Part shown: positions 1 through 64,000 of the stretch, piece after piece
Position numbering within the stretch: the first letter of the stretch is position 1
Layout: the number at the start of each line of letters is the position of its first letter
Assembly (NCBI RefSeq): GCF_009908315.1
Contig: NZ_JAAATW010000001.1
Coordinates: forward strand, 992,001-1,056,000
Source: Paragemmobacter ruber
Lineage (GTDB): Bacteria; Pseudomonadota; Alphaproteobacteria; Rhodobacterales; Rhodobacteraceae
Direction: 5' to 3'
DNA: 64,000 bases
Made by a program: the position numbers and the translations under genes
The notes under the pieces: model-generated
Told to the model about the DNA's origin: nothing
The model's database searches: none
The model's input: only the letters and a program-made list of their open reading frames with translations

Positions 1-434
1 ACTCGGGGGGCCGCCCGGTCGGCACGATGTTCGATCACCCGATCCGGCCAGACCTCGACCCGCGTCTCGATGCGCGCCTGCGGGCCACCGACCTGCGCCT
101 CGGCCCGCCGCCGCCGGTCCCACCGTTGGACCCCCCACACCAGAAGGGGCGGCAGCAGCAGGATGCAAATCGCCGCAGGCAATGTGTGCAGGCCCGGCAC
201 TGTCTCCAGCTTGCCCGACAGGGCCTGCAGGACCAAGAACCCCGCAAACAGCCCCGCCACCAGCGCCAGCCGCGCGCGCTTGCGATGGGCGGGCGCCACG
301 CGCTCCCACACGGCCGCGTCCTCCGCGCCCATGTCAAAGCGCAGCTCAAGCTCGGGCGCTGTGCCGGGCGCGCCACTGGGCGCGGGCGCCCGATCCCCCG
401 GGCGCATCGCAGGCTCCATCACGGCGGCGCTCAC
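1..434 (-). CDS. Two-helix membrane protein, partial (runs off the left edge)
   Basis: This frame is open from a GTG at 434 to the window edge, about 144 codons. It is the natural partner of the next gene because its GTG overlaps that gene's TGA (GTGA, 4-base overlap), which implies translational coupling. The visible protein has an acidic N-terminal 45 residues, two hydrophobic segments (about residues 54-72 and 84-101) separated by a short loop, and then a basic RRRR stretch followed by the start of a soluble domain. This layout resembles YcxB-type membrane proteins, but that family call is an inference from topology only. The C-terminus is missing. Function unknown. Confidence 0.6.
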   Translation of the reverse strand, partial: MSAAVMEPAMRPGDRAPAPSGAPGTAPELELRFDMGAEDAAVWERVAPAHRKRARLALVAGLFAGFLVLQALSGKLETVPGLHTLPAAICILLLPPLLVWGVQRWDRRRRAEAQVGGPQARIETRVEVWPDRVIEHRADRAAPR

Positions 435-1006
435 TTGACTTCGATCGAAACCTCTTCACGCTCCCCCATGCGGGGTTCGCGCGGCGGACGGCCGATCACT
501 TCGCGCAACTCGTCCAGTTCGATGAAGTTGTCTGCCTGCCGCCGCAATTCATCGGCAATCATTGGCGGCTGGCTGCGGATCGTGGACACGACCGACACCC
601 GCACCCCCTGCCGCTGCAGGCTTTCCACCAGCGGGCGAAAATCCCCGTCGCCCGAAAACAGCACGATGTGATCCACCCGCGGCGCAAGTTCCATGGCATC
701 GACCGTCAGTTCGATATCCATGTTCCCCTTCACCTTCCGCCGCCCCTGGCTGTCGGTGTATTCCTTGGCGGGCTTCGTCACCATGGTGAAGCCGTTGTAA
801 TTCAGCCAGTCCACCAAGGGGCGGATCGGCGAATAGTCGTCATTTTCCAGCAGCGCCGTGTAGTAGAAGGCCCGCAGCAACTTTCCCCGCCGCATGAACT
901 CCTGTCGCAACAGCTTGTAGTCAATATCGAACCCAAGCGCCTTGGCCGCTGCGTAAAGATTCGATCCATCTATGAACAGCGCAAGCCGTTCGTCCTTGTA
1001 AAACAT
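431..1006 (-). CDS. NYN domain protein (LabA/DUF88 family), putative ribonuclease
   Basis: A 191-residue single-domain protein. The N-terminal strand carries FIDGSN (residues 11-16, D13), followed by KGNMDIELTVD (D97, D103) and LFSGDGDF (D120, D122). These are the acidic, metal-binding positions of the PIN-like NYN nuclease fold, so all the expected catalytic carboxylates are present. The family is known for RNA cleavage or processing; the target here is unknown. The gene runs leftward, divergent from folK across about 138 bp, and overlaps the downstream membrane-protein gene by 4 bases, so the two are probably co-expressed. Confidence 0.85.
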   Translation of the reverse strand: MFYKDERLALFIDGSNLYAAAKALGFDIDYKLLRQEFMRRGKLLRAFYYTALLENDDYSPIRPLVDWLNYNGFTMVTKPAKEYTDSQGRRKVKGNMDIELTVDAMELAPRVDHIVLFSGDGDFRPLVESLQRQGVRVSVVSTIRSQPPMIADELRRQADNFIELDELREVIGRPPREPRMGEREEVSIEVK

Positions 1007-1144
1007 TATTGTTTCCCCTCAATACGTTCCCCAACGCGCTTCAAAAAGACCGGCAAGAATACAGCGGAAGCCGTGAAGAACTGTGACAAGCTACCAGCGC
1101 GGACGGAAACCATTCAAGTTCGGCTATACGAAAGGGTTACCGAT

Positions 1145-1741
1145 ATGCCCGGCACCGGCGACTGCATGCTCATCGCGCTGGGCGCAAATCTGCCCCATGA
1201 CGACCAGTCACCGCTGCAGACGCTGCGCCTTGCCCTTCGTGACCTCACCGATGCCTTCGGTACGCCCCAGACAAGCCGGATATATGAAACCCCCTGCTTT
1301 CCCGCAGGGGCCGGTCCCGATTATGTGAACGCCGCGATTGCCGCACCCCTGCCGGGCGACCTGACGCCCGATCAGGTGCTCGCCCGACTCCACGCGATCG
1401 AAGAACGCTATGGGCGCCGCCGCGAAACCCGCTGGGGGATGCGCACACTGGACCTTGACCTTGTCGCCTTTGGCACAGCCGTGCTGCCAGACCGCGCCAC
1501 ATGGCAACACTGGGCCGATCTGCCCGCCGATGACCAGCGCCGCCTTGCCCCCGACCAACTGATCCTGCCCCATCCCCGCCTGCAGGACAGGGCCTTCGTC
1601 CTTGTGCCGCTCTGCGATGTGGCGCCAAATTGGGTGCATCCCGTGACGGGCCGCAGCATCGCGCAGATGACCGCCGCCCTCCCCGCCGCCGACCGGGCCG
1701 AACCGCGCCCGCTGCCCGCTGGATTCAGCGCTTGTCAATAG
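1145..1741 (+). CDS. folK: 2-amino-4-hydroxy-6-hydroxymethyldihydropteridine pyrophosphokinase
   Basis: FolK transfers pyrophosphate from ATP to the pterin alcohol ahead of dihydropteroate synthase in folate synthesis. The 198-residue protein starts LIALGANLP, carries GRRRETRWGMRTLDLDL with the two catalytic aspartates of RTLDLDL, and ends with ILPHPRLQDRAFVLVPL, all family hallmarks. It is longer than the usual 160 or so residues because of an insertion before ILPHPR, which is common in alphaproteobacterial FolK. The reading frame is open far upstream to about 182, but that part is antisense to the NYN gene. ATG 1145 is chosen; ATG 1166 is an alternative that would begin directly at MLIALGAN. 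rpoZ follows 56 bp later. Confidence 0.93.
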   Translation: MPGTGDCMLIALGANLPHDDQSPLQTLRLALRDLTDAFGTPQTSRIYETPCFPAGAGPDYVNAAIAAPLPGDLTPDQVLARLHAIEERYGRRRETRWGMRTLDLDLVAFGTAVLPDRATWQHWADLPADDQRRLAPDQLILPHPRLQDRAFVLVPLCDVAPNWVHPVTGRSIAQMTAALPAADRAEPRPLPAGFSACQ

Positions 1742-1760
1742 CCGGTGATGCGACTATCTA
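1732..1760 (+). promoter_or_regulatory. Possible sigma-70 promoter for rpoZ-rel
   Basis: TTGTCA and TATCTA are separated by exactly 17 bases, the last codons of folK supplying the -35 element. The -35 is a good match and the -10 only moderate. It lies 38 bp ahead of the rpoZ start. Inference from sequence only. Confidence 0.3.
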
Positions 1761-1797
1761 GGCGCTTCCATGCCCCCCATCCGAACTGGAGCAGATC

Positions 1798-2151
1798 ATG
1801 GCCCGCGTGACGGTCGAAGATTGCGTTGACAAGGTGCCCAACCGTTTCGAACTGGTGATGCTCGCCGCCCATCGTGCGCGCGAAATCCAGTCCGGCTCGC
1901 CCATCTCCATCGACCGCGACAACGACAAGAACCCCGTCGTCGCCCTGCGCGAAATCGCCGAGGAAACCCAGTCGGCCGAGGTTCTGCGCGAACGCATGAT
2001 CGAATCCTACCAGACCCAGATCGAGGTGGACGAACCCGAAGAAGACCAGATGGCGCTTCTGATGTCGGGCGAGATTGACCGCCCGATGCAGGATGACATG
2101 TCGGAAGAAAAGCTCCTCCGCGCCCTGATGGAAGCTCAGGGCGATAACTGA
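1798..2151 (+). CDS. rpoZ: DNA-directed RNA polymerase omega subunit
   Basis: A 117-residue protein with the omega signature: an N-terminal MARVTVEDC block followed by [16 protein letters not shown] and [12 protein letters not shown]. Omega chaperones the beta-prime subunit and, in many bacteria, forms a ppGpp site on RNA polymerase. The acidic tail (DEPEEDQ, then a short helix) is typical of alphaproteobacterial omegas. GGAG lies 8 bases before the ATG. The (p)ppGpp synthetase/hydrolase gene follows after about 30 bp, the conserved rpoZ-spoT order, so sensor and signal maker share a transcript. Confidence 0.97.
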
Positions 2152-2182
2152 TCCGGGCTGCGGCCCGTCCAGCGGGGCGGTG

Positions 2183-4300
2183 ATGATCGACGTCGAAGAC
2201 CTCATCGCCCTGGTTCGGAATTACAACCCGCGCACCAATGCCGACCTGATCCGCAAGGCATATGCCTACGGGTTCCAGATGCATGACGGCCAGTTCCGCA
2301 AATCCGGCGAACCCTACTTCACCCATCCCGTCGCCGTCGCCGCCATCCTCACCGAACAGCGGCTGGATGACGCCACGATCATCACCGCGCTTCTGCACGA
2401 CACGATCGAAGACACGCGCTCCACCTATACCGACATCGTCACCCTGTTCGGCTCCGAAGTGGCAGAACTGGTCGATGGCGTGACCAAACTCACCAACCTC
2501 CAACTCTCTTCGGCGCAAAGCCAGCAGGCGGAAAACTTCCGCAAGCTCTTCATGGCCATGTCGAAAGACCTGCGGGTGATCCTCGTCAAGCTGGCCGACC
2601 GTCTGCACAACATGCGGACGATCAAGAGCATGAAGCCCGAAAAGCAGGCCCAGAAGGCCCGCGAGACGATGGAAATCTTCGCCCCCCTTGCCGGTCGCAT
2701 GGGGATGCAATGGATGCGCGAAGAGCTTGAAGACCTCGCCTTCCGCGTCCTCAACCCCGAGGCGCGCAATTCCATCATCCGCCGCTTCATCACGCTCCAG
2801 CGCGAGGCGGGCGATGTCGTCCACAAGATCACCGCCGACATCCGCAACGAGTTGGAAAAGGTCCAGATCGAGGCCGATGTCTACGGCCGCGCCAAGAAAC
2901 CCTATTCCATCTGGCGCAAGATGCAGGAGAAAGACCTCGCCTTCTCGCGCCTGTCCGACATTTACGGCTTCCGCGTCATCTGCGGCTCGGTCGCCGATTG
3001 CTACCGCATCCTCGGCGTGATCCATCAACGCTGGCGCGCCGTGCCGGGCCGGTTCAAGGATTACATCAGCCAACCGAAATCGAACGGCTACCGCTCCATC
3101 CATACCACCGTGTCGGGCCGCGACGGCAAGCGGGTCGAAGTCCAGATCCGCACCCGCGAAATGCACGAAGTGGCCGAGGCGGGCGTCGCCGCGCACTGGT
3201 CCTATCGCGAAGGCGTGCGCGCCCAGAACCCCTTCGCCGTCGATCCGGCCAACTGGATCGCGCAGCTTACCGAACGCTTCGATGCCGAGGATCACGACGA
3301 ATTCCTCGAACATGTGAAGATGGAGATGTATTCCGATCAGGTGTTCTGCTTCACCCCCAAGGGTGACGTGGTGCAGCTGCCGCGCGGCGCCACGCCGCTC
3401 GACTACGCCTATGCGATCCACACCCGCATCGGCAATTCCTGCGTCTCGGCCAAGGTGGACGGCATCCGCGTCCCCCTTTGGACCCGCCTGAAAAACGGCC
3501 AGAGCGTCGAGATCATCACCGCCGAAGGCCAGCGCCCGCAGGCCAGCTGGATCGACATCGTGACCACCGGCCGCGCCAAGGCCGCCATCCGCAAATCCTT
3601 GCGCGAAGAGGACAAGGGCCGCTTCGTCAAGCTCGGTCAGGAACTTGCCCGCGCCGCCTTCGATCATGTGGGCAAGAAGGCCACCGACAAGGCCTTGCGC
3701 ACGGCGGCAAAGATGATGGGCCTGTCGGACGAAACCGATCTCCTCGCCCGTCTGGGCAGCGCCGAGATCACCGCCCGCCGCGTGGTCGAAACGCTCTACC
3801 CCGAACTTGCCCGCGCGCAGGATGACGTGGTCGATGCCGCCCGCCCGGTGGTCGGCCTGTCCGATGACCAATCCTTCCGCCGCGCCGGCTGCTGCCAGCC
3901 GGTGCCGGGCGAACGCATCGTCGGCATCACCTATCGCGGACAGGGCGTGATGGTCCACGCCATCGACTGCCCCGCGCTCGAGGAATTCGAAGAACAGCCC
4001 GGCCGCTGGGTCGATCTGCACTGGCATTCCGGCCGCCACGCCGCCGTCCACACCGTCAGCCTTGAAATCACCATTTCCAACGATGCGGGCGTGCTTGGCC
4101 GCATCTGCACCTTGATCGGCGAACAGAAGGCCAATATCTCGGACCTGAGGTTTACAGACCGCAAGCCGGACTATTATCGACTCATCGTCGATGTGGACCT
4201 TCGCGATGTCGAACATCTGCACATGGTCATGACCGCGCTGGAGGCCGAGACCGATGTCGCCCAGATTTCACGTCACCGCGATATGACGCGTAAGCCCTGA
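2183..4300 (+). CDS. rel: Bifunctional (p)ppGpp synthetase/hydrolase (Rel/SpoT)
   Basis: This is the stringent-response enzyme, about 705 residues. The HD hydrolase domain comes first (His near 48 in YFTHPV, HDTIED at 72-77, LADRLHNMRT around 138). The synthetase domain follows (DIYGFRV near 259, GYRSIHTT, and VEVQIRTREMHEVAEAG with the catalytic Glu near 319). RFKD at about 290-293 is the RXKD signature of bifunctional enzymes, not the EXDD of synthetase-only RelA. TGS (about 385-450) and a C-terminal ACT/RRM domain (about 630-700) complete the regulatory half. All key residues are intact. GTG 2180 directly precedes the chosen ATG. It is likely the only long Rel enzyme of the cell, as in other Alphaproteobacteria. 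Confidence 0.97.
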   Translation: MIDVEDLIALVRNYNPRTNADLIRKAYAYGFQMHDGQFRKSGEPYFTHPVAVAAILTEQRLDDATIITALLHDTIEDTRSTYTDIVTLFGSEVAELVDGVTKLTNLQLSSAQSQQAENFRKLFMAMSKDLRVILVKLADRLHNMRTIKSMKPEKQAQKARETMEIFAPLAGRMGMQWMREELEDLAFRVLNPEARNSIIRRFITLQREAGDVVHKITADIRNELEKVQIEADVYGRAKKPYSIWRKMQEKDLAFSRLSDIYGFRVICGSVADCYRILGVIHQRWRAVPGRFKDYISQPKSNGYRSIHTTVSGRDGKRVEVQIRTREMHEVAEAGVAAHWSYREGVRAQNPFAVDPANWIAQLTERFDAEDHDEFLEHVKMEMYSDQVFCFTPKGDVVQLPRGATPLDYAYAIHTRIGNSCVSAKVDGIRVPLWTRLKNGQSVEIITAEGQRPQASWIDIVTTGRAKAAIRKSLREEDKGRFVKLGQELARAAFDHVGKKATDKALRTAAKMMGLSDETDLLARLGSAEITARRVVETLYPELARAQDDVVDAARPVVGLSDDQSFRRAGCCQPVPGERIVGITYRGQGVMVHAIDCPALEEFEEQPGRWVDLHWHSGRHAAVHTVSLEITISNDAGVLGRICTLIGEQKANISDLRFTDRKPDYYRLIVDVDLRDVEHLHMVMTALEAETDVAQISRHRDMTRKP

Positions 4301-4321
4301 ACAGGCGCGGGGGATCTGGTT

Positions 4322-5029
4322 TTGGTATTCAAGCGGCGCAATCCTCGAACCCTCTGGGGATGGACCCGCGAGATGGTCTATCCCCAAGGCGGGTTTCGCC
4401 GCGCCACCCAATACGTCCTGCACCGCATGCGCCGCCTGCCCGACAGCCCGCACCGCATCGCCCGCGGGGTGTTCGCGGGGTCCATGGTGGGCTTTCTGCC
4501 CCTGCCGGGGATGCAGTTCCTCGCCGCATGGCTGGCCTGCAGGCTGGTCAAGGGCAATCTGCTGGCGGCCCTTCTGGCCACCTTCAACACCAACCCGATC
4601 ACCACCCCCTTCTTCGCCGTCCTCGCCATGACGCTGGGCCACTGGATGCTGGGCATCCAGAAACCCCTGTCGCCAGAATATATCGGCGAGGCCTTCGCCA
4701 ATGCGGGCAGCGATCTTTGGTTCAACGTCAAGGCGCTGTTCGGCCCCGCCCATACCCAATGGGACGGCCTCGCCCAGTTCTGGCACGAAATCTACCTGCC
4801 CTACTTCCTTGGCGCGCTCGGCCCGGGCCTGCTGCTGTCGGTGCTCTTCTACTACCTCACCATCCCACTGGTGACCGCCTATCAGAAGGCCCGCGCCGCC
4901 AAATCCAAGGAACGCAGCGAACGCCGCCGCAAATTGCGCGAGGCCATCGAAAATGCCGCAGCCCGGCTCAAGCATCTGGGCGAAGGCAGCCGTGGTCCGG
5001 GGGATGACGACGCCGCCGGTCCGACCTAA
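4322..5029 (+). CDS. DUF2062 family inner-membrane protein
   Basis: A 235-residue protein with a basic N-terminus ([22 protein letters not shown]), a hydrophobic core containing [11 protein letters not shown], the DUF2062 hallmark, and a second membrane region near residues 160-185. The tail is a charged helix ([16 protein letters not shown]). The start is TTG 4322, because the conserved VFKRR opening would be lost at the next in-frame ATG. Function is unknown; the gene sits 21 bp after rel and ahead of pdxJ, an order widely conserved in Rhodobacterales, so it is probably part of the same operon. Confidence 0.85.
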
Positions 5030-5082
5030 TCTCCACCGCGACATCTCTACCCCGACTCGGGCAACGGAAGGACAGGCGCGAC

Positions 5083-5841
5083 ATGAAACCTCAAGGGCGG
5101 CTCCGGCTGGGCGTGAACATCGACCACGTGGCCACCGTGCGCAACGCGCGCGGCAGCGCCTGGCCCGAACCGCTGCGCGCCGCCCTTCTGGCCGAGGCCG
5201 CGGGGGCAGACGGCATCACCGCGCATCTGCGCGAAGACCGCCGCCACATCCGCGACGCCGATATCGAGGCGCTGGTCGCGGGCATATCCATCCCGCTCAA
5301 CTTCGAATGTGCGGCCACGGCCGAAATGCAGGCCATCGCGCTGCGCCACAAACCCCATGCCGTCTGCCTCGTCCCGGAAAAGCGCGAAGAACGCACGACC
5401 GAGGGCGGGCTTGACGTGGCCGGCGATATCGACCGCCTGACCGATTACATCGCCCCCCTGCGCGAGGCCGGCGCCCGCGTGTCGATGTTCATCGGCCACG
5501 ACCCCCGCCAGATCGAAGCCTCCGCCCGCATCGGCGCGGCGGTGGTGGAACTCCATACCGGCCACTACTCCGAACTCCTCGCCGAAGGGCGCGAGGCCGA
5601 GGCGGCCGAGGAACTCGAAGGCCTGCGCCGGGGGGCAAAGCTCGCCCATTCGCTCGGGCTCGAGGTGCATGCCGGCCACGGCCTGACCTATGACAACGTG
5701 GCCCCCATCGCCGCTTTCCCCGAGGTGATGGAGCTGAACATCGGCCATTTCCTGATCGGCGAATCCATCTTCCGCGGCCTTGGCCCCGCGATCGAAGAGA
5801 TGCGCCGCCGCATGGACGCGGCGCGCGAGGCGCTGACGTGA
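5083..5841 (+). CDS. pdxJ: Pyridoxine 5'-phosphate synthase
   Basis: PdxJ condenses 3-amino-2-oxopropyl phosphate with 1-deoxyxylulose 5-phosphate in the final ring-forming step of vitamin B6 synthesis. The 252-residue TIM barrel shows [16 protein letters not shown] at the N-terminus, [14 protein letters not shown] with the active-site His48, GADGIT and HTGHYSE, and ends with the phosphate-binding [10 protein letters not shown]. Length matches the family. The gene is followed not by a close neighbour but by two strong hairpins before acpS. Confidence 0.97.
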
Positions 5842-5857
5842 CCCCTGCATCCACCCC

Positions 5858-5942
5858 GGGGGCGTACGATTTTCCTTCGAAAAATCACGCCCCCGTGCCA
5901 CGCGTCGGCCCTGAATTTTCGAAGGAAATTCGTTGGGCCGAC
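5858..5942. repeat. Twin AT-core hairpins between pdxJ and acpS
   Basis: Two consecutive inverted repeats. The first (5858-5894) pairs GGGGGCGT with ACGCCCCC and has an AT-rich inner stem GATTTT/AAAATC around CTTC. The second (5904-5942) pairs GTCGGCCC with GGGCCGAC and GAATTT with AAATTC around TCGAAGG. Both hairpins place a TTCGAA-like turn at the apex. They fit a pdxJ terminator or a dispersed palindromic element; the right arm of the second is only 20 bp from the acpS start. Confidence 0.75.
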
Positions 5943-5962
5943 CTCGCTGTGGTCGTCGCGCC

Positions 5963-6388
5963 ATGATCCTCGGCATCGGCACAGATCTCGCCAATATCGA
6001 ACGGATCGAGGCGACGATCGCGCGCTTCGGTGACCGTTTCAAGGATCGCGTCTTCACCGAACGCGAACAGCGCAAGGCCGAAGGCCGCCCCCGCGCCATC
6101 GCCGCCACCTATGCCAAACGCTGGGCCGCCAAGGAGGCCTGTTCCAAGGCGCTCGGCACCGGCCTGCGCATGGGCATCAGCTGGAAGGACATGGCGGTGA
6201 CGAACCTCCGCTCCGGCCAGCCCGTGATGCACGTCACCGGCTGGGCGGCCGAACGCCTGCGCGAGATGACCCCCCCGGGACATGAGGCCGTGATCCACGT
6301 CACCCTGACCGACGATCACCCCTGGGCGCAGGCCTTTGTCGTGATCGAGGCACGCCCCCTCGGCGCGCCTTCCCCGCCCGGAACTTGA
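5963..6388 (+). CDS. acpS: Holo-[acyl-carrier-protein] synthase
   Basis: AcpS moves phosphopantetheine from CoA to apo-ACP. The 141-residue protein opens [16 protein letters not shown] (Mg-binding D8) and has [16 protein letters not shown], the second catalytic block with its Glu. Length is normal. The frame is open back to 5933, but those codons lie inside the right arm of the upstream hairpin and before the conserved MILGIG start, so ATG 5963 is used. Gene order pdxJ-acpS-lepB-rnc is conserved in Proteobacteria. Confidence 0.95.
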
Positions 6389-6454
6389 CTCCCCCGCGCC
6401 CAGCGCGCAATGAACCCCGATCCGCACGGACGGACCCCAAGCAGAGTGGACGAC

Positions 6455-7246
6455 ATGGCAGGCAGCAAGGCGAAAAGCGAAAGCGGCATCTTGGAAACGA
6501 TCAAGACCGTGCTCTGGGCGCTGGTGATTGCCGGCGTCTTCCGCACCCTGTTCTTCCAGCCCTTCTGGATTCCCTCGGGCTCGATGAAGGACACGCTGCT
6601 GATCGGGGATTTCCTCTTCGTCAACAAGATGGCCTACGGCTATTCCCGCTTTTCCTGCCCCTTCGCCGCCTGCCCGATCTCGGGCCGCCTGCTCGGATCG
6701 GAACCCGAACGCGGCGATGTCGTGGTCTTCCGCCACCCGGTCAACGGCAGCGATTTCATCAAGCGCCTGATCGGTCTGCCGGGGGACACCGTGCAGATGC
6801 GTGACGGCATCCTCTACCTGAACGGCGAGATGGTGCCGCAAACCCCTGCCGGCACCTTCGAGGAAATCTACGAAAAGCAAGGCCCCATGGGCCAGCTGCC
6901 CCGCTGCGAGAACGGCCCCGTGGGCGAAGGCGGGATCTGCACCTCGTCCCGCTCCACCGAAACCTTGCCGGGCGGGCGCACCCACAACGTGCTCAACATC
7001 GAAGACGGCGGCTTTGCGGACAACACCGATGTCTTCACCGTGCCTGCGGGCCACTATTTCTTCATGGGCGACAACCGCGACAATTCGCAGGACAGCCGCT
7101 TCGGTCAGGCCGTGGGCGGCGTAGGCTTCGTGCCGGCCGAATACCTGATCGGGCGCGCCGACCGGATCATGTTCTCGTCCGCGGGCCGCTCCATGCTGTT
7201 CTTCTGGACATGGCGCAGTGACCGTTTCTTCAAGGCTGTCGAATGA
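6455..7246 (+). CDS. lepB: Signal peptidase I
   Basis: LepB cleaves signal peptides on the outer face of the inner membrane. The 263-residue form starting at 6455 has one N-terminal membrane helix (about 12-30), then IPSGSMKDTLLIGD with the catalytic Ser43, SDFIKRLIGLPGD with the general base Lys103, and GDNRDNSQDSR near the C-terminus (box E). An upstream in-frame ATG at 6410 would add 15 polar residues; the later start is preferred because the protein then begins just before the membrane anchor. It precedes rnc, as in many bacteria. Confidence 0.95.
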   Translation: MAGSKAKSESGILETIKTVLWALVIAGVFRTLFFQPFWIPSGSMKDTLLIGDFLFVNKMAYGYSRFSCPFAACPISGRLLGSEPERGDVVVFRHPVNGSDFIKRLIGLPGDTVQMRDGILYLNGEMVPQTPAGTFEEIYEKQGPMGQLPRCENGPVGEGGICTSSRSTETLPGGRTHNVLNIEDGGFADNTDVFTVPAGHYFFMGDNRDNSQDSRFGQAVGGVGFVPAEYLIGRADRIMFSSAGRSMLFFWTWRSDRFFKAVE

Positions 7247-7276
7247 GCGGGGCCATCAGATGAACGAGGCGGGTGC

Positions 7277-7987
7277 GTGAACGGCCAGCGCGTCAAGCTG
7301 GCGGCAGACCTTGCCGCCTTCGCCACCCGCATCGGGCATGATTTCAGCCGCCCCGAACTTCTGGTGCGGGCGGTGACGCATGCCTCCATCGCGTCGCAAT
7401 CCCGCCCGTCGAACGAGCGGCTGGAATTTCTGGGCGACCGGGTCCTCGGTCTGTCCATCGCCACCGCGCTGTTTCAGGCCGATGGTCAGGCCACTGAGGG
7501 CACCCTCGCCCCGCGCTTCAACGCGCTGGTGCGGCAGGAAACCTGTGCCGATGTCGCCCGCGAGGCGGGCCTGGGCGAGGTGCTGAAGCTCGGCCGGTCC
7601 GAGATGATGTCAGGCGGTCGCCGCAAGGAGGCGCTGCTCGGCGATGCGATGGAAGCGGTGATCGCCGCGATCTACCTCGATGCCGGGTTCGAAGCCGCCC
7701 GCGACACGGTGCTGCGCCTCTGGGGCCCGCGCATCGCCGCGGCTGCCGTGGCCGAAACCCGCGACGCGAAATCCAGCCTGCAGGAATGGGCGCAGGCACG
7801 CGGCCTGCCGCCGCCGACCTATACCGAAACCGGCCGCGAAGGCCCCGACCATCAGCCCGTCTTCACCGTCGAGGCGCGGCTAGACACTGGCGAAACCGCC
7901 ACAGGGCAGGCCAGCGGCAAACGGGCCGCAGAACAGGCGGCAGCGCGGGCGCTCCTAGAGCAGGTGCAGCGGGCGGAAGGAGCCTAA
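7277..7987 (+). CDS. rnc: Ribonuclease III
   Basis: RNase III cuts double-stranded RNA, including rRNA precursors. The 236-residue protein carries the signature [14 protein letters not shown] (46-59, with E50 and D54) and [16 protein letters not shown] (D123, E126), then a C-terminal double-stranded RNA-binding domain (about 160-230) ending [15 protein letters not shown]. Start is GTG 7277 behind GAGGCGGG. Its 3' end overlaps the convergent nuclease gene by 4 bases. Era normally follows directly in this operon, but here it is displaced by 725 bp. Confidence 0.96.
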
Positions 7988-8568
7988 TCCCCCCCTCGAT
8001 CAACTACCATCCGGCCCTTCTGACGCGCGTTCGCCCGCCACAGTTTGCGGCGCGCGTCTTCTGTCTCCAGATGTCGATAACGCCCACCCGAGTATTTCGG
8101 CCAATCTAGAGCTAGCCCTGCCTTTACCATTTCCTCCGCAAGATCCCGCCCGTCTGGCAGACGACAGATCGCAACTGTTCGCTCATGTGATACGGATCCA
8201 TCAGCTATCGCCGTGATAACCTGCCCTTTACACAGAGCATGCAGGGCCCATTTCGCCCTCTGCCCCAAAGGATGATCCAGTTCCGGTGCGTCGATGCCGG
8301 AAAGCCGAATGTGGATCTTGTCAATCACGATCGTATCGCCGTCCACCACCCAGCAGCGCCCTCGAATGACACGCTGCTCCGCATAAGGGGCAGGTGGCGG
8401 CGGGACGGATCGCGCAATCGGCGATACCGAAGCTGCCGGAGAGAAGGGCGCACGCGATGCCTGCTCGAGAGGACGAAACCTCGGAAGGATCTCGACCTCA
8501 GGCGTAGTCAAGGTTTTGGGATGCTGTGGAGCGAAGAGGCTGCGGAAAAGGGATCGAAACAGTCGCAT
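7984..8568 (-). CDS. Thermonuclease (SNase-like) family protein, inserted between rnc and era
   Basis: A 194-residue protein whose second half is a staphylococcal-nuclease-like domain: [23 protein letters not shown] holds D76, D78, R88, D93 and E96, and R130 in SHERTV fits the second catalytic arginine. The N-terminal 60 residues are a basic, proline-rich linker after a short hydrophobic start, which could be an anchor or export signal. The gene faces the opposite way to rnc and era and is visibly poorer in GC than its neighbours, which suggests a later arrival. Substrate unknown; family members cut DNA or RNA non-specifically. Confidence 0.85.
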
Positions 8569-8712
8569 CTAAAAATTCTCGGTGAGTCGTGTCGGATGCA
8601 AGTCGTCCCGCTGACTGTGACCTGAGCATGGCATTTCCTTGTGGCCTGATAAATCTGGCGCCTTTCCCGAGTTTCCAGTAAGCGAAAGGACGCAGCGAAA
8701 TGAGGACATTTG

Positions 8713-9627
8713 ATGACGACCGAAACCCGCGCCGGCTTCGTCGCCCTGATCGGCGAACCCAATGCCGGGAAATCCACGCTTCTGAACCGCATGGTGGGCG
8801 CCAAAGTCTCCATCGTCACCCATAAGGTGCAGACGACCCGCGCCCGCATCCGGGGTGTCTGCATGGAGGGGCAGTCGCAGATCGTCTTCGTCGATACGCC
8901 CGGCCTCTTCCGCCCCCGCCGCAGGCTTGACCGCGCGATGGTCGCCGCCGCCTGGGGCGGGGCCGCGGATGCCGATATCATCGTTCTGCTGGTCGAGGCG
9001 CATCGCGGCCTGACCGAAGGCGTGCAGGCCATCATCGACAACCTCAAGGACAAGATCCCCTCCACCGCCACCGTGGCCCTTGCGGTGAACAAGATCGACA
9101 AGGTCAAGGCCGAAACCCTGCTCGCCCTGACCGCCAAGCTGAACGACGCCTTCGCCTTCGCGAAAACCTTCCTCATCAGCGCCGAACGCGGCTATGGCGT
9201 GGATGACCTGCGCGAATGGCTGGCGGCCGAGGTGCCGGAAGGCCCGTGGTTCTATCCCGAAGACCAGATCGCCGACCTGCCCATGCGCATGATCGCGGCC
9301 GAGATGACCCGCGAAAAGCTGACCCTGCGCCTGCATGAGGAACTGCCCTACCAACTGACGGTGGAAACCGAGAAATGGGAGGATCGCCCCGACGGCTCCA
9401 CCCGCATCGACCAGGTGGTCTATGTCGCCCGCGATGGCCACAAGGGCATCGTGCTGGGCGCCAAGGGCGAGACGATCAAGGCCATCGGCCAGCAGGCAAG
9501 GGCCGAGATCGCCACCTTCCTCGACCGGCCCGTGCATCTGTTCCTGACCGTGAAGGTCCGCCCCAACTGGCAGGAAGAGGCCGAGCGCTATTCGGAAATG
9601 GGGCTGGATTTCAAGGACGGCGACTGA
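8713..9627 (+). CDS. era: GTPase Era
   Basis: Era is a GTPase that binds the 3' end of 16S rRNA and assists small-subunit maturation. The 304-residue protein has G1 GEPNAGKS (14-21), the TTR switch at 41-43, G3 DTPG (61-64), G4 NKID (126-129) and a C-terminal KH domain with GIVLGAKGETIKAIG. GAGG lies 7 bases before ATG 8713; the TTG at 8710 is adjacent and less likely. The gene would normally abut rnc; the intervening nuclease means it probably uses its own promoter in 8569-8712. Confidence 0.96.
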   Translation: MTTETRAGFVALIGEPNAGKSTLLNRMVGAKVSIVTHKVQTTRARIRGVCMEGQSQIVFVDTPGLFRPRRRLDRAMVAAAWGGAADADIIVLLVEAHRGLTEGVQAIIDNLKDKIPSTATVALAVNKIDKVKAETLLALTAKLNDAFAFAKTFLISAERGYGVDDLREWLAAEVPEGPWFYPEDQIADLPMRMIAAEMTREKLTLRLHEELPYQLTVETEKWEDRPDGSTRIDQVVYVARDGHKGIVLGAKGETIKAIGQQARAEIATFLDRPVHLFLTVKVRPNWQEEAERYSEMGLDFKDGD

Positions 9628-9646
9628 AGCTCGGGGTGGATGCCAC

Positions 9647-9693
9647 GGGGGCGCTTCGCCCCCCGGACCCCCCGAGGGTGTTTTCGCCAAGGT
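9647..9693 (+). repeat. Intergenic hairpin plus CAAGGTGAAGG element
   Basis: A G/C hairpin (GGGGGCG 9647-9653, CGCCCCC 9657-9663) is followed by CCCCCGAGGGTGTTTTCGCC and then AAGGTGAAGG. The second part is an inverted relative of the CTTGGCCCAAATACCC element seen at 56511 and in the tandem array near 49.2-50.1 kb. Its right end supplies the Shine-Dalgarno sequence of the next gene. Confidence 0.55.
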
Positions 9694-9706
9694 GAAGGAG
9701 CAAGGC

Positions 9707-10036
9707 TTGCGCCTGACGACCGACCTCTGGGTATCTGCCTATCTGACGCGTCTGCGGCTGGCGGATATCCCGGTCTATGTGACGGCCAAGGGCGATGCGA
9801 CCGCAGGCGCGGTGATCGTGAAATGCGCCACGCTGGACGGGCAGGCCTGCGCCATGCAGCGCAGCTTTGATCTGATGACGGGCACACGGGTCTGGGTCAC
9901 GCTGGCCGAGGGGCCCGAGGCGGAGGTGGACGCCACCCTCCGCCGCCAGCGCGACCGCGACCCCGATCTCTGGGTGATCGAGGTGGAAGATCGGCAGGGG
10001 CGCACCCTTCTCGATAAGCCGGGGCTGTCAGACTGA
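9707..10036 (+). CDS. DUF1491 family protein
   Basis: A 109-residue protein beginning RLTTDLWVSAYLTRLRLADIP, a conserved opening for DUF1491, and continuing with a small beta-rich domain (IVKCATLDGQ, RDPDLWVIEVED). Start TTG 9707 is chosen over GTG 9692: AAGGAG lies 6 bases before it, and the protein then starts exactly at the conserved block. Function unknown. The position between era and recO is usual in Rhodobacterales. Confidence 0.82.
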   Translation: MRLTTDLWVSAYLTRLRLADIPVYVTAKGDATAGAVIVKCATLDGQACAMQRSFDLMTGTRVWVTLAEGPEAEVDATLRRQRDRDPDLWVIEVEDRQGRTLLDKPGLSD

Positions 10037-10072
10037 CTTGCCCTTCCCGCGCCCCGCGCCGATAGTCGCCCC

Positions 10073-10798
10073 ATGGAATGGCGGGACGAAGGCGCGCTCC
10101 TGTCGGTCAGACCCCACGGCGAAAGCGCGGCGATCATAGAGGTCTTCACTGCCGAACATGGCCGCCATGCCGGGGTCGTGCGCGGTGGCGCATCCCGCCG
10201 TATCGCGCCCCTTCTGCAGCCCGGCGCGCAACTGGATGTCACTTGGCGGGCCCGGCTGGACGATCACATCGGCGCCTTCACCGTGGAACCCTTGCGCGCC
10301 CGGGCGGCGCTGCTGTCCGACCGGCTGGCGCTGGCCGGGCTGAACGCCGTCTGCGCCCTCCTGCGCGTCGCCCTGCCTGAACGCGAGGCGCATCCTCTGC
10401 TCTGGCGCGCGACCATGCCGCTGCTTGATGCGCTCGACCGGGGTACGGACTGGCCCCCCGATTACCTGCGCTGGGAGATGCTGCTGCTCGACGAACTGGG
10501 TTTCGGCCTTGACCTTGCCACCTGCGCCGTCACCGGCGCGCGCGATGATCTGGCCTATGTCTCGCCCAAGACGGGCCGCGCTGTCAGCCGGGCGGGGGCG
10601 GGCGACTGGGCCAGCCGCCTGTTGCCCCTGCCGGCTTCCCTGATGGGGCAGGGCGCGGCCAGCCCCGCCGACATCGCCGCCGGCCTGTCTCTCACCGGGC
10701 ATTTCCTGATGCGCGGGCTGGACCCCGTGCTGAACGGCCGCCCCCTGCCCGAGGCCCGGGCGCGGCTGATCGACCTTCTCAACCGCCCGTCGCGCTGA
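10073..10798 (+). CDS. recO: DNA repair protein RecO
   Basis: RecO mediates loading of RecA onto SSB-coated DNA in the RecFOR pathway. The 241-residue protein has the N-terminal OB-fold ([40 protein letters not shown]) and the helical C-terminal domain with [18 protein letters not shown]. Only one cysteine lies in that last motif, so the zinc site of some RecO proteins is not evident. It converges with the DMT transporter gene; the stop codons adjoin. Confidence 0.93.
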
Positions 10799-11722
10799 TC
10801 ACGCGCCGCGTTCGCGCACCCGCTGCCGCCACAGCGTGAACAGCCCCGCCGCCACCACCAGGCCCGCCCCGATCGCCACGTTCGTGCGCAACTCCTCGCC
10901 GAACAGGAACAGGCCAAGGCCTGACGCCCAGACCAGCTGCAGATAGGCAAAGGGCTGGATGGCCGACGCCTCGGCCACCGCAAAGGCCTTGATCAGCAGC
11001 CAATGCCCCACGATCGCCGTGCAGCACAGCGCCGCCATCCAGCCCCAATCGGGCGCCGTCATCGGTTCCCAGAACCACACCCCGACCAGCGTCATCGCCA
11101 CCGCGCCCACCGTGCCCGTCCAGAAGAAGGACACCGCCGCGCTGTCGCCCCGCGCCACATAGCGCGTCATCAACCCGTAGACCGCGAAAAGAAGCGCCGA
11201 CAGCAGCGGCACCAGCGCCCAGGGCGAAAACACCCCATATCCCGGTTGCAGGATGATCAGCACGCCCACGAACCCGATCAGGATCGCCGTCCAGCGCCGC
11301 CAGCCCACCTTTTCGCCAAGGATCGGCCCCGACAGCGCGGCAATCAGCAGCGGATAGCAGGTGAACACCGCATGGCTTTCCACCAGCCCCAGCTTCACGA
11401 AGGCCAGCACCATCACGCAGACCTCGGTCACCAGCAGAAGGCCGCGCATCACCTGCAGCCACGGGAACCGCGACCGCACCGTCGCCCCCAGCCCTACCCC
11501 CTGCTTCGCCGCATCCCGCGCCGCCAGCGCCATGACAAAGGCCGCAAAGAACCAGAAGCGGATCATCACCACCATAAAGACGTTGTACTCGCTCGCCAGA
11601 TGGCGCGAGATGCCGTCCTGCACCGCAAAGACCACCGTCGTCGCGACCATCAGCCATATGCCCAGCGTGGTGTTCTGCACCGTCGCGTTGCTGTGGCGGT
11701 CCAGTTTCGGCAAGGCCGTCAT
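10799..11722 (-). CDS. DMT superfamily (EamA) transporter
   Basis: A 307-residue protein with ten predicted membrane segments in two EamA repeats (first about 20-150, second about 160-295). Family members export metabolites or amino acids; the substrate cannot be read from sequence. The reading frame is open much further upstream, but that part lies over mnmD; ATG 11722 overlaps the mnmD stop by 4 bases (ATGA), so the two are coupled. The pairing with a tRNA methyltransferase is probably only positional. Confidence 0.85.
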   Translation of the reverse strand: MTALPKLDRHSNATVQNTTLGIWLMVATTVVFAVQDGISRHLASEYNVFMVVMIRFWFFAAFVMALAARDAAKQGVGLGATVRSRFPWLQVMRGLLLVTEVCVMVLAFVKLGLVESHAVFTCYPLLIAALSGPILGEKVGWRRWTAILIGFVGVLIILQPGYGVFSPWALVPLLSALLFAVYGLMTRYVARGDSAAVSFFWTGTVGAVAMTLVGVWFWEPMTAPDWGWMAALCCTAIVGHWLLIKAFAVAEASAIQPFAYLQLVWASGLGLFLFGEELRTNVAIGAGLVVAAGLFTLWRQRVRERGA

Positions 11723-12411
11723 GCCCGGGCTCCCGCAAGAACGCCAACCGTCATATGCCGCTTCCTTCCATGTCCGGCCCGCCGCTCCACGGCAAAACCC
11801 GCCTGCGTCAGCGCGCGCCGCACATGGCCCGCCGCCGTATAGGTGGCAAAGGTCCCGCCCGGAACGGTATGCGCCGCCACCGCCGCCATCAATTCGTCCG
11901 ACCACATCTGCGGGTTCTTGGCAGGCGAAAACCCGTCCAGAAACCACGCATCCGCGACACCTTGCCAAGCGGGCAGCGTCTCGCGCGCATCGCCTAGGAT
12001 GATCTCGGCACGCAGCCCCGGCAGCGTGATCTCCCGCGCGCCCGCCGCCCACTGCGCCAGCAGCGGCCCCGCCACCGCCGCCGCCTCGGGAAAGGCTGCC
12101 AAGGCGCGCGCCATCTCTTCGGCCACCATCGGATAGGCCTCGAAGGACGTGAACCGCACCTCGCCCGGCGCGCCGATCCCCTGCCAGCACAGCCACAGCG
12201 CCAGAAGGTTCAGCCCCGTGCCGAACCCCAGTTCCGCCACATGGAACCCGTCCCGCAGCCGCGCGGGCAACCCGTTGCCATCCAGAAAGACATGCCGCGT
12301 CTCCGCCAGACCGTCCGCCAGCGAAAAATACGGATCATCAAACCGCCGCGACACCGGCACGATGCCGTCGCGCCAGTCCAGCCCATCCTCGCCCTGTTCC
12401 GCGCCCGCCAT
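11719..12411 (-). CDS. mnmD: tRNA (5-methylaminomethyl-2-thiouridine)(34) methyltransferase, stand-alone MnmD
   Basis: A 230-residue SAM-dependent methyltransferase. It shows the MnmC methylase-domain pattern: FHVAELGFGTGLNLLAL (SAM site), FEAYPM, DAWFLDGFSPAKNPQMW and GGTFATYTAAGHVRRAL. It converts nm5s2U to mnm5s2U at wobble position 34. In Escherichia coli this domain is fused to an FAD domain in MnmC; here it stands alone, and the FAD enzyme is a separate divergent gene 50 bp away. 4-base overlap with the downstream transporter. Confidence 0.9.
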   Translation of the reverse strand: MAGAEQGEDGLDWRDGIVPVSRRFDDPYFSLADGLAETRHVFLDGNGLPARLRDGFHVAELGFGTGLNLLALWLCWQGIGAPGEVRFTSFEAYPMVAEEMARALAAFPEAAAVAGPLLAQWAAGAREITLPGLRAEIILGDARETLPAWQGVADAWFLDGFSPAKNPQMWSDELMAAVAAHTVPGGTFATYTAAGHVRRALTQAGFAVERRAGHGRKRHMTVGVLAGARA

Positions 12412-12460
12412 TTGCCCTAGATCCCGCAGTCGCGGCAGACCATGGGGAAGGGCGCGGGGA

Positions 12461-13534
12461 ATGGCAAGTCACGATCTGACGGTCATGGGCGGGGGCATTT
12501 TCGGCCTTGCCTGCGCGTGGGAGGCCACCCGCCGCGGCGCCCGCGTCCGCCTGATCGAACGCCACGCCCTTGGCGCGGGGTCCTCGGGCGGGCTGGTGGG
12601 CGCGCTGGCCCCGCATGTGCCGGAAAACTGGAACGACAAGAAGCAGTTCCAACTGGAAAGCCTGCTGATGGCCCCCGGCTGGTGGGCCGAGGTCGCCGCC
12701 ACCGGCGGCACCGATCCCGGCTACCTGCAATCGGGCCGCCTGCAACCCATCCCGGATGACCGTGCGCTGACCAATGCCCGCGCCCGCATCGCAGAGGCCG
12801 AAACCCTCTGGCAAGGTCGCGCCGCATGGCGCGTCATCCCCGCCACGGGCGCCGCGTGGGCGCCGCAAAGCCCCACGGGATACCTGATCCACGACACGCT
12901 GACCGCCCGCCTGCACCCCCGGCGCGCCGTGGCCGCGCTCGCCGCCGCGCTGCGGGCCAAAGGGGCCGAAATCCAGATCGGCGACCCCACCCCACAAGGC
13001 AACATATCCCAAGGCCCCACCCTCTGGGCGACCGGCTACCCCGGCCTTCTCGACCTCAACACCGCCTTCGCGCATCCCGTGGGCGCGGGCGTCAAGGGTC
13101 AGGCGCTGCTCCTGCGCTACGATGCCCGCGACCTGCCCCAGCTTTTCGCCGATGCACTGCACATCGTGCCGCATGCCGATGGCACCACGGCCATCGGCTC
13201 CACGTCCGAAAACGATTGGGCCGACCCAGCCACCACTGACGCCCAGCTTGACGCCATCCTCGCCCGGGCCCGTGCCGCCCTTCCGGCGCTGTCACAGGCG
13301 CCGGTCATCGACCGCTGGGCCGGCATCCGCCCCCGCGCCCGCTCGCGCGCGCCGATGCTGGGGGCATGGCCCGGCAGGCCGGGCCATTTCATCGCCAATG
13401 GCGGCTTCAAGATCGGTTTCGGCATGGCGCCCAAGGTCGCCTGCGTAATGGCCGATCTCATCCTTTCCGGGCAGGACAGCATCCCCCCGGGCTTCACCGT
13501 CGCGGCAAACCTGCCTCAGGCTTTCGGCAGATAA
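12461..13534 (+). CDS. FAD-dependent oxidoreductase, MnmC(o)/glycine-oxidase-like
   Basis: A 357-residue DAO-family flavoprotein. The N-terminus has the dinucleotide site VMGGGIFGLACAWEATRRG with the acidic strand end IERHALGAGSSGG; the C-terminus has DRWAGIRPRARSRAPMLG and GFKIGFGMAPKVA. In this family MnmC(o) removes the carboxymethyl group of cmnm5U to give nm5U, the substrate of MnmD. Divergent pairing with mnmD makes that role likely, but sarcosine or glycine oxidases look similar, so it is inferred. ATG 12461 follows GGGGA. The upstream open frame is antisense to mnmD and rejected. Confidence 0.75.
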   Translation: MASHDLTVMGGGIFGLACAWEATRRGARVRLIERHALGAGSSGGLVGALAPHVPENWNDKKQFQLESLLMAPGWWAEVAATGGTDPGYLQSGRLQPIPDDRALTNARARIAEAETLWQGRAAWRVIPATGAAWAPQSPTGYLIHDTLTARLHPRRAVAALAAALRAKGAEIQIGDPTPQGNISQGPTLWATGYPGLLDLNTAFAHPVGAGVKGQALLLRYDARDLPQLFADALHIVPHADGTTAIGSTSENDWADPATTDAQLDAILARARAALPALSQAPVIDRWAGIRPRARSRAPMLGAWPGRPGHFIANGGFKIGFGMAPKVACVMADLILSGQDSIPPGFTVAANLPQAFGR

Positions 13535-13866
13535 CCCACCGGCGCGTTCTCGTCGCGCCAATAGTCCAGCGCGGGCCGGTCCAGCACGGCGGTCGATCGT
13601 TTGAATTCGCAGACCACCTCGCCATTCTCGGTGACCGAGGCGACGATCAGGCACTGAAAGATGTGGTTCGCACCGTCATAGACATCGACCAGACCGCGCA
13701 GATTGGGCGTCAGATCGGCGTCCAGCGCAAAGCCCTGATCCCAGAAGCGCAGGATGGGAAAGGTCGCATGTCCGACCTGCACCCGCAGACGCGATTTCCG
13801 GCGCAAGGCGCGCTTGCGCGCCATCTCCAGCCCGTCGCGTATCTCTTTCGGCAGAAACTCCAGCAT
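13516..13866 (-). CDS. Conserved hypothetical protein, 116 residues
   Basis: A soluble protein starting MLEFLPKEIRDGLEMARKRA, a basic helix (RKRALRRKSRLRVQ), then a beta-rich domain (ATFPILRFWDQGFALDA, LRGLVDVYDG, FQCLIVASV, VVCEFKR). The all-beta pattern after a basic linker is vaguely PilZ-like, but the usual R-x3-R and D/N-x-S-x2-G motifs are not clear, so no function is claimed. It overlaps the 3' end of the oxidoreductase gene by 19 bases in convergent orientation. The open frame further upstream (to 13971) is excluded since the likely ATG is 13866. Confidence 0.7.
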   Translation of the reverse strand: MLEFLPKEIRDGLEMARKRALRRKSRLRVQVGHATFPILRFWDQGFALDADLTPNLRGLVDVYDGANHIFQCLIVASVTENGEVVCEFKRSTAVLDRPALDYWRDENAPVGYLPKA

Positions 13867-14057
13867 CGCGCCCTCCGTTCCCCGATCAAAGTCTGCGTCG
13901 CAGACTGGCCAAATCAAGGAAACGGCAAGGCGTAACAGTGATGTTAACAGACCGTGGCCCTTTTGCCGCATCCCGCCCCCATTCCGCCCTGTACCGCCGC
14001 GCGGGGCCGATACGGCAGGGCGATGGACAGCCGCGCCGCAATGGGGTTTCTGCCCGC

Positions 14058-15020
14058 ATGACCACGGCTGACACGCGAATCGCAGAACCCGACCATGGCG
14101 GCGGCATTGATGCCGCCTGCGCCCGCTGGGGCGGCAGTCGCGCCGATTGGCTCGACCTCTCCACCGGGATCAATCCGCGCCCCTACCCGATCCCGTCCCT
14201 GCCTGCGGACGCATGGACGGCCCTGCCCGACCGCGCCGCCTTCGCCGCATTGGAACAGGCCGCCCGCCGTTTCTGGCACGTCCCCGACAAAGCGGCGCTG
14301 ATCGCCGCCCCCGGCGCCTCGGCCCTGATCGCGCGCATCCCCGCGCTCCTGCCGCCCGCCCGCGTGGCGATCCCCGCCCCCACCTACAACGAACACGCCC
14401 GCGCCTTCCGCGCCTGCGGCTGGGCTGTGACAGATGACGCCACAGATGACGCAACTGACGCCCGCGTCATCGTCCACCCCAACAACCCCGACGGCCGCCT
14501 CCACCCCGCGCCCGCCACCTCCTTCGCGGTGATCGACGAAAGCTTCTGCGACGTCACCCCCGACGCCACCCACATGGCCCAAGCCACCCGCCCCGGCACC
14601 CTGATCCTGAAAAGCTTCGGCAAGTTCTGGGGCCTCGCCGGCGCCCGGCTCGGCTTTGCCATCGGTGACCCCGCGCTGATCGACCGGCTCAAGCCGATGA
14701 TCGGCCCTTGGGCCGTCCCCGGCCCCACGCTGGCCATCGCCACCGCCGCGCTGAACGATCCCGCATGGGCCGCCGCCACCCGCAGCCGCCTTGCCGCCGA
14801 TGCGCAACGCCTCGACACCCTCCTCGCCACCGCTGGCGCCACACCCCTCGGCGGCACCACGCTCTTCCGCCTCTACGACACGCCCGATGCCGCCCTCTGG
14901 CAAGACCGCCTCGCGCGCCACCGCATCCTCAGCCGCATGTTCCCCTATTCCACCCGCTGGCTGCGCCTCGGCCTGCCCGATGGCGCAGGCTGGAACCGTC
15001 TGGAACAGGCCCTGACATGA
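14058..15020 (+). CDS. cobC: Threonine-phosphate decarboxylase-like aminotransferase (cobalamin synthesis)
   Basis: A PLP enzyme of fold type I, 320 residues. It has [34 protein letters not shown] (N142), VIDESF (D160) and [18 protein letters not shown] with the Schiff-base Lys185. The pattern matches CobC/CobD, which makes aminopropanol phosphate for the lower-ligand arm of cobalamin. It overlaps the next gene, adenosylcobinamide-phosphate synthase, by 4 bases, which supports the assignment. The segment [10 protein letters not shown] is encoded by a short tandem repeat. No B12 riboswitch features were seen upstream. Confidence 0.88.
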
Positions 15021-15925
15021 GCGCGACCCTCCTCCTGCCCGCCCTCCTCCTTGATGCAGCCTTGGGCGAACCGAAATGGCTCTGGGACCGCTTCCCCCAT
15101 CCGGCGGTCCTGATGGGCCGCGCCATCGGCTGGATGGACAGCCGCTTCAACAGCGGCGCTCACAGGCGCCTGAAAGGCACCGCCACCATGGCCGCCCTCG
15201 GCGCGGCTGCCCTCGCCCTGGGCTGGCTGATCCACGCAATCCCCGATTTCGGCCTTCTCGAAATCATCGCCGCCGCCATCCTCCTTGCCCAGAAATCGCT
15301 GGTCCAGCATGTGCAGGCCGTGGCCGATGCGCTGCGCCTGTCCACCGAAGGCGGCCGCCGCGCGGTATCCATGATCGTGGGCCGCGACACGGCCACGCTC
15401 GATGATCCCGCCATCTCCCGTGCCGCCATCGAAAGCGCAGCCGAAAACCTTTCCGACGGCGTCATCGCCCCGGCCTTCTGGTTCCTGATCGCAGGCCTGC
15501 CGGGCCTCATGCTCTACAAGATCACTAACACCGCCGACAGCATGATCGGCCACCGCACGCCCCGGCATGAAGAATTCGGCTGGGCCGCCGCGCGTTTCGA
15601 CGACCTCCTCAACCTCATCCCCGCGCGCCTTACTGCCCTCCTCCTCGCCCTCACCCACGGCTGGACGGACCCGCGCCCGATCCTGCGCGACGCGCCCCTC
15701 CACCGTTCGCCCAACGCCGGCTGGCCCGAGGCAGCGATGGCCGTCATCCTCAACACCGCCCTTTCCGGCCCCCGCGCCTATCACGGCGAGATGCGCGATT
15801 ACCCCTGGGTCTGGGCTGAGGGCCGCCGCGATCCCGGCCCCGACCAGATCGACGCCGCCGTATCCGCCCTCTGGCGCGCCTGGGGGGCGATGCTCGCCCT
15901 CACAGCCGTGATCGCGCTTTTCTGA
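15017..15925 (+). CDS. cbiB: Adenosylcobinamide-phosphate synthase
   Basis: An integral membrane enzyme (302 residues, four to five hydrophobic segments) that joins adenosylcobyric acid to aminopropanol (phosphate). It shows [25 protein letters not shown], the family's opening motif, [21 protein letters not shown] and [14 protein letters not shown]. It is called cobD in Pseudomonas nomenclature. The ATG overlaps the cobC TGA (ATGA), so the two successive functions are translationally coupled. Confidence 0.93.
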
Positions 15926-15991
15926 TCAACCCCACCGTTGCGCCCGCGCGCCACGCCCCCTACCCTCCCCCCGCATTTCCAGGAGCTATTC

Positions 15992-17158
15992 ATGCGCCTC
16001 GCTGCCGCCCTCTTTGCCTGCTGCCTTGCCAGCCCCGCCCTCGCCCAGCTTCCCTGCGGCGGGGACTTTGCCGATTGGGTCACGGCAACAAAGGCCGAGG
16101 CGGTCGCCAACGGCATCCCCCAAGACACCGCCGCTGCCTTCTTCGCCGACCTCTCCCCCGATCCCCGCGTGCTGAAGGCCGACCGCTCGCAAGGTGTGTT
16201 CCGCAAAAGCTTTCTGGAGTTTTCGCAAAGCCTGATCTCGCGTGATCGCCTCGTCCGGGGCCGCGCGCTCGCCGATCAATGGGACGCCATCTTTGACAAG
16301 GCCGAAGCAGACTACGGCGTCTCGCGCGGCATCCTCCTCGCCTTCTGGGCGTTCGAGACGGATTACGGCGCGGTGCAGGGCGATTTCAACACCCGCCGCG
16401 CGCTCGTCACCCTCGCCCATGATTGCCGCCGCCCCGATCTGTTCCGCCCGCAGGTGCTGGCCGCGCTGGAAATGTACCGTCTGGGCGAGTTCGACCTTGA
16501 TACCACCGGCGCCTGGGCGGGCGAGATCGGCATGGTCCAGATGCTGCCGGGCGATATCCTTGCCCGCGGGGTGGATGGCGATGGCGATGGTCTGATCACG
16601 CTGAAAACCTCGGTCCCCGATGCACTCCTCTCCGGGGCGAAGATGCTGCAATACCACGGCTGGCGCGCGGGCGAGCCGTGGATGCAAGAGGTGATGCTTC
16701 CCGAAACCTTCGACTGGTCGCTCACCGGGCTGGAAACCGAACTGCCCGCCGAACAATGGGCCGCCATGGGCGTGCAAATCCGCAACGGCGTGGTCCAGAA
16801 CGGCCTGCCCGCCTCCATCCTGCTGCCGCAGGGGCGCAAGGGGCCGGCCTTCCTCGTCTACCCGAATTTCCGCACGCTGTTCGACTGGAACAAAAGCTTC
16901 GTCTACGTCACCACCGCCGCCTATTTCGGCACCCGCCTGATGGGGGCCGAACCCTATCTTGCGGGCAATCCCGACCCCGCCCTCAGCCTCGATCAGATGA
17001 AGGCCCTGCAAACCCGCCTTACCGCGCTCGGGCATGACGTGGGCGCGGTGGACGGGATCCTCGGCGCAGGCACCCGCGTGGCCGTGCAAAAGGAACAGGC
17101 CCGCCTCGGCCTTCCCGCCGACGCCTGGCCGACCGTGGAATTGCTCAACCGGCTCTGA
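15992..17158 (+). CDS. Lytic murein transglycosylase (MltB-like) with C-terminal peptidoglycan-binding domain
   Basis: A 388-residue exported protein. Signal peptide about 1-18 ending ASPALAQ with no lipobox, so it is soluble and periplasmic, unlike lipoprotein MltB. The SLT_2 domain has AFWAFETDYG with the catalytic Glu122, GEIGMVQMLPGDIL and DGDGDG. The last 60 residues (LDQMKALQTRLTALGHDVGAVDGILGAGTR) form a PG_binding_1 domain. It cuts glycan strands to anhydromuramyl ends. AGGAG lies 6 bases before ATG 15992. Confidence 0.92.
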   Translation: MRLAAALFACCLASPALAQLPCGGDFADWVTATKAEAVANGIPQDTAAAFFADLSPDPRVLKADRSQGVFRKSFLEFSQSLISRDRLVRGRALADQWDAIFDKAEADYGVSRGILLAFWAFETDYGAVQGDFNTRRALVTLAHDCRRPDLFRPQVLAALEMYRLGEFDLDTTGAWAGEIGMVQMLPGDILARGVDGDGDGLITLKTSVPDALLSGAKMLQYHGWRAGEPWMQEVMLPETFDWSLTGLETELPAEQWAAMGVQIRNGVVQNGLPASILLPQGRKGPAFLVYPNFRTLFDWNKSFVYVTTAAYFGTRLMGAEPYLAGNPDPALSLDQMKALQTRLTALGHDVGAVDGILGAGTRVAVQKEQARLGLPADAWPTVELLNRL

Positions 17159-17164
17159 CCCGCG

Positions 17165-17749
17165 TCAGACCGGCAGAAACCACAGCGCCAGAAACGGGCC
17201 AGACCCCGACCGCATCGCATGGCGAATGCCGGGCGGATTGTAGATCACGCCGGTCGCCCCCGGATCGGTCCAGTCCATGTCGCTGTTCCACCATGCGCCG
17301 GGGGCCAGCGACAGATACACCTCCTCCGGCGGATGGTCGTGATCGACATAGGTCACGCCGGGGGCCATCACCGTGGCCCCGATCCACAGATCATCCCGCA
17401 CCTCCAGCCCTCCTGGGCCAAGGATCATCGCATTGGCATGACCCTCCCAGAAGGCCCGATCCTCCGGGTCTGCCGATGCCCGCCGCTTCCATTCCAGCCG
17501 CTCCACCAGCGCCCCCAGCGCATCCGCCACCGCCGCCCGTGGCCCGCCCTCGGCGGCATCCAGCGCAGGCTCCAGCCAGCCACAGACCGGCAGCGCCACA
17601 GGCTCCGGCACCTGCGCCCGGCCCTCCTGCGCGCGGCACCGCGCAAACAGCCGCGCACAGGCCGCCTCTGCCGCCGATCCCGGCTCCACCGAGGCGACAA
17701 GCGCCCGCTCCGCCGCATCCAGAAACCGCTGAACCGCCTCGTCCCGCAT
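17165..17749 (-). CDS. Cupin-type DMSP lyase family protein (DddQ-like)
   Basis: A 194-residue protein with a helical N-terminal half and a C-terminal single cupin. The cupin carries Y134, H137/H139, E143, Y145 (in TYVDHDHPPEEVY) and H177 (in PPGIRHA). The spacing Y, +5 His, +9 Glu, +11 Tyr, +43 His is the same as the metal ligands and catalytic tyrosines recalled for DddQ of Ruegeria lacuscaerulensis (Y120, H125, E129, Y131, H163). DddQ cleaves dimethylsulfoniopropionate to DMS and acrylate. The activity is inferred; a related cupin with another substrate is possible. No other DMSP gene lies nearby. The upstream open frame to 17914 lacks a signal and is not included. Confidence 0.65.
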   Translation of the reverse strand: MRDEAVQRFLDAAERALVASVEPGSAAEAACARLFARCRAQEGRAQVPEPVALPVCGWLEPALDAAEGGPRAAVADALGALVERLEWKRRASADPEDRAFWEGHANAMILGPGGLEVRDDLWIGATVMAPGVTYVDHDHPPEEVYLSLAPGAWWNSDMDWTDPGATGVIYNPPGIRHAMRSGSGPFLALWFLPV

Positions 17750-17919
17750 CACATCTGCCCCGCTTCGCCCCGCAAACCCTGCCGCGCTGGCCCTGCCCCG
17801 GCAATCCCATTTCCGACACACCCCGTTAACCAACGCCACAGGCAAGACTTTACAAACGCCGCGCCCGCTTCCATCTTCATTGGTGCGATAGTCAATGTTC
17901 AGGACAATCTCCAAATAAC

Positions 17920-17957
17920 AACCCGGCGCAGCGGCTACTGCGCCGGGTTTCCTTTTT
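17920..17957 (-). terminator. Intrinsic terminator after the tiny membrane ORF
   Basis: A perfect 12-bp stem AACCCGGCGCAG (17920-17931) / CTGCGCCGGGTT (17938-17949) with a 6-base loop. It begins 15 bases past the stop of the minus-strand ORF at 17965. On the plus strand it is followed by TTTCCTTTTT, so it could work in both directions. Confidence 0.8.
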
Positions 17958-17964
17958 CACAGGC

Positions 17965-18054
17965 TCACTGCCCGATCCAAAGGCGCAAGATGGAGACCAG
18001 CAGCGTTCCCGCTGCAATCACGACCATCCACTTGCGATAGTCCTGTATGTTCAG
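17965..18054 (-). CDS. Tiny single-helix membrane protein, 29-32 residues
   Basis: An ORF too short for routine calling. From CTG 18054 it reads about 29 residues: a polar start (NIQDYRKW), one hydrophobic helix (MVVIAAGTLLVSILRLWIG) and stop. GGAGGTGA, a perfect 8-base Shine-Dalgarno sequence, lies 5 bases before the CTG. An in-frame GTG at 18063 (adding ST) is the alternative start, with weaker GGTGA spacing. An intrinsic terminator follows directly. The ribosome site, membrane helix and terminator together make it a credible gene; its role is unknown. Confidence 0.55.
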   Translation of the reverse strand: MNIQDYRKWMVVIAAGTLLVSILRLWIGQ

Positions 18055-18131
18055 GGTGCTCACCTCCGTTCACCGCAAAGGATTGCGGCGGGCGAAGGTT
18101 AGCCCTGCGAATGTGAATAAAACCTTAGGGA

Positions 18132-18491
18132 TCACATCCCATAGAGCGGCTTTTGCCGCCGCCGCCAGACCACCGCCGCCTGCGCCGCTGCCCGTGTCAG
18201 CCTGATCCAATCCTGCAATCCCGCCGCCAGATCGGCCCCGTCCGGCAGCGCAAGGGATAGCTCCGTCTCCCCCTCCGCAATCGCCAGCCGACCCATGGGA
18301 TGCGCGCGCATCCACGCCGCCCGCTCGGCCTCTGCCGCCCGCACCGCAAAGCGCAGCCGCAACAGAACCCGCCCGTCCGCTTCCTCGGCCACGAACTCCG
18401 GCGCCTCGGCGCCGTCGCGGGCAAAGACCACCGCCCCCACCCGCTCCACGCCTACGCAGCCCGCGGCGCGCAATGCCGCCTCCAGCGTCAC
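18132..18491 (-). CDS. Conserved hypothetical protein coupled to smc
   Basis: A 119-residue soluble, alanine- and arginine-rich protein (TLEAALRAAGCVGVERVGAVVFARDGAE at the start, a QDWIRLTRAAAQAAVVWRRRQKPL helix at the end). No family is recognised. Its ATG overlaps the smc stop by 4 bases (ATGA), so it is translated with smc and could be a small factor for the same process, but that is inference from position alone. Pronounced codon bias like its neighbours supports it being a real gene. Confidence 0.65.
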   Translation of the reverse strand: MTLEAALRAAGCVGVERVGAVVFARDGAEAPEFVAEEADGRVLLRLRFAVRAAEAERAAWMRAHPMGRLAIAEGETELSLALPDGADLAAGLQDWIRLTRAAAQAAVVWRRRQKPLYGM

Positions 18492-21400
18492 GCGACCAGC
18501 GCCTCTGCCTTCTTCAGGTCCACGCTCACCAACTGGCTCACGCCCTGCTCCTGCATCGTCACGCCGAACAGCCGGTCCATCCGCGCCATCGTCACCGCAT
18601 GGTGCGTGATGATCAGGAACCGCGTCTCCGTCCGCCGCGCCATCTCGTCCAACAGATCGCAGAACCGCGTCACGTTGGCATCGTCGAGCGGCGCATCCAC
18701 CTCATCCAGCACGCAGATCGGCGCGGGGTTGGCAAGAAACACCCCGAAGATCAGCGCCAGCGCCGTCAGCGTCTGCTCACCCCCGGACAGCAGCGACAGC
18801 GTCGCCAGCTTCTTCCCCGGCGGCTGGCACATAATCTCCAGCCCCGCCTCCAGCGGGTCATCGCTTTCCACCAGCACCAGCCGCGCCTCGCCACCGCCGA
18901 ACAGATGGGTGAACAGCGTGCTGAAATTGGCATTCACCTGCTCGAACGCCGTCAACAGCCGCTCGCGCCCTTCGCGGTTCAGCCCTGCGATCCCGGCGCG
19001 CAGCTTCTTGATCGCCTCTTCCAGATCGACCTTCTCGCCCACAAGCGTGTCATACTCTGACGACACCGCCTTGGCATCCTCCTCCGCCCGCAGGTTCACC
19101 GCCCCCAGTGCCTCGCGCTGGCGCTTCAGACGGTTCACCTCGGCCTCCAGCGTCTCGGCATCCGGCATCCGCTCCGGATCCGCCTTCAACGTCTCCAGCA
19201 GTTGCGCAGGCGTGCTTTCCGTCTCTTCCATGATGCGCTCGGCGGCATAGGCCACCGTCTCGCGCGCCGCCTCCATCCGCGCCTCGGCCCGGGCGCGGGC
19301 CTCGCGCGCCTCGCCCGCCGCGCGCTCGGCCTCGCGCTCGGCCAGTTGCGCCTCGCGCAAGGCGCCCTCGGCTTCCGCCAGCGCATCGGCGGCCACCCGC
19401 CGCCGCGCCTCGGCCGCCGCAATCGCCTCGGCCAGTTCCTCGCGCTTGATCGCGATCTCTTCCGGCGCGGCGCTGGCCTCGGCCAGTTCTTCCTCCGTCT
19501 CGGCCTTCCGCTCCGCCAGTTCCGCGATGCGCCGCTCGGCTGTCTCCAGCCGGTGCTTCCAACCCGACAGCTCCTTCACCGCCTCCTGCCGCCGCCGCAC
19601 CCGCGCCTCGCCCTCGCGGCGCACCTCGTCCAACCCCGACCGCCGCGTCAGCATGGCCAGCCGTGCCGCCTCGACCACCACCTTCGCGGCCTCCACCGCG
19701 CTCCGCGCCGCCTCCAGATCGCCCAGATCGCCCATCGCGGCCTCGGCCTCACGCAGCCGCGCCCGCGCGGCCATCGCCTCATCCTCGTAGCGCGCCACCG
19801 CCAGCCGGGCCGCCTCCAGCTTGCCCGCCGCGATGGACCGGTCGGCTTCCGCCCGCGCTGCCGCGCGGTTCGCTTCCGTCACCCGCCCATCCGCCGCCCG
19901 CCGCGCGTCCCGCGCCAACTGGTCGGCGCGCGACAGATCCATGAGCCGCCCCTGCAAGGCCTCATGCGCCTGTCGCGCGCCCTCGGCCTTGGCGGCCACC
20001 TCTTCCAGATCGCGCTTCAACTGCACGAGCCGATTCAACTGCTGCAATCGCAGCGCCGCGGCCGAGGGCGCATCCTCCGCCCCCGCGCGGAACCCGTCCC
20101 AGCGCCACAGATCGCCTTCCTTCGACACCAGCCGCTGCCCCGGCAACAGCGCGGCCTGCAACGCCGCCCCCTGCGCCCGGTCCACCAGCCCGATCTGCCC
20201 CAACCGCCGCGCCAGCACGCTGGGCGCCTTCACATGGACGGACAGCCGCACCACACCGCCCGGCAACGCCTGCGGCGCATCATAATCGGCCAGCAGGGCC
20301 CAGCCCGATCGCGCCTCCGCCCCCACTTCCGGCGCGCGCAGGTCATCGGCCAGCGCCGCGCCCAAGGCCTTTTCAAACCCCGGCTCCACCTCCAGCCGGT
20401 CCAGAAGCTGCGTCCCCGCCGAAGATTCCCGCTCCACCAGCCGCGCCAGCGCGGCCACCTCCGCGCGCAGCGCGTTGGCCTCACCCTCTGCCGCTGACCG
20501 CGCCGCCCGCGCCTCGGCCTCGCGCCCCTGCGTCTCGGCCCGCGCCGCCTCGGCCTGCTCCAGCAAGGCCTCGGCCTCCTCGGCCTGCGCCACCGCGATC
20601 TGTTGCGCCTCTTCCGCCGCCTCGAACGCCTCGGCCGACAGCGCCTGCGCCTCCGACGCCCCTTCCACCGCCGCTCGCGCCGCCTCGGCCTGCGCCTCCG
20701 CCTTCTCCAGTACGCCCCGCGTATCCGACAGCAGGCGCTGCGCCGATTGATACCGCGCCGCAAGGCGTGCTGCATCCTCTGTCGCCTGCGCCAGCATCGC
20801 CTCGCGCTCACCCAAGAGCGCCCCTGCCTCGCGCGCCGCCTCGGCCGCCTCGGCTAGCCGCTCATCATGCCCGTCATGGGCGCGCGCCAGTTGCTCGATC
20901 TCCCAGTCCAGCCGCGAAATCGTCTCGCCGGCATCCCGGTTCAGCCCCGCCTCGCGCTCCATGTCGCGCACCAGCTGCTCGATCCGCCCGCGCAGCGTGT
21001 CGATGGTCTGCCGCGCCCGCGCCTCCTGCTCGGCCAGCCCGTCGCGCTGCACCACAAGCCGCTGCAGGATGGCGGATGCAATCGCCTCCTCCTCGCGCCG
21101 CCCGGGCAGCACATCCTCGCGCGCCTCGCGCGCCTTGCCCGCCGCCCGCGCCGCCGCCTCGGCCTGCCCCGCCGCCATCAGCCGCTCGCGCAGCGCCGCC
21201 TCGCCTTCGGCCCGCGCCAGATCGGCCTCGCGCCAGCGCCGGAACAGCAGCATCCCCTCCGACCGCCGCAACTCCTCGCCGATCTCGCGATAGCGCGCCG
21301 CCTGCTTGGCCTGCCGGGTCAGCGTGGCCAGTTGCTGCGCCAACTGCTCCAGCACGTCATCCACGCGGGTCAGGTTCTGCTCTGCCCCCTGCAGCTTCAA

Positions 21401-21943
21401 CTCCGCCTCATGCCGCCGCGCATAAAGGCCCGAAATGCCCGCCGCTTCCTCCAGCACCCGCCGCCGCGCCTTTGGCTTGGCATTGATCAGTTCGGAAATC
21501 TGCCCCTGCCGCACCAGCGCCGGGCTGTGCGACCCTGTCGAGGCATCGGCAAACAGCATCTGTACATCGCGCGCCCGCACATCCTTGGTATTGGCCTTGT
21601 AGGCCGATCCCGCATCCCGCGTGATCCGCCGCACGATCTCGATCTGGTCGGCATCGTTGAACCCCGACGGGGCCAGCCGGTCCTGATTGTCGATGACAAG
21701 CGCCACTTCCGCGAAATGCCGCGCGGGCCGCGTCGCGGCGCCGGCAAAGATCACATCCTCCATCCCGCCGCCGCGCATCGCCGTGGGCCGGTTCTCGCCC
21801 ATCACCCAGCGCAGCGCCTCCAGCAGGTTGGACTTGCCGCATCCGTTGGGGCCCACAACGCCCGTCAACCCCTCATGGATCACCAGATCCGTGGGATCGA
21901 CAAAGCTCTTGAAGCCGTTCAGTCGCAGCCGGGTAAAGCGCAA
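18488..21943 (-). CDS. smc: Chromosome segregation protein SMC
   Basis: A 1151-residue ATPase that, with ScpA/ScpB, compacts and separates chromosomes. Head motifs: Walker A GPNGCGKS (31-38), Q-loop region, signature LSGGEQ (1052) and Walker B ICVLDE (1075-1080). Between them lie two very long Ala/Glu/Arg-rich coiled coils split by a hinge near residues 520-620. Length fits bacterial SMC. The start MRFTRLRLNGFKSF is standard. It is transcribed leftward and overlaps a small hypothetical gene at its end; scpA/scpB are not in this window. Confidence 0.97.
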   Translation of the reverse strand: MRFTRLRLNGFKSFVDPTDLVIHEGLTGVVGPNGCGKSNLLEALRWVMGENRPTAMRGGGMEDVIFAGAATRPARHFAEVALVIDNQDRLAPSGFNDADQIEIVRRITRDAGSAYKANTKDVRARDVQMLFADASTGSHSPALVRQGQISELINAKPKARRRVLEEAAGISGLYARRHEAELKLQGAEQNLTRVDDVLEQLAQQLATLTRQAKQAARYREIGEELRRSEGMLLFRRWREADLARAEGEAALRERLMAAGQAEAAARAAGKAREAREDVLPGRREEEAIASAILQRLVVQRDGLAEQEARARQTIDTLRGRIEQLVRDMEREAGLNRDAGETISRLDWEIEQLARAHDGHDERLAEAAEAAREAGALLGEREAMLAQATEDAARLAARYQSAQRLLSDTRGVLEKAEAQAEAARAAVEGASEAQALSAEAFEAAEEAQQIAVAQAEEAEALLEQAEAARAETQGREAEARAARSAAEGEANALRAEVAALARLVERESSAGTQLLDRLEVEPGFEKALGAALADDLRAPEVGAEARSGWALLADYDAPQALPGGVVRLSVHVKAPSVLARRLGQIGLVDRAQGAALQAALLPGQRLVSKEGDLWRWDGFRAGAEDAPSAAALRLQQLNRLVQLKRDLEEVAAKAEGARQAHEALQGRLMDLSRADQLARDARRAADGRVTEANRAAARAEADRSIAAGKLEAARLAVARYEDEAMAARARLREAEAAMGDLGDLEAARSAVEAAKVVVEAARLAMLTRRSGLDEVRREGEARVRRRQEAVKELSGWKHRLETAERRIAELAERKAETEEELAEASAAPEEIAIKREELAEAIAAAEARRRVAADALAEAEGALREAQLAEREAERAAGEAREARARAEARMEAARETVAYAAERIMEETESTPAQLLETLKADPERMPDAETLEAEVNRLKRQREALGAVNLRAEEDAKAVSSEYDTLVGEKVDLEEAIKKLRAGIAGLNREGRERLLTAFEQVNANFSTLFTHLFGGGEARLVLVESDDPLEAGLEIMCQPPGKKLATLSLLSGGEQTLTALALIFGVFLANPAPICVLDEVDAPLDDANVTRFCDLLDEMARRTETRFLIITHHAVTMARMDRLFGVTMQEQGVSQLVSVDLKKAEALVA

Positions 21944-22164
21944 GGGCCGTAATCCAAGGTTGATTCCGTCAAACCCGCATCGTTCCCCCGATCCCCCCGC
22001 CAGTCAACCATGCCCCCACCGCATCTCGGCCGATCAGCGCCCTTATCCCCAAGATATTGCGTGCCTCTCACAGGGTGGCCTGGCGGACAGGAACCCGCCC
22101 GTCCCCACAGCCACGGCTGTTCAGCGGGCTTCCCACGGGGCAAAAGCCGCCGTAGCATCGCGCC

Positions 22165-22569
22165 ATGCAAGTTCCGATCACCGGGCGCTGCCTCTGTGGC
22201 GCCATCACCTACCGCGCCGACGCCACCCCGCTCTGGCAGATGCACTGCCATTGCGAAAGCTGCCGCCGCGCGACGGGCGCGGCCTTCGCCTCTTTCTTCG
22301 GCGTGGCCGATGGCAATTGGCATTGGACAGGGGCCGCCCCGGCCATCTTCCGCTCCTCCCCGGATGTGGAGCGGCTCTTCTGCCCCACCTGCGGCACGCC
22401 GATGGCCTATCGCGCCACCCGCTTCCCCGGAGAGACGCATTTCCACGCCGGCACGCTGGACCGTCCCGAAACCTTCCGCCCCACCGCCCATGTCCACTGC
22501 GCCGAACAGCAACCCTGGTCCGATATCAACGACGGCCTTCCCCGCCATGCCACCACATCAGGCGACTGA
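22165..22569 (+). CDS. GFA family protein (CENP-V/GFA zinc-binding)
   Basis: A 134-residue zinc protein: GRCLCGAITY, MHCHCESCRRATGAAF and LFCPTCGTPMAYR give the cysteine pattern CxC, CxCxxC, CxxC of the GFA/Mss4-like fold. The family was named after a glutathione-dependent formaldehyde-activating enzyme, but most members have no proven activity, so only the fold is claimed. The next gene, a GNAT acetyltransferase, overlaps its 3' end by 23 bases. Confidence 0.85.
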   Translation: MQVPITGRCLCGAITYRADATPLWQMHCHCESCRRATGAAFASFFGVADGNWHWTGAAPAIFRSSPDVERLFCPTCGTPMAYRATRFPGETHFHAGTLDRPETFRPTAHVHCAEQQPWSDINDGLPRHATTSGD

Positions 22570-23011
22570 TCCCTATGACTGGCCCGCGCTGCTTGCGCTC
22601 CTCCAGCGCGCCTTCGGCTATATGGAGGGCGCGATCGACCCGCCCTCCTCGCTCCACAGCCTGACCGCCACCAGCATCGCCGCGCAGGCCTGCACGGGCG
22701 AGGTCTGGGCCATCGGCACCCCGCCCGGGGCTTGCGTCTTCCTCAGCCCGCGCCCTGATGCGCTTTATGTCGGCAAGCTCGCGGTGGACCCGCCCCTGCA
22801 GGGCCGCGGCCTTGGCCGCCAACTGATCGACCTTGCGGCCAGCCGCGCCCGCGCCATGGGCCTGCCCGCGCTGGAATTGCAGACCCGCATCGAACTCACC
22901 GCCAATCACGCCGCCTTCCGCCGCATGGGATTTGTCCAGACCGCTGCCACCGCCCATCCAGGCTACGACCGCCCCACCTCGCTCACCTTCCGCCGCCCGC
23001 TTCTGTCGTGA
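22547..23011 (+). CDS. GNAT family N-acetyltransferase
   Basis: A 154-residue acetyltransferase. The CoA-binding motif A is VGKLAVDPPLQGRGLGRQLIDLA (the Q-x-x-G-x-G loop), followed by motif B LPALELQTRIELTANHAAFRRMGFVQ, where the AAFRRMGF turn is typical. Substrate unknown. ATG 22547 lies inside the end of the GFA gene, so they are coupled. An exact 12-bp-stem hairpin follows 8 bases after the stop. Confidence 0.82.
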   Translation: MPPHQATDPYDWPALLALLQRAFGYMEGAIDPPSSLHSLTATSIAAQACTGEVWAIGTPPGACVFLSPRPDALYVGKLAVDPPLQGRGLGRQLIDLAASRARAMGLPALELQTRIELTANHAAFRRMGFVQTAATAHPGYDRPTSLTFRRPLLS

Positions 23012-23018
23012 CGCCCGC

Positions 23019-23046
23019 GTAGGATGGGCAATCGTGCCCATCCTAC
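23019..23046 (+). terminator. Palindrome GTAGGATGGGCA / TGCCCATCCTAC, copy 1
   Basis: A perfect 12-bp stem with loop ATCG, 8 bases after the GNAT stop codon. The same stem, with loop GTCC, occurs at 52214-52241 just after the ybbP stop. There is no T-tract, so it is a terminator or mRNA-end stabiliser by position rather than by a classical intrinsic signal. Confidence 0.75.
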
Positions 23047-23115
23047 CCCGCCCCTTGCAGCCGCCCGCCCCCACCATACCTTCCCCGGCAAGACTCCCCG
23101 CGAAAGGCCCACCCC

Positions 23116-23661
23116 ATGCTCACCCTCCTCGGCATCGCCGGCGCGCTCCGCGCCGCCTCCACCAACCGCCTGCTGCTGGCCGAGGCCCGCCGCGCCTTTG
23201 GCGACGCCCACCATACCGAGGCCGACCTCCGCCTTCCCCTCTTCGACGAAGACCTCGAAATCACCCATGGGTTCCCTGCCGCCGTCACCACGCTCCACGC
23301 CCAGATCAAGGCCGCCGATGCCATCGTCATCGCCACGCCCGAATACAACAAGGCCCTGCCCGGCGTGCTGAAGAACGCGCTCGACTGGGTGTCGCGCGTG
23401 CCCGGCGCGGCCTGGCGCGACAAGCCCGTCGCCATCATGTCCGCCGCCGATGGCCGCGCCGGGGGCGAACGGTCGCAATTCTCCCTCCGCCTCTGCCTCA
23501 CGCCCTTCCGCCCGCGCCTCATCACCGGGCCAGAGCTGGCCGTGGCCCATTCCCGCAGCGCCTTCGATGCCGAAGGCCGCCTGATCGACGAACGCTATCG
23601 CAAGACGCTGGCCGAACTGATGGCCCTCCTGCGGGCCGAGGCCGGGCGCCCCGCCTCCTGA
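23116..23661 (+). CDS. NADPH-dependent FMN reductase family protein
   Basis: A 181-residue flavodoxin-fold enzyme: LTLLGIAGALRAASTNRLLL is the FMN phosphate loop, and ADAIVIATPEYNKALPGVLKNALDWVSR is the diagnostic second block of NADPH-dependent FMN/quinone/chromate reductases. It probably reduces FMN or quinones in the cytoplasm. It stands between a hairpin and a convergent histidine kinase, so it is likely a single-gene unit. Confidence 0.88.
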   Translation: MLTLLGIAGALRAASTNRLLLAEARRAFGDAHHTEADLRLPLFDEDLEITHGFPAAVTTLHAQIKAADAIVIATPEYNKALPGVLKNALDWVSRVPGAAWRDKPVAIMSAADGRAGGERSQFSLRLCLTPFRPRLITGPELAVAHSRSAFDAEGRLIDERYRKTLAELMALLRAEAGRPAS

Positions 23662-23685
23662 TCGCGCCCCATGCACCCGCCACCA

Positions 23686-26229
23686 TCAGCCGCGGATGCG
23701 CTCCATCTCGTCCAGCACGTCCATCAACTGATGGGTGGATACGGGCTTCGTCAGCACCCGGTCCGTTCCGGCCTGCTCGAACAGCGTGCGTTCATCGCCG
23801 ATGGCCGCAGCCGTCATGCCGATGATCGGGCAGGTCACCCCCTTCAGGCGCAGCGCGGCGGTCAACTCATCCCCGCCCATCTCCGGCATGAACAGATCGG
23901 TCAGCACGATATCCGGCATCAGGCTGTCGAACACCGCCAGCGCCTCCTTGCCGTTGCGCACCCAATCCACCGCGCCGAATACCCGCTTCAGCCGCGCCGT
24001 CAGCAACTCGCCGATCAGATCGCTGTCCTCCACGATCAGCACCCGCCGCTCGCGCCATCCAGGCCGCGGGGCCCTGTCGCGCTCTGTCCCGGCCGGTACC
24101 GGCGCCGCGCCTTGCACCGGCTCTGCCGCCTCGATCAGCGGCACCGTCAGGACAAAGACCGATCCCCCTTCGGCCCCATGCATGTGCTGCACGGTCCCAC
24201 CCAGCAATTCGATCGACGTCCGCGTGACATAAAGGCCAAGCCCCGACCCATCGACCTGCGCCGTGCGCGCGCCATCCCCCCGACGAAAGGCGATGAACAG
24301 TTCCGACCGTGCCGCCTCGGGGATGCCATGGCCATCGTCGCTCACCCGCCAGCGCGCCACCGGCCCGGCCAGCCCCGCCTCCTCGGCATAGGACAGGGTG
24401 ATCCGGCGGCAGCCCGAATGAAGGATCGCGTTCTTCACCAGATTGGACAGCGCCTGCACCAGCCGCACCCGATCCGACACGCGGGTCTGCGCCGCCTCGG
24501 GCGCCAGCGCCAGCTCGATCTCGATCCCGTTCGACCCCGCCATCAGCAGGAACGTGTTGCGCACCGTCTCCATCACGTCGCGGGGCTGGAACGGATCCAT
24601 CCGCACGGGCAGGTTTTCCTCCGGGCGCACCGCCTGCCGCATATCCGCCAGAACCGACAGCAACTGCTCGCTCACCGCCTTGATGCGCGGGCCGATATCG
24701 GCCCAGCGCGCCCCCGCATCCAGTTCTTCCACCATCATCGAAATCACCGCTGCCGGTGTCCGCAGCTCATGCGATACGATGGAAAACATACGCGTCTGAC
24801 GGTCCTGTTGATCCGACAGCCGCCGCAGCGCCTGCGCAAGCGCCTCCTCGCGGATGTGATCGGCCGTCAGGTCGATCAGCGCCCCATAAGCACGGGTCTG
24901 CTCGCCCTTGCGCCGCTCGTACCATGCATGCACCGTCAGATACTTCCGCGGCGCGCCCTCCTCCCAGACGGCCCCGTCGGCCAGAAGAAAGGACAGGCTC
25001 CGCGTCTCGCTTTTTTGATCGCCCAGCGCGGTGACGATCGCCCCCCGATCGGCGGGCGACACCCGCTCCAGAAACCGCTGGATGTCGAACGCGTTGGGCA
25101 TCCCCAGCATCGTCGCCGCGACATCATCCACCACGACCGCGCCGGTCTCGATGTTCACCACGAAATGCCCGATGGTCGCCAGATCGTTCACCTGCACGAT
25201 GCGCTGCAGCGTCTGGCGATAGGCGCGCCGCTGGATCATCGACAGATGCCGCTGCAACAGCAGCACATAGATCAGGCCCAAGAGCAGGATGGAAACGATC
25301 TCCAGCCGCATCACATCCGGCGTCGGCACCGGGATCTGCACCAGGAACTCGCCCGTGATGGCCACATAGGCCACCACCCCGATCACATTGGCCAGCACCG
25401 CCGCATAGACCGGTGCGATCAGCGTCACCGCCAGCGCCAGCAGTTCCACATCCAGCGTCGGGTGCAGCGCATAGCCCAGCACCCGCAGCACCCCCAGCAC
25501 CACAAAGGCCGGCAGCACGATCCACGCCACCCGCAGGTTGCGCCGCGTCGGACGGTCCAGCAGCAAAAGCGCCAGCACCGCCCCGCACAGCGCGATCCGC
25601 GCCGCCCGGAACAGCCCCGCCTCCAGCGCGCCAAGCGTTCCCCCGGCCGTCATCCCGCGCCAGCCCGGTTCGAACAGCAGCGTCACCACCAGCCAGACGC
25701 CAAGGCCCGACAGCACCAGATAGGTCGCCGTCATCGTCAAGGACTGGATCATCACCCGCCGCCCCTGCCGCGATGCCCATCGCTCGGCCATCATCCGCCC
25801 GGCCAGCCCCGCGATCAGCGCGGGCACCGCGTTCAGCAGCATCGACCAGACCAGCACCACCCCCGCGCTGCCGCCCGGCGGCAGATAATCCGCCTCAAGC
25901 CACAGCCGCAGCAGAAAGCTCAGCGTGAAGCCGACGATATAGGTGGCCAGCGGCACGAAGATCAGCCGCAAGGGAAACACGACCATCCCCATCAGGATGG
26001 CAAAGACCGCCTCGCTCGGCAGCAGGTCCACCACGGCGCCGTTATCGACTGCCCGCGCCTCGGCCAGCGCCAGAAACAGCGTCAGCCCCACGATTCCGAA
26101 AAAGAAGATGAGCGAAGACCGTAGCGGCGCCTGCAGAACCGCCACCTCAAAGAAACCCGCGCGCGACACCGCAAGCGGCGCGAACAGACCCTCCGGCCCC
26201 GATCGGACAGGCTCGCCTCCAAACGGCAT
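23686..26229 (-). CDS. Membrane-bound hybrid sensor histidine kinase
   Basis: An 847-residue protein. Residues 35-325 hold seven to nine membrane helices, probably a MASE-like sensor. A PAS-like segment (about 345-455) follows, then the HisKA domain with FSIVSHELRTP (phospho-acceptor His487), HATPase with NLVKN (N600), DDGHGIP and GSGLGLYV, and a C-terminal receiver domain with D735, phospho-acceptor D778 (VLTDLFMP) and K828. All catalytic residues are present. Start ATG 26229 is chosen because GGGGAGTGAG lies just upstream and the earlier 104 codons have no domain. The ligand is unknown. No partner regulator adjoins. Confidence 0.9.
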   Translation of the reverse strand: MPFGGEPVRSGPEGLFAPLAVSRAGFFEVAVLQAPLRSSLIFFFGIVGLTLFLALAEARAVDNGAVVDLLPSEAVFAILMGMVVFPLRLIFVPLATYIVGFTLSFLLRLWLEADYLPPGGSAGVVLVWSMLLNAVPALIAGLAGRMMAERWASRQGRRVMIQSLTMTATYLVLSGLGVWLVVTLLFEPGWRGMTAGGTLGALEAGLFRAARIALCGAVLALLLLDRPTRRNLRVAWIVLPAFVVLGVLRVLGYALHPTLDVELLALAVTLIAPVYAAVLANVIGVVAYVAITGEFLVQIPVPTPDVMRLEIVSILLLGLIYVLLLQRHLSMIQRRAYRQTLQRIVQVNDLATIGHFVVNIETGAVVVDDVAATMLGMPNAFDIQRFLERVSPADRGAIVTALGDQKSETRSLSFLLADGAVWEEGAPRKYLTVHAWYERRKGEQTRAYGALIDLTADHIREEALAQALRRLSDQQDRQTRMFSIVSHELRTPAAVISMMVEELDAGARWADIGPRIKAVSEQLLSVLADMRQAVRPEENLPVRMDPFQPRDVMETVRNTFLLMAGSNGIEIELALAPEAAQTRVSDRVRLVQALSNLVKNAILHSGCRRITLSYAEEAGLAGPVARWRVSDDGHGIPEAARSELFIAFRRGDGARTAQVDGSGLGLYVTRTSIELLGGTVQHMHGAEGGSVFVLTVPLIEAAEPVQGAAPVPAGTERDRAPRPGWRERRVLIVEDSDLIGELLTARLKRVFGAVDWVRNGKEALAVFDSLMPDIVLTDLFMPEMGGDELTAALRLKGVTCPIIGMTAAAIGDERTLFEQAGTDRVLTKPVSTHQLMDVLDEMERIRG

Positions 26230-26678
26230 GTCGGCACTCACTCCCCTGCCCGATACGAAAGCACCTCGCACGGTGCCTCCGGGCCTCATGAAGGCTACAC
26301 CCAAGCGCCCTTCGTGCAAACGCCATCTAAAGGATGGGACATGAACCTTCCGCCAGTGCGCCGGCCAGTGCTCTGGCCAATTCTCCGGCCCGGCGCCAAT
26401 CGGTGGAAAAGGCGGCAATGCCGTCACCCGGCCACGCCCCGTCGCGCCCCACGGCGCCAGTGGCCTGTCCCCCGCCCTGAAACTGGCAGTATTTTGCAGT
26501 TGCAGCATGAAATATGTGCATTTTCTGTGCAGTTCACGGCGCAACCCTGGGCGAATTCATGCCGCGCCATTCACGCGCAGTTGAACGCGCCTTGCAGTCG
26601 GCTTCCCCTGTCCCCTATATGCCGCGCTGAGTCGCCCGGTCCTGTTCGGGTAGAAAAACCGTTGGGTTATAGACCTCT
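26230..26678. promoter_or_regulatory. Intergenic region between the kinase and opgG
   Basis: A divergent promoter region of 449 bp. It holds a local AT-rich patch (about 26485-26535) and three GCAGTT hexamers at 26496, 26529 and 26577, with partial GCAGTATT and GCAGTCGG relatives around them. They could be sites for a regulator of the glucan operon. The left 200 bp are GC-rich and show nothing distinct. No gene is supported. Confidence 0.3.
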
Positions 26679-28292
26679 ATGACGATGACAGACCCCCTGA
26701 CTGGCAGGATCTCGCGCCGGAACCTCCTCGCTGTTGCGGGCGCCCTCGTCCCGGCAACGCTGGTCGCCGTGCCGCATGGCGTCTTTGCACAAGAAACGAC
26801 CACGGCAGCAGCCCCGGCCCTTGCGGCAGCGCAGCAATTCTCTTTTGACCTTCTGACCGAAGAGATGCGCCTGCTGTCCACCCAGCCGCATGCCACGGCC
26901 CCGGCGCCCGAAGGTTTCTTGGGCGATCTCGATTACGACGATTACCGCCTGATCCGCTTCAACGACAAGCGCTCCCGCTGGGCTGACGAAAAGACCCGCT
27001 TCCGCCTTGCGGCCTTCCACATGGGCTGGCTCTTCCCCGAACCCGTCCGCCTGTTCGAAGTGTCGGGCGGCATGGCGTCCGAGATGCTCTTTTCGACCGA
27101 CGATTTCGAATATCTCAACGAACTCGCGCAGCGCGTGCCTGAACATGCCGAACTGCCCGGCGTGGCGGGCTTCCGCCTGAACCACCCGCTGAACCGCCCG
27201 GACAAATGGGATGAACTGGTGGCCTTCGTGGGCGCCTCCTATTTCCGCGCGCTCGGGCGCGGCTCGGCCTACGGCATTTCCGCGCGCGGGCTCGCGCTCA
27301 ACACCGCCACCGCGCAGGGCGAGGAATTCCCCCGCTTCTCGCGCTTCTACATGGAACGCGACACGAACGGCGGCTCTAGCATCACGGTCTATGCCACGCT
27401 GGAAAGCCCGTCGGTCACCGGCGCCTACCGCTTCGTCATCACCCCGGGCGCCGAAACGGTGATGGAAACGACCTGCCGCCTCTTCTTCCGTCAGGACGTG
27501 GCCGAACTGGGCATCGCGCCCCTCACCTCCATGTTCCTCTTCTCGGAAAAGAACCGGGCCGAGTTCGACGACTACCGCCCCAACGTCCATGACAGCGACG
27601 GCCTGCGCATCCTGCGCGCCGATGGCGATGTGATCTGGCGCCCGCTGAACAACCCGCCCCGCCTGACCGGCAGCTATTTCGCCGAAACCGCGCCGCGCCG
27701 CTTCGGCCTGCACCAGCGCGACCGCGATTTCCAAAGCTATCAGGACACTGGCGCCCGCTACGAACGCCGCCCCTCGCTTGATGTGGAACCCATCGGCGAC
27801 TGGGGCCGCGGCAATGTCCGCCTTGTCGAAATCCCCTCCGACCTCGAGGCGAATGACAACATCGTCGCCTATTGGGTGCCCGAAGCCCCCGCACGGGCCG
27901 GCGATGCACGGGAATTCGCCTATCGCCTGCACTGGGGTGACCTCGCGCATGACGCGGGCGAACCCCTCGCCTATGTTTTCGAAACGCGCTCGGGCCACGG
28001 CGGTTTCGCCGGGGTCGAGGTCCAGCAGGGCACGCGGAAATTCGTCGTAGATTACCGCGGCGGCCTGATCGGGCCGCTCGGCGGCGATACGGAAATCGAG
28101 GCGGTTGTAACGATTGCCAACGGTGAAGTGACCAGCAAGGTACTGGAAAAGATCGCAGGGACGGATATCTGGCGTCTCGTGATCGACATTGCCGCCGAAG
28201 ATGACGCCGTGGTTGAGCTCTCGGCGCATCTGGCGGGCTTTGACCGCCGCCTTACGGAAACCTGGCTCTATCAGTGGATCAACGCGCAATGA
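26679..28292 (+). CDS. opgG: Periplasmic glucan biosynthesis protein OpgG
   Basis: A 537-residue periplasmic protein needed for the beta-glucan backbone of osmoregulated periplasmic glucans. The N-terminus ISRRNLLAVAGALVPATLVAVPHGVFAQ is a twin-arginine (Tat) signal. The mature part has LFEVSGGMASE, ASYFRALGRGSAYGISARGLALNTA and FRLNHPLN, typical of OpgG/MdoG. A Tat signal is more usual for OpgD, but gene order (opgG, small gene, opgH, opgC) matches the Rhodobacter sphaeroides locus. The stop overlaps the next ATG by 4 bases. Confidence 0.92.
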   Translation: MTMTDPLTGRISRRNLLAVAGALVPATLVAVPHGVFAQETTTAAAPALAAAQQFSFDLLTEEMRLLSTQPHATAPAPEGFLGDLDYDDYRLIRFNDKRSRWADEKTRFRLAAFHMGWLFPEPVRLFEVSGGMASEMLFSTDDFEYLNELAQRVPEHAELPGVAGFRLNHPLNRPDKWDELVAFVGASYFRALGRGSAYGISARGLALNTATAQGEEFPRFSRFYMERDTNGGSSITVYATLESPSVTGAYRFVITPGAETVMETTCRLFFRQDVAELGIAPLTSMFLFSEKNRAEFDDYRPNVHDSDGLRILRADGDVIWRPLNNPPRLTGSYFAETAPRRFGLHQRDRDFQSYQDTGARYERRPSLDVEPIGDWGRGNVRLVEIPSDLEANDNIVAYWVPEAPARAGDAREFAYRLHWGDLAHDAGEPLAYVFETRSGHGGFAGVEVQQGTRKFVVDYRGGLIGPLGGDTEIEAVVTIANGEVTSKVLEKIAGTDIWRLVIDIAAEDDAVVELSAHLAGFDRRLTETWLYQWINAQ

Positions 28293-28462
28293 TGGAAGTC
28301 GCGAAACCGGAACAGTTCGACCTCGACCATCTGGCCGAGGAACTGGGTAAACTGCCGAACGCACCGCTCGCCATGCCGGTGCAGGATCTGGAATACAGGC
28401 CCCAACGCGGCGGCCTGTGGGCCGCGCTGCGGCTGACCCGGGTCCGCAAGGCAGGTCACTAG
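28289..28462 (+). CDS. opgI: Small OPG-operon protein (OpgI position)
   Basis: A 57-residue protein (start MMEVAKPEQFDLDHLAEELGKLPNAP in two parts, end RLTRVRKAGH). It is soluble, acidic at the N-terminus and basic at the C-terminus, with no membrane helix. ATG 28289 overlaps the opgG TGA, and opgH starts 3 bases after its stop, so it is tightly coupled with both. The R. sphaeroides operon has a small gene of unknown function, opgI, at the same place; the symbol rests on that position and not on a sequence comparison. Confidence 0.6.
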   Translation: MMEVAKPEQFDLDHLAEELGKLPNAPLAMPVQDLEYRPQRGGLWAALRLTRVRKAGH

Positions 28463-28465
28463 GCC

Positions 28466-30226
28466 GTGGCGGCGCCGGCCGCCCTTGACCGGCGGGTGCT
28501 CCTGACGCGCACCCTCACCCTGACGGCCGCCATCCTTGCCGCAGGGCTTGGCTTTGTCGTGTTCCTGCAATTCGGCGCGTCGGATGGCTTTGATGCCTTC
28601 GACGTGCTGCGCGCCCTTCTCATCTTCGCCTCCACCTTCTGGCTGGCCTGGGGCGCCTTCACCGCGTTGGCGGGGCTGACAACGCGCCCGCCCGCCGTGC
28701 CGCGCGATGCTGGCCCCCTGCAGGGCATGACGGCCATCCTCGTGCCGGTCTACAACGAAGACCCCGTCGCCACCTTCGCCCGCATCGCCGCGATGGATGC
28801 CTCGCTCCGCGCCACGGGCCAGCGCGACCGCTTCCACTTCGCCATCCTGTCGGACACCCGCAACGAAGAGGTGGCCGCCAGCGAACGCATCTGGTTCCTG
28901 CGCCTTCTGGCCGACACCCACGGCGAAGGCCGCATCTTCTATCGCCGCCGCACCAACAACAAAGGGCGCAAGGCCGGCAATATCGAGGATTTCATCAAAC
29001 GCTCTGGCGCGGCCTATACCTTCGCCATCATCCTCGATGCCGACAGCCTGATGGAAGGCGACACGATGGTGGAAATGGTCCGCCGGATGCAGGCCGCCCC
29101 CGATCTGGGCCTGTTGCAGACCCTGCCCACCGTCATCCGCGCCCGGTCGCGCTTCGGGCGCATCATGCAATTCGCAGGCGCCTTCTACTCGCCCATCTTC
29201 GCCCGCGGCCTTGCCATGATGCAGGGCCGCACCGGCCCCTTCTGGGGCCACAATGCCATCGTCCGCGTGCAGGCCTTCGCCCAAAGCTGTGGCCTGCCCG
29301 AACTGGCCGGTCGCCCGCCCTTCGGCGGCCATATCCTGAGCCATGACTATGTCGAAGCCGCCCTCCTCGCCCGCGCCGGCTGGACCGTGCGGGTGGATGA
29401 CGATCTGTCGGGCAGCTATGAAGAGGCGCCCGAAAACATCATCGACCACGCCAAGCGTGACCGCCGCTGGTGCCAGGGCAACCTGCAACACTCCCGCCTC
29501 CTCATGGCCCCCGGCCTGAAGGCCTGGAGCCGCTTCGTCTTCCTCCAAGGCATCCTCGCCTACATCGCCCCGGTCTTCTGGCTGGCCTTCCTCGCCGCCT
29601 CCATCGCGGCCCCGCTCTTTTCGCCGCCGATCGACTATTTCCCCATCGAATACTGGCCCTTCCCGGTGATTCCGGTCAGCCAGGTGTCCAAGGCGCTGCT
29701 TCTTGCCGTGGGCGTGGGCGGCCTGCTGTTCCTGCCAAAGCTCCTGATCCTGCTCGACGCCGCCCTGCGCGGCCGCACGCGCGGCTTTGGCGGCGCGATC
29801 CGCACCCTGCAATCGACGCTGACCGAACTTCTCTTCTCCTCCATCACCGCCCCGGTCTTCCTGATGTTCCAGACCCGGTCGGTGCTGCAGGTGCTGCGCG
29901 GGGCCGATGGCGGCTGGCCCGCCCAAACGCGCGGCGACGGCACGCTGTCCTTCCGCGATGCCTGGGCCGCCTCGCACTGGATCGTCACGACGGGCGGCAT
30001 CGTGCTGGCCTTCGCGCAGTGGCTCTCGCCGCAGCTCGTGCCGTGGCTTCTGCCCGTGGCGCTGCCCATGGTGCTGGCGCCGGTCCTGATCTCGTGGTCC
30101 TCGCGCCCCAGCCGCACCACGCTCTTCACCACGCCCGCCGAACGGCAGGCACCGCCCGTCATGGCACTGCATGACCGCGTCCTCACCCGTTGGGGCGCCG
30201 ATCTCGATCAGCGCGACGCCGCCTGA
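28466..30226 (+). CDS. opgH: Glucans biosynthesis glucosyltransferase OpgH
   Basis: An inner-membrane family 2 glycosyltransferase, 586 residues, that polymerises glucose from UDP-glucose and probably exports the chain. Two N-terminal helices (about 10-32 and 45-68) precede the catalytic domain with AILVPVYNEDP, LDADSLMEGD and KRDRRWCQGNL. Four or more helices follow (from about 345). It is much shorter than E. coli OpgH (847 residues) because the long N-terminal cytoplasmic part is missing. Start is GTG 28466, three bases after opgI. Confidence 0.93.
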   Translation: MAAPAALDRRVLLTRTLTLTAAILAAGLGFVVFLQFGASDGFDAFDVLRALLIFASTFWLAWGAFTALAGLTTRPPAVPRDAGPLQGMTAILVPVYNEDPVATFARIAAMDASLRATGQRDRFHFAILSDTRNEEVAASERIWFLRLLADTHGEGRIFYRRRTNNKGRKAGNIEDFIKRSGAAYTFAIILDADSLMEGDTMVEMVRRMQAAPDLGLLQTLPTVIRARSRFGRIMQFAGAFYSPIFARGLAMMQGRTGPFWGHNAIVRVQAFAQSCGLPELAGRPPFGGHILSHDYVEAALLARAGWTVRVDDDLSGSYEEAPENIIDHAKRDRRWCQGNLQHSRLLMAPGLKAWSRFVFLQGILAYIAPVFWLAFLAASIAAPLFSPPIDYFPIEYWPFPVIPVSQVSKALLLAVGVGGLLFLPKLLILLDAALRGRTRGFGGAIRTLQSTLTELLFSSITAPVFLMFQTRSVLQVLRGADGGWPAQTRGDGTLSFRDAWAASHWIVTTGGIVLAFAQWLSPQLVPWLLPVALPMVLAPVLISWSSRPSRTTLFTTPAERQAPPVMALHDRVLTRWGADLDQRDAA

Positions 30227-30339
30227 TCAGCCGCGCCGCCGCGCAGCATTCTGCCACCGCCGTCACGGAACCCTTGCAGAACCGTCACGAAGCGGGCAAT
30301 AGCCCGCCCGTCGCGCCGCTTCGGGCGCCTTGGTGAACC

Positions 30340-31485
30340 ATGTCCTCCCCTCCGCTGCCCGCCCGTTCCGTCCGCGATCCGCGCCTTGATGTGTTTCGCG
30401 GCATCTGCCTCGTGATGATCTTCGTCAATCACGTCCCCGGCACGGTGTTCGAGGATTTCACCACCCGCAATTTCGGCTTCTCCGACGCCGCCGAAGGCTT
30501 TGTCCTGATGTCGGGCATCGCGGCAGGCCTCGCCTATTCCAACGATTTCCGCGACAGGTCGATGCGCCTCTGGACCGGCCTCGCCCGCGTCTGGCGGCGG
30601 GTCTGGACGCTCTATCTCGTCCATATCCTCACCACCTTCGCCGCCCTCGCCATCGCCGCCGCCGTGGCGCTCTGGCTCGGCAATGCCGAGGTGCTGTTTG
30701 AAAACCAGATGAAATGGGTCTGGACCGATCCGCTGCGCACGCTGGTGGGTCTTGTCATCCTCACCCACCAGTTCGGCTATGTGAACATCCTGCCGCTTTA
30801 CCTCACGCTGCTCGCGATCACCCCGGTTCTGCTCTTCGTGGCATGGCGCGCGCCGCTCTGGCTCTTGGCCGCCTCGATCCTTGTCTGGCTGGTGGCAGGC
30901 CTCTACCACCTTGGCCCGCCCAACTTTCCCACCCAAGGCGTGTGGTTCTTCAACCCGCTGACCTGGCAACTCATCTTCATCATCGGGCTGCTGACGGGCG
31001 TCGCGCTCAAGGACGGGCGGCGCTTCGTGCCGGTCCGCCGCTGGCTGCAGATCGCAAGCGGCCTCCTCGTCGTCTACGCGGCCTTTTCCGTCCAGATCCC
31101 CGCCGTGTCCAAGGCCACGGGCCACACCCTGTGGCTTGCCAAGGAAACCTTCCACTTGCCGTGGAACATCACCGCCTTCGACAAGACCTATGTCACCGCC
31201 CCGCGCCTTCTGCACATCCTCGCGCTGGCCTATTTCCTGTCATCCTTTGCCTTCATCCGCCGCGCCTGCGCCCACCGCCTTGCCGCACCGTTCGAACTGC
31301 TGGGCCGTCAGGCGCTGCCGGTCTTTGCGCTGGGATCGGTGCTCTGCATCGGGCTGCAGGGCGTCAAGCATGTCACAGGCGTCAACATCCTTGCCGATGC
31401 CGCGATCCTCGCCGTCGGTCTGGGCCTGCAATTCGCCCTCGCCGCCGCGCGCCAGTACTGGCCCAAACCGCCCAAGGCCGCCTGA
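30340..31485 (+). CDS. opgC: OpgC, glucan succinyltransferase
   Basis: A 381-residue integral membrane protein with about ten helices. It begins RDPRLDVFRGICLVMIFVNH, the opening motif of the OpgC/acyltransferase family, and carries NFGFSDAAEGFVLMSGIAAG. OpgC adds succinyl groups to periplasmic glucans, which makes them anionic. It is 113 bp after opgH on the same strand, in line with the opgGIHC operon of R. sphaeroides. The gap shows no clear terminator, so read-through is likely. Confidence 0.9.
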   Translation: MSSPPLPARSVRDPRLDVFRGICLVMIFVNHVPGTVFEDFTTRNFGFSDAAEGFVLMSGIAAGLAYSNDFRDRSMRLWTGLARVWRRVWTLYLVHILTTFAALAIAAAVALWLGNAEVLFENQMKWVWTDPLRTLVGLVILTHQFGYVNILPLYLTLLAITPVLLFVAWRAPLWLLAASILVWLVAGLYHLGPPNFPTQGVWFFNPLTWQLIFIIGLLTGVALKDGRRFVPVRRWLQIASGLLVVYAAFSVQIPAVSKATGHTLWLAKETFHLPWNITAFDKTYVTAPRLLHILALAYFLSSFAFIRRACAHRLAAPFELLGRQALPVFALGSVLCIGLQGVKHVTGVNILADAAILAVGLGLQFALAAARQYWPKPPKAA

Positions 31486-31516
31486 CCCCGCCCGCTGCCC
31501 GCCGCAGTTGTCCGCC

Positions 31517-32338
31517 TCAGTTAAACGTCGCCGGGTCAGGCCCCGTGCGTTCCCCCGCCTCCAGCGTGGCTATGGCGGCCATCTCGGCCTCGGTCAGGCT
31601 GAAATCGAAGATATCCAGGTTCTCGGCCAGCCCGGCCGCGCGGGTGGATCGCGGGATCACCGCACAGCCCAGTTGCAGATGCCAGCGCAGGATCACCTGC
31701 GCCGGGCTCTTGCCCGTGCGCGCTGCCGCCGCCTGCACCGGCGCCGCCTCGAAGGAACGCCCCTGTCCCAGCGGCGTCCAGCTTTGCGTGACGATCCCGT
31801 GCTTGGCATGGAAGGCCCGCAACTCCGCCTGCTGCAACCGAGGATGCAATTCGATCTGGTTCAGCACCGGCACCACCCCGGTTTCGCCGATGATCCGCTC
31901 CAGATCCGCCACGCGGAAATTCGACACCCCGATGGATGCCACCTTCCCCGCCGCCCGGCACTCGATCAGCGCCTTCCATGTGTCGAGGAACAGCCCCTGC
32001 TCCGGGCAGGGCCAGTGGATCAGCATCAGATCCACCTGCGGCAGGCCGATACGGCTCAGGCTGTCCTCCACCGCCCGCGCGGCCTCCTGCCGCCCCTGCC
32101 GGTCATTCCAGACCTTGGTGGTGATGAAGATCTGATCCCGCGCCACGCCCGCACTGCGCAGGCCTTCGCCCAGACCCACCTCATTGCCATAGATCGCCGC
32201 CCCGTCGATCATCCGGTATCCGGCCGCCACGCCCTCGCGCACCACGCGCGCGGTCTCCTCGGCAGGCACCTGCCACAGGCCGAAACCCAGCTGCGGCATC
32301 GTGCGACCATCGTTCAGCGTCAGGCGGGGCTGTGTCAT
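31517..32338 (-). CDS. Aldo/keto reductase
   Basis: A 273-residue TIM-barrel oxidoreductase of the 2,5-diketo-D-gluconate reductase type. The catalytic tetrad is complete: D45 and Y50 (MIDGAAIYGNE), K75 (TTKVW) and H108 (LIHWPCP). The NADPH-binding end has VIPRSTRAAGLAENL. Substrates are usually small aldehydes or ketones; the specific one is unknown. AGGAG lies 8 bases before ATG 32338; the longer frame to 32401 is not needed. Confidence 0.92.
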   Translation of the reverse strand: MTQPRLTLNDGRTMPQLGFGLWQVPAEETARVVREGVAAGYRMIDGAAIYGNEVGLGEGLRSAGVARDQIFITTKVWNDRQGRQEAARAVEDSLSRIGLPQVDLMLIHWPCPEQGLFLDTWKALIECRAAGKVASIGVSNFRVADLERIIGETGVVPVLNQIELHPRLQQAELRAFHAKHGIVTQSWTPLGQGRSFEAAPVQAAAARTGKSPAQVILRWHLQLGCAVIPRSTRAAGLAENLDIFDFSLTEAEMAAIATLEAGERTGPDPATFN

Positions 32339-32522
32339 CGGAAAGGCTCCTGTCGAAAATGGTTTGGGCCCATAAACCACAGCCCCATCCCCGATTGCCA
32401 CCCACCGCCGCGCCCGGATAGCCTGCGGTCACGCAACCGTGTTCCGGCCCGCCGCACACAGCCGGTTGAAGCCGCCGCCGCCGCCTGCCACAGAAGGGCG
32501 AAACCCAAGGGGACATCACACC

Positions 32523-32783
32523 ATGCCACGCCTTCCGCTCTCCGCGCTCCTGATCCCGGTCCTGCTCGCGGGCTGCGTCTCCACCACCGCCAATGGCGAA
32601 GGCGAACTCCCCCCCCTCCCGGAAGAGGTGGTCGCCGTGGCCGCACCGTGGCAGAACCTCGCCACCGCCCGCCTCATGCCCGAAGATGGCTGCTACTGGT
32701 ATGAACATGACGGCCAGGTGGAAACCACTATGCTGCCCCTGCGCACACCCGAAGGCCGCCCGATCTGCACCGCAGCCAGCTAA
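32523..32783 (+). CDS. Small lipoprotein, 86 residues
   Basis: The N-terminus PRLPLSALLIPVLLAGC is a lipoprotein signal with lipobox LLAGC (lipidated Cys18). The mature part has a short acidic region and a C-terminal domain with DGCYWYEHDGQVETTMLPLRTP and one further cysteine. No function is known; similar small lipoproteins occur in other Rhodobacterales. The AAGGGG site 11 bases upstream is weak. Confidence 0.75.
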   Translation: MPRLPLSALLIPVLLAGCVSTTANGEGELPPLPEEVVAVAAPWQNLATARLMPEDGCYWYEHDGQVETTMLPLRTPEGRPICTAAS

Positions 32784-32854
32784 ACGCGCGGCCTGTTAAA
32801 CGCGCGGCTAGCGGACGCCGCCGCGCAGAATGGGGCCGCGCGGGACGGCGCGCC

Positions 32855-33520
32855 TCAGCTGCGCGCCGTGATGCCCTCTTCCGCAGGGTAGAGAAAGGCC
32901 GAGACGCCGACCTCCACCTCTTCATACAGCCCGATGATATGGGCCATCACCATCCGCACGCAGCCCGAGCTTGCCCGCCACCCCACCGACCGCGGGATCG
33001 GCGTGCCATGGATGCGCAGCAGCGTGTCACGGTTGCCCTGATACAGATACAGCGCCCGCGCCCCCAGCGCATTGTCCGGCCCGGGCGGCATCCCGTCGGC
33101 ATATTGCGCGTAAACCTCCGGCTCGCGCTCGATCATGTTCGCCGTCGGCGTCCAGCGCGGCCACTTGGCCTTGCGCCCGATGCGGAAGAACCCCGGCTCG
33201 TACAACCCGCCCCGCCCGATCGCCACGCCATAGCGCATCGCCGTGCCATCGCCCTGCACATGATACAGATAGCGCGCGATGGCATCGACATGGATATCCC
33301 CCGCCTTCAGCCCGGCCTTCACCTCCACCCGCGTCGGCAGCAACCGGGGATGCAGCCCCCACGGGTTCGACGTCGCCGGATCATAGGCGGGTGGCAGCAC
33401 CTGCGCATCCCACGCCGCCCATTGCGCCTCTTGCGACTGGGCCAGCGCAGGCTCTGGCAACCCCAGTGCGGGCGAGAACAGCGCCGCGCTCGTGATGATG
33501 AAATGGCGTCGTGTCAGCAT
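32855..33520 (-). CDS. L,D-transpeptidase (YkuD/ErfK family)
   Basis: A 221-residue exported enzyme. The N-terminus LTRRHFIITSAALFSPALGLPEPALA is a secretion signal with a Tat-like RR pair. The YkuD domain ends with RIHGTPIPRSVGWRASSGCVRM, holding H171 and the nucleophile C187. Such enzymes make 3-3 crosslinks in peptidoglycan or attach lipoproteins to it. Length fits a single-domain YkuD protein without a LysM part. Confidence 0.93.
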   Translation of the reverse strand: MLTRRHFIITSAALFSPALGLPEPALAQSQEAQWAAWDAQVLPPAYDPATSNPWGLHPRLLPTRVEVKAGLKAGDIHVDAIARYLYHVQGDGTAMRYGVAIGRGGLYEPGFFRIGRKAKWPRWTPTANMIEREPEVYAQYADGMPPGPDNALGARALYLYQGNRDTLLRIHGTPIPRSVGWRASSGCVRMVMAHIIGLYEEVEVGVSAFLYPAEEGITARS

Positions 33521-33666
33521 GGGCAGGGTCCTTTACACTCGCCCCCACAACGCCGCGAATCCCAGCGCCGTCAAGGTCCTTTCGTTCACGTTTGACGGAG
33601 CCAGCCCCAACCCGGCAGCGCGGTCAGGCAAATCGCGCGCACAGGTGCGATGCCCACAACGGACAG

Positions 33667-33694
33667 AGGCGCCAGACCGCCCGGTCTGGCGCCT
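33667..33694 (-). terminator. Terminator-like hairpin after the response regulator
   Basis: A perfect 12-bp stem AGGCGCCAGACC / GGTCTGGCGCCT with a 4-base loop, 15 bases past the response-regulator stop on the minus strand. No T-tract follows on that strand. Confidence 0.65.
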
Positions 33695-33709
33695 CCGCGC
33701 ACGGCCCGC

Positions 33710-34654
33710 CTAGGCCACCGCGATCCGCGGGATGGCGTTCTTGGCACCAGCCGCCGCAATCGCGCGGTCAAGGATCAGCGACGGCCGCTTTGGCGAGAAC
33801 AAGGAATTGCTGACCATCGGGCTGACCCGGATCCGTGGCAAAGGCAGCCGATCCGACGTATAGATCGCGCGGAAATCCTCCATCTTGTCATTCATCTCCA
33901 TTTCAAGGGCATGGTTCTGCCACTCGGTCCGCCCGGTGATCACACCGACAAAGGCGCCATTTCCCGCATAGGAAATCAGCACCTTCTCCGTCTTGATGCA
34001 CTCCCCAAGAACAGACGCCACATCGGCAAGCATGCTTCGAAACGCGATATTGTCGACCATCCGGTAAATGGTCGTGGCGTTCTCGATGTTGATCGCGAAG
34101 GCCGAAACTGAAAACAGACCCTTCACGCCAAGCGTGAGCAGATAGTTCTGCAGGGCATGGAACTCAATCCCGCGGTCGAAATCCGGGATCATGATCGGCG
34201 TGTCAAAGGTGTAGTCCAGATAGGTCGAACCGGACCGAACCTTCACCTGATACTCAAGCTGCTTGATCCGCTTCTGTTCGTCCACAAGGCGCCGAACAGT
34301 ACCCAGCCGGGCTTGCAGCTCCAACGCGTTGATGGGCTTCGTGATGTAATCAGAGGCGCCTGCATCAAAGGCCTGGTAGATGTTCGTCCGATCAGAAAGC
34401 GTGGTGAGCATGATGATCGGCGTATTCTGATAGGCCTGCAACGCCCGGATGCGCGCGCAAAGCTCGATGCCAGTCATCCCCGGCATCTCGATGTCGAGAA
34501 GGATGCAGTCGAAATGAGCATAGCTGCTCTCCAGCATAAGCAGGGCCGGTAGGGGGGAACTCAACAGTTCGTTATCGCCATAACCACTCGTGCGCAGCGC
34601 GTGATCGAGGATCTCCAGAAACACGCGGTCGTCATCAACAGCCAGAATCTTCAT
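33710..34654 (-). CDS. Response regulator with degenerate GGDEF-like output domain
   Basis: A 314-residue protein. The receiver domain (1-120) is complete: D7-D9, phospho-acceptor D54 (ILLDIEMPG), T84/T85 and K106. A short coiled linker (123-137) leads to a C-terminal alpha/beta domain. That domain follows the GGDEF pattern (FSVSAFAINIENATTIYRMVDN, then LGECIKTEKVLISYAGNGAFVGVI), but the signature position reads AGNGAF (230-235), so cyclase activity should be lost. It may bind c-di-GMP, dimerise, or signal by contact. ATG 34654 is chosen; the frame is open further upstream without a domain. GC is lower than the chromosome norm here. Confidence 0.75.
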   Translation of the reverse strand: MKILAVDDDRVFLEILDHALRTSGYGDNELLSSPLPALLMLESSYAHFDCILLDIEMPGMTGIELCARIRALQAYQNTPIIMLTTLSDRTNIYQAFDAGASDYITKPINALELQARLGTVRRLVDEQKRIKQLEYQVKVRSGSTYLDYTFDTPIMIPDFDRGIEFHALQNYLLTLGVKGLFSVSAFAINIENATTIYRMVDNIAFRSMLADVASVLGECIKTEKVLISYAGNGAFVGVITGRTEWQNHALEMEMNDKMEDFRAIYTSDRLPLPRIRVSPMVSNSLFSPKRPSLILDRAIAAAGAKNAIPRIAVA

Positions 34655-35286
34655 ACTAGGTCTGCCTCTGAAAAATGAATGCTTCGACAGGTAAGACATG
34701 AGAAAATTCACATGCCTGAATTCAACCATTCCGCGAAAGTTTCGCACCCGGAATTAGTATTTGTTACTCAGTCATTGGCGTTGTAATTATGCAACATATT
34801 CTGTAAACCTGCACTTACAACCGCGCTCGATTTTCTGCGGATCATCTGCCGCATCTGCAAGAATCGCCTAAATTCTATGCACTTATTCACAGGGTCCGGG
34901 TCCGCATCCAGCGTGGATCGCCCCTGTCGAACGGCATTCGGCCAAGCATCCGGGATGATGCCCAACCCACCGCACGCCGACCGAAGACCTCCAAGAATGG
35001 AAATTCCTCAACCAAACAGCGTCTATCCAGCATCCCTCTGCGGCAGGGTTGGCAGGTTCAACCGGGCACTCCCTCACGGTCCCGACGGCACCTCCTTTCC
35101 AGGACAGGTCAGGCACTGACGCTGCCGGCGGCGGGGCCCGCCCGCTGCGCTGCAGCGGCTAGTTGCACAACGGCCACATCCATGTGTCGTTTTGATCAAG
35201 GGCTGCGCCGTCGCTTTCCCCTGCGTTAATAAATGATAACGGTCGCGTGACTGACACTTGACACAACCGCTGGGAAGGATCGTCAC
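34655..35286. other. Gene-free, relatively AT-rich stretch
   Basis: The 632 bp between the response regulator and the autotransporter gene hold no credible ORF. The left part (34730-34880) is notably AT-rich and contains the imperfect palindrome GTTGTAATTATGCAAC. Both flanking genes start from this region, so it must hold two divergent promoters. TTGACA at about 35258 is too near the ATG to be a normal -35. Confidence 0.4.
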
Positions 35287-36735
35287 ATGCTGAACCGTGC
35301 TTTCGCAAAGGCGATGCAGGCCTCCACGGCCCTCTGCCTCGTGATGGCTGCGCCGTCCTTCGCGCAGGATCAGACCTTCACATTGACCGTGACGGATAGC
35401 GATCAACCCTATCAGACGCCGGGCTACACGTTCCGCGTCATTCCCATCACGATCACGGACCCGTCGGGTTTTCGGGTTGATGCCGTAGCACAATCCGGGA
35501 CCACCGGAGGCGTCTCGATCGTGGACTTCATCATCTTCACGCAGGGCGCCACGATCCCGAGCGGTGCCGGAACGAGCTTTTCAACACACTCGTTCGACCC
35601 GAACTCTGTTGGATTCTTCTACGACGGAAATCCGAACGGCGTGGATCCATTCTTCACCCTGGCGCAAGGTCCAGCTGGCCCACTGACCGTGGCAGGCGAC
35701 TATCAACTGGTCATTGCCCCTTATGACAACCTTGGCACCGCTGGTGACATCACGGTGACATTTGATCTTTACGGGGTCTTTTCTTCGATCTTCGGACCGC
35801 CAGGTGTTCCCGCCACCGATGATCTCGCAGAATTCCTGTCGGCTTCCGGCGGCGCAGCCCGCTTGATCGTCGTCGATGCAGCCGGTGTTGCGCGGAAGGT
35901 CGGCACCGTCTCCCTATCGACCCGCGATGCCGCCAGCCTGCAACAGATCCGTTCAGGCTCTCAGATCACGGCCTCATCCAAGGGCATGACGGGTTTCCCG
36001 GACGGCCTCTACACTTGGGCTGAACTTACGGCCTTCCGCTTGGACGAACGCGATCCGGGCAATGCCGTGGTGACAGGATCCGGCCTCGCCATCGGCGCCG
36101 ATGTCGCCATCGGCCCCGACATGGTGGCAGGTCTGTCCCTGGGCTATTCCGACATCAATGCCACCGACACCGGCACCGCTCAGGATGGCGCCTACACCTA
36201 CCTGCAACCCTACATGGCCTACCGCGCGGGCAACTGGAACGGCAATGCCAGCATCATCTTCGGCTGGGGCGACTATACCCAGACGACGGCCGGCGGCACC
36301 GGGTCGAGCGATGTCGAACTGACGGCCCTGGCCTTCGAGGGCGGCTATGATCTGACCTACTCCGACAACATGGTCATCACCCCGACCATCGGGCTGGTCT
36401 ACGGTCGGGAAACCAGTGATGGAACCAGCGGCACGCTGGCCGGAACGACCGGGGTTTCCGAATTCACGCAGGCCTCCTTCGGGGCGGTCCTGACCACCAC
36501 CGCACCCTCCGGCACCTACAGCTTCGGCGCCCATCTGGATTGGCTCGATCAAGATGGCTCGCTGGCCCTCGCATCGCAGTTCATCGCCGAGGACGGCGTC
36601 ACAGGCCGTCTTGAACTGGGGGCCGAAACGTCCATCGGATCGGGCATGTCGCTCGCAAGCTCGGTCGAGGTCGGCGGCATCGGCGGCAATGTCAACTCGC
36701 TCCATGGTGGCGTGAAGTTCTCTCTCCGCTTCTAA
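35287..36735 (+). CDS. Autotransporter-type outer-membrane beta-barrel protein
   Basis: A 482-residue exported protein. Signal peptide about 1-26 (ALCLVMAAPSFAQ). Residues 27-215 form a short beta-rich N-terminal part. Residues 235-482 show amphipathic beta strands (SGLAIGADVAIGPDMVAGLSLGYS, YTYLQPYMAYRAGNWNGNASIIFGWG) and end in FSLRF, the aromatic C-terminal signature for barrel insertion. The whole fits an autotransporter or similar barrel with a passenger of under 200 residues and no obvious enzyme motif. AAGGA lies 7 bases before the ATG. Confidence 0.72.
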   Translation: MLNRAFAKAMQASTALCLVMAAPSFAQDQTFTLTVTDSDQPYQTPGYTFRVIPITITDPSGFRVDAVAQSGTTGGVSIVDFIIFTQGATIPSGAGTSFSTHSFDPNSVGFFYDGNPNGVDPFFTLAQGPAGPLTVAGDYQLVIAPYDNLGTAGDITVTFDLYGVFSSIFGPPGVPATDDLAEFLSASGGAARLIVVDAAGVARKVGTVSLSTRDAASLQQIRSGSQITASSKGMTGFPDGLYTWAELTAFRLDERDPGNAVVTGSGLAIGADVAIGPDMVAGLSLGYSDINATDTGTAQDGAYTYLQPYMAYRAGNWNGNASIIFGWGDYTQTTAGGTGSSDVELTALAFEGGYDLTYSDNMVITPTIGLVYGRETSDGTSGTLAGTTGVSEFTQASFGAVLTTTAPSGTYSFGAHLDWLDQDGSLALASQFIAEDGVTGRLELGAETSIGSGMSLASSVEVGGIGGNVNSLHGGVKFSLRF

Positions 36736-36779
36736 GCGGCCGGCCGGGCATCGAAACGCCCCGGCTCCCCACACAGATC

Positions 36780-36812
36780 GTGCAGCACCCACATGCGGTG
36801 CTGCACCGTTTT
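36780..36812 (+). terminator. Intrinsic terminator after the autotransporter gene
   Basis: Stem GTGCAGCACC (36780-36789) / GGTGCTGCAC (36797-36806), 7-base loop, followed by CGTTTTG. It begins 45 bases past the stop codon. Confidence 0.75.
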
Positions 36813-36967
36813 GCCCCCCTGCCCGCAGGTCCGTGGTCACGGACCATCGCCAATCCGAAACGGATCTCAGGCAGCGGCGCAGGTCAGACAGCACGGCACG
36901 AAAGGGCAAGGGTGGACGTCTTTCCCTTGCTGGATAGATCGTGCCCGGCCGTCACGACACGGGCTTC

Positions 36968-37477
36968 CTAACCAAATGAAAAACACACAGGGTCAAAGAC
37001 CCTTATCATCCTTCCTACCATCAAGCCGTCTCCCGGGCCCCAACTCCAAGCATGGACGCCGAATTCCGCTGCCTCGCCGTCATTCACCGGGTCCTTGTAA
37101 TTGACGCAGACCCTCCCATTGGAAAAAATCTGTGCGGTGAACTCTTGGGGCGGGGCTGGCCCAGGGGCAGGAAAGATTTCAATGATCCGTCGCGGTATCG
37201 GCACGCGAACCGCGACCCGATAACTGCATTCAAGACCAGGTCTATGTGAGGCATGCAGATCGGTCGCAAACTTTTCCAGAACCAAGACGACCTCATCCCT
37301 CGGCGAAACCACCCCGATCTGCCGCGCATAATGCGCTGCAATTTCACGATATTCCGCGTCCGAACACTCTTGCAGGTAACCCTCTTGCTTTTCGCTTGAT
37401 GTCTTTCCCACCAAGCCGTCACTGCATGCGCAAGCCAGAAGAACAGCCAGAATGACAAATCCAAGCTGAGGGCTCAA
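36968..37477 (-). CDS. Putative lipoprotein, unknown function
   Basis: About 169 residues from TTG 37477. The N-terminus SPQLGFVILAVLLACACSDG is a signal with a plausible lipobox LLAC. The mature part has several cysteines and tryptophans (CSDAEYREIAAHYARQIG, GLECSYRVAV) and no known domain. TTG 37477 is preferred over TTG 37492, since GGGAG lies 8 bases ahead and the signal peptide then starts cleanly. GC is below the neighbours, suggesting an accessory gene. Confidence 0.5.
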   Translation of the reverse strand: MSPQLGFVILAVLLACACSDGLVGKTSSEKQEGYLQECSDAEYREIAAHYARQIGVVSPRDEVVLVLEKFATDLHASHRPGLECSYRVAVRVPIPRRIIEIFPAPGPAPPQEFTAQIFSNGRVCVNYKDPVNDGEAAEFGVHAWSWGPGDGLMVGRMIRVFDPVCFSFG

Positions 37478-37778
37478 TTCATGGGCTCCCAAGAAAACTT
37501 TGGGGGTTCCCGCACACCCGTTGCGGCCAGGCTTTCCTCCGTTGAACCATCATCGCCTCAGAGCAAGCTGTTTGAAAAGGATCGCCTGACCTTATCTGTT
37601 GGACAAGCATCTTCTTAAAATATCCCAAACCCGCCATAAGGTGCCGCCTTGCGCGGCTCATCTCAACACCGCGCGTGACCGATCAGCCGTCTGCGCAACT
37701 GTCTCATACAAGCGGGGATTTTCTCACGCCCCCTTCCGCAAGGCAGTATTGATCTGCAATGGCCTTGGCGTCGCGAAG

Positions 37779-38129
37779 ATGAAACTTTCCAACAAACTGC
37801 CCGCGCTGACCCTGATCGCACTCTTTGCCTTGCTGGGATGCGTCGCCGAACCGCCCGAATATTACGGCCCTTACAAACTCGAAAAGATGTCAACGGCTGA
37901 ACGCGCAGATTGCCTGCGTCAAGGTGGACAGCTCTACGTCGGGGGCATTTTCCCCACCGAACTGTGCGATCTACCAACGCCGGATGCCGGAAAAGCGTGC
38001 AGCCGCGCCAGTGACTGCCAGGGCTACTGCCGATCGGCAACCAGAACGTGCTCACAATACTTCATGGGTTCAGGTGCCTACGATCTCTTGGATGAAGATG
38101 GATCAGCGACCACAATCTTCTACGACTGA
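37779..38129 (+). CDS. Cysteine-rich putative lipoprotein
   Basis: A 116-residue protein. KLSNKLPALTLIALFALLGC is a lipoprotein signal with lipobox LLGC (lipidated Cys near 20). Downstream six cysteines cluster in pairs (ADCLRQGG, ELCDLP, KACSRASDCQGYCRSATRTCSQ), suggesting disulfides in the periplasm. No family recognised. The frame is open back to 37599, but ATG 37779 directly before the signal is used. The 300 bp to its left contain no gene that can be supported. Confidence 0.65.
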   Translation: MKLSNKLPALTLIALFALLGCVAEPPEYYGPYKLEKMSTAERADCLRQGGQLYVGGIFPTELCDLPTPDAGKACSRASDCQGYCRSATRTCSQYFMGSGAYDLLDEDGSATTIFYD

Positions 38130-38422
38130 GCGAGTATAGATCACAAACTCCCCCGCACCGCCCCTAGCGCCCACTGCCCCCGGCTGCCGCACCGGCACCT
38201 GCCGATAGACCGGCCGCTCAGGCCCGCCCGTCCCCGTGGTGGCCACCGCGCGCATCCGATCCACGCCCAACCCCCGCCACCAAGGCGCGCCACCCGGGCC
38301 AACCGCGCAGGGGCGGCTGACAGCGACCCTGCCACAAATTCACCCCACAGCACGCGTACCCGCGTCGCATTCGCCTGCCACAGAGGTCGGGCGTTTACCC
38401 GATACCAACCAGACCCTTTCCG
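38130..38422. other. Gene-free GC-rich stretch
   Basis: The 293 bp between the Cys-rich lipoprotein gene and the membrane protein gene contain only short, unconvincing ORFs on both strands. No hairpin with a T-tract, repeat or RNA gene was seen. Confidence 0.4.
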
Positions 38423-39127
38423 ATGGCCCTTTCCATGAAACAGATTTACCGCGACTCCTTTGACTTCTTCCGTGCGTCCTTTCCCTTCCTCCTCCTCGTC
38501 GGCGGCGGCATCGAACTGATCATCTGGTACTTGCAGCCAGACTCTGAAGGCATCTCGACGACCATCTCACTGATCCTGCTTGCCTATCTCTTCCACCGAC
38601 ACTTCCTCTTCGGCGAGAAACTGGCCTTCCGTCAGGCCAAACCCACCGAAAGCGCCCCGCCGCACAAGTTCGGTCTGTTCATCCTCGTCAGTCTGGCAAT
38701 GATCCTCGTCCCCGTCTTTGCCGCCTTGCCCCTTGCCGCAATGCTGACCACGGATTTCTCAAGCCTCGGCTATCTGGCCACAGTGTTGGCGCTCTATCTG
38801 CTCAGCCTGTCGATGTTTGGCACCGTGCTGCCCGCCAGCGTGGCGCGCGATGGCACATGGCGCCTGTCGCACGGCCTGCGCCGCACCGGGGTGACGATGC
38901 TTCGCCTGCTTCTCGGGCCGGCAGTGGTGGGGCTCGTTCTGTTCGTCGTCTTTAACATCAGCGAAAACTGGCTTTTGTTAAAAGGCTTTCAGCCAGACGG
39001 AATGGCCTTCCTCGCCAGCTTCATCCTCGCCCGAACCTTCGGCTTCCTCACCACGATCCTTGCCGTGGCGGTACTGTGCCAAAGCTACCGTGACCTGCGC
39101 CCGTATGCCGACACACAGCCTGCATGA
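38423..39127 (+). CDS. Integral membrane protein, unknown function
   Basis: A 234-residue protein with about six membrane helices (for example FPFLLLVGGGIELIIWYL, FGLFILVSLAMILVPVFAAL, YLATVLALYLLSLSMFG and LLLGPAVVGLVLFVVFNI) and short loops. The N-terminus IYRDSFDFFRASFPFLL resembles helix 1 of DUF4013/YciC-like proteins; this likeness is weak. ATG 38435 (MKQIYRD) is an alternative start. A tRNA gene lies 84 bp past the stop on the other strand. Confidence 0.65.
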   Translation: MALSMKQIYRDSFDFFRASFPFLLLVGGGIELIIWYLQPDSEGISTTISLILLAYLFHRHFLFGEKLAFRQAKPTESAPPHKFGLFILVSLAMILVPVFAALPLAAMLTTDFSSLGYLATVLALYLLSLSMFGTVLPASVARDGTWRLSHGLRRTGVTMLRLLLGPAVVGLVLFVVFNISENWLLLKGFQPDGMAFLASFILARTFGFLTTILAVAVLCQSYRDLRPYADTQPA

Positions 39128-39210
39128 CCGCCGCGCCATATCCAGTCACGGACAAATCCCGTGACAGACAAATCCCGTCACAAGGGCCGATCTGATTTGA
39201 AAGAGGGAGA

Positions 39211-39287
39211 TGGTGGCGAGGGGGGGATTCGAACCCCCGACCCTGCGATTATGAGTCGCATGCTCTAACCAACTGAGCTACCTAGCC
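39211..39287 (-). tRNA. tRNA with CAU anticodon (probably elongator tRNA-Met)
   Basis: A 77-nt cloverleaf including an encoded CCA. D-arm GTAGCTCAGTTGGTTAGAGCA, anticodon arm GCGACTCATAATCGC with anticodon CAT in loop CTCATAA, T-arm GGGGGTTCGAATCCCCC, discriminator A. The acceptor pairs GGCTAGG with CCTCGCC, leaving a U-C mismatch at pair 4-69. The D-arm is like elongator Met; the anticodon stem equals that of E. coli tRNA-Ile2, which also reads CAU before lysidine modification, so Ile2 is the alternative. Confidence 0.9.
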
Positions 39288-39359
39288 AACGCCCGGCTAG
39301 CTACAGCGCAGCACTTCTGCCGTCAAGCCACGATCCGCACGCCCCGCGACATCCGCCGC

Positions 39360-41363
39360 TCAGCCATGCGCGACACGGGGTCGCCCTGACGCGGTGGCGC
39401 TGACCGTCGCCTCGATGAACATCGCACGCCCCTCCACCTCGGCCTCGCGGATGTCGCGCGCCACGGTCACGCGCAGATCCTCTGCCCCCGCCGCCCGCGC
39501 CCGCGCGCTGGCCTCGGCCACCAGCGCCGCCTCCAGCACCGAAAGCGCGGCATCACGGTCGGCAAAGCTCTGCACCCCTTCCGCCAGATGCACCACGAAC
39601 CGCCCCTCTGATGGCGAGGTGACCGTCCCCGTCACCCGCTGGCTCACCTGCCCCACCACCGCGCCGATGGCATTGGCCACCCCGGCATGCTCCGGCAGCA
39701 CCATGCGGCAGCCCAGCCGCGCCCCCACCGCCCCGTAATAGGACGGCGCGCTCGCCCCCAGCCCGATCACCGGCACGCCCAGCCGGGCGGTGATCTCCAC
39801 CACCCCCCGATGCCCCCGCAAGCCCGCCGCCATCAGGGGATGCCGCGCCAGCACCTCGGGCACCTCGGCGGCAAAGGCCGCATCCTCGCCAAAGGCCGCT
39901 TCCAGCAGGCAATCCACCGTCTGCGCGGTCAACTGGTCCACGATGGCCTGCGCCAGTGTCGCGGCGTCGGGCGCGAACCGCTCGCCCCGCCCGTTCCGCC
40001 GCCGTGCGAGCAGGCGCACCGCCTTCTCCGCCGCCACCCCGTCCCAGGCCGACAGGCGGCCCAGCACATGGCTCGCATCCGAAGGCGTCACGCCCGCGAT
40101 CATCACCAGCCCCCGCGCCACCAACCGCTCCAGCGCCGCCACCTCAAGGCGTGACGTCAGCACCTGCGCCACCGGCATCGGCGCGACCAACCGCCCCAGC
40201 ACGGCCATGTCGCGCGCCCCCAACCCCCCGGCATTGCCCCCCATGGGGATGGCAAAGCGCCCGTCATGCTCGCCCACCGCATCCGCCGAAAGCCAGCGAT
40301 CCAGCGCCGCATGAACCATCGCCCCATGCTCCACCGCCAGCAGGGACACGGGGCACAGCCGCCGCGGCCCCAGCCGCAACCCGCCCTCCAGCCCTTCGGT
40401 GATCAGATGCACCTCGCTGTCACCGCCCAATCCGGTGGTCCGCATCGCCACGGCCTCCACCATCGTGCGGAACCCGCCCACCCGCGCGCCCTGCGGATCA
40501 ATCTCCGGCAGACCGTCGCGCAACAGCGCCACATCCGTCGTCGTCCCGCCGATGTCGCTGACCAGCGCATCTTTTTCGCCCGTAAGCCAGCGCGCCCCCA
40601 CGATACTGGCCGCAGGCCCCGAAAGGATAGTCTCGATCGGCCGTTCCCGCACCATCGCGGCGGAGATCAGCGCGCCGTCACCGCGCACCACCATCAGCGG
40701 CGCGGCAATCCCGACCGCCGCCAGATGCCGCTCGCAGGCCGCCACCAGCCGGTCGATCATCCCGATCAGCCGCGCGTTCAACACCGCCGTCAGCGCCCGC
40801 TTCGGCCCGTTCAGATTGGCCGAAAGTTCGTGCGAACAGGTCACCGGCCGCCCCGTCACGCGCCGGATCACCTCGCGCGCCGCCACCTCATGCGCGGGGT
40901 TGCGCGTGGCGAAACTCGCAGCCACCGCAAAACCCATCACCTGATCGGCCAGCCCCGCCACCTCGGCCTCCAACGCGGCAAGGTCCAGGGGCGCGGCCTC
41001 CATCCCGGCATGGTTATGCCCGCCCGCCAGCCGGATCACCGGATCGCCCTTCAAGGCCTCGACCAGACCGCCCCGCTCCAGATCGGCATCGGAAAAGCCG
41101 ATGAAGACCAGCGCCACCCGGCCCCCCTGCCCCTCGACCAGCGCATTGGTGGCCAGCGTGGTGGACAGCGACACCAGCGCCACCTCGCCCGGCGCCACCC
41201 CGGCCTCGGCCAGCGCGGCATCCACGGCGCGGCCCACGCCCAGCGCCAGATCCTCGCGCGTCGTCAGCGACTTCGCCGATCCGATCACCCGCGTCGCGGC
41301 CTCATCCACGATCACGGCATCGGTATAGGTGCCGCCGGTATCCACGCCCAGAAAATACGCCAT
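39360..41363 (-). CDS. Hydantoinase/oxoprolinase family protein (HyuA-like)
   Basis: A 667-residue protein of the ATP-dependent hydantoinase/5-oxoprolinase subunit A type. It starts AYFLGVDTGGTYTDAVIVD (first phosphate loop of the actin-like ATPase fold), has LSTTLATNALVEG, SDIGGTTTDVALL (second loop) and IETILSGPAASIVGA. Partners of the HyuB type normally lie next door; none is present here, so it is an orphan subunit or acts alone. ATG 41363 is chosen over the longer frame to 41507, which has no conserved residues. It is on the same strand as the SelD fusion but separated by three palindromes. Confidence 0.88.
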   Translation of the reverse strand: MAYFLGVDTGGTYTDAVIVDEAATRVIGSAKSLTTREDLALGVGRAVDAALAEAGVAPGEVALVSLSTTLATNALVEGQGGRVALVFIGFSDADLERGGLVEALKGDPVIRLAGGHNHAGMEAAPLDLAALEAEVAGLADQVMGFAVAASFATRNPAHEVAAREVIRRVTGRPVTCSHELSANLNGPKRALTAVLNARLIGMIDRLVAACERHLAAVGIAAPLMVVRGDGALISAAMVRERPIETILSGPAASIVGARWLTGEKDALVSDIGGTTTDVALLRDGLPEIDPQGARVGGFRTMVEAVAMRTTGLGGDSEVHLITEGLEGGLRLGPRRLCPVSLLAVEHGAMVHAALDRWLSADAVGEHDGRFAIPMGGNAGGLGARDMAVLGRLVAPMPVAQVLTSRLEVAALERLVARGLVMIAGVTPSDASHVLGRLSAWDGVAAEKAVRLLARRRNGRGERFAPDAATLAQAIVDQLTAQTVDCLLEAAFGEDAAFAAEVPEVLARHPLMAAGLRGHRGVVEITARLGVPVIGLGASAPSYYGAVGARLGCRMVLPEHAGVANAIGAVVGQVSQRVTGTVTSPSEGRFVVHLAEGVQSFADRDAALSVLEAALVAEASARARAAGAEDLRVTVARDIREAEVEGRAMFIEATVSATASGRPRVAHG

Positions 41364-41467
41364 CGCCCGCCTGTCGTCCTGTTCCGCTCCGGCACCTAAT
41401 GAATGCCAAGCGGGCAGAAGATCACCCCCGAAGGCGACCCCCTGCATCGCCAAATGCGTCGCCCGCG

Positions 41468-41565
41468 CGGAATTTGACACAAATTCCGGCCCCCATCCGT
41501 CGCGCAACGGCAGGAAACCGATCTCTGCGCGCAGAAATCGCCGCGAAATCTGCGCCAGATTTCGC
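41468..41565. repeat. Three consecutive palindromes between the SelD fusion and the hydantoinase gene
   Basis: Stems: CGGAATTTG/CAAATTCCG with loop ACA (41468-41488); CGATCTCTGC/GCAGAAATCG, one mismatch, 2-base centre (41519-41540); GCGAAATCTG/CAGATTTCGC with loop CGC (41543-41565). The last starts 6 bases after the SelD stop on the minus strand, as a terminator would. All share AAAT-type cores with the hairpins near 5.9 kb. Confidence 0.7.
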
Positions 41566-41570
41566 CCCCC

Positions 41571-43757
41571 TCACACCACATGCAGATAGGGCGCCCCCGC
41601 CACCACCGCGCCGATCCGCACGGCGGGCACCCCCGCCGCGCCCAGCGCGGCCAGCACCGCGCCCGCTTCCGCCTCCGGCACCGCCGCAAGCAGCGGCCCC
41701 GCTGTCTGCGGATCGAACATCAACGCACCGCGCGGCCCGCCCGGCACGCTCATCCGCCCCGCCACCGCCGCGCGGTTCGCAGGTGCCAGCGTGCTCTCCA
41801 CCCCCGCCGCCGCCAAGGCCTCGGCCCCCGGCAAAAGGGGCAGCGCCGCCAGCGCCACCCGCGCGGCACAGCCTGACGCCTCCAGCATCTCCAGCAGATG
41901 CCCCGCCAGGCCGAACCCCGTCACATCCGTCATCGCATGGGCCACCGGCGCAAGGATCGCCGCCGCCCCGTCCTGCGCCTGCACCATCGACGCATGGGCC
42001 GCCGCCACCGCCACACCCAGAATGGCGCCCGGCAGACGCGCCAGCGCCATCTCGCCCGCCAGCACCGTCCCCGATCCCAGCGCCTTGGTCAGGATCAGCG
42101 CATCCCCGGGCCGCGCCCCTGCCTTGGTCACCGGCCGCGCCGCCAGCCCGGTGATGGTGAAGCCGATGGTCAGTTCCGCCCCCACCGTCGTATGCCCCCC
42201 CACCACATCCGCGCCCGCTGCGCGGAACACCGCGCCTGCCGCCGCCATGATCTCGGCCAGCATGTCGGCCTGCAGCGCCGCGCCCAGCCGCGGCAGCGTG
42301 ATCTGCGCCAGCGCCGCCTGCGGCGCCGCCCCCATCGCCCAGACATCGCCCAGCGCATGTACCGCCGCGATCCGCGCCATCAGCGCCGCATCCGCCGTCA
42401 CCGCCCGCAGGTGATCGGTGGTGATCACCTGCACCCCGTCCCCCTGCCGCAGCACCGCCGCGTCATCCCCCGGCCCCGAAAGCACATCCGCCCGCGCGGG
42501 CGGGGGCAACCCCCGCAAGGCCGCGCCCAGCACGCCCGCCCCCACCTTGGCCCCGCAGGCCCCGCACATCGGCTTGTCCCCCATCGCCTCGGCCAGCCCC
42601 AGCGCGGCAGGCTCCGGCACCGCCCGCGCCATGGCGGGATAGGCGTCGAACCGCGCCATGAACCGCCGGTCGATCCGGTCCTTCAACCGCCACAGCCACG
42701 CCCCGCCCGTCTGCAGGCCGAACTTGTCAGCCACCGCCGCGCGCCCGCCCAGCGACACCAGCTTCAGATAATCCCGCTGCGGCTGGAACGGCTGCAACGG
42801 CAGCCCCGCCGCCGCCGCCTTCAGATTGTGCAGCAGCACAGGCGCCGCCCGCACCGCAAAGACCCCGGCCTTGGGGCGCGGCGCATGGGAAAGATGGGCG
42901 CAATCCCCCGCCGCAAAGATCGCGGGGTCGGACGTTTGCAGATGCCGGTCCACCCGCAGGAAACCGGCCTCCAGAGCCAGCCCCGTCTCTGCCAGCCAGC
43001 CCTGCGGGCGCGCCCCCGCAACCGACAGCGTGAAATCCGACGCCACCACCGCGCCATCCGACAGGGTGACGTGATCCGCCGCCACCGCCGTCACCTCCAC
43101 CCCGCAGCGCAGCGTGACCCCCGCCGCCGCCAGCCGCTCCACAAGCACCGCCCGCGCCCGCGCCCCGATGCGCGGCAGCGCCTCCGCCCCCCGCTCCACC
43201 AGCACGATCTCAGGCACCCGCCCCGCCGCGCGCAAACGGTGGCTGGAGGCCAGCGCAAGCTCCACCCCGCCGACACCCGCCCCGATCAGCACCATCCGGG
43301 GCCGGGCCGGGGCCGCCGCCACAAAGGCCGCCCAGCGCCGGGCATAATCGCCCAAAGGCTTGGCCGCCGCCGCATGGGCGGCAAAACCCGGCACCTCGGG
43401 CAGGTCCGACCCGATCCCCACATCCAGTGACAGGATGTCATAGCGCAGCGCCCCCCGGTCGCGCAGGATCACCCGGCCGCCCGCCCGGTCAATCTCTACC
43501 GCACGGTCAAGGATGATCCGCGCCCCCGCGAACCGCGCCAGCCGCACCAGATCAATCATGATCTCATCCGCCCGGTAATGCCCCGCGATCAGCCCGGGCA
43601 ACATCCCGGTGTAGGGTGCCGCCGGATCAGGATTGATCACCGTCAGCCGCACGCCCGGCAAGGGGTCCATCGCCCACATCCGCAAGACCAGCGCATGGGC
43701 ATGCCCCCCGCCCACCAGCACGATATCCTGAACAAGGGGGATCGGTTCCTGCATCAT
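41571..43757 (-). CDS. selD: Selenide, water dikinase fused to an FAD-dependent pyridine nucleotide oxidoreductase
   Basis: A 728-residue two-domain protein. Residues 10-390 are an NDH-2/sulfide-quinone-reductase-like flavoprotein: IVLVGGGHAHALVL, RMVLIGAGVGGVELALA (second Rossmann loop) and PAIFAAGDCAHL. Residues 397-728 are SelD: KPMCGACGAKV (C398, C401, K404; C401-K404 spacing matches catalytic Cys17-Lys20 of E. coli), GPGDDAAVL, DVWAMGA, DVVGGHTTVGAE and MTDVTGFGLAGHLLEM. SelD makes selenophosphate; the flavoprotein may reduce selenium compounds for it (inference). Catalytic position is Cys, not selenocysteine. mnmH, a selenophosphate user, is 2.2 kb away. Confidence 0.93.
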   Translation of the reverse strand: MMQEPIPLVQDIVLVGGGHAHALVLRMWAMDPLPGVRLTVINPDPAAPYTGMLPGLIAGHYRADEIMIDLVRLARFAGARIILDRAVEIDRAGGRVILRDRGALRYDILSLDVGIGSDLPEVPGFAAHAAAAKPLGDYARRWAAFVAAAPARPRMVLIGAGVGGVELALASSHRLRAAGRVPEIVLVERGAEALPRIGARARAVLVERLAAAGVTLRCGVEVTAVAADHVTLSDGAVVASDFTLSVAGARPQGWLAETGLALEAGFLRVDRHLQTSDPAIFAAGDCAHLSHAPRPKAGVFAVRAAPVLLHNLKAAAAGLPLQPFQPQRDYLKLVSLGGRAAVADKFGLQTGGAWLWRLKDRIDRRFMARFDAYPAMARAVPEPAALGLAEAMGDKPMCGACGAKVGAGVLGAALRGLPPPARADVLSGPGDDAAVLRQGDGVQVITTDHLRAVTADAALMARIAAVHALGDVWAMGAAPQAALAQITLPRLGAALQADMLAEIMAAAGAVFRAAGADVVGGHTTVGAELTIGFTITGLAARPVTKAGARPGDALILTKALGSGTVLAGEMALARLPGAILGVAVAAAHASMVQAQDGAAAILAPVAHAMTDVTGFGLAGHLLEMLEASGCAARVALAALPLLPGAEALAAAGVESTLAPANRAAVAGRMSVPGGPRGALMFDPQTAGPLLAAVPEAEAGAVLAALGAAGVPAVRIGAVVAGAPYLHVV

Positions 43758-43810
43758 CGCCCATCTGCCGCCATCCCCCGCACCCTACCCCCCGCCCCCA
43801 CGAAAGGCGA

Positions 43811-43835
43811 GAGGGGGGGCACCACGCCCCCCCTC
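43811..43835 (+). promoter_or_regulatory. GC hairpin in the rpoN leader
   Basis: A perfect 10-bp stem GAGGGGGGGC / GCCCCCCCTC with loop ACCAC, 59 bp before the rpoN start and in the divergent gap with the SelD fusion. It could be a leader hairpin or a spacer between promoters. Confidence 0.4.
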
Positions 43836-43894
43836 ACCCCCCCTCACCCCCTGCCCCGTTGCGCCCGCCCCCCGATCCCCCGTAGAACCGCCCC

Positions 43895-45151
43895 ATGGAC
43901 GCCAAGCCGCGCATAGCCGTCACCACGTCCCAGCGCCTGCATCTGTCGCTCGCGCTGCAATCCTCGCTGCGGCTGCTCAAGGCCGATGCCGCAGGCCTCA
44001 CCCGCTATCTCGAAGAACAGGCGGCCGAGAACCCCGCCCTCCAGCTTGGCCCCCCGCCCCCCGGCGACTGGCTCCCCCGCTGGGACAGCATGTTCCGCGG
44101 GGCCGAGCCGCCGCCCGACCGGGCCGAGGCCGCCCCACCCAGCCTCCTCGCCCATGTCATCGGCTGGATCGACCGCCAGTCCCTACCCCCGGCAGAGGCG
44201 CGCATCGCCCTCGCTCTGGCCGAGGCGCTGGAACCCTCCGGCTGGCTGGGCAGCCCCCTGCCCCGCATCGCGAAGGACATCGCCACCCCCCTCGCGCAGG
44301 TCGAGGCCGTCCTCGCCCGGCTCCAGACCATCGAACCCGCAGGTCTCTTTGCCCGCAGCCTGTCGGAATGTCTGCGCCTGCAGGCCCGGGCCGAAGGTGA
44401 CCCCGATCCTGTGCTGCTGGGGGTGATCGACCATCTCGATCTGGTGGCCACCGGCGATATCCCGCGCCTCGCGCGCAAGTTCGGCGTCCCCGAACCCGCG
44501 ATCACCCGCGCCATCCGCGCCATCCGCGCGATGAACCCCAAACCCGGCGCGCAGTTCGACCACCTCGCCGCGCCGATCCGCGAACCCGATCTCATCGCCC
44601 GGCGGGGTGATCTGGGCTGGACCGTCGCGCTCAACCGCTCCGCGCTGCCCAGCCTCTCGGTCACGCCGGGCCGGGGCGGGGGCCAAGGTCCCGCCCGCGC
44701 CCTCCTGCGGCTGGTCGAGGCACGCAACACCACCCTCCTGCGCGTGGGTCAGGAAATCCTGCGGCGGCAAGAGGCCGCGCTGGACCACGGCCCTGCCCGC
44801 CTGATCCCGCTGACGATGGCCGAGGTCGCCGCCGCGCTGGACCTGCACGAAAGCACCGTCAGCCGCGTCGTCTCGGGCACCAGCGTGGACACACCGCGCG
44901 GCACGCTCTGGCTGCGCGGCCTGTTTTCCGCCCGCCGCGGGGGCGAGGAAGCCCCCGCCCTGTCGGCCGCCGCGCTGCGCGCCCGCCTGGCCGATCTCGT
45001 CGCCCGCGAAGACCGCAGGCATCCCCTGACGGATGAGGCGCTCGCCCGCGCCCTGTCGGCCGAAGGCGCGATCATCGCCCGCCGCACCGCCGCCAAATAC
45101 CGCGAAATGCAGGGCATCCCCGCGGCCCATCGCCGCCGCCAGCGCGGCTGA
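43895..45151 (+). CDS. rpoN: RNA polymerase sigma-54 factor
   Basis: A 418-residue sigma-54. Region I is a leucine/glutamine-type activator-contact segment (LHLSLALQSSLRLLKADAAGLTRYL). The core-binding part has ARKFGVPEPAITRAIRAIRAMNPKPGAQF; the DNA-binding helix-turn-helix reads TMAEVAAALDLHESTVSRVVS. The RpoN box ARRTAAKYRE at 395-404 is nearly perfect. It lacks much of the acidic region II and is shorter than E. coli RpoN (477). Rhodobacterales often carry several rpoN copies; this one has no nitrogen-fixation gene or activator next to it. Confidence 0.95.
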   Translation: MDAKPRIAVTTSQRLHLSLALQSSLRLLKADAAGLTRYLEEQAAENPALQLGPPPPGDWLPRWDSMFRGAEPPPDRAEAAPPSLLAHVIGWIDRQSLPPAEARIALALAEALEPSGWLGSPLPRIAKDIATPLAQVEAVLARLQTIEPAGLFARSLSECLRLQARAEGDPDPVLLGVIDHLDLVATGDIPRLARKFGVPEPAITRAIRAIRAMNPKPGAQFDHLAAPIREPDLIARRGDLGWTVALNRSALPSLSVTPGRGGGQGPARALLRLVEARNTTLLRVGQEILRRQEAALDHGPARLIPLTMAEVAAALDLHESTVSRVVSGTSVDTPRGTLWLRGLFSARRGGEEAPALSAAALRARLADLVAREDRRHPLTDEALARALSAEGAIIARRTAAKYREMQGIPAAHRRRQRG

Positions 45152-45173
45152 AGGCGGGCTTCTTGCGACGGAC

Positions 45174-45193
45174 GGGGGGACCCCTGTCCCCCC
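45174..45193 (+). terminator. Hairpin after rpoN
   Basis: Stem GGGGGGAC / GTCCCCCC (8 bp) with loop CCCT, 22 bases after the rpoN stop. No T-tract. Confidence 0.5.
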
Positions 45194-45283
45194 GAACCCC
45201 CCTTCCGCCCCGCAACAGGCCGGCGCGACCGCCCCCCCGAAGACACCCAGCGCCCGGCCCATCATCCAGGATCGGGGGGGTGT

Positions 45284-45305
45284 CGGGGGGGCTGTTGCCC
45301 CCCCG
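45284..45305 (-). terminator. GC hairpin downstream of the decayed mnmH copies
   Basis: Stem CGGGGGGGC / GCCCCCCCG (9 bp) with loop TGTT, between rpoN and the decayed mnmH copies. It faces both converging units and could end either. Confidence 0.4.
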
Positions 45306-45391
45306 CCCGGTCTCGCATCCCCTGCGGTCTGGCATTCACACCGCCTGCCAGCCCCTCCGGCGCCTTGTTCCCCCGGCCGCCATCGCATGGT

Positions 45392-45540
45392 CTATAACAC
45401 GCGATGCTTGGCCCCCCGCAGGTCACGATCCCGCGCCCCCACCGCCTCGGCCACGCCCGCGCAATCGGCCGCCGCCACCAGCGCATCCCGGCGCGCCACA
45501 TCCGCCACCAGATCGGCACAGGCCCGCTCCGCGCGCGCGC
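45392..45540 (-). pseudogene. Decayed mnmH 3' fragment, copy 3
   Basis: In frame this segment reads ADLVADVARRDALVAAADCA then GVAEAVGARDRDLRGAKHRVL and stops at TAG 45392. It matches the second decayed copy to the right and the end of mnmH, but breaks off before the PATEVAVEG part. An in-frame stop lies just upstream and there is no good start, so it is a remnant. Its DNA and the adjoining spacer (to about 45630) are imperfect repeats of the 45640-45985 region. Confidence 0.75.
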
Positions 45541-45635
45541 CGGATCACCACCCGTTCGCTCCGGCCATCATCAGGACCGCACCCCCCCCTTGCCGAAAAG
45601 CGCGCTTGGGGGCCGTCACCCCGCCCCGCTCCATC

Positions 45636-45872
45636 TCACATCCCCTGCACCACGGCGGCCACCCGGTCCACCAAACCGGCCAGATCGTCCAGTCCCTCGA
45701 CCGCCACCTCGGTGGCGGGGGCTGCCCTGCGACTGCGGTGCTTGGCCTCGCAAAGGTCGCAAGGACGCGCCCCCACCGCCTCGGCCACGCCCGCGCAATC
45801 GCCCGCCGCCACCAGCGCATCCAAACGCGCCACATCCGCCACCATATCGGCACGGGCCCGCACCGCGCGCAC
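45636..45872 (-). pseudogene. Tandem duplicate of the mnmH C-terminus, copy 2
   Basis: An open frame of 78 codons (GTG 45872) that repeats the last part of MnmH: ADMVADVARLDALVAAGDCA then GVAEAVGA, and PATEVAVEGLDDLAGL to VAAVVQGM. Compared with the intact gene it lacks about 19 residues between VARLDA and VAAGD and has lost the ARHYDPRYGKH stretch. It may be a dead fragment or a short expressed peptide; the reading frame has survived, which is odd for pure decay. Confidence 0.75.
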
Positions 45873-45987
45873 GCAGCATCACCATCCGTTCGCCCCGGCC
45901 AAAATCAGGACCGCAACCCCCAGCCCCCTGCCGACAAGCGCGTTTGGGGGCCGTCACCCCGCCCCTGTCACCCCGCCCCGGCCCATC

Positions 45988-47028
45988 TCACATCCCCCGC
46001 ACCACGGCGGCCACCCGGTCCGCCAAACCGGCCAGATCGTCCAGCCCCTCCACCGCCACCTCGGTGGCGGGGGCCGGCATTCGGCTGCGGTGCTTGCCAT
46101 AGCGCGGGTCGTAATGCCGCGCCATCAACCCCTCGGCCACGCCCGCGAAATCGCCCGCCGCCACCATGGCCCGCCAGTCCGCGATCACCTCGCGCGGATG
46201 CGCAGGCGCCAGCGACGCCACCACCGCATCCAGACGCGCCACATCCGCCACCAGATCGGCATAGGCCCGCACCAGATAGCCTGCCCGCGCCGCCCGGGGC
46301 GCCTCGATCGCCACGCGCGGCGCCTCTACCATCGCGCGCCACAACCGGGGCGGCAGGCGGCACTCCCCCACCTTGGCGCTCTCCGCCTCCACCACCACCG
46401 GCCGCGCCGGATCGAGCCGCGCCAGCGCCAGCGCCAGCCGCCCCTCAAAGGCCTTCTGCGACGGCTGCTCTCCCACCCGACCGAACAGCGACCCCCGATG
46501 GTTCGCCAACCCTTCCAGATCCACCACCTGCACCCCCCGCGCGGGCAACAGGTTCAACACCTCCGTCTTGCCCGACCCGGTATTCCCGTCCAGCACCACC
46601 AACCGAAACGGAAAGGGCGCATTGTAAAGCGCATCCACCACCAGCCGCCGCCACGTCTTGTAGCCGCCTGCAACCACCTCCACCCGCCACCCGATCTGGG
46701 CCAGGATCGACGCAAAGCTCCCCGACCGCTGCCCCCCGCGCCAGCAATAGACCAAGGGCCGCCACCCCCCCGGCTTGTCGGCCAAGGGTCCCTCCAGATG
46801 CAAAGCGGCATTCTTCGCCACCAGCGCCGCGCCCACCTTGCGCGCGGTGAACGGGCTCACCTGCTTGTAGATCGTCCCCACCCGCGCCCGCTCCGCATCA
46901 TCCAGCACCGGGAGCGAGATCGCCCCGGGCAGATGATCCTCCGCCCATTCCGCCGGGGCGCGCACGTCGATGATGTCATCGAAGTCCAGCGCCAGCACAT
47001 CCGCCAGCGATGTCAGCACCACCGCCAT
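45988..47028 (-). CDS. mnmH: tRNA 2-selenouridine synthase (MnmH/SelU)
   Basis: A 346-residue protein that swaps sulfur for selenium at U34 of tRNAs via a geranylated intermediate. The rhodanese domain has IIDVRAPAEWAEDHLPGA and LVYCWRGGQRS with C95; the P-loop is GNTGSGKT (148-155). The C-terminal domain ends ARHYDPRYGKHRSR and PATEVAVEG. It needs selenophosphate, which the SelD fusion at 41.6 kb would make. Its ATG shares one base with the argE stop (TGATG), so the two are coupled. Two decayed copies of its 3' end follow downstream. Confidence 0.95.
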   Translation of the reverse strand: MAVVLTSLADVLALDFDDIIDVRAPAEWAEDHLPGAISLPVLDDAERARVGTIYKQVSPFTARKVGAALVAKNAALHLEGPLADKPGGWRPLVYCWRGGQRSGSFASILAQIGWRVEVVAGGYKTWRRLVVDALYNAPFPFRLVVLDGNTGSGKTEVLNLLPARGVQVVDLEGLANHRGSLFGRVGEQPSQKAFEGRLALALARLDPARPVVVEAESAKVGECRLPPRLWRAMVEAPRVAIEAPRAARAGYLVRAYADLVADVARLDAVVASLAPAHPREVIADWRAMVAAGDFAGVAEGLMARHYDPRYGKHRSRMPAPATEVAVEGLDDLAGLADRVAAVVRGM

Positions 47029-48182
47029 CAGAACCCCGCCTCGCAGGCATCGACCAGCGCCGCCAGCATCGCACCGCAGCGCCCCATCTGCTCCACGCTG
47101 ACATACTCATCCGGCTTGTGCCCCTGCGCCATCGACCCGGGCCCACAGATCACCGTGGGCACCCCCAACCGCGCGTCAAACAGGCCCCCTTCCGTGCCAA
47201 AGGCCACCTTGATGCTCCCGTTCGCCCCGGTCAGCCCCTTCACGAAGCGCACCACCTCGGCATCCGAAGGCGTCCCCAGCCCCGGATAATCCCACAGCCG
47301 CTCGATCCGGATCTCGGCTTCCGGGAACTCCACCCGCAAAGGCGCCACCACCGCCTCGCACCCCGCCTGCACCTCGGCGATCAAGCCCGCCACATCCTCC
47401 CCCGCCAGCGACCGTATCTCCCAATCCGCCACGGCCAGATTGGGCACGATGTTCACCTGCACCCCACCCGCCATCTTGCCCACATGCAGCGTGGTGTAGG
47501 GCACATCATAATCCCCGTCCCGCATCCCCCCGGCCGCCACCCGCGCCTGCACGCCCCGCAACACGCCCACGAACTCCGCCGCCAGATGCAGCGCGTTCAA
47601 GGCCAGCGGCGCCAGCGCCGAATGACCCTCCCGCCCCACGCAGGTCGCCCGCAAGGCCACCTTCCCCTTATGCCCCGTCGCCACAGCCATCCCCGTGGGT
47701 TCCCCCACGATGCACAGGCGCGGCCGCACCGGTGCGCGCTCCAGCATCTCGATCATCGACCGCACGCCCATGCAGCCGATCTCCTCATCGTAAGACAGCG
47801 CCAGATGCAGCGGCACCCGCAGCTCCCGCCGCGCCGCCGCCAGCACGGCCGCGATCGCGCAGGCGACAAAGCCCTTCATGTCCGCCGTCCCGCGCCCGTA
47901 CAGCCGCCCCTGATCCTCGGTCAGCGCGAAGGGCGGATAGGTCCAGGCCTGCCCCTCCACCGGCACCACATCGGTATGCCCCGACAGCATCACCCCGCCC
48001 CTGTCGGCAGGCCCCACCGTCGCGTAAAGATTGGCCTTCGCCCCGCCCGCATCCGGGATCAGCACCGCCGCCACCCCTGCTTCCGCCAGCAGCCCCGCCA
48101 CCCAATCCATCAACGCCCGGTTGGGCCGGTCGCTCACGGTGTCAAAGGCCACCAGCCGCTCCAGTATCGCGCGCGCATCCAT
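47028..48182 (-). CDS. argE: Acetylornithine deacetylase
   Basis: An M20-family metalloprotease fold, 384 residues. Zinc ligands: H69 and D71 (LSGHTDVVP), D101 (GRGTADMKG), with the general base in SYDEEIGCMG (E133/E134). The C-terminal GGLFDARLGVPTVICGPGSMAQGHKPDEYV is the ArgE pattern. It removes the acetyl group from N-acetylornithine in arginine synthesis; a succinyl-diaminopimelate deacetylase is less likely by these motifs. It is upstream of, and coupled to, mnmH. Confidence 0.92.
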   Translation of the reverse strand: MDARAILERLVAFDTVSDRPNRALMDWVAGLLAEAGVAAVLIPDAGGAKANLYATVGPADRGGVMLSGHTDVVPVEGQAWTYPPFALTEDQGRLYGRGTADMKGFVACAIAAVLAAARRELRVPLHLALSYDEEIGCMGVRSMIEMLERAPVRPRLCIVGEPTGMAVATGHKGKVALRATCVGREGHSALAPLALNALHLAAEFVGVLRGVQARVAAGGMRDGDYDVPYTTLHVGKMAGGVQVNIVPNLAVADWEIRSLAGEDVAGLIAEVQAGCEAVVAPLRVEFPEAEIRIERLWDYPGLGTPSDAEVVRFVKGLTGANGSIKVAFGTEGGLFDARLGVPTVICGPGSMAQGHKPDEYVSVEQMGRCGAMLAALVDACEAGF

Positions 48183-48310
48183 GCCGCTGCCCTCCTGCTC
48201 CTCGCGCCACCTAACCGCAAAGCCGCGTGAAGCGGAAGGCCCGCCCCTTCCCCCGCCTGTCCCCCGGTGCCATGCTCCGCCACCACCTCACAAAGCGAAT
48301 CCCCCCTCCC

Positions 48311-48985
48311 ATGCGCCTGCCCTCCCCCACCCTGCCCGCCGCTGCCCTGCCCGCCGCTGCCCTCTGCGCCGCCCTCCTCGCCACGCCCCTCGCCGCTCAG
48401 GACAGCGGCCCGCAGCCGCCCCGCGACGCGGGCGCCGTCTCGCAACTCCTCGCCGCGCAGGCGCTCTTCGATCTGGGCCTGTCGCGCAAGGACCCGCTCG
48501 CCACCCTCGCCGCCGCGCGCCTCATGGCAGGCGTTGCCGCCACCGATACCGACCGCCAGCCCGATCCGCCCGGCGATGCCGTCCCGCCCACCTATCCGAT
48601 GGCGGACTTCATGTTCACCGCCGCCCGCGCGCTGGCACAGGAAGACGACCTCGCGACCGATCTCATCGCCCGGACCGAGGCCGAGGCCCCCCGCACCCCC
48701 ACCCTCACCGTGATGCGGTCCTCACGCGGCATCGGGGCCGGCGAAAGCCATGCCTATGCACTGCCCTTCTTCTCCGCCGCCCCGGCCGAAGTGGGCCTGC
48801 TCGGCGACGGCAAGGCCAATCTCGACCTGACCATCACCACCGCCGAGGAGACGCCCCTCTGCCTCGACACAGGCCCGTCCGACCGCGCGCTCTGCACCTT
48901 CACCCCGGCCGAGAACGCAACCTTCACCGTGACCGTCACAAACCGCAGCGAAACCGCAGCGACCTACAGCCTCCTGACCAACTAA
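48311..48985 (+). CDS. Secreted protein, unknown function
   Basis: A 224-residue protein with an Ala-rich signal peptide (LPAAALPAAALCAALLATPLAAQ). The mature part has a helical N-terminal region (SQLLAAQALFDLGLSRKDP) and a C-terminal beta domain with LDLTITTAEETPLCLDTG and ATFTVTVTNRSETAATYSLL, which resembles pre-peptidase C-terminal (PPC) domains. Role unknown, likely periplasmic. ATG 48311 directly before the signal is preferred to the open start at 48227. Confidence 0.65.
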   Translation: MRLPSPTLPAAALPAAALCAALLATPLAAQDSGPQPPRDAGAVSQLLAAQALFDLGLSRKDPLATLAAARLMAGVAATDTDRQPDPPGDAVPPTYPMADFMFTAARALAQEDDLATDLIARTEAEAPRTPTLTVMRSSRGIGAGESHAYALPFFSAAPAEVGLLGDGKANLDLTITTAEETPLCLDTGPSDRALCTFTPAENATFTVTVTNRSETAATYSLLTN

Positions 48986-49189
48986 CCCCCTGCAAAACAA
49001 CAATTGCTGCGCAGCATGAACCGCAGCGAACTGCCCGCTTCGCCGCGCAGCACAAACCCCGCGCACCCCGCAATCTCACCCATCCCCGCGGGAACATGAG
49101 GCGGCGACACGGGCCCGCCAACACCCCCCGCCCCAACATCCTCGGCCCCAACACCCCCACCCCCGGCCCACCCACAGCGCAAACCGCAA
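48986..49189. other. Spacer before the tandem array
   Basis: A short A- and C-rich stretch with several GCGCAGCA / CCGCAGCGAA words repeating the end of the preceding gene. It leads without a break into the repeat array. No gene or terminator hairpin is clear. Confidence 0.4.
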
Positions 49190-50125
49190 ACTACCTCAAC
49201 CCGGGACACCGTCCTCAACCCCAAAACCCCGCCCCCTCACCTCGGCCCAAACACCCATCCTCCACCACCCAAAAAAACCACACCACCCCTAAGCTCTCAT
49301 CCCCGGACGTTAACCTTAACGCCCCCAACCAGAGACATCGCCCACTACCGCAAAACCCCGCCTGCTCACCTTGGCCCAAATACCCATCTTCCACCCGACC
49401 CCACCCAAAAACCACACACCCCTCCAGCCGCCATTCCTAGACGTTAACCTTAACGCCCCCTCACCCTAGACACCGCCCCCCCCCAAAGAACCCCGCGCCC
49501 TCACCTTGACCCAAACACCCATCCTCCACCGCCCAAAAAAACCACACCACCCTTAGCTCTCATCCCCGGACATTAACCTTAACGCCCCCAACCAGAGACA
49601 TCGTCCACTACCCCAAAACCCCGCCCGCTCACCTTGGCCCAAATACCTATCGTCCACCCGACCCCACACCGAAACCACCCCCCTCCAGCCCCCTGCCCCG
49701 GACGTTAACCTTAACGCCCCCTCACCCGAGACACCGCCTCCCACTCAAAACCCCGCCCCTTCACCTTGACCCAAGCACCCCTTTTCCACCCCCCCCGAAA
49801 ACACTCCACCCCTCCAGCTCTGATCCCCAAACGTTAACCTTAACGCCCCATTCTCCCGAGACAGCGCCCCCCACCCAAAAACCCGCCGCCTCACCTTGGC
49901 TCAAATACCCACCTTTCACCCCACCTCACCCCGAAACCACGCCGCCCGCCATCCCCCCACCCCGGACGTTGACCTTAACCCCCCCTTACCCGAGACACCG
50001 CCTCCTCACCTTGGCCCAAACACCCCTCTTCCACCCCACCCCCCCGAAACCACGCCACCCTCCCGGGACGCTAATCTCAACGCCCCCTCACCCAAGACAT
50101 CGCAACCTCGGCCCTAACACCCATC
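49190..50125 (+). repeat. Tandem array of about seven imperfect units of roughly 130 bp
   Basis: The core GTTAACCTTAACG (part of the inverted repeat CGTTAA-CC-TTAACG) starts at 49309, 49443, 49572 (ATTAACC variant), 49704, 49833, 49968 (GTTGACC variant) and 50070 (diverged), giving spacings of 134, 129, 132, 129, 135 and 102 bp. Each unit also has CACCTTGGCCCAAATACCC or a variant and a C-rich, G-poor filler with CGAGACACCGCC, CAAAACCCCGCC and CCACCCCTCCAG. A partial unit opens the array at 49190. Divergence increases to the right. No ORF runs through it. The plus strand is strikingly poor in G. Confidence 0.9.
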
Positions 50126-50203
50126 CGCAACACGCGCCGCCCCGTCGGCGCTCTGCTGGCTCGCGCCTCCCAGCCTCGCCGCAATCTGCCGCGCCATAAG
50201 AAA

Positions 50204-50233
50204 AAGGCCGCGCAGCCCTCGCTGCGCGGCCTT
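50204..50233 (-). terminator. Intrinsic terminator of the inositol dehydrogenase unit
   Basis: Stem AAGGCCGCGCAG / CTGCGCGGCCTT (12 bp) with a 6-base loop, 18 bases past the iolG stop; on the minus strand it runs into TTTTT. It also separates the gene from the tandem array. Confidence 0.88.
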
Positions 50234-50251
50234 CCCAACGCTCTGAGCGCT

Positions 50252-51253
50252 TCAGAGGATCTCGCTCATCTTCACCACGCGCCCCTCGGCCACCGACTTC
50301 ACCGCCGCATCGGCCAGCGCCAGCGCGATCAGCCCGTCCTCGCCCGTCGGTTCCGCCTTCCCTTTGCCCGCCATCGCCGCCACAAAAGTGGCGATCTCGG
50401 CCGCATAGGCCTCGGTGTAGCGGGTCATGAAGAAATCATGCAGCGGCGGCCGCGTGTAGCCCGCCCCCGTTGCCACCTCGATGGACACAGGCCGCTGGTT
50501 TTCCGCCGACACCGCGCCCTTCGATCCATGCACCTCGATCCGCTGGTCATAGCCATAGGTCGCGCGGCGGGAATTCGAAATCATCGCCTGCTTGCCCGAC
50601 GCGGTTTTCAACAACACCTGCACGGAATCGAAATCACCCGCCGTGCCAATCGCCGGATCGACCAGCACCGCCGCCGTGGCGACAACCTCGGTGATCTCTT
50701 CGCCCAACAGGAACCGCGCCATGTCGAAATCATGGATCGTCATGTCGCGGAAGATCCCGCCCGACCGCTTGATGTAATCCACCGGCGGCGCGCCGGGATC
50801 GCGGCTGGTGATCACCACCATCTCCACCTCGCCCACGGTGCCCTTGTCGATCTCCGCCCGCACGGCGCGGAAATGCGGGTCGAAACGGCGGTTGAACCCC
50901 ACCATCAGCGTGCCCTTATGGGCGCGGACCACCTCCAGACAGGCCTTCACCCGCGCAAGCGACAGGTCGATGGGCTTTTCGCAGAACACGGCCTTGCCCG
51001 CCTTCACGAAGCGCTCGATCAGATCGGCATGGGTGTCGGTCGGCGTGCAGATCACCACCGCATCCACATCTGCCGCCGCCTCGATCGCCTCGATCGTCCG
51101 CACCTCGCAGCCATATTGCTCTGCCAAAGCCTGCGCCGCCGGCGCCATGGCATCCGCCACCGCCACCAGCCGCGCCTGCGCGTCGCCCGTCACCGCCTTC
51201 GCATGCACCTTGCCGATGCGCCCCGCGCCCAGCACCGCAAACCTGACTGCCAT
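50252..51253 (-). CDS. iolG: Inositol 2-dehydrogenase (Gfo/Idh/MocA family)
   Basis: A 333-residue NAD-dependent dehydrogenase. N-terminal Rossmann loop VLGAGRIGKVHAK, the strictly conserved CEKPIDL with the catalytic Lys, and GGIFRDMTIHDFDMARFLLGE with the catalytic Asp/His region, the IolG pattern. It oxidises myo-inositol to 2-keto-myo-inositol. Other iol genes are absent here, so a related sugar or cyclitol is possible. It is 49 bp after the SDR gene on the same strand, and an intrinsic terminator follows. The open frame to 51313 is longer but lacks conserved residues. Confidence 0.85.
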   Translation of the reverse strand: MAVRFAVLGAGRIGKVHAKAVTGDAQARLVAVADAMAPAAQALAEQYGCEVRTIEAIEAAADVDAVVICTPTDTHADLIERFVKAGKAVFCEKPIDLSLARVKACLEVVRAHKGTLMVGFNRRFDPHFRAVRAEIDKGTVGEVEMVVITSRDPGAPPVDYIKRSGGIFRDMTIHDFDMARFLLGEEITEVVATAAVLVDPAIGTAGDFDSVQVLLKTASGKQAMISNSRRATYGYDQRIEVHGSKGAVSAENQRPVSIEVATGAGYTRPPLHDFFMTRYTEAYAAEIATFVAAMAGKGKAEPTGEDGLIALALADAAVKSVAEGRVVKMSEIL

Positions 51254-51302
51254 CTTCCCGCTCCTCTGCCCGCTCCGGGGCGTTGCCATCCGGACCGGGG
51301 GA

Positions 51303-52085
51303 TCACTCCCCATAGGCCCCGTTCACATTCTGATCGAAATCCACCATCGCGCCCGTCATCACGCCCGCATCCTCGGACAGAAGATAGGACACAAGCCCCG
51401 CGACATGCACAGGCTTCACCAGCATCCCGAAAGGCTGCTTCGCCTCTGCCTCGGCCAGCCAGCCCTCGCCCGCGCCATGGAACCCGCGCTGGATGGCATC
51501 CTCGCCCGGCGTGTCCATCCAGCCCACATTCACCCCGTTCACCCGGATGCGATGGGCCCGCAGCGCATGGGCACTGTTCTTGGTGATATTGGCCAGCGCC
51601 GCCTTGCTGGCCGCATAGCCCGCAAGGAAAGACTGCCCGCAATGGCTGCTCATCGTCACGATGTTCACCGCTGCCGCCGGATGGCCCGCCGCGATCGCCG
51701 CCTGCGCGAACCGCTGCAGCGCAAAGAACGGCCCCTTGGCGTTGGTATCCATCAACGCGTCCCACCCTTCCGGCGTGGTATCAAGGATCGACCCCCGCGC
51801 GGTCGAGGCCGCCGCATTCACCAATGCGTTGACGGGGCCAAAACGCATCAGCGCCCGCTCCACCAGTTCCGCCGCCTCGCCCGCATCCGACATGTCCGCC
51901 GGCAGGAACCGCACATCCGCGCCCCGCGCGCGCAATCCTTCCGCCGCTGCCTCACCCTTCGTGACAGTCCGCCCCGAAATGATCAGCTTTCGGCACCCCT
52001 CGGCCACCAGCCGCTCGGCAATGGCAAGGCCCAGCCCCTGCCCACCCCCAGTGATGACGGCCACCGTCCGCGCGTGATCCGGCAT
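51303..52085 (-). CDS. Short-chain dehydrogenase/reductase
   Basis: A classical 260-residue SDR: cofactor loop TGGGQGLG (12-19), NAAAS (90-94), and the catalytic Ser146/147, Tyr157 and Lys161 (GYAASKAAL). Substrate unknown. It leads a two-gene unit with iolG, so a sugar or cyclitol substrate is plausible. Its start lies 129 bp from the palindrome that ends the ybbA-ybbP operon. Confidence 0.88.
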   Translation of the reverse strand: MPDHARTVAVITGGGQGLGLAIAERLVAEGCRKLIISGRTVTKGEAAAEGLRARGADVRFLPADMSDAGEAAELVERALMRFGPVNALVNAAASTARGSILDTTPEGWDALMDTNAKGPFFALQRFAQAAIAAGHPAAAVNIVTMSSHCGQSFLAGYAASKAALANITKNSAHALRAHRIRVNGVNVGWMDTPGEDAIQRGFHGAGEGWLAEAEAKQPFGMLVKPVHVAGLVSYLLSEDAGVMTGAMVDFDQNVNGAYGE

Positions 52086-52213
52086 GATCCCCCCATGGAA
52101 GGCTGAGTCCCTGCCTCGGAACTTCTATTCCATTTTACCGCGCTTTCAACCTGAATATTCCACAAGCGCAGCGTCGCTCGTGGGGCAATCGCGTGACACC
52201 CGCGAAACGCCCC

Positions 52214-52241
52214 GTAGGATGGGCAGTCCTGCCCATCCTAC
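52214..52241 (-). terminator. Palindrome GTAGGATGGGCA / TGCCCATCCTAC, copy 2
   Basis: The same perfect 12-bp stem as at 23019-23046, here with loop GTCC, 4 bases after the ybbP stop codon on the minus strand. Confidence 0.75.
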
Positions 52242-52245
52242 CCGC

Positions 52246-54765
52246 TCATTCCTGCGCACGCAGCACCTGCGCGGGTCGCGCCGCCAGTGGCCGAAGCGCG
52301 AACAGAAGCCCCGCCGCCATGGTCGCAAAGACGCCCCCCGCCACGATCGCCAGCGCCGACACGGGCTCAAAGAAATACTCTCCCTCCATCACAAACACCA
52401 TCACCGCCCAGCCCGCCAAACCGCCCGCCACGATGGCCACCGCCCCCGCTGCCGCCCCCGTCAGCGCCGATCGCAGCGCGAAACTGGCAAGGATCCGCCC
52501 CCGCGTCGCGCCCAGCGTTTTCATCACCGCCGCCTCATAGACCCGCGCGCGTTCCCCCGCCGCCGCCGCCCCGATCAGCACGACGAACCCGGTCACCAGC
52601 GTCGCCGCCGCCGCCCAGGCCGTGGCCGTGGCAATGGCCTCCAGCGCCTCCGTCACCCGGTCAATCGCCTCGCGGATGCGGATCGCCGTCACATTGGGAT
52701 AGGCCTGCGACACATCCCGCAGGATCGCCGCCTCCGCCGCCTCTTCGGCATAGACCGTGGCGATGAAGGTATGCGGCGCGCCTTGCAATGCGGCAGGGTT
52801 CATCGTCATGACAAACCCCATCCCCGCGCTGGAAAAATCCACCTGCCGGAAACTGGTGATCGTCGCCGGGATATCCCGCCCCAGCACATTCACCACCAGC
52901 GCATCCCCCAGCTTCAGCCCGATTTCCTCTGCCTCTTCGGCAGCGAATGACACCTGCGCCGGCCCGGTGTAATCGGCAGGCCACCATTCCCCCGCCACCA
53001 CCTGCGCATTCTCCTGCGGCGCAGCGGAATAGGTGATCCCCCGGTCGCCCCGCACCACCCAATGCTCGCCCGCCACCTCGCGCGCGGGCCGCCCGTTGAT
53101 CTCGGTCAGCACGCCGCGCAGCATGGGCGCGCTTTCCACCTTGCTCACCGCTGCATCCCCCTCGACCCGGGCAAGGAACCCTTCGATCTGGTCCGGCTGG
53201 ATATCCACAAAGAAATAGCTCGGCGCCCGCTCCGGCAGGTCGGTTTCAATCGCCGCCCGCAGATTGGCATCAATCTGCCCCACCGCCGCCAGCACGCTGA
53301 GGCCGAGGCCAAGCGACAGGATCACCGCCCCCGCCTCATCCCGCGGCCCGCCGATGCTCGCCAGCGCCAGCCGCAACGCCACCCGCCCACGCGCCAGCCC
53401 CGCCCGCGCCGCGCCCCGCGCCAGCCACCGCAACCCCACCGCCGCCAAGGCCAGCACGATCAGCGCCCCGATCACGCCGCCCGCCGATCCCAGCGTCAAT
53501 TCCCATGTGCCAGAGAACCACACCGCGCCGCCCACCAGCAGCACGGCCAGCCCGACAATCGCCCAGAGATGCCGCGCCGCAGGCACGCCCGCACGCCCCG
53601 CCCCGCGATACAGCGCCGCCGCCCGCACGCCTTCCGTGCGCGCCAGCGGCCACAGCGTGAACAGAAACGCCGTCACCACGCCGTAGAACGCAGCCTCCAG
53701 CAACGGCATGGGATAAACCCCCACCTCCGCCGGAAAAGGCAGCGATGCCTCGATCACGCCGCCAAACAGAACAGGCACCGCCGCGCCCAGCACCAGCCCG
53801 ATGCCAACCCCCAGCCCCGCCAGAACCCCGATCTGCAAAAGGTAGATGCGAAAGATCAGCCGCCCCTCGGCCCCAAGGGTTTTCAGCGTGGCGATGGTCG
53901 CCACCTTGCCCTCCAGATAGGCCCGCACCGCCGCCTGCACGCCGACGCCACCCACGGCAAGGCCCGCGATCCCCACAAGGATCAGGAACGATCCGATCCG
54001 ATCCACGAACCGCTCCACCCCCGGCGCGGCGCGGCGGCTGTCCTGCCAGCGCATCCCGGCATCGGCAAATTCAGCCTCCGCCCGCCGCTCCATCTCGGCA
54101 AGATCCGTGCCCGCGGGCAGCACCAGCCGGTATTCCGTCTCGAACAGCGATCCGGGTTCCAACAACCCCGACCCCGCCAGATCGGCCGTCCGCACGATGG
54201 TGCGCGGCCCCAGCGAAAAGCCGCCATTCGCGCTGTCGGGTTCGCGCAGCAGCACACCACCCAGCCGGAATTCGCCGACGCCCATCCGCACCGGATCGCC
54301 AAGGGACAGCCCCAGCCGATCCACCAGAACCTTGTCCATCACAAGGCCCGCGCGGCCACCCTCCACGGCCAGCGCCTCAGGTAATGTCCCGGCTTCCAGT
54401 TCCACCGCGCCCAGCAGCGGATAGGCATCATCCACGCCCTTCACCTGCGTCAGCGCCGTCTCCTCGCCCACCACCACCATCGACCGGAAATCCACGATCT
54501 CCGACACATCGGTGGCAATGCCTTCCATCCACGCCCGCTCCTCTTCGGACGCGAAGCGATAGGTGAACTCCATCTGCGCATCGCCACCCAGCAGCACCGC
54601 GCCCTGATCGCTCAACCCCTGCTGGATCGACGCGCGCACCAGCCCTACGGCGGCAATCGCCGCCACGCCCAGCGCCAGACAGGCGAGAAAGACCCGAAAC
54701 CCCTTCACCCCCCCGCGCAATTCGCGCCGGGCAATCGTCCAGGCCAAGGTCATGCCGGGGGTCAC
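52246..54765 (-). CDS. ybbP: ABC transporter permease, FtsX-like (YbbP)
   Basis: An 839-residue permease with one N-terminal helix, large periplasmic domains and two FtsX blocks (about 260-400 and 715-830), eight to ten helices in all. The C-terminal MKTLGATRGRILASFALRSALTGAAAG is the diagnostic FtsX coupling segment. With YbbA it probably moves lipophilic compounds or helps lipoprotein/esterase release; the cargo is unknown. It overlaps ybbA by 4 bases, and tesA is divergent, as in E. coli. Confidence 0.88.
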   Translation of the reverse strand: MTPGMTLAWTIARRELRGGVKGFRVFLACLALGVAAIAAVGLVRASIQQGLSDQGAVLLGGDAQMEFTYRFASEEERAWMEGIATDVSEIVDFRSMVVVGEETALTQVKGVDDAYPLLGAVELEAGTLPEALAVEGGRAGLVMDKVLVDRLGLSLGDPVRMGVGEFRLGGVLLREPDSANGGFSLGPRTIVRTADLAGSGLLEPGSLFETEYRLVLPAGTDLAEMERRAEAEFADAGMRWQDSRRAAPGVERFVDRIGSFLILVGIAGLAVGGVGVQAAVRAYLEGKVATIATLKTLGAEGRLIFRIYLLQIGVLAGLGVGIGLVLGAAVPVLFGGVIEASLPFPAEVGVYPMPLLEAAFYGVVTAFLFTLWPLARTEGVRAAALYRGAGRAGVPAARHLWAIVGLAVLLVGGAVWFSGTWELTLGSAGGVIGALIVLALAAVGLRWLARGAARAGLARGRVALRLALASIGGPRDEAGAVILSLGLGLSVLAAVGQIDANLRAAIETDLPERAPSYFFVDIQPDQIEGFLARVEGDAAVSKVESAPMLRGVLTEINGRPAREVAGEHWVVRGDRGITYSAAPQENAQVVAGEWWPADYTGPAQVSFAAEEAEEIGLKLGDALVVNVLGRDIPATITSFRQVDFSSAGMGFVMTMNPAALQGAPHTFIATVYAEEAAEAAILRDVSQAYPNVTAIRIREAIDRVTEALEAIATATAWAAAATLVTGFVVLIGAAAAGERARVYEAAVMKTLGATRGRILASFALRSALTGAAAGAVAIVAGGLAGWAVMVFVMEGEYFFEPVSALAIVAGGVFATMAAGLLFALRPLAARPAQVLRAQE

Positions 54766-55472
54766 GCCGCCACCTCCGGCGCCGCCACCCGCCCATCGGC
54801 CAGCCGCACCACCCGGTCGCAGCGCGCCGCCAGTTCCGGCGCATGGGTCACCAGAACCAGCGTCGCCCCATGCCGGTCGCGCAAGCCAAACAGCAGGTCC
54901 ATGATCGCCTGCCCGTTCACACCATCCAGGTTCCCCGTCGGCTCATCTGCCAGCAGGATCGCCGGGCGCGGCGCGGCGGCCCGCGCCAGCGCCACACGCT
55001 GCTGCTCGCCGCCCGACATCTGGCTCGGATAATGCCCCATCCGCTTGCCCAGCCCCACCGCCGCCAGCTCCGCCTCCGCCCGGGCAAAGGCATCCGGCAC
55101 CCCCATCAACTCAAGGGGCACCGCCACATTCTCCAGCGCCGTCATCGTGGGCATCAGATGGAAGGACTGGAACACCACCCCCATCTTCCCGCGCCGGAAC
55201 CGCGCCAACCCATCCTCATCCATCGCCGTCAGGTCCTGGCCAAGCGCGCGCACCTCGCCCCCCGTGGCCCGCTCCAGCCCCCCCATCACCATCAAAAGCG
55301 ATGACTTCCCCGATCCCGACGGCCCGATCAGGCCAACCGTCTCGCCCGCATGAACTTCCAGTGATATGCCCTTGAGGATATCGACCGGCCCCGCATTTCC
55401 CGCCAAGGTCAACCGCACGTCCTTCAGCGCCAAAACCGCCCCGCCCACTGAACCGAGACCCTGATCCGTCAT
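54762..55472 (-). CDS. ybbA: ABC transporter ATP-binding protein (YbbA, LolD-like)
   Basis: A 236-residue ATPase with Walker A GPSGSGKS (50-57), Q-loop VVFQSFHLMPTMTALENV, signature MSGGEQQRVALARA, Walker B ILLADEPTGNLD and H-loop LVTHAPELA. It powers the YbbP permease. ATG 55472 lies head to head with the tesA region; the divergent promoters must overlap in under 50 bp if tesA begins at 55519. Confidence 0.93.
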   Translation of the reverse strand: MTDQGLGSVGGAVLALKDVRLTLAGNAGPVDILKGISLEVHAGETVGLIGPSGSGKSSLLMVMGGLERATGGEVRALGQDLTAMDEDGLARFRRGKMGVVFQSFHLMPTMTALENVAVPLELMGVPDAFARAEAELAAVGLGKRMGHYPSQMSGGEQQRVALARAAAPRPAILLADEPTGNLDGVNGQAIMDLLFGLRDRHGATLVLVTHAPELAARCDRVVRLADGRVAAPEVAA

Positions 55473-55518
55473 GAAAATCGCCTTCCACCTGTCCAATGCC
55501 ACATATGGCGCGGCCCAC

Positions 55519-56154
55519 ATGTTCCGCAACATCACATTGGCGCTAGGCCTCGCGCTTCCCGCCACCGCATTGGCCGAACCCACCATCGTGGCCTTGGGCG
55601 ACAGCCTCACCGCAGGCTACGGCCTGCCCGAAGGCGATGGCCTCGTCCCGCAACTGAACGCATGGCTTGCGGCGCAGGGCTCCACCGCCACGGTGATCAA
55701 CGCAGGCGTCTCGGGCGACACCTCGGCGGGCGGCCTCTCCCGCCTCGACTGGTCCCTCACCCCGGAAACCGACGCGCTGATCGTCACGCTGGGCGGCAAC
55801 GACCTCCTCCGCGGCCTGCCGCCGGCCGAGACCGCAAGGAACATCGACGCCATCGTGAAATCCGCCACCGACCGTGGCCTGAAGGTCCTCATCGTCCCGA
55901 TGGAGGCGCCGGGCAATTTCGGCCCCGATTACAAATCCGCCTTCGACTCGCTCTACACCGACATCGCCACCACCTACGGCGCGCAGATCACCGCCCCCTT
56001 CTTCCGCCTGATCGACCCACAGGCCACCGACCCCGGCCAGATCGCGCAATGGATGCAGGCCGACGGCATCCACCCCAACAAGGACGGCGTCGCCCGCGTG
56101 GTGGAAAACCTCGGCCCCGCGCTTCTCGAACTGGCGGGGGCGACAAGCGATTAG
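55519..56154 (+). CDS. tesA: Arylesterase / acyl-CoA thioesterase I (SGNH hydrolase)
   Basis: A 211-residue periplasmic hydrolase. Signal peptide about 1-19 (RNITLALGLALPATALA). Block I VALGDSLTAGYGL with Ser29, block III TLGGNDLLRG, block V DGIHPN with D182 and H185. It cleaves short acyl esters or thioesters. The frame is open from ATG 55471, but ATG 55519 places the signal peptide properly. Divergent from ybbA. Confidence 0.93.
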   Translation: MFRNITLALGLALPATALAEPTIVALGDSLTAGYGLPEGDGLVPQLNAWLAAQGSTATVINAGVSGDTSAGGLSRLDWSLTPETDALIVTLGGNDLLRGLPPAETARNIDAIVKSATDRGLKVLIVPMEAPGNFGPDYKSAFDSLYTDIATTYGAQITAPFFRLIDPQATDPGQIAQWMQADGIHPNKDGVARVVENLGPALLELAGATSD

Positions 56155-56157
56155 GCA

Positions 56158-56472
56158 ATGCCCAACGCCCAGAGCGTGATCGAAGCCGCCGCTACCCTGA
56201 CCTTCCTTCTGTGCTGGTCGGGTGTAGCCCTGATCTTCCTCTCGATGATCATCCCGCTCGTCCGCCAGCGCGCCTTCTGGAAGACACTCGTCCTGCCCTT
56301 CGCCGAACGCTCCCGCCTTCAGGGCGAACTCATCCACGCCCTCCTGCAAGTCATCGGAAAATCCCGCCTGAACCGCATCGGCCAGCGCCTCGGCGCAGCA
56401 GGCCTCACGCTTGGCCTCTTCACCGGCATCGCTTGGCTCGCCCTGCGCATCACCCAAGGCCCCGCTCCCTGA
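56158..56472 (+). CDS. Small membrane protein, 104 residues
   Basis: Two membrane helices (about 12-34 and 78-97) with a basic loop between them (RQRAFWKTLVLPFAERSRLQG). No family is recognised. It starts 3 bp after the tesA stop, so it is translated in the same operon. Function unknown. Confidence 0.65.
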   Translation: MPNAQSVIEAAATLTFLLCWSGVALIFLSMIIPLVRQRAFWKTLVLPFAERSRLQGELIHALLQVIGKSRLNRIGQRLGAAGLTLGLFTGIAWLALRITQGPAP

Positions 56473-56510
56473 CCCAACCGCCACGCCATTTTGTCCTTCC
56501 CTGACCTGCC

Positions 56511-56529
56511 CCTTCATCTTGGCCCAAAT
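56511..56529 (+). repeat. Solitary CTTGGCCCAAATACC element
   Basis: CTTCATCTTGGCCCAAATACC is present in the gap before the FAD oxidase gene. It is the same word that recurs in every unit of the tandem array at 49.2-50.1 kb. Confidence 0.6.
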
Positions 56530-56638
56530 ACCCACTTTGCCACGCCCGCCCCGAAGCGCCCCGCCGGGGCCTGAAAGAACCCCCCTTGCAACCCGCCCCC
56601 GCCCGCCCGACAACAGCGCCCGACGACCGGAGCGCGCC

Positions 56639-58090
56639 ATGTCCCTGATCCAAGACCTCATTCCCCTGCTCGGGCAACCCCACGTTCTCACCGGCCCCGA
56701 CATGGCCCGCTACGCCCGCGACTGGATGGGCGGCTACCAAGGCACACCCCTCGCCGTGGCCCGCCCCGGCAGCACGGCGGAAGTCGCCGCCACCGTCAAA
56801 CTGGCCGCAGACCACAACATCCCCGTCATCCCCATCTCCGGCAACACGGGCCTCACCGGCGCGACCTATACCGAAGGCGGCCTCCTCCTCTCCACCGAAC
56901 GGCTCAACCGCATCCGCGAGGTTCGCCCCGCTTCCCGCCTCGCCATCGTCGAGGCGGGCGTCATCCTGTCCCACCTCCACGACGCCGCCGCAGACCACGG
57001 CCTCTACTTCCCCCTCTGGTTCGGCGCGCGCGGCTCGGCCATGGTCGGGGGCGTGCTGTCCACCAACGCGGGCGGCTCCAACGTCCTGCGCTACGGCTCC
57101 ACCCGCGCGCTTTGCCTGGGGCTCGAGGTGGTGCTGCCCGATGGCCGCGTCCTCAACCTGATGTCCGAACTGCACAAGGACAATTCCGGCTACGATCTGA
57201 AAAACCTTTTCATCGGCGCCGAAGGCACGCTCGGCATCATCACCGCCGCTGTGATGAAACTCGTCCCCGCCCCCCGCGCCCATGCCACCGCCACCCTCGC
57301 CGCGCGCTCCCTCCCCGACGCGCTCGAACTCCTCAACCGCCTGCAGGCGGCAACGGGCGGCCTGGTGGAGGCCTTCGAATACATGCCCGCCGATTACATG
57401 GCCCGGCTGGAACGGGTCCGCCCCGATCTCGGCATCCCCTTCCCCGCCCATCGCGCCTGCACCCTGCTCGTGGAAATCGCCGCCACCGCCCCCGCGCTGA
57501 CGGCGGAAACCGCCCAAGGCACCCTCCCGCTGACCGACCTACTGGAGGACACCCTCGCCCAACTGATGGACGAAGGCCTCATCCTCGACGCGCAGATCGC
57601 CCGCTCCACCACCCAGCGCGCCGCCATGTGGGCGCGGCGCGAGGCGGCGGCCGAAATCGGCGCCGCCGTGAAGCCGATGATCGACAGCGACATCGCCCTC
57701 CCGCTCGACAAGGTTGAATCCTTCCTCACCCGCATCGGCCCGCGCCTCGCGCAGATCGCCCCCGGCGCGGAAACCGTCACCGTCGCCCATCTGGGCGATG
57801 GCAACCTGCATTTCTCCGTCTATCCCGGCGATCCGTCCAAGGCGCTCTATGACCGCGTCATCCACGCGATCGAAGATATCGTCCAGGATCTCGGCGGCTC
57901 CTTCTCCGCCGAACATGGCGTGGGCCTGTCCAAGCTCAACTCCATGGCCCGCCGCAAAGACCCCGTCGCGCTCGACCTGATGCGAACCCTCAAACAGGCC
58001 ATCGACCCGGCCAACCTGATGAACCCCGGCAAGGTCATCCCCCCCAAGAACACAGCCCCCGAAGACCCGGCCAAAGACCCCACAGAATGA
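56639..58090 (+). CDS. FAD-linked oxidase (D-2-hydroxyacid dehydrogenase type)
   Basis: A 483-residue flavoprotein of the vanillyl-alcohol-oxidase superfamily. FAD-binding: VIPISGNTGLTGATYTEGGLLLS and GVLSTNAGGSNVLRYG; C-terminal: AHLGDGNLHFSVY and GSFSAEHGVGLSKL, typical of D-2-hydroxyglutarate and D-lactate dehydrogenases. Electron acceptor probably quinone or ETF. The MFS transporter gene overlaps its stop by 4 bases, and the pair may act on one substrate. ATG 56639 is used; the longer upstream frame covers the previous gene. Confidence 0.9.
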   Translation: MSLIQDLIPLLGQPHVLTGPDMARYARDWMGGYQGTPLAVARPGSTAEVAATVKLAADHNIPVIPISGNTGLTGATYTEGGLLLSTERLNRIREVRPASRLAIVEAGVILSHLHDAAADHGLYFPLWFGARGSAMVGGVLSTNAGGSNVLRYGSTRALCLGLEVVLPDGRVLNLMSELHKDNSGYDLKNLFIGAEGTLGIITAAVMKLVPAPRAHATATLAARSLPDALELLNRLQAATGGLVEAFEYMPADYMARLERVRPDLGIPFPAHRACTLLVEIAATAPALTAETAQGTLPLTDLLEDTLAQLMDEGLILDAQIARSTTQRAAMWARREAAAEIGAAVKPMIDSDIALPLDKVESFLTRIGPRLAQIAPGAETVTVAHLGDGNLHFSVYPGDPSKALYDRVIHAIEDIVQDLGGSFSAEHGVGLSKLNSMARRKDPVALDLMRTLKQAIDPANLMNPGKVIPPKNTAPEDPAKDPTE

Positions 58091-59280
58091 CCAGCCTCTC
58101 CGTCCTGCGCGACCCCACGCTCCGGCTCATCGCCTGGGCGCTGCTCCTTCTCGGGGCGCTCAATGCCTCAGTCTATCCCTACCAGTCGCTGGTGGGCATC
58201 GAACGCATCGGCCTCAGCGAACCCGCCTTCGCGCTGATCCTGACGCTGGCCTCCGCCACCTCGGTCACCGCTTCGGTCCTGCTCGGCATCCTGTCCGATC
58301 AACGCGCCAACCGCCGCCGCATCGCATTGCTCACGGCCACATCGGGCGCGGCGGGCGTGGGGCTGATGCTCATCGCCCCCTCACCCCTAACCTTCGCCCT
58401 CTGCCACGGGCTTCTCTTCCCCGTCGCCACCTCGCTCTACGGCCAGCTCTTTGCCCTCGCCCGCCTCGCCCGCAGCGATGACGGCACCGCCCGCGACGCC
58501 ATCCTCGGCACCCTGCGCTCAGCCCTCTCGCTCAGCTTCCTCACCATGCTGGTGTTCTGGACCTTCGCCTTCGGCTGGGGGCTCGACGTCATGGCCGTCT
58601 ACCTTTCGGCCACGCTGGCCGCCGTCGCGCTGACCACGCTCTTGCACCTGCGCTGGCCCCGCGACGGCCAGACGACATGGGCTGATCGCCCCTCCGGACT
58701 GAACTTCCGCCGCGCGCTGGCCGAGATTGCGGAACCCCGCATCCTGATCCGGCTCCTGCTCCTCGGCGCCATCGCCTCAGCCGGCAACCTCTACATGATC
58801 CTCACCGCGCTGGTGTTCGACGCTTCCCCTATCCGCGATGCCGGCGATGCCGCGCTCTACATAGGCCTCGTCGCGGGGTGGGAGGTGCCCTTCATGCTCC
58901 TCCTGCCCCGCATCACCCACCGCTTCCGCCGCGCCACCCTGCTGGCGGCGGGAACCGTGCTCTATGTCACGCACCTCGCCCTGATGCCGGTGCTGACCGA
59001 TACCGCATGGCTCTGGGGGCTGACACTCCTCGCAGGCCTCGGCGGCACGGCGATCCTCACCCTGCCCATCGCCTATTACCAAGACCTGCTCGACGGCCGC
59101 CCCGGCGCCGCAGGCGCCATGATCGCGCTCCAACGGCTGGCGGCAGAGCTCCTGGCCGCCGCCGCCTTCGCGACGGGCGCGCTGATCGGCGGCGGCTATG
59201 CTCTGACCGCGCTGATGGGTGCCGGCGTGGCCCTGACCGGGGCAGGCGTGCTCCTATGGATCGACCGCCCGCGCCTGTGA
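58087..59280 (+). CDS. MFS transporter
   Basis: A 397-residue transporter with about twelve helices. The loop after helix 2 reads LGILSDQRANRRRIAL, a version of the MFS signature GxLaDrxGrrr. Specificity is unknown; resemblance to sugar-efflux (SetA-like) proteins is possible but not decisive. Its ATG overlaps the FAD oxidase stop (ATGA). It is followed by a 900-bp low-GC gap. Confidence 0.85.
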   Translation: MTSLSVLRDPTLRLIAWALLLLGALNASVYPYQSLVGIERIGLSEPAFALILTLASATSVTASVLLGILSDQRANRRRIALLTATSGAAGVGLMLIAPSPLTFALCHGLLFPVATSLYGQLFALARLARSDDGTARDAILGTLRSALSLSFLTMLVFWTFAFGWGLDVMAVYLSATLAAVALTTLLHLRWPRDGQTTWADRPSGLNFRRALAEIAEPRILIRLLLLGAIASAGNLYMILTALVFDASPIRDAGDAALYIGLVAGWEVPFMLLLPRITHRFRRATLLAAGTVLYVTHLALMPVLTDTAWLWGLTLLAGLGGTAILTLPIAYYQDLLDGRPGAAGAMIALQRLAAELLAAAAFATGALIGGGYALTALMGAGVALTGAGVLLWIDRPRL

Positions 59281-60187
59281 ACGCCAACAGGAAACGCGCT
59301 TGCAGCGCGTTCAAATCCCGGCAGTATAGGACAGTAATAGGCGCGTCTCTTCGCCCCAACGTTTAAGTTTTCGCCCAGAAGATTTGATAGACTGAAGAAA
59401 TCACGTCACAGGGATTCTTCAAGGTGATCCAAAGGCGATCAGTGTCGCCATCGCGGAGTCGATGATCTAAGCCGTGCAGCACGGACGGACTGTCACCATG
59501 TTTTCTGTCGGTTCAATCGCGATGGCAAAGAGGGTTGGCGTAATGTCAAAAAATCTAAAAAGCAAGATTACACTGGCCGCAATTGTTTTTGGAATAGCTT
59601 TCCTCGATCCGTCGTTCGAGCCTTTCCAAAGCGCTCATGGCTTCTTGAGCGTTTCTGTCGTTCTTCTAGTCATATTCTTCGGCGATCGTTTGGCATCTTG
59701 GCTAATGCGAAAGTAAAGAATGAAGCTTAAATTTCTTCCAGAGTAAGAAACCTCGTTTTTTGAACCACCCTAATTCAGGCGATCCACCTAAAAACCGCGC
59801 AGCGACGAGCATGCCATCTCGGCCAGTATCTTTCAGATCACGCCCATAGATTGATCGCGCATACCTATTGCTGCGGGCCTTCATCGCTTTTGGCTTCACA
59901 CTTCGCATTCGCAATACCATCAACCTTGCTCTCTCGGTTATCCACCCAGAATACAACTGCTCGCACCTGAATAAAGGCTAGGTGGTCTATATCCACCGCA
60001 CGACGTACAAGGCAAACGCGCGATGCGCGCCCGGCTTCCCTGAGAAGTGCAGAGAACTTCGCGACTCACCCGCCGTGTCATGGTTAACGCGCCGAAAACC
60101 CACCGCGCGTCTGCACGCCCGTCTGCACGCGTTCCTGCACGCCCGAAAACGCCGCCCGCCGCCGATTAATCCAGCGCCCGCTTACAC
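59281..60187. other. Low-GC gap between the MFS gene and hemC
   Basis: About 900 bp, of which 59300-60050 is clearly lower in GC than anything else in the right half. One small membrane ORF (59543-59716) is plausible. A DnaA-box-like TTATCCACC lies at 59938-59946, and the inverted repeat GGTGG-N7-CCACC at 59981-59997. The right end (60108-60142) has three tandem CTGCACGC words. Nothing else can be supported. Confidence 0.4.
59543..59716 (+). CDS. Small membrane ORF in a low-GC gap, unknown
   Basis: A 57-codon ORF: basic start SKNLKSKITLAAIVFGIAFL, then FEPFQSAHGFL, a second hydrophobic segment (SVSVVLLVIFFGDRLASWL) and end MRK. Two helices are likely. Codon use is unlike neighbours (many A/T-ending codons). 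In-frame ATGs at 59522 and 59498 would extend it. No family recognised, and it may not be a gene. Confidence 0.35.
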   Translation: MSKNLKSKITLAAIVFGIAFLDPSFEPFQSAHGFLSVSVVLLVIFFGDRLASWLMRK

Positions 60188-61132
60188 TTAGCGCCAGCTG
60201 AAGAACCCCGCAGGCGCCCGGCCCAGCAACTCCTCCGCCAGATCGCGCCCCATGGCCGCCGCATCTGACAGGCCCCCACGCCGCGCGCCCGTGATCGACT
60301 CGCTGCCATCCGGCCGCAGGATCTCGCCGCGCAGCCAAAGCACGTCCTCTTCGATCACGGCAAGCCCCGCAATCGGCGTCTCGCAAGACCCGTCCAGCCG
60401 TGCCAGCATCCCGCGCTCGGCGGCCAGCCGCACCCCCGTATCCCGGTCATGGATCGCCGAAAGCATCCACTCAACCCGTTGATCGGAAACGCGTCTTTCC
60501 ACGCCGATCGCGCCTTGCGCCACCGCAGGCAGCATCTCTTCCGGCGCAATCGCCGCCCGCGCCACATGCGCCATGCCCAGCCGGTTCAGCCCCGCCATGG
60601 CAAGGAACGTGGCCACCGCCACCCCTTCCTCCAGCTTGCGCATCCGCGTCTGCACATTGCCCCGGAACTCCACCAGCCGCAGATCGGGCCGCCGCAGCGC
60701 CAGTTGCGCCCGCCGCCGCAGCGACGAAGACCCCACCACCGCCCCCTGCGGCAGGTCCGCCAGCGACGCCACGCCGGGCGACACGAACCCGTCCCGCACA
60801 TCCTCGCGCGGCAGATAGCAGTCCAGCACCAACCCCTCCGGCTGCACCGTCGGCATGTCCTTCATCGAATGGACCGCTATATCTATGGCGCCTTCGATCA
60901 ACGCCTCCTCGATCTCGCGTGTGAACAGCCCCTTGCCGCCGATCTCCTTCAGCGGCTTGTCCAGGATCTGGTCGCCCGTCACCTTGATCACCACGATCTC
61001 GAACGCCTCATCCGGCAGGCCAAAGGCCACCCCCAGACAGCGCCGCACCTCATGCGCCTGCCACAGCGCAAGGGGCGAACCACGGGTTCCGATCTTCAAC
61101 GGCTGGGCGGGGGAGGGGAGCGGATGCGTCAT
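60188..61132 (-). CDS. hemC: Porphobilinogen deaminase (hydroxymethylbilane synthase)
   Basis: A 314-residue tetrapyrrole enzyme that links four porphobilinogens. It has LKIGTRGSPLALWQA, GGKGLFTREIEEALIEGAIDIAVHSMKDMP, GSSSLRRRAQLALRRPDL and LDGSCETPIAG with the dipyrromethane-bearing Cys250. ATG 61132 is preferred; ATG 61144 (MPWG) is four codons upstream. It diverges from a small membrane gene and hemE, a usual arrangement in Rhodobacterales. Confidence 0.96.
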   Translation of the reverse strand: MTHPLPSPAQPLKIGTRGSPLALWQAHEVRRCLGVAFGLPDEAFEIVVIKVTGDQILDKPLKEIGGKGLFTREIEEALIEGAIDIAVHSMKDMPTVQPEGLVLDCYLPREDVRDGFVSPGVASLADLPQGAVVGSSSLRRRAQLALRRPDLRLVEFRGNVQTRMRKLEEGVAVATFLAMAGLNRLGMAHVARAAIAPEEMLPAVAQGAIGVERRVSDQRVEWMLSAIHDRDTGVRLAAERGMLARLDGSCETPIAGLAVIEEDVLWLRGEILRPDGSESITGARRGGLSDAAAMGRDLAEELLGRAPAGFFSWR

Positions 61133-61207
61133 GCCCCAAGGCATACAACTGTCATCTTTACCTGACAACTCTTGACAAGCGGCCCCCGCCAGCCGACCCA
61201 TAACGCC

Positions 61208-61525
61208 ATGACGCTGTTCCTGTCCCTCGCCCTCCTCGCCTCTGCCGCGCTCATCTTCCTTGCGTTTCGGATGGAGCGCAGCGCGATCCTTGGCGGGATC
61301 AACGGCGCGAACGGCCTGACCATCCTCGTGGCCTTCATCGTGTCGGCCACGACAACGCTGCCCGTGGCCGCCGTCACATGGTGGATGCACGGCATCCTCG
61401 CGGCGCTGCTGGTCATCCTGATCTCGGTCCTCTGGCACTTCGGCGCGTGGCGCTATGCGATGGCCTCCCTGCAATCCCTCGCCGACCGCACGAATGGCGA
61501 GACCAGCCTGAAAGCCCGCCCATGA
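61208..61525 (+). CDS. Small membrane protein upstream of hemE
   Basis: A 105-residue protein with three membrane helices (about 2-18, 36-58 and 60-80) and a short polar tail ([16 protein letters not shown]). No family recognised. Its stop overlaps the hemE ATG (ATGA), so it is co-translated with hemE and might serve haem synthesis, though this is positional inference. Confidence 0.7.
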
Positions 61526-62559
61526 CCGCACCCACCAAGACGATCCTGCGCGCCCTCGCAGGGGAAACCCTGCCCACGCCACCGATCTGGATGATGCGCC
61601 AGGCGGGCCGCTACCTGCCCGAATACCGCGCCACCCGCGCGCAGGCGGGGGATTTCCTGTCGCTCTGCTATACCCCTGATCTTGCGGCCGAAGTTACCCT
61701 GCAACCGATCCGCCGCTACGGCTTTGACGCCGCCATCCTCTTTGCCGACATCCTGCTGCTCCCACAGGCACTCGGCCCCAAACTCTGGTTCGAAACGGGC
61801 GAAGGCCCGCGGATGGAAACCACCACCACGATGGATCAGGTCCGCGCGCTCAAACCCACCGACGCGATCCATGACACGCTGTCGCCCGTCTATGAAACCG
61901 TCCGCATCCTGTCGCGCGAACTCCCGCGCGAGACCACCCTCATCGGCTTTGCCGGCGCGCCCTGGACCGTCGCCACCTACATGATCGGCGGGCGCGGGTC
62001 CAAGGATCAGGCTGCCGCCCATGCCCTGAAAGATACCGACCGCGCCACGTTCGAGGCGCTGATCGACCGCATCACCGAGGCGACGGTGGAATACCTCTCC
62101 GCCCAGGTGAATGCCGGGGCCGAGGTGGTGAAACTCTTCGATTCATGGGCAGGCTCGCTCAAAGGCAAGGATTTCAACGACTTCGCCGTCAAACCCGCCG
62201 CGCGCATCATCGCCGCGATGAAAGACCGCCACCCCGGCCTGCCCATCATCGCCTTCCCGCGCGAAGCGGGCGATGGCTATATCGGCTTCGCCGCCAAGAC
62301 CGGGGCCGATTGCGTGGCGATCGACAATTCGGTGACGCCGGAATGGGCGGCCGAACATGTCCAGCCGGGCGGCTGCGTGCAGGGCAACCTTGCGCCCGAA
62401 CACATGGTCACGGGGGGCGAGGCGCTGGTGGCGGAGACCCGCCGCGTGGTCAACGCCTTCCGCAAGGGGCCGCATATCTTCAACCTCGGCCACGGCATTA
62501 CACCGGATGCCGAACCGGCCCATGTGCAACTGATGATCGACACGGTCCGCGGGGCCTGA
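61522..62559 (+). CDS. hemE: Uroporphyrinogen decarboxylase
   Basis: HemE converts uroporphyrinogen III to coproporphyrinogen III. The 345-residue TIM barrel has [16 protein letters not shown] (R26, R30), [10 protein letters not shown] (D76), [16 protein letters not shown] and the C-terminal [15 protein letters not shown]. Length is normal. It overlaps the preceding small membrane gene by 4 bases and is followed 3 bp later by a DMT transporter. Confidence 0.97.
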
Positions 62560-62562
62560 TCC

Positions 62563-63462
62563 ATGACGCTGCCGCTCTGGGTCTGGGCCGCGCTGATGGG
62601 CGCCATCGCCCAGACCGGGCGCAATGCCACGCAGGCGGGGCTGACGGCGGCGCTCGGCACCGCCGGGGCCACGCAGGTGCGCTTTCTCTTCGGCCTGCCC
62701 TTTGCGGTTCTTTTCCTCGTGATTCAAACCACTTGGACCGGATCACCCATCCCCATCCCCGGCCCGGCCACGCTGGGCTGGACGGCGCTCGGCGCCTGGG
62801 GCCAGATCGCGGGCACCGCCCTCATGCTTCTCTTGATGAAGGATCAATCCTTCGGGGTCGCAACGGCATGGCTGAAGACAGAACCCGTCCTCGTGGCGCT
62901 TCTTGGGATCTTGCTGCTGGGCGACCACCTCACCCCCGGCATCCTCGCCGCCATCGCCATCGCGACGCTGGGCGTCCTGATCCTGTCGATCAGGCCCGGC
63001 CCGCTACGCAACCTGTTCCAGACCCGCGCCGCAGCCCTTGGCCTGCTCTCGGGCATGGGCTACGGACTGGCCGCGATCGGCTTTCGCGGTGGCATTACCG
63101 CCCTGCCGGATGGCAGCTTTCTCACCCGCGCGCTGACCACGCTTGGCCTCGCGCTCGCGATCCAGACCGCCACGCTGCTGATCTGGCTGGCGCTCTTCAA
63201 CCGCGCCGCGCTGGTGGGGTCCTTCCGCGTCTGGCGCAGCTCGCTCGCCGCAGGCTTCCTCGGCGCCTTCGCCTCCGCCTGCTGGTTCACGGGGTTTTCC
63301 CTGACCTCTGCCGCGAATGTCCGCACGCTGGCCCTGATCGAGGTGCCGATGGCCCAGCTTGTCGCCCGCCTGCATTTCAAACAGACCACCACCCCGAGAC
63401 AATACCTCGGGATGGCGGTCATCCTTGCCGGGGTCGCCGCGCTGCTGATCCAGCAGGGCTAG
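62563..63462 (+). CDS. DMT superfamily (EamA) transporter
   Basis: A 299-residue protein with ten helices in two EamA repeats. The first repeat contains LKTEPVLVALLGILLLGDHLTPG, the second FTGFSLTSAANVRTLALIEVP, both typical. It begins 3 bp after hemE and is probably transcribed with it; whether it moves a porphyrin precursor is unknown. It converges with the barrel gene at 63466. Confidence 0.85.
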   Translation: MTLPLWVWAALMGAIAQTGRNATQAGLTAALGTAGATQVRFLFGLPFAVLFLVIQTTWTGSPIPIPGPATLGWTALGAWGQIAGTALMLLLMKDQSFGVATAWLKTEPVLVALLGILLLGDHLTPGILAAIAIATLGVLILSIRPGPLRNLFQTRAAALGLLSGMGYGLAAIGFRGGITALPDGSFLTRALTTLGLALAIQTATLLIWLALFNRAALVGSFRVWRSSLAAGFLGAFASACWFTGFSLTSAANVRTLALIEVPMAQLVARLHFKQTTTPRQYLGMAVILAGVAALLIQQG

Positions 63463-63465
63463 GCG

Positions 63466-64000
63466 TCAAAGCCCCGGGATCAGGCTCAGCAGGCCACGCC
63501 GCCCGAAGGTGGCCTCCTCGCCCCCCATCTCGATCGACAGGCCGACGCCCACAAAGGCCTCACTCCCCGTCAGACCAAAGGCATCTGCCCGCACCGATCC
63601 CACTTCCGCAAAGACCGAAGACCCCTGCCCCAGCGCGTAGATCCCCTTCACGCCCAGACGCGTAACATCGACCGCCCCGTCGAAATCCGCATTGTCCAGC
63701 TTTACCCCAAGCCCGAACTGCTCTGACAGCGCGAACTTGCCCTCGACCCCGATCACGGTGCCCGTCACGCCGGCCTCTTTCCCGCGTGCCAGATAGACCT
63801 CCACCCCGCCCGTGCCGAAGCTCTGCCCGTATTCAACCCCGTAGAAGTTGACGCTCGACCCATCCACATCGTCCACGCCCAGAAAAGCCCCCGCCGATCC
63901 CTGCGGGTTCACATCATAGATCCCATGCAGAACAAGGTTGGTGCCTTCCGCATTGCTTGCCCCGAACCCGAACAGCCCAAGGTCCAGCTGAACAGACGCC
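63466..64000 (-). CDS. Outer-membrane beta-barrel-like protein, partial (runs off the right edge)
   Basis: The frame is open from the window edge to 63466, about 177 codons. The visible part is glycine-rich with alternating polar and hydrophobic residues (NLVLHGIYDVNPQGSAGAFL, VNFYGVEYGQSFGTGGVEVYL, VTRLGVKGIYALGQGSSVFA), typical of barrel strands. It does not end with an aromatic residue (last residues LSLIPGL), so the barrel may be closed differently. The N-terminus and any signal peptide are outside the window. Confidence 0.6.
   Translation of the reverse strand, partial: ASVQLDLGLFGFGASNAEGTNLVLHGIYDVNPQGSAGAFLGVDDVDGSSVNFYGVEYGQSFGTGGVEVYLARGKEAGVTGTVIGVEGKFALSEQFGLGVKLDNADFDGAVDVTRLGVKGIYALGQGSSVFAEVGSVRADAFGLTGSEAFVGVGLSIEMGGEEATFGRRGLLSLIPGL

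Follow-up and report, generated by a model that had tools for sequence, protein, structure and literature searches.

A 14-bp palindrome in a young tandem array of Paragemmobacter ruber as a putative selected protein-binding site

The array and its surroundings

The window, by which we mean the whole 64,000-nucleotide stretch of Paragemmobacter ruber DNA that was analysed, contains a tandem array flanked by two convergent genes, 48227-48985 on the plus strand and 50252-51313 on the minus strand. The array repeats a 14-bp palindrome, CGTTAACCTTAACG, hereafter the core, in which two TTAA motifs are separated by two bases (TTAA-N2-TTAA, here TTAA-CC-TTAA), together with a second conserved word. 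The features of the locus are the following:

48227-48985, plus strand: upstream gene for a 252-aa protein without Pfam match, 3' end toward the array
49197-50131, no strand: tandem array of 7-8 units of about 130 bp (A/B doublets of about 263 bp), from Tandem Repeats Finder and a repeat search
49308-49321, plus strand: exact core CGTTAACCTTAACG
49442-49455, plus strand: exact core CGTTAACCTTAACG
49571-49584, plus strand: core with one mismatch (CATTAACCTTAACG), an outer-base change
49703-49716, plus strand: exact core CGTTAACCTTAACG
49832-49845, plus strand: exact core CGTTAACCTTAACG
49967-49980, plus strand: decayed core, 2 mismatches, inner changes
50069-50082, plus strand: decayed core, 3 mismatches, inner changes
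49239-49265, no strand: second word, copy 1 of 8 (repeat search, as for copies 2 to 8)
49368-49394, no strand: second word, copy 2 of 8
49503-49529, no strand: second word, copy 3 of 8
49631-49657, no strand: second word, copy 4 of 8
49763-49789, no strand: second word, copy 5 of 8
49893-49919, no strand: second word, copy 6 of 8
50008-50034, no strand: second word, copy 7 of 8
50105-50131, no strand: second word, copy 8 of 8
50204-50233, no strand: terminator-like hairpin past the array, 13-bp perfect arms
50252-51313, minus strand: Gfo/Idh/MocA oxidoreductase gene, 3' end toward the array

Tandem Repeats Finder places a period of 129 with 6.2 copies at 49197-50010, and this period is outscored by a 263-bp doublet with 83% matches, a stronger period which indicates that A/B pairs were probably amplified. 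The repeat search delineates seven 82-nt copies with spacings of 129, 135, 128, 132, 130 and 115, and the unit lengths in the array range from 115 to 135 bp. These results confirm the tandem array of units of about 130 bp with a palindromic core that an earlier note, made from the sequence alone, had described. The seven cores counted in that note hold in part, with four exact and one carrying a single mismatch, but the last two are decayed. The exact form CTTGGCCCAAATACC of the second word is found in 2 of its 8 copies. As the same note had proposed, the cores are better conserved than the filler: the mean pairwise identity among the array units is 0.878 for the core and 0.867 for the second word, versus 0.742 for the remaining 97 columns.

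The plus strand of the array is composed of 25% A, 52% C, 10% G and 13% T. Its G content (10.3%, versus 27.4% for the whole window) bears out the G-poor strand claimed before, but across the window as a whole this strand is already C-rich, with 39.9% C. The claim that the array has no coding frame stands for most of its length, as no open reading frame of at least 90 aa touches 49441-50251, but a mechanical open reading frame, 48031-49440 on the plus strand, extends into the first units. The terminator-like hairpin beyond the array was found as described. We found no GANTC in the array, no Rfam family at gathering score and no plasmid record matching it. An iteron array of plasmid or phage origin was rejected, given that the array lies next to a Gfo/Idh gene and a gene whose 252-aa product has no Pfam match, and that no plasmid record matches.

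In another part of the window, 45160-45988 holds apparent degenerate tandem copies of the 3' part of the gene at 45988-47028, downstream of that gene, which by eye we take to be selU-like.

Recurrence of the core word and the type-1 element

In the 3.96-Mb genome, the core is found 11 times in exact form and six times with one mismatch, and the reversed pattern, a control that is itself an inverted repeat, is found 0 times. Because of these 11 exact copies against 0 for the control, the core is not a chance word. All six one-mismatch copies have their change within the outer two bases of an arm and never in the inner TTAACCTTAA, and the centre is CC/GG everywhere except in three places among the matches listed. 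Furthermore, 15 of the 19 genus genomes carry the exact core, with up to 20 copies, and four do not; the reversed control is absent from all 19.

At the family level, 14 of 149 genomes have the core either in exact form or as a CCC variant, and 18 have the control; more than three matches are found only in G000 (11), G018 (20; also of this genus) and G122 (9). The 147 family genomes outside the genus contain 24 exact-core matches, 9 of them in one genome, versus 19 for the reversed control; with the control at similar frequency, there is no family-level enrichment outside the genus apart from G122. A looser pattern applied at the order level matches 42 of 149 genomes, with 109 matches (15 in the window's genome) against 32 for the control, and the only others with more than three matches are G177 (12), G218 (10), G162 (8), G267 (5), G187 (4) and G207 (4). 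Overall, this genus and a small number of others show enrichment of the core word. Five exact 14-bp words at 21-42 bp steps are also seen in a Tannerellaceae MAG contig of a distant phylum (L070, 7212-7351); these copies are probably unrelated. Within the openly accessible portion of PubMed Central, we found no description of the core, the second word or the dispersed element described below.

Core clusters are found in G008 (where the array contains an assembly gap), G010/G011, G012, G017 and G018, and the unit number varies between core arrays. When eight genus arrays were compared with their cores masked, only 6 of the 28 pairs gave matches (E <= 0.01), five of these being the second word and one a 14-base match. 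The eight arrays have the core and the second word in common and almost nothing else.

Next, we examined where cores sit relative to genes, using most of the exact genus sites and 7 of the 9 sites of G122, with contig-end sites left out; this amounts to 148 distinct exact sites, and 138 once six contigs from the pattern scan are excluded. We found 134 of the 138 outside predicted genes and 4 in predicted open reading frames. After removal of near-duplicates, 102 core loci remain, 44 between convergent genes, 42 between co-directional genes, 10 between divergent genes, 3 at an edge and 3 inside, with gene calls from a codon-usage script that makes strand errors and misses short genes. All gaps of these loci, which were picked for exact cores and whose control gaps include the core gaps, are 83 convergent versus 74 divergent. 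The genes before the cores are unrelated and include murD and an arginase-family gene (Pfam) as well as, by eye, genes for a ribosomal protein and a flavin reductase. That the cores follow many genes of unrelated kinds speaks for a general role at gene ends or in the chromosome and against a single regulon.

About half of the core loci overall, and 68 of 114 by regular expression with near-duplicates included, belong to a common element of about 150 bp that we term type-1. It consists of GNACGCTGNNTTAA, about 25 bp, mostly three 12-13-bp GTGC(A/C)G repeats and a last repeat, which about 15 or 20 bp separate from the core. R1, a sequence model of the element built from 57 copies, was applied with scoring limited to 150 candidates in each genome. 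It finds 62-113 copies in each of 11 genus genomes, and the remaining eight of the 19 have 0-1. Applied to 120 family genomes with stricter filters and 25 candidates scored per genome, it matches only the two of this genus. A copy in G018 lies at C3:153695-153793, which corresponds to the place of a match in the Fuscovulum ytuae plasmid NZ_CP124537.1 (153702-153760). The window holds one copy:

60076-60189, minus strand: type-1 copy with TGTGC-type repeats, then a GCGTTAACCATG half-site and GAGTC (R1, E 2.3e-11)

This copy also contains TTAACCAT. The window array has cores without the type-1 repeats, and R1 matches it weakly, around the cores.

TTAACC lies within the core, and TTAACCAT is not in the core itself but, by sequence, in 9 of 21 type-1 copies without exact core; 15 of these 21 carry TTAACC near the place of the core and 13 carry GANTC. 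In 58 core-bearing type-1 elements, we found 28 GANTC sites 0-45 bp beyond the core, versus a density of about 0.5 per kb between 100 and 300 bp from it. Cores outside type-1 elements (n = 68) have a weak GANTC excess, with 7 sites at 0-60 bp.

In the alignment of 57 copies, GTGG opens the last repeat in all 21 from G006, G008 and G018 and in 1 of the 36 from G000, G003, G004, G007, G010, G011 and G016; this single exception is a G003 copy. This split indicates that the repeat unit changed genome-wide between species. The last repeat thus differs between species groups and is near-uniform within a genome, the place after murD included.

RNA covariation was not detected in the type-1 element (consensus energy -4.31 kcal/mol), and we accordingly read it as DNA rather than structured RNA; near 15 type-1 loci, Rfam gave only two tRNAs. 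The repeat-bearing strand is locally G-rich at 66 of the 68 core-bearing loci (near-duplicate G010/G011 included), in all 21 further copies, and in 17 of 20 copies of G011, the 20 including 15 that had been picked as opposing a two-replichore split. On the single-contig chromosome of G011 the polarity is weaker: such a split, its boundaries guessed, accommodates 42 of 58 listed copies. We make no claim of a KOPS-like replication polarity, because only these 42 fit and the local skew flips within tens of kb.

The core and the array at orthologous places

We located the array's place in close relatives by the Gfo/Idh gene, and found neither core nor array there in any of the eight readable relatives, one of which (L050) has a different far-side gene; L056, which ends inside the gene, is not counted among the eight. 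Likewise, no core was found in the 16 loci L048-L063. The second word is present at this place as the exact pattern in five of the eight relatives, in degenerate form in two more and not in L055, and L049 (G003) has it twice. The absence of the core and the presence of the second word in most relatives indicate that the array arose in the lineage of the window, probably out of a spacer that already had this word. It is a recent amplification specific to this species, and a fixed array is not supported. Being missing in eight close relatives, the array cannot be essential, and by the refuting condition that the earlier note had set, it is the array that is labile, not the core.

Downstream of murD, CGTTAAGGTTAA[C/T]G is kept in 9 of 11 element-bearing genus members (for G007, as read from a separate locus, L104, its contig being cut in the locus used for the search); G001 and G004 carry elements and have no core after murD. 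Of the eight genomes with 0-1 element copies, the comparison took in all but G014: G012 has two cores at this place and G017 a series of core variants, and none was found in the stretch examined in G002, G005, G009, G013 and G015. The G017 variants (L260), such as CGTTAGGGTTAACG, are spaced by roughly 20-35 bp, in a species with at most one element copy.

In an alignment of the murD 3' end from eight genomes, restricted to those that keep the core and without G010, which nearly duplicates G011, identity is 0.962 for the core, versus 0.431 for the 20 bp after it and 0.698 for the 20 bp before it. The element repeats reach 0.645, and the left motif of the element beside the stop codon, at 0.952, comes close to the core in conservation. 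Conservation of the core against diverged flanks at orthologous places is the main evidence of selection on it.

A second place lies near fabF, where cores are found within 260 bp after an arginase-family gene in G000, G004, G007, G010 and G011, and none in G001, G002, G005, G012 and G013; the locus is cut in G014, G009 has no homologue and the other genomes have only distant homologues. The arginase-family gene sits between what are presumably acpP and fabF, named by eye, and the number of cores after it varies (L031, L040, L044, L046).

Possible roles of the core and likeness to known systems

Collectively, the genus-wide recurrence of the core, its presence in otherwise unlike arrays and the contrast at murD, where it is the best conserved 14-bp stretch, indicate on comparative grounds that the core is under selection, in agreement with the selected DNA word suspected before. 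We propose, with moderate confidence, that the core is a selected putative protein-binding site and the array its local amplification. Its form would most likely suit a dimeric protein, probably a regulator or a chromosome-structuring protein, for which TTAACC-type half-sites would be what the putative dimer recognises; the inner TTAACCTTAA is the most constrained part, a pattern that contact of a dimer with two half-sites would be expected to leave. A spacer with the second word may have gained a core and then undergone tandem amplification, local and species-specific, and repeated duplication would have produced a cluster of about five good sites at which binding might be cooperative. Such binding could affect neighbouring genes or chromosome structure.

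The neutral minisatellite, which the earlier note had set as its null model, attributes the array to slippage of an arbitrary intergenic piece, with a core that looks conserved since the units are young. It agrees with the absence of the array from the close relatives examined, with a doublet structure that reflects successive duplication, with the decay of two of the seven array cores and with the differing unit number among arrays, and may hold for copy number. It fails for the core, because it leaves unexplained why one 14-bp sequence recurs in unlike arrays and is kept at murD between diverged flanks, and we judge it quite unlikely as an account of the whole. It is very unlikely that the C-rich, G-poor plus-strand transcript of the array, which does lie downstream of a plus-strand gene, acts on account of its composition as a Rho-dependent terminator region for that gene. 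The strand bias is weaker in the other core arrays and not general (G of 16-25% on the scored strand in six of the seven and 45% in one), and the palindrome would be left unexplained.

Other readings assign the core to a particular protein, and a CtrA/CcrM-like or chromosome-organising role may be envisaged. We regard it as rather unlikely that the core is a variant CtrA site with TTAACC half-sites, read with CcrM methylation of GANTC, and the array a CtrA sink or site cluster, although the TTAACC, TTAACCAT and GANTC of type-1 copies without exact core and the GANTC excess just past type-1 cores speak for it. According to PMC6180460, TTAACCAT is an ungapped CtrA variant and the full site is TTAA-N7-TTAA, with a 6-bp gap between the half-sites in two promoters of R. 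sphaeroides; the core is spaced by N2 rather than N7 or N6. Furthermore, the array is without GANTC, cores outside type-1 elements have only a weak GANTC excess, and CtrA is described as conserved in most Alphaproteobacteria, whereas few genera show enrichment of the core.

It is unlikely as well that the core is bound by a protein that organises the chromosome at gene ends or at converging genes, either a GapR-like or a boundary protein. The excess of convergent over divergent core gaps and the unrelated genes at cores favour it, but 42 of the 102 core loci are co-directional. GapR prefers overtwisted AT-rich DNA over a fixed palindrome, and the core is a fixed palindrome. The roles named in the earlier note gained no ground: core sites are scattered over genomes, the neighbours of the array are not replication or partition genes as an iteron or segregation role would suggest, and silencing found no direct support.

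Extending the proposal of a selected binding site, we tentatively suggest, with more doubt than belief, that the core is a module of a lineage-specific, genome-wide site system of about 60-110 polar elements of about 150 bp per genome, each combining TGTGC-type repeats of 12 bp with either the core or a TTAACC half-site, often with GANTC as well, and lying mostly after genes. Their repeats would switch in concert between species, as if tracking one fast-evolving DNA-binding protein, and the core arrays would be extra loading clusters. The core is a short, exactly defined word with a natural mutation series in its orthologous places, decayed array copies and half-sites, and it points to a putative protein that, in a Rhodobacter-like lineage, would have its sites close to the ends of genes. 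The concerted change of the type-1 repeats would be a tractable case of coevolution between a site and its binding protein, and the element could link cell-cycle methylation to gene ends.

Compared with known systems, the core and the type-1 elements resemble the CtrA half-sites (TTAA, TTAACCAT) with CcrM GANTC in their TTAACC and in the GANTC beside many type-1 copies, and differ in the N2 spacing of the core, the mostly post-gene position and the lack of GANTC in the array. Clustered operator or iteron arrays consist of tandem units with one conserved site each. The window array is alike in this respect and unlike in having no adjoining rep or par gene, a 130-bp unit and a location that is not conserved. 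REP/BIME sequences are intergenic, often after genes, palindromic and clustered, and form a long stable hairpin. The core sites share the intergenic, often post-gene, palindromic and clustered setting, but the core is a 14-bp AT-rich word with a hairpin potential of 5 bp only, and the array sites share only the core and the second word; membership was rejected for want of a long stable hairpin in either the core or the type-1 element, the latter having weak consensus energy and no covariation. Finally, GapR-bound DNA is AT-rich and lies at gene ends and between convergent genes, a setting that the core shares, differing in its strict 14-bp palindrome.
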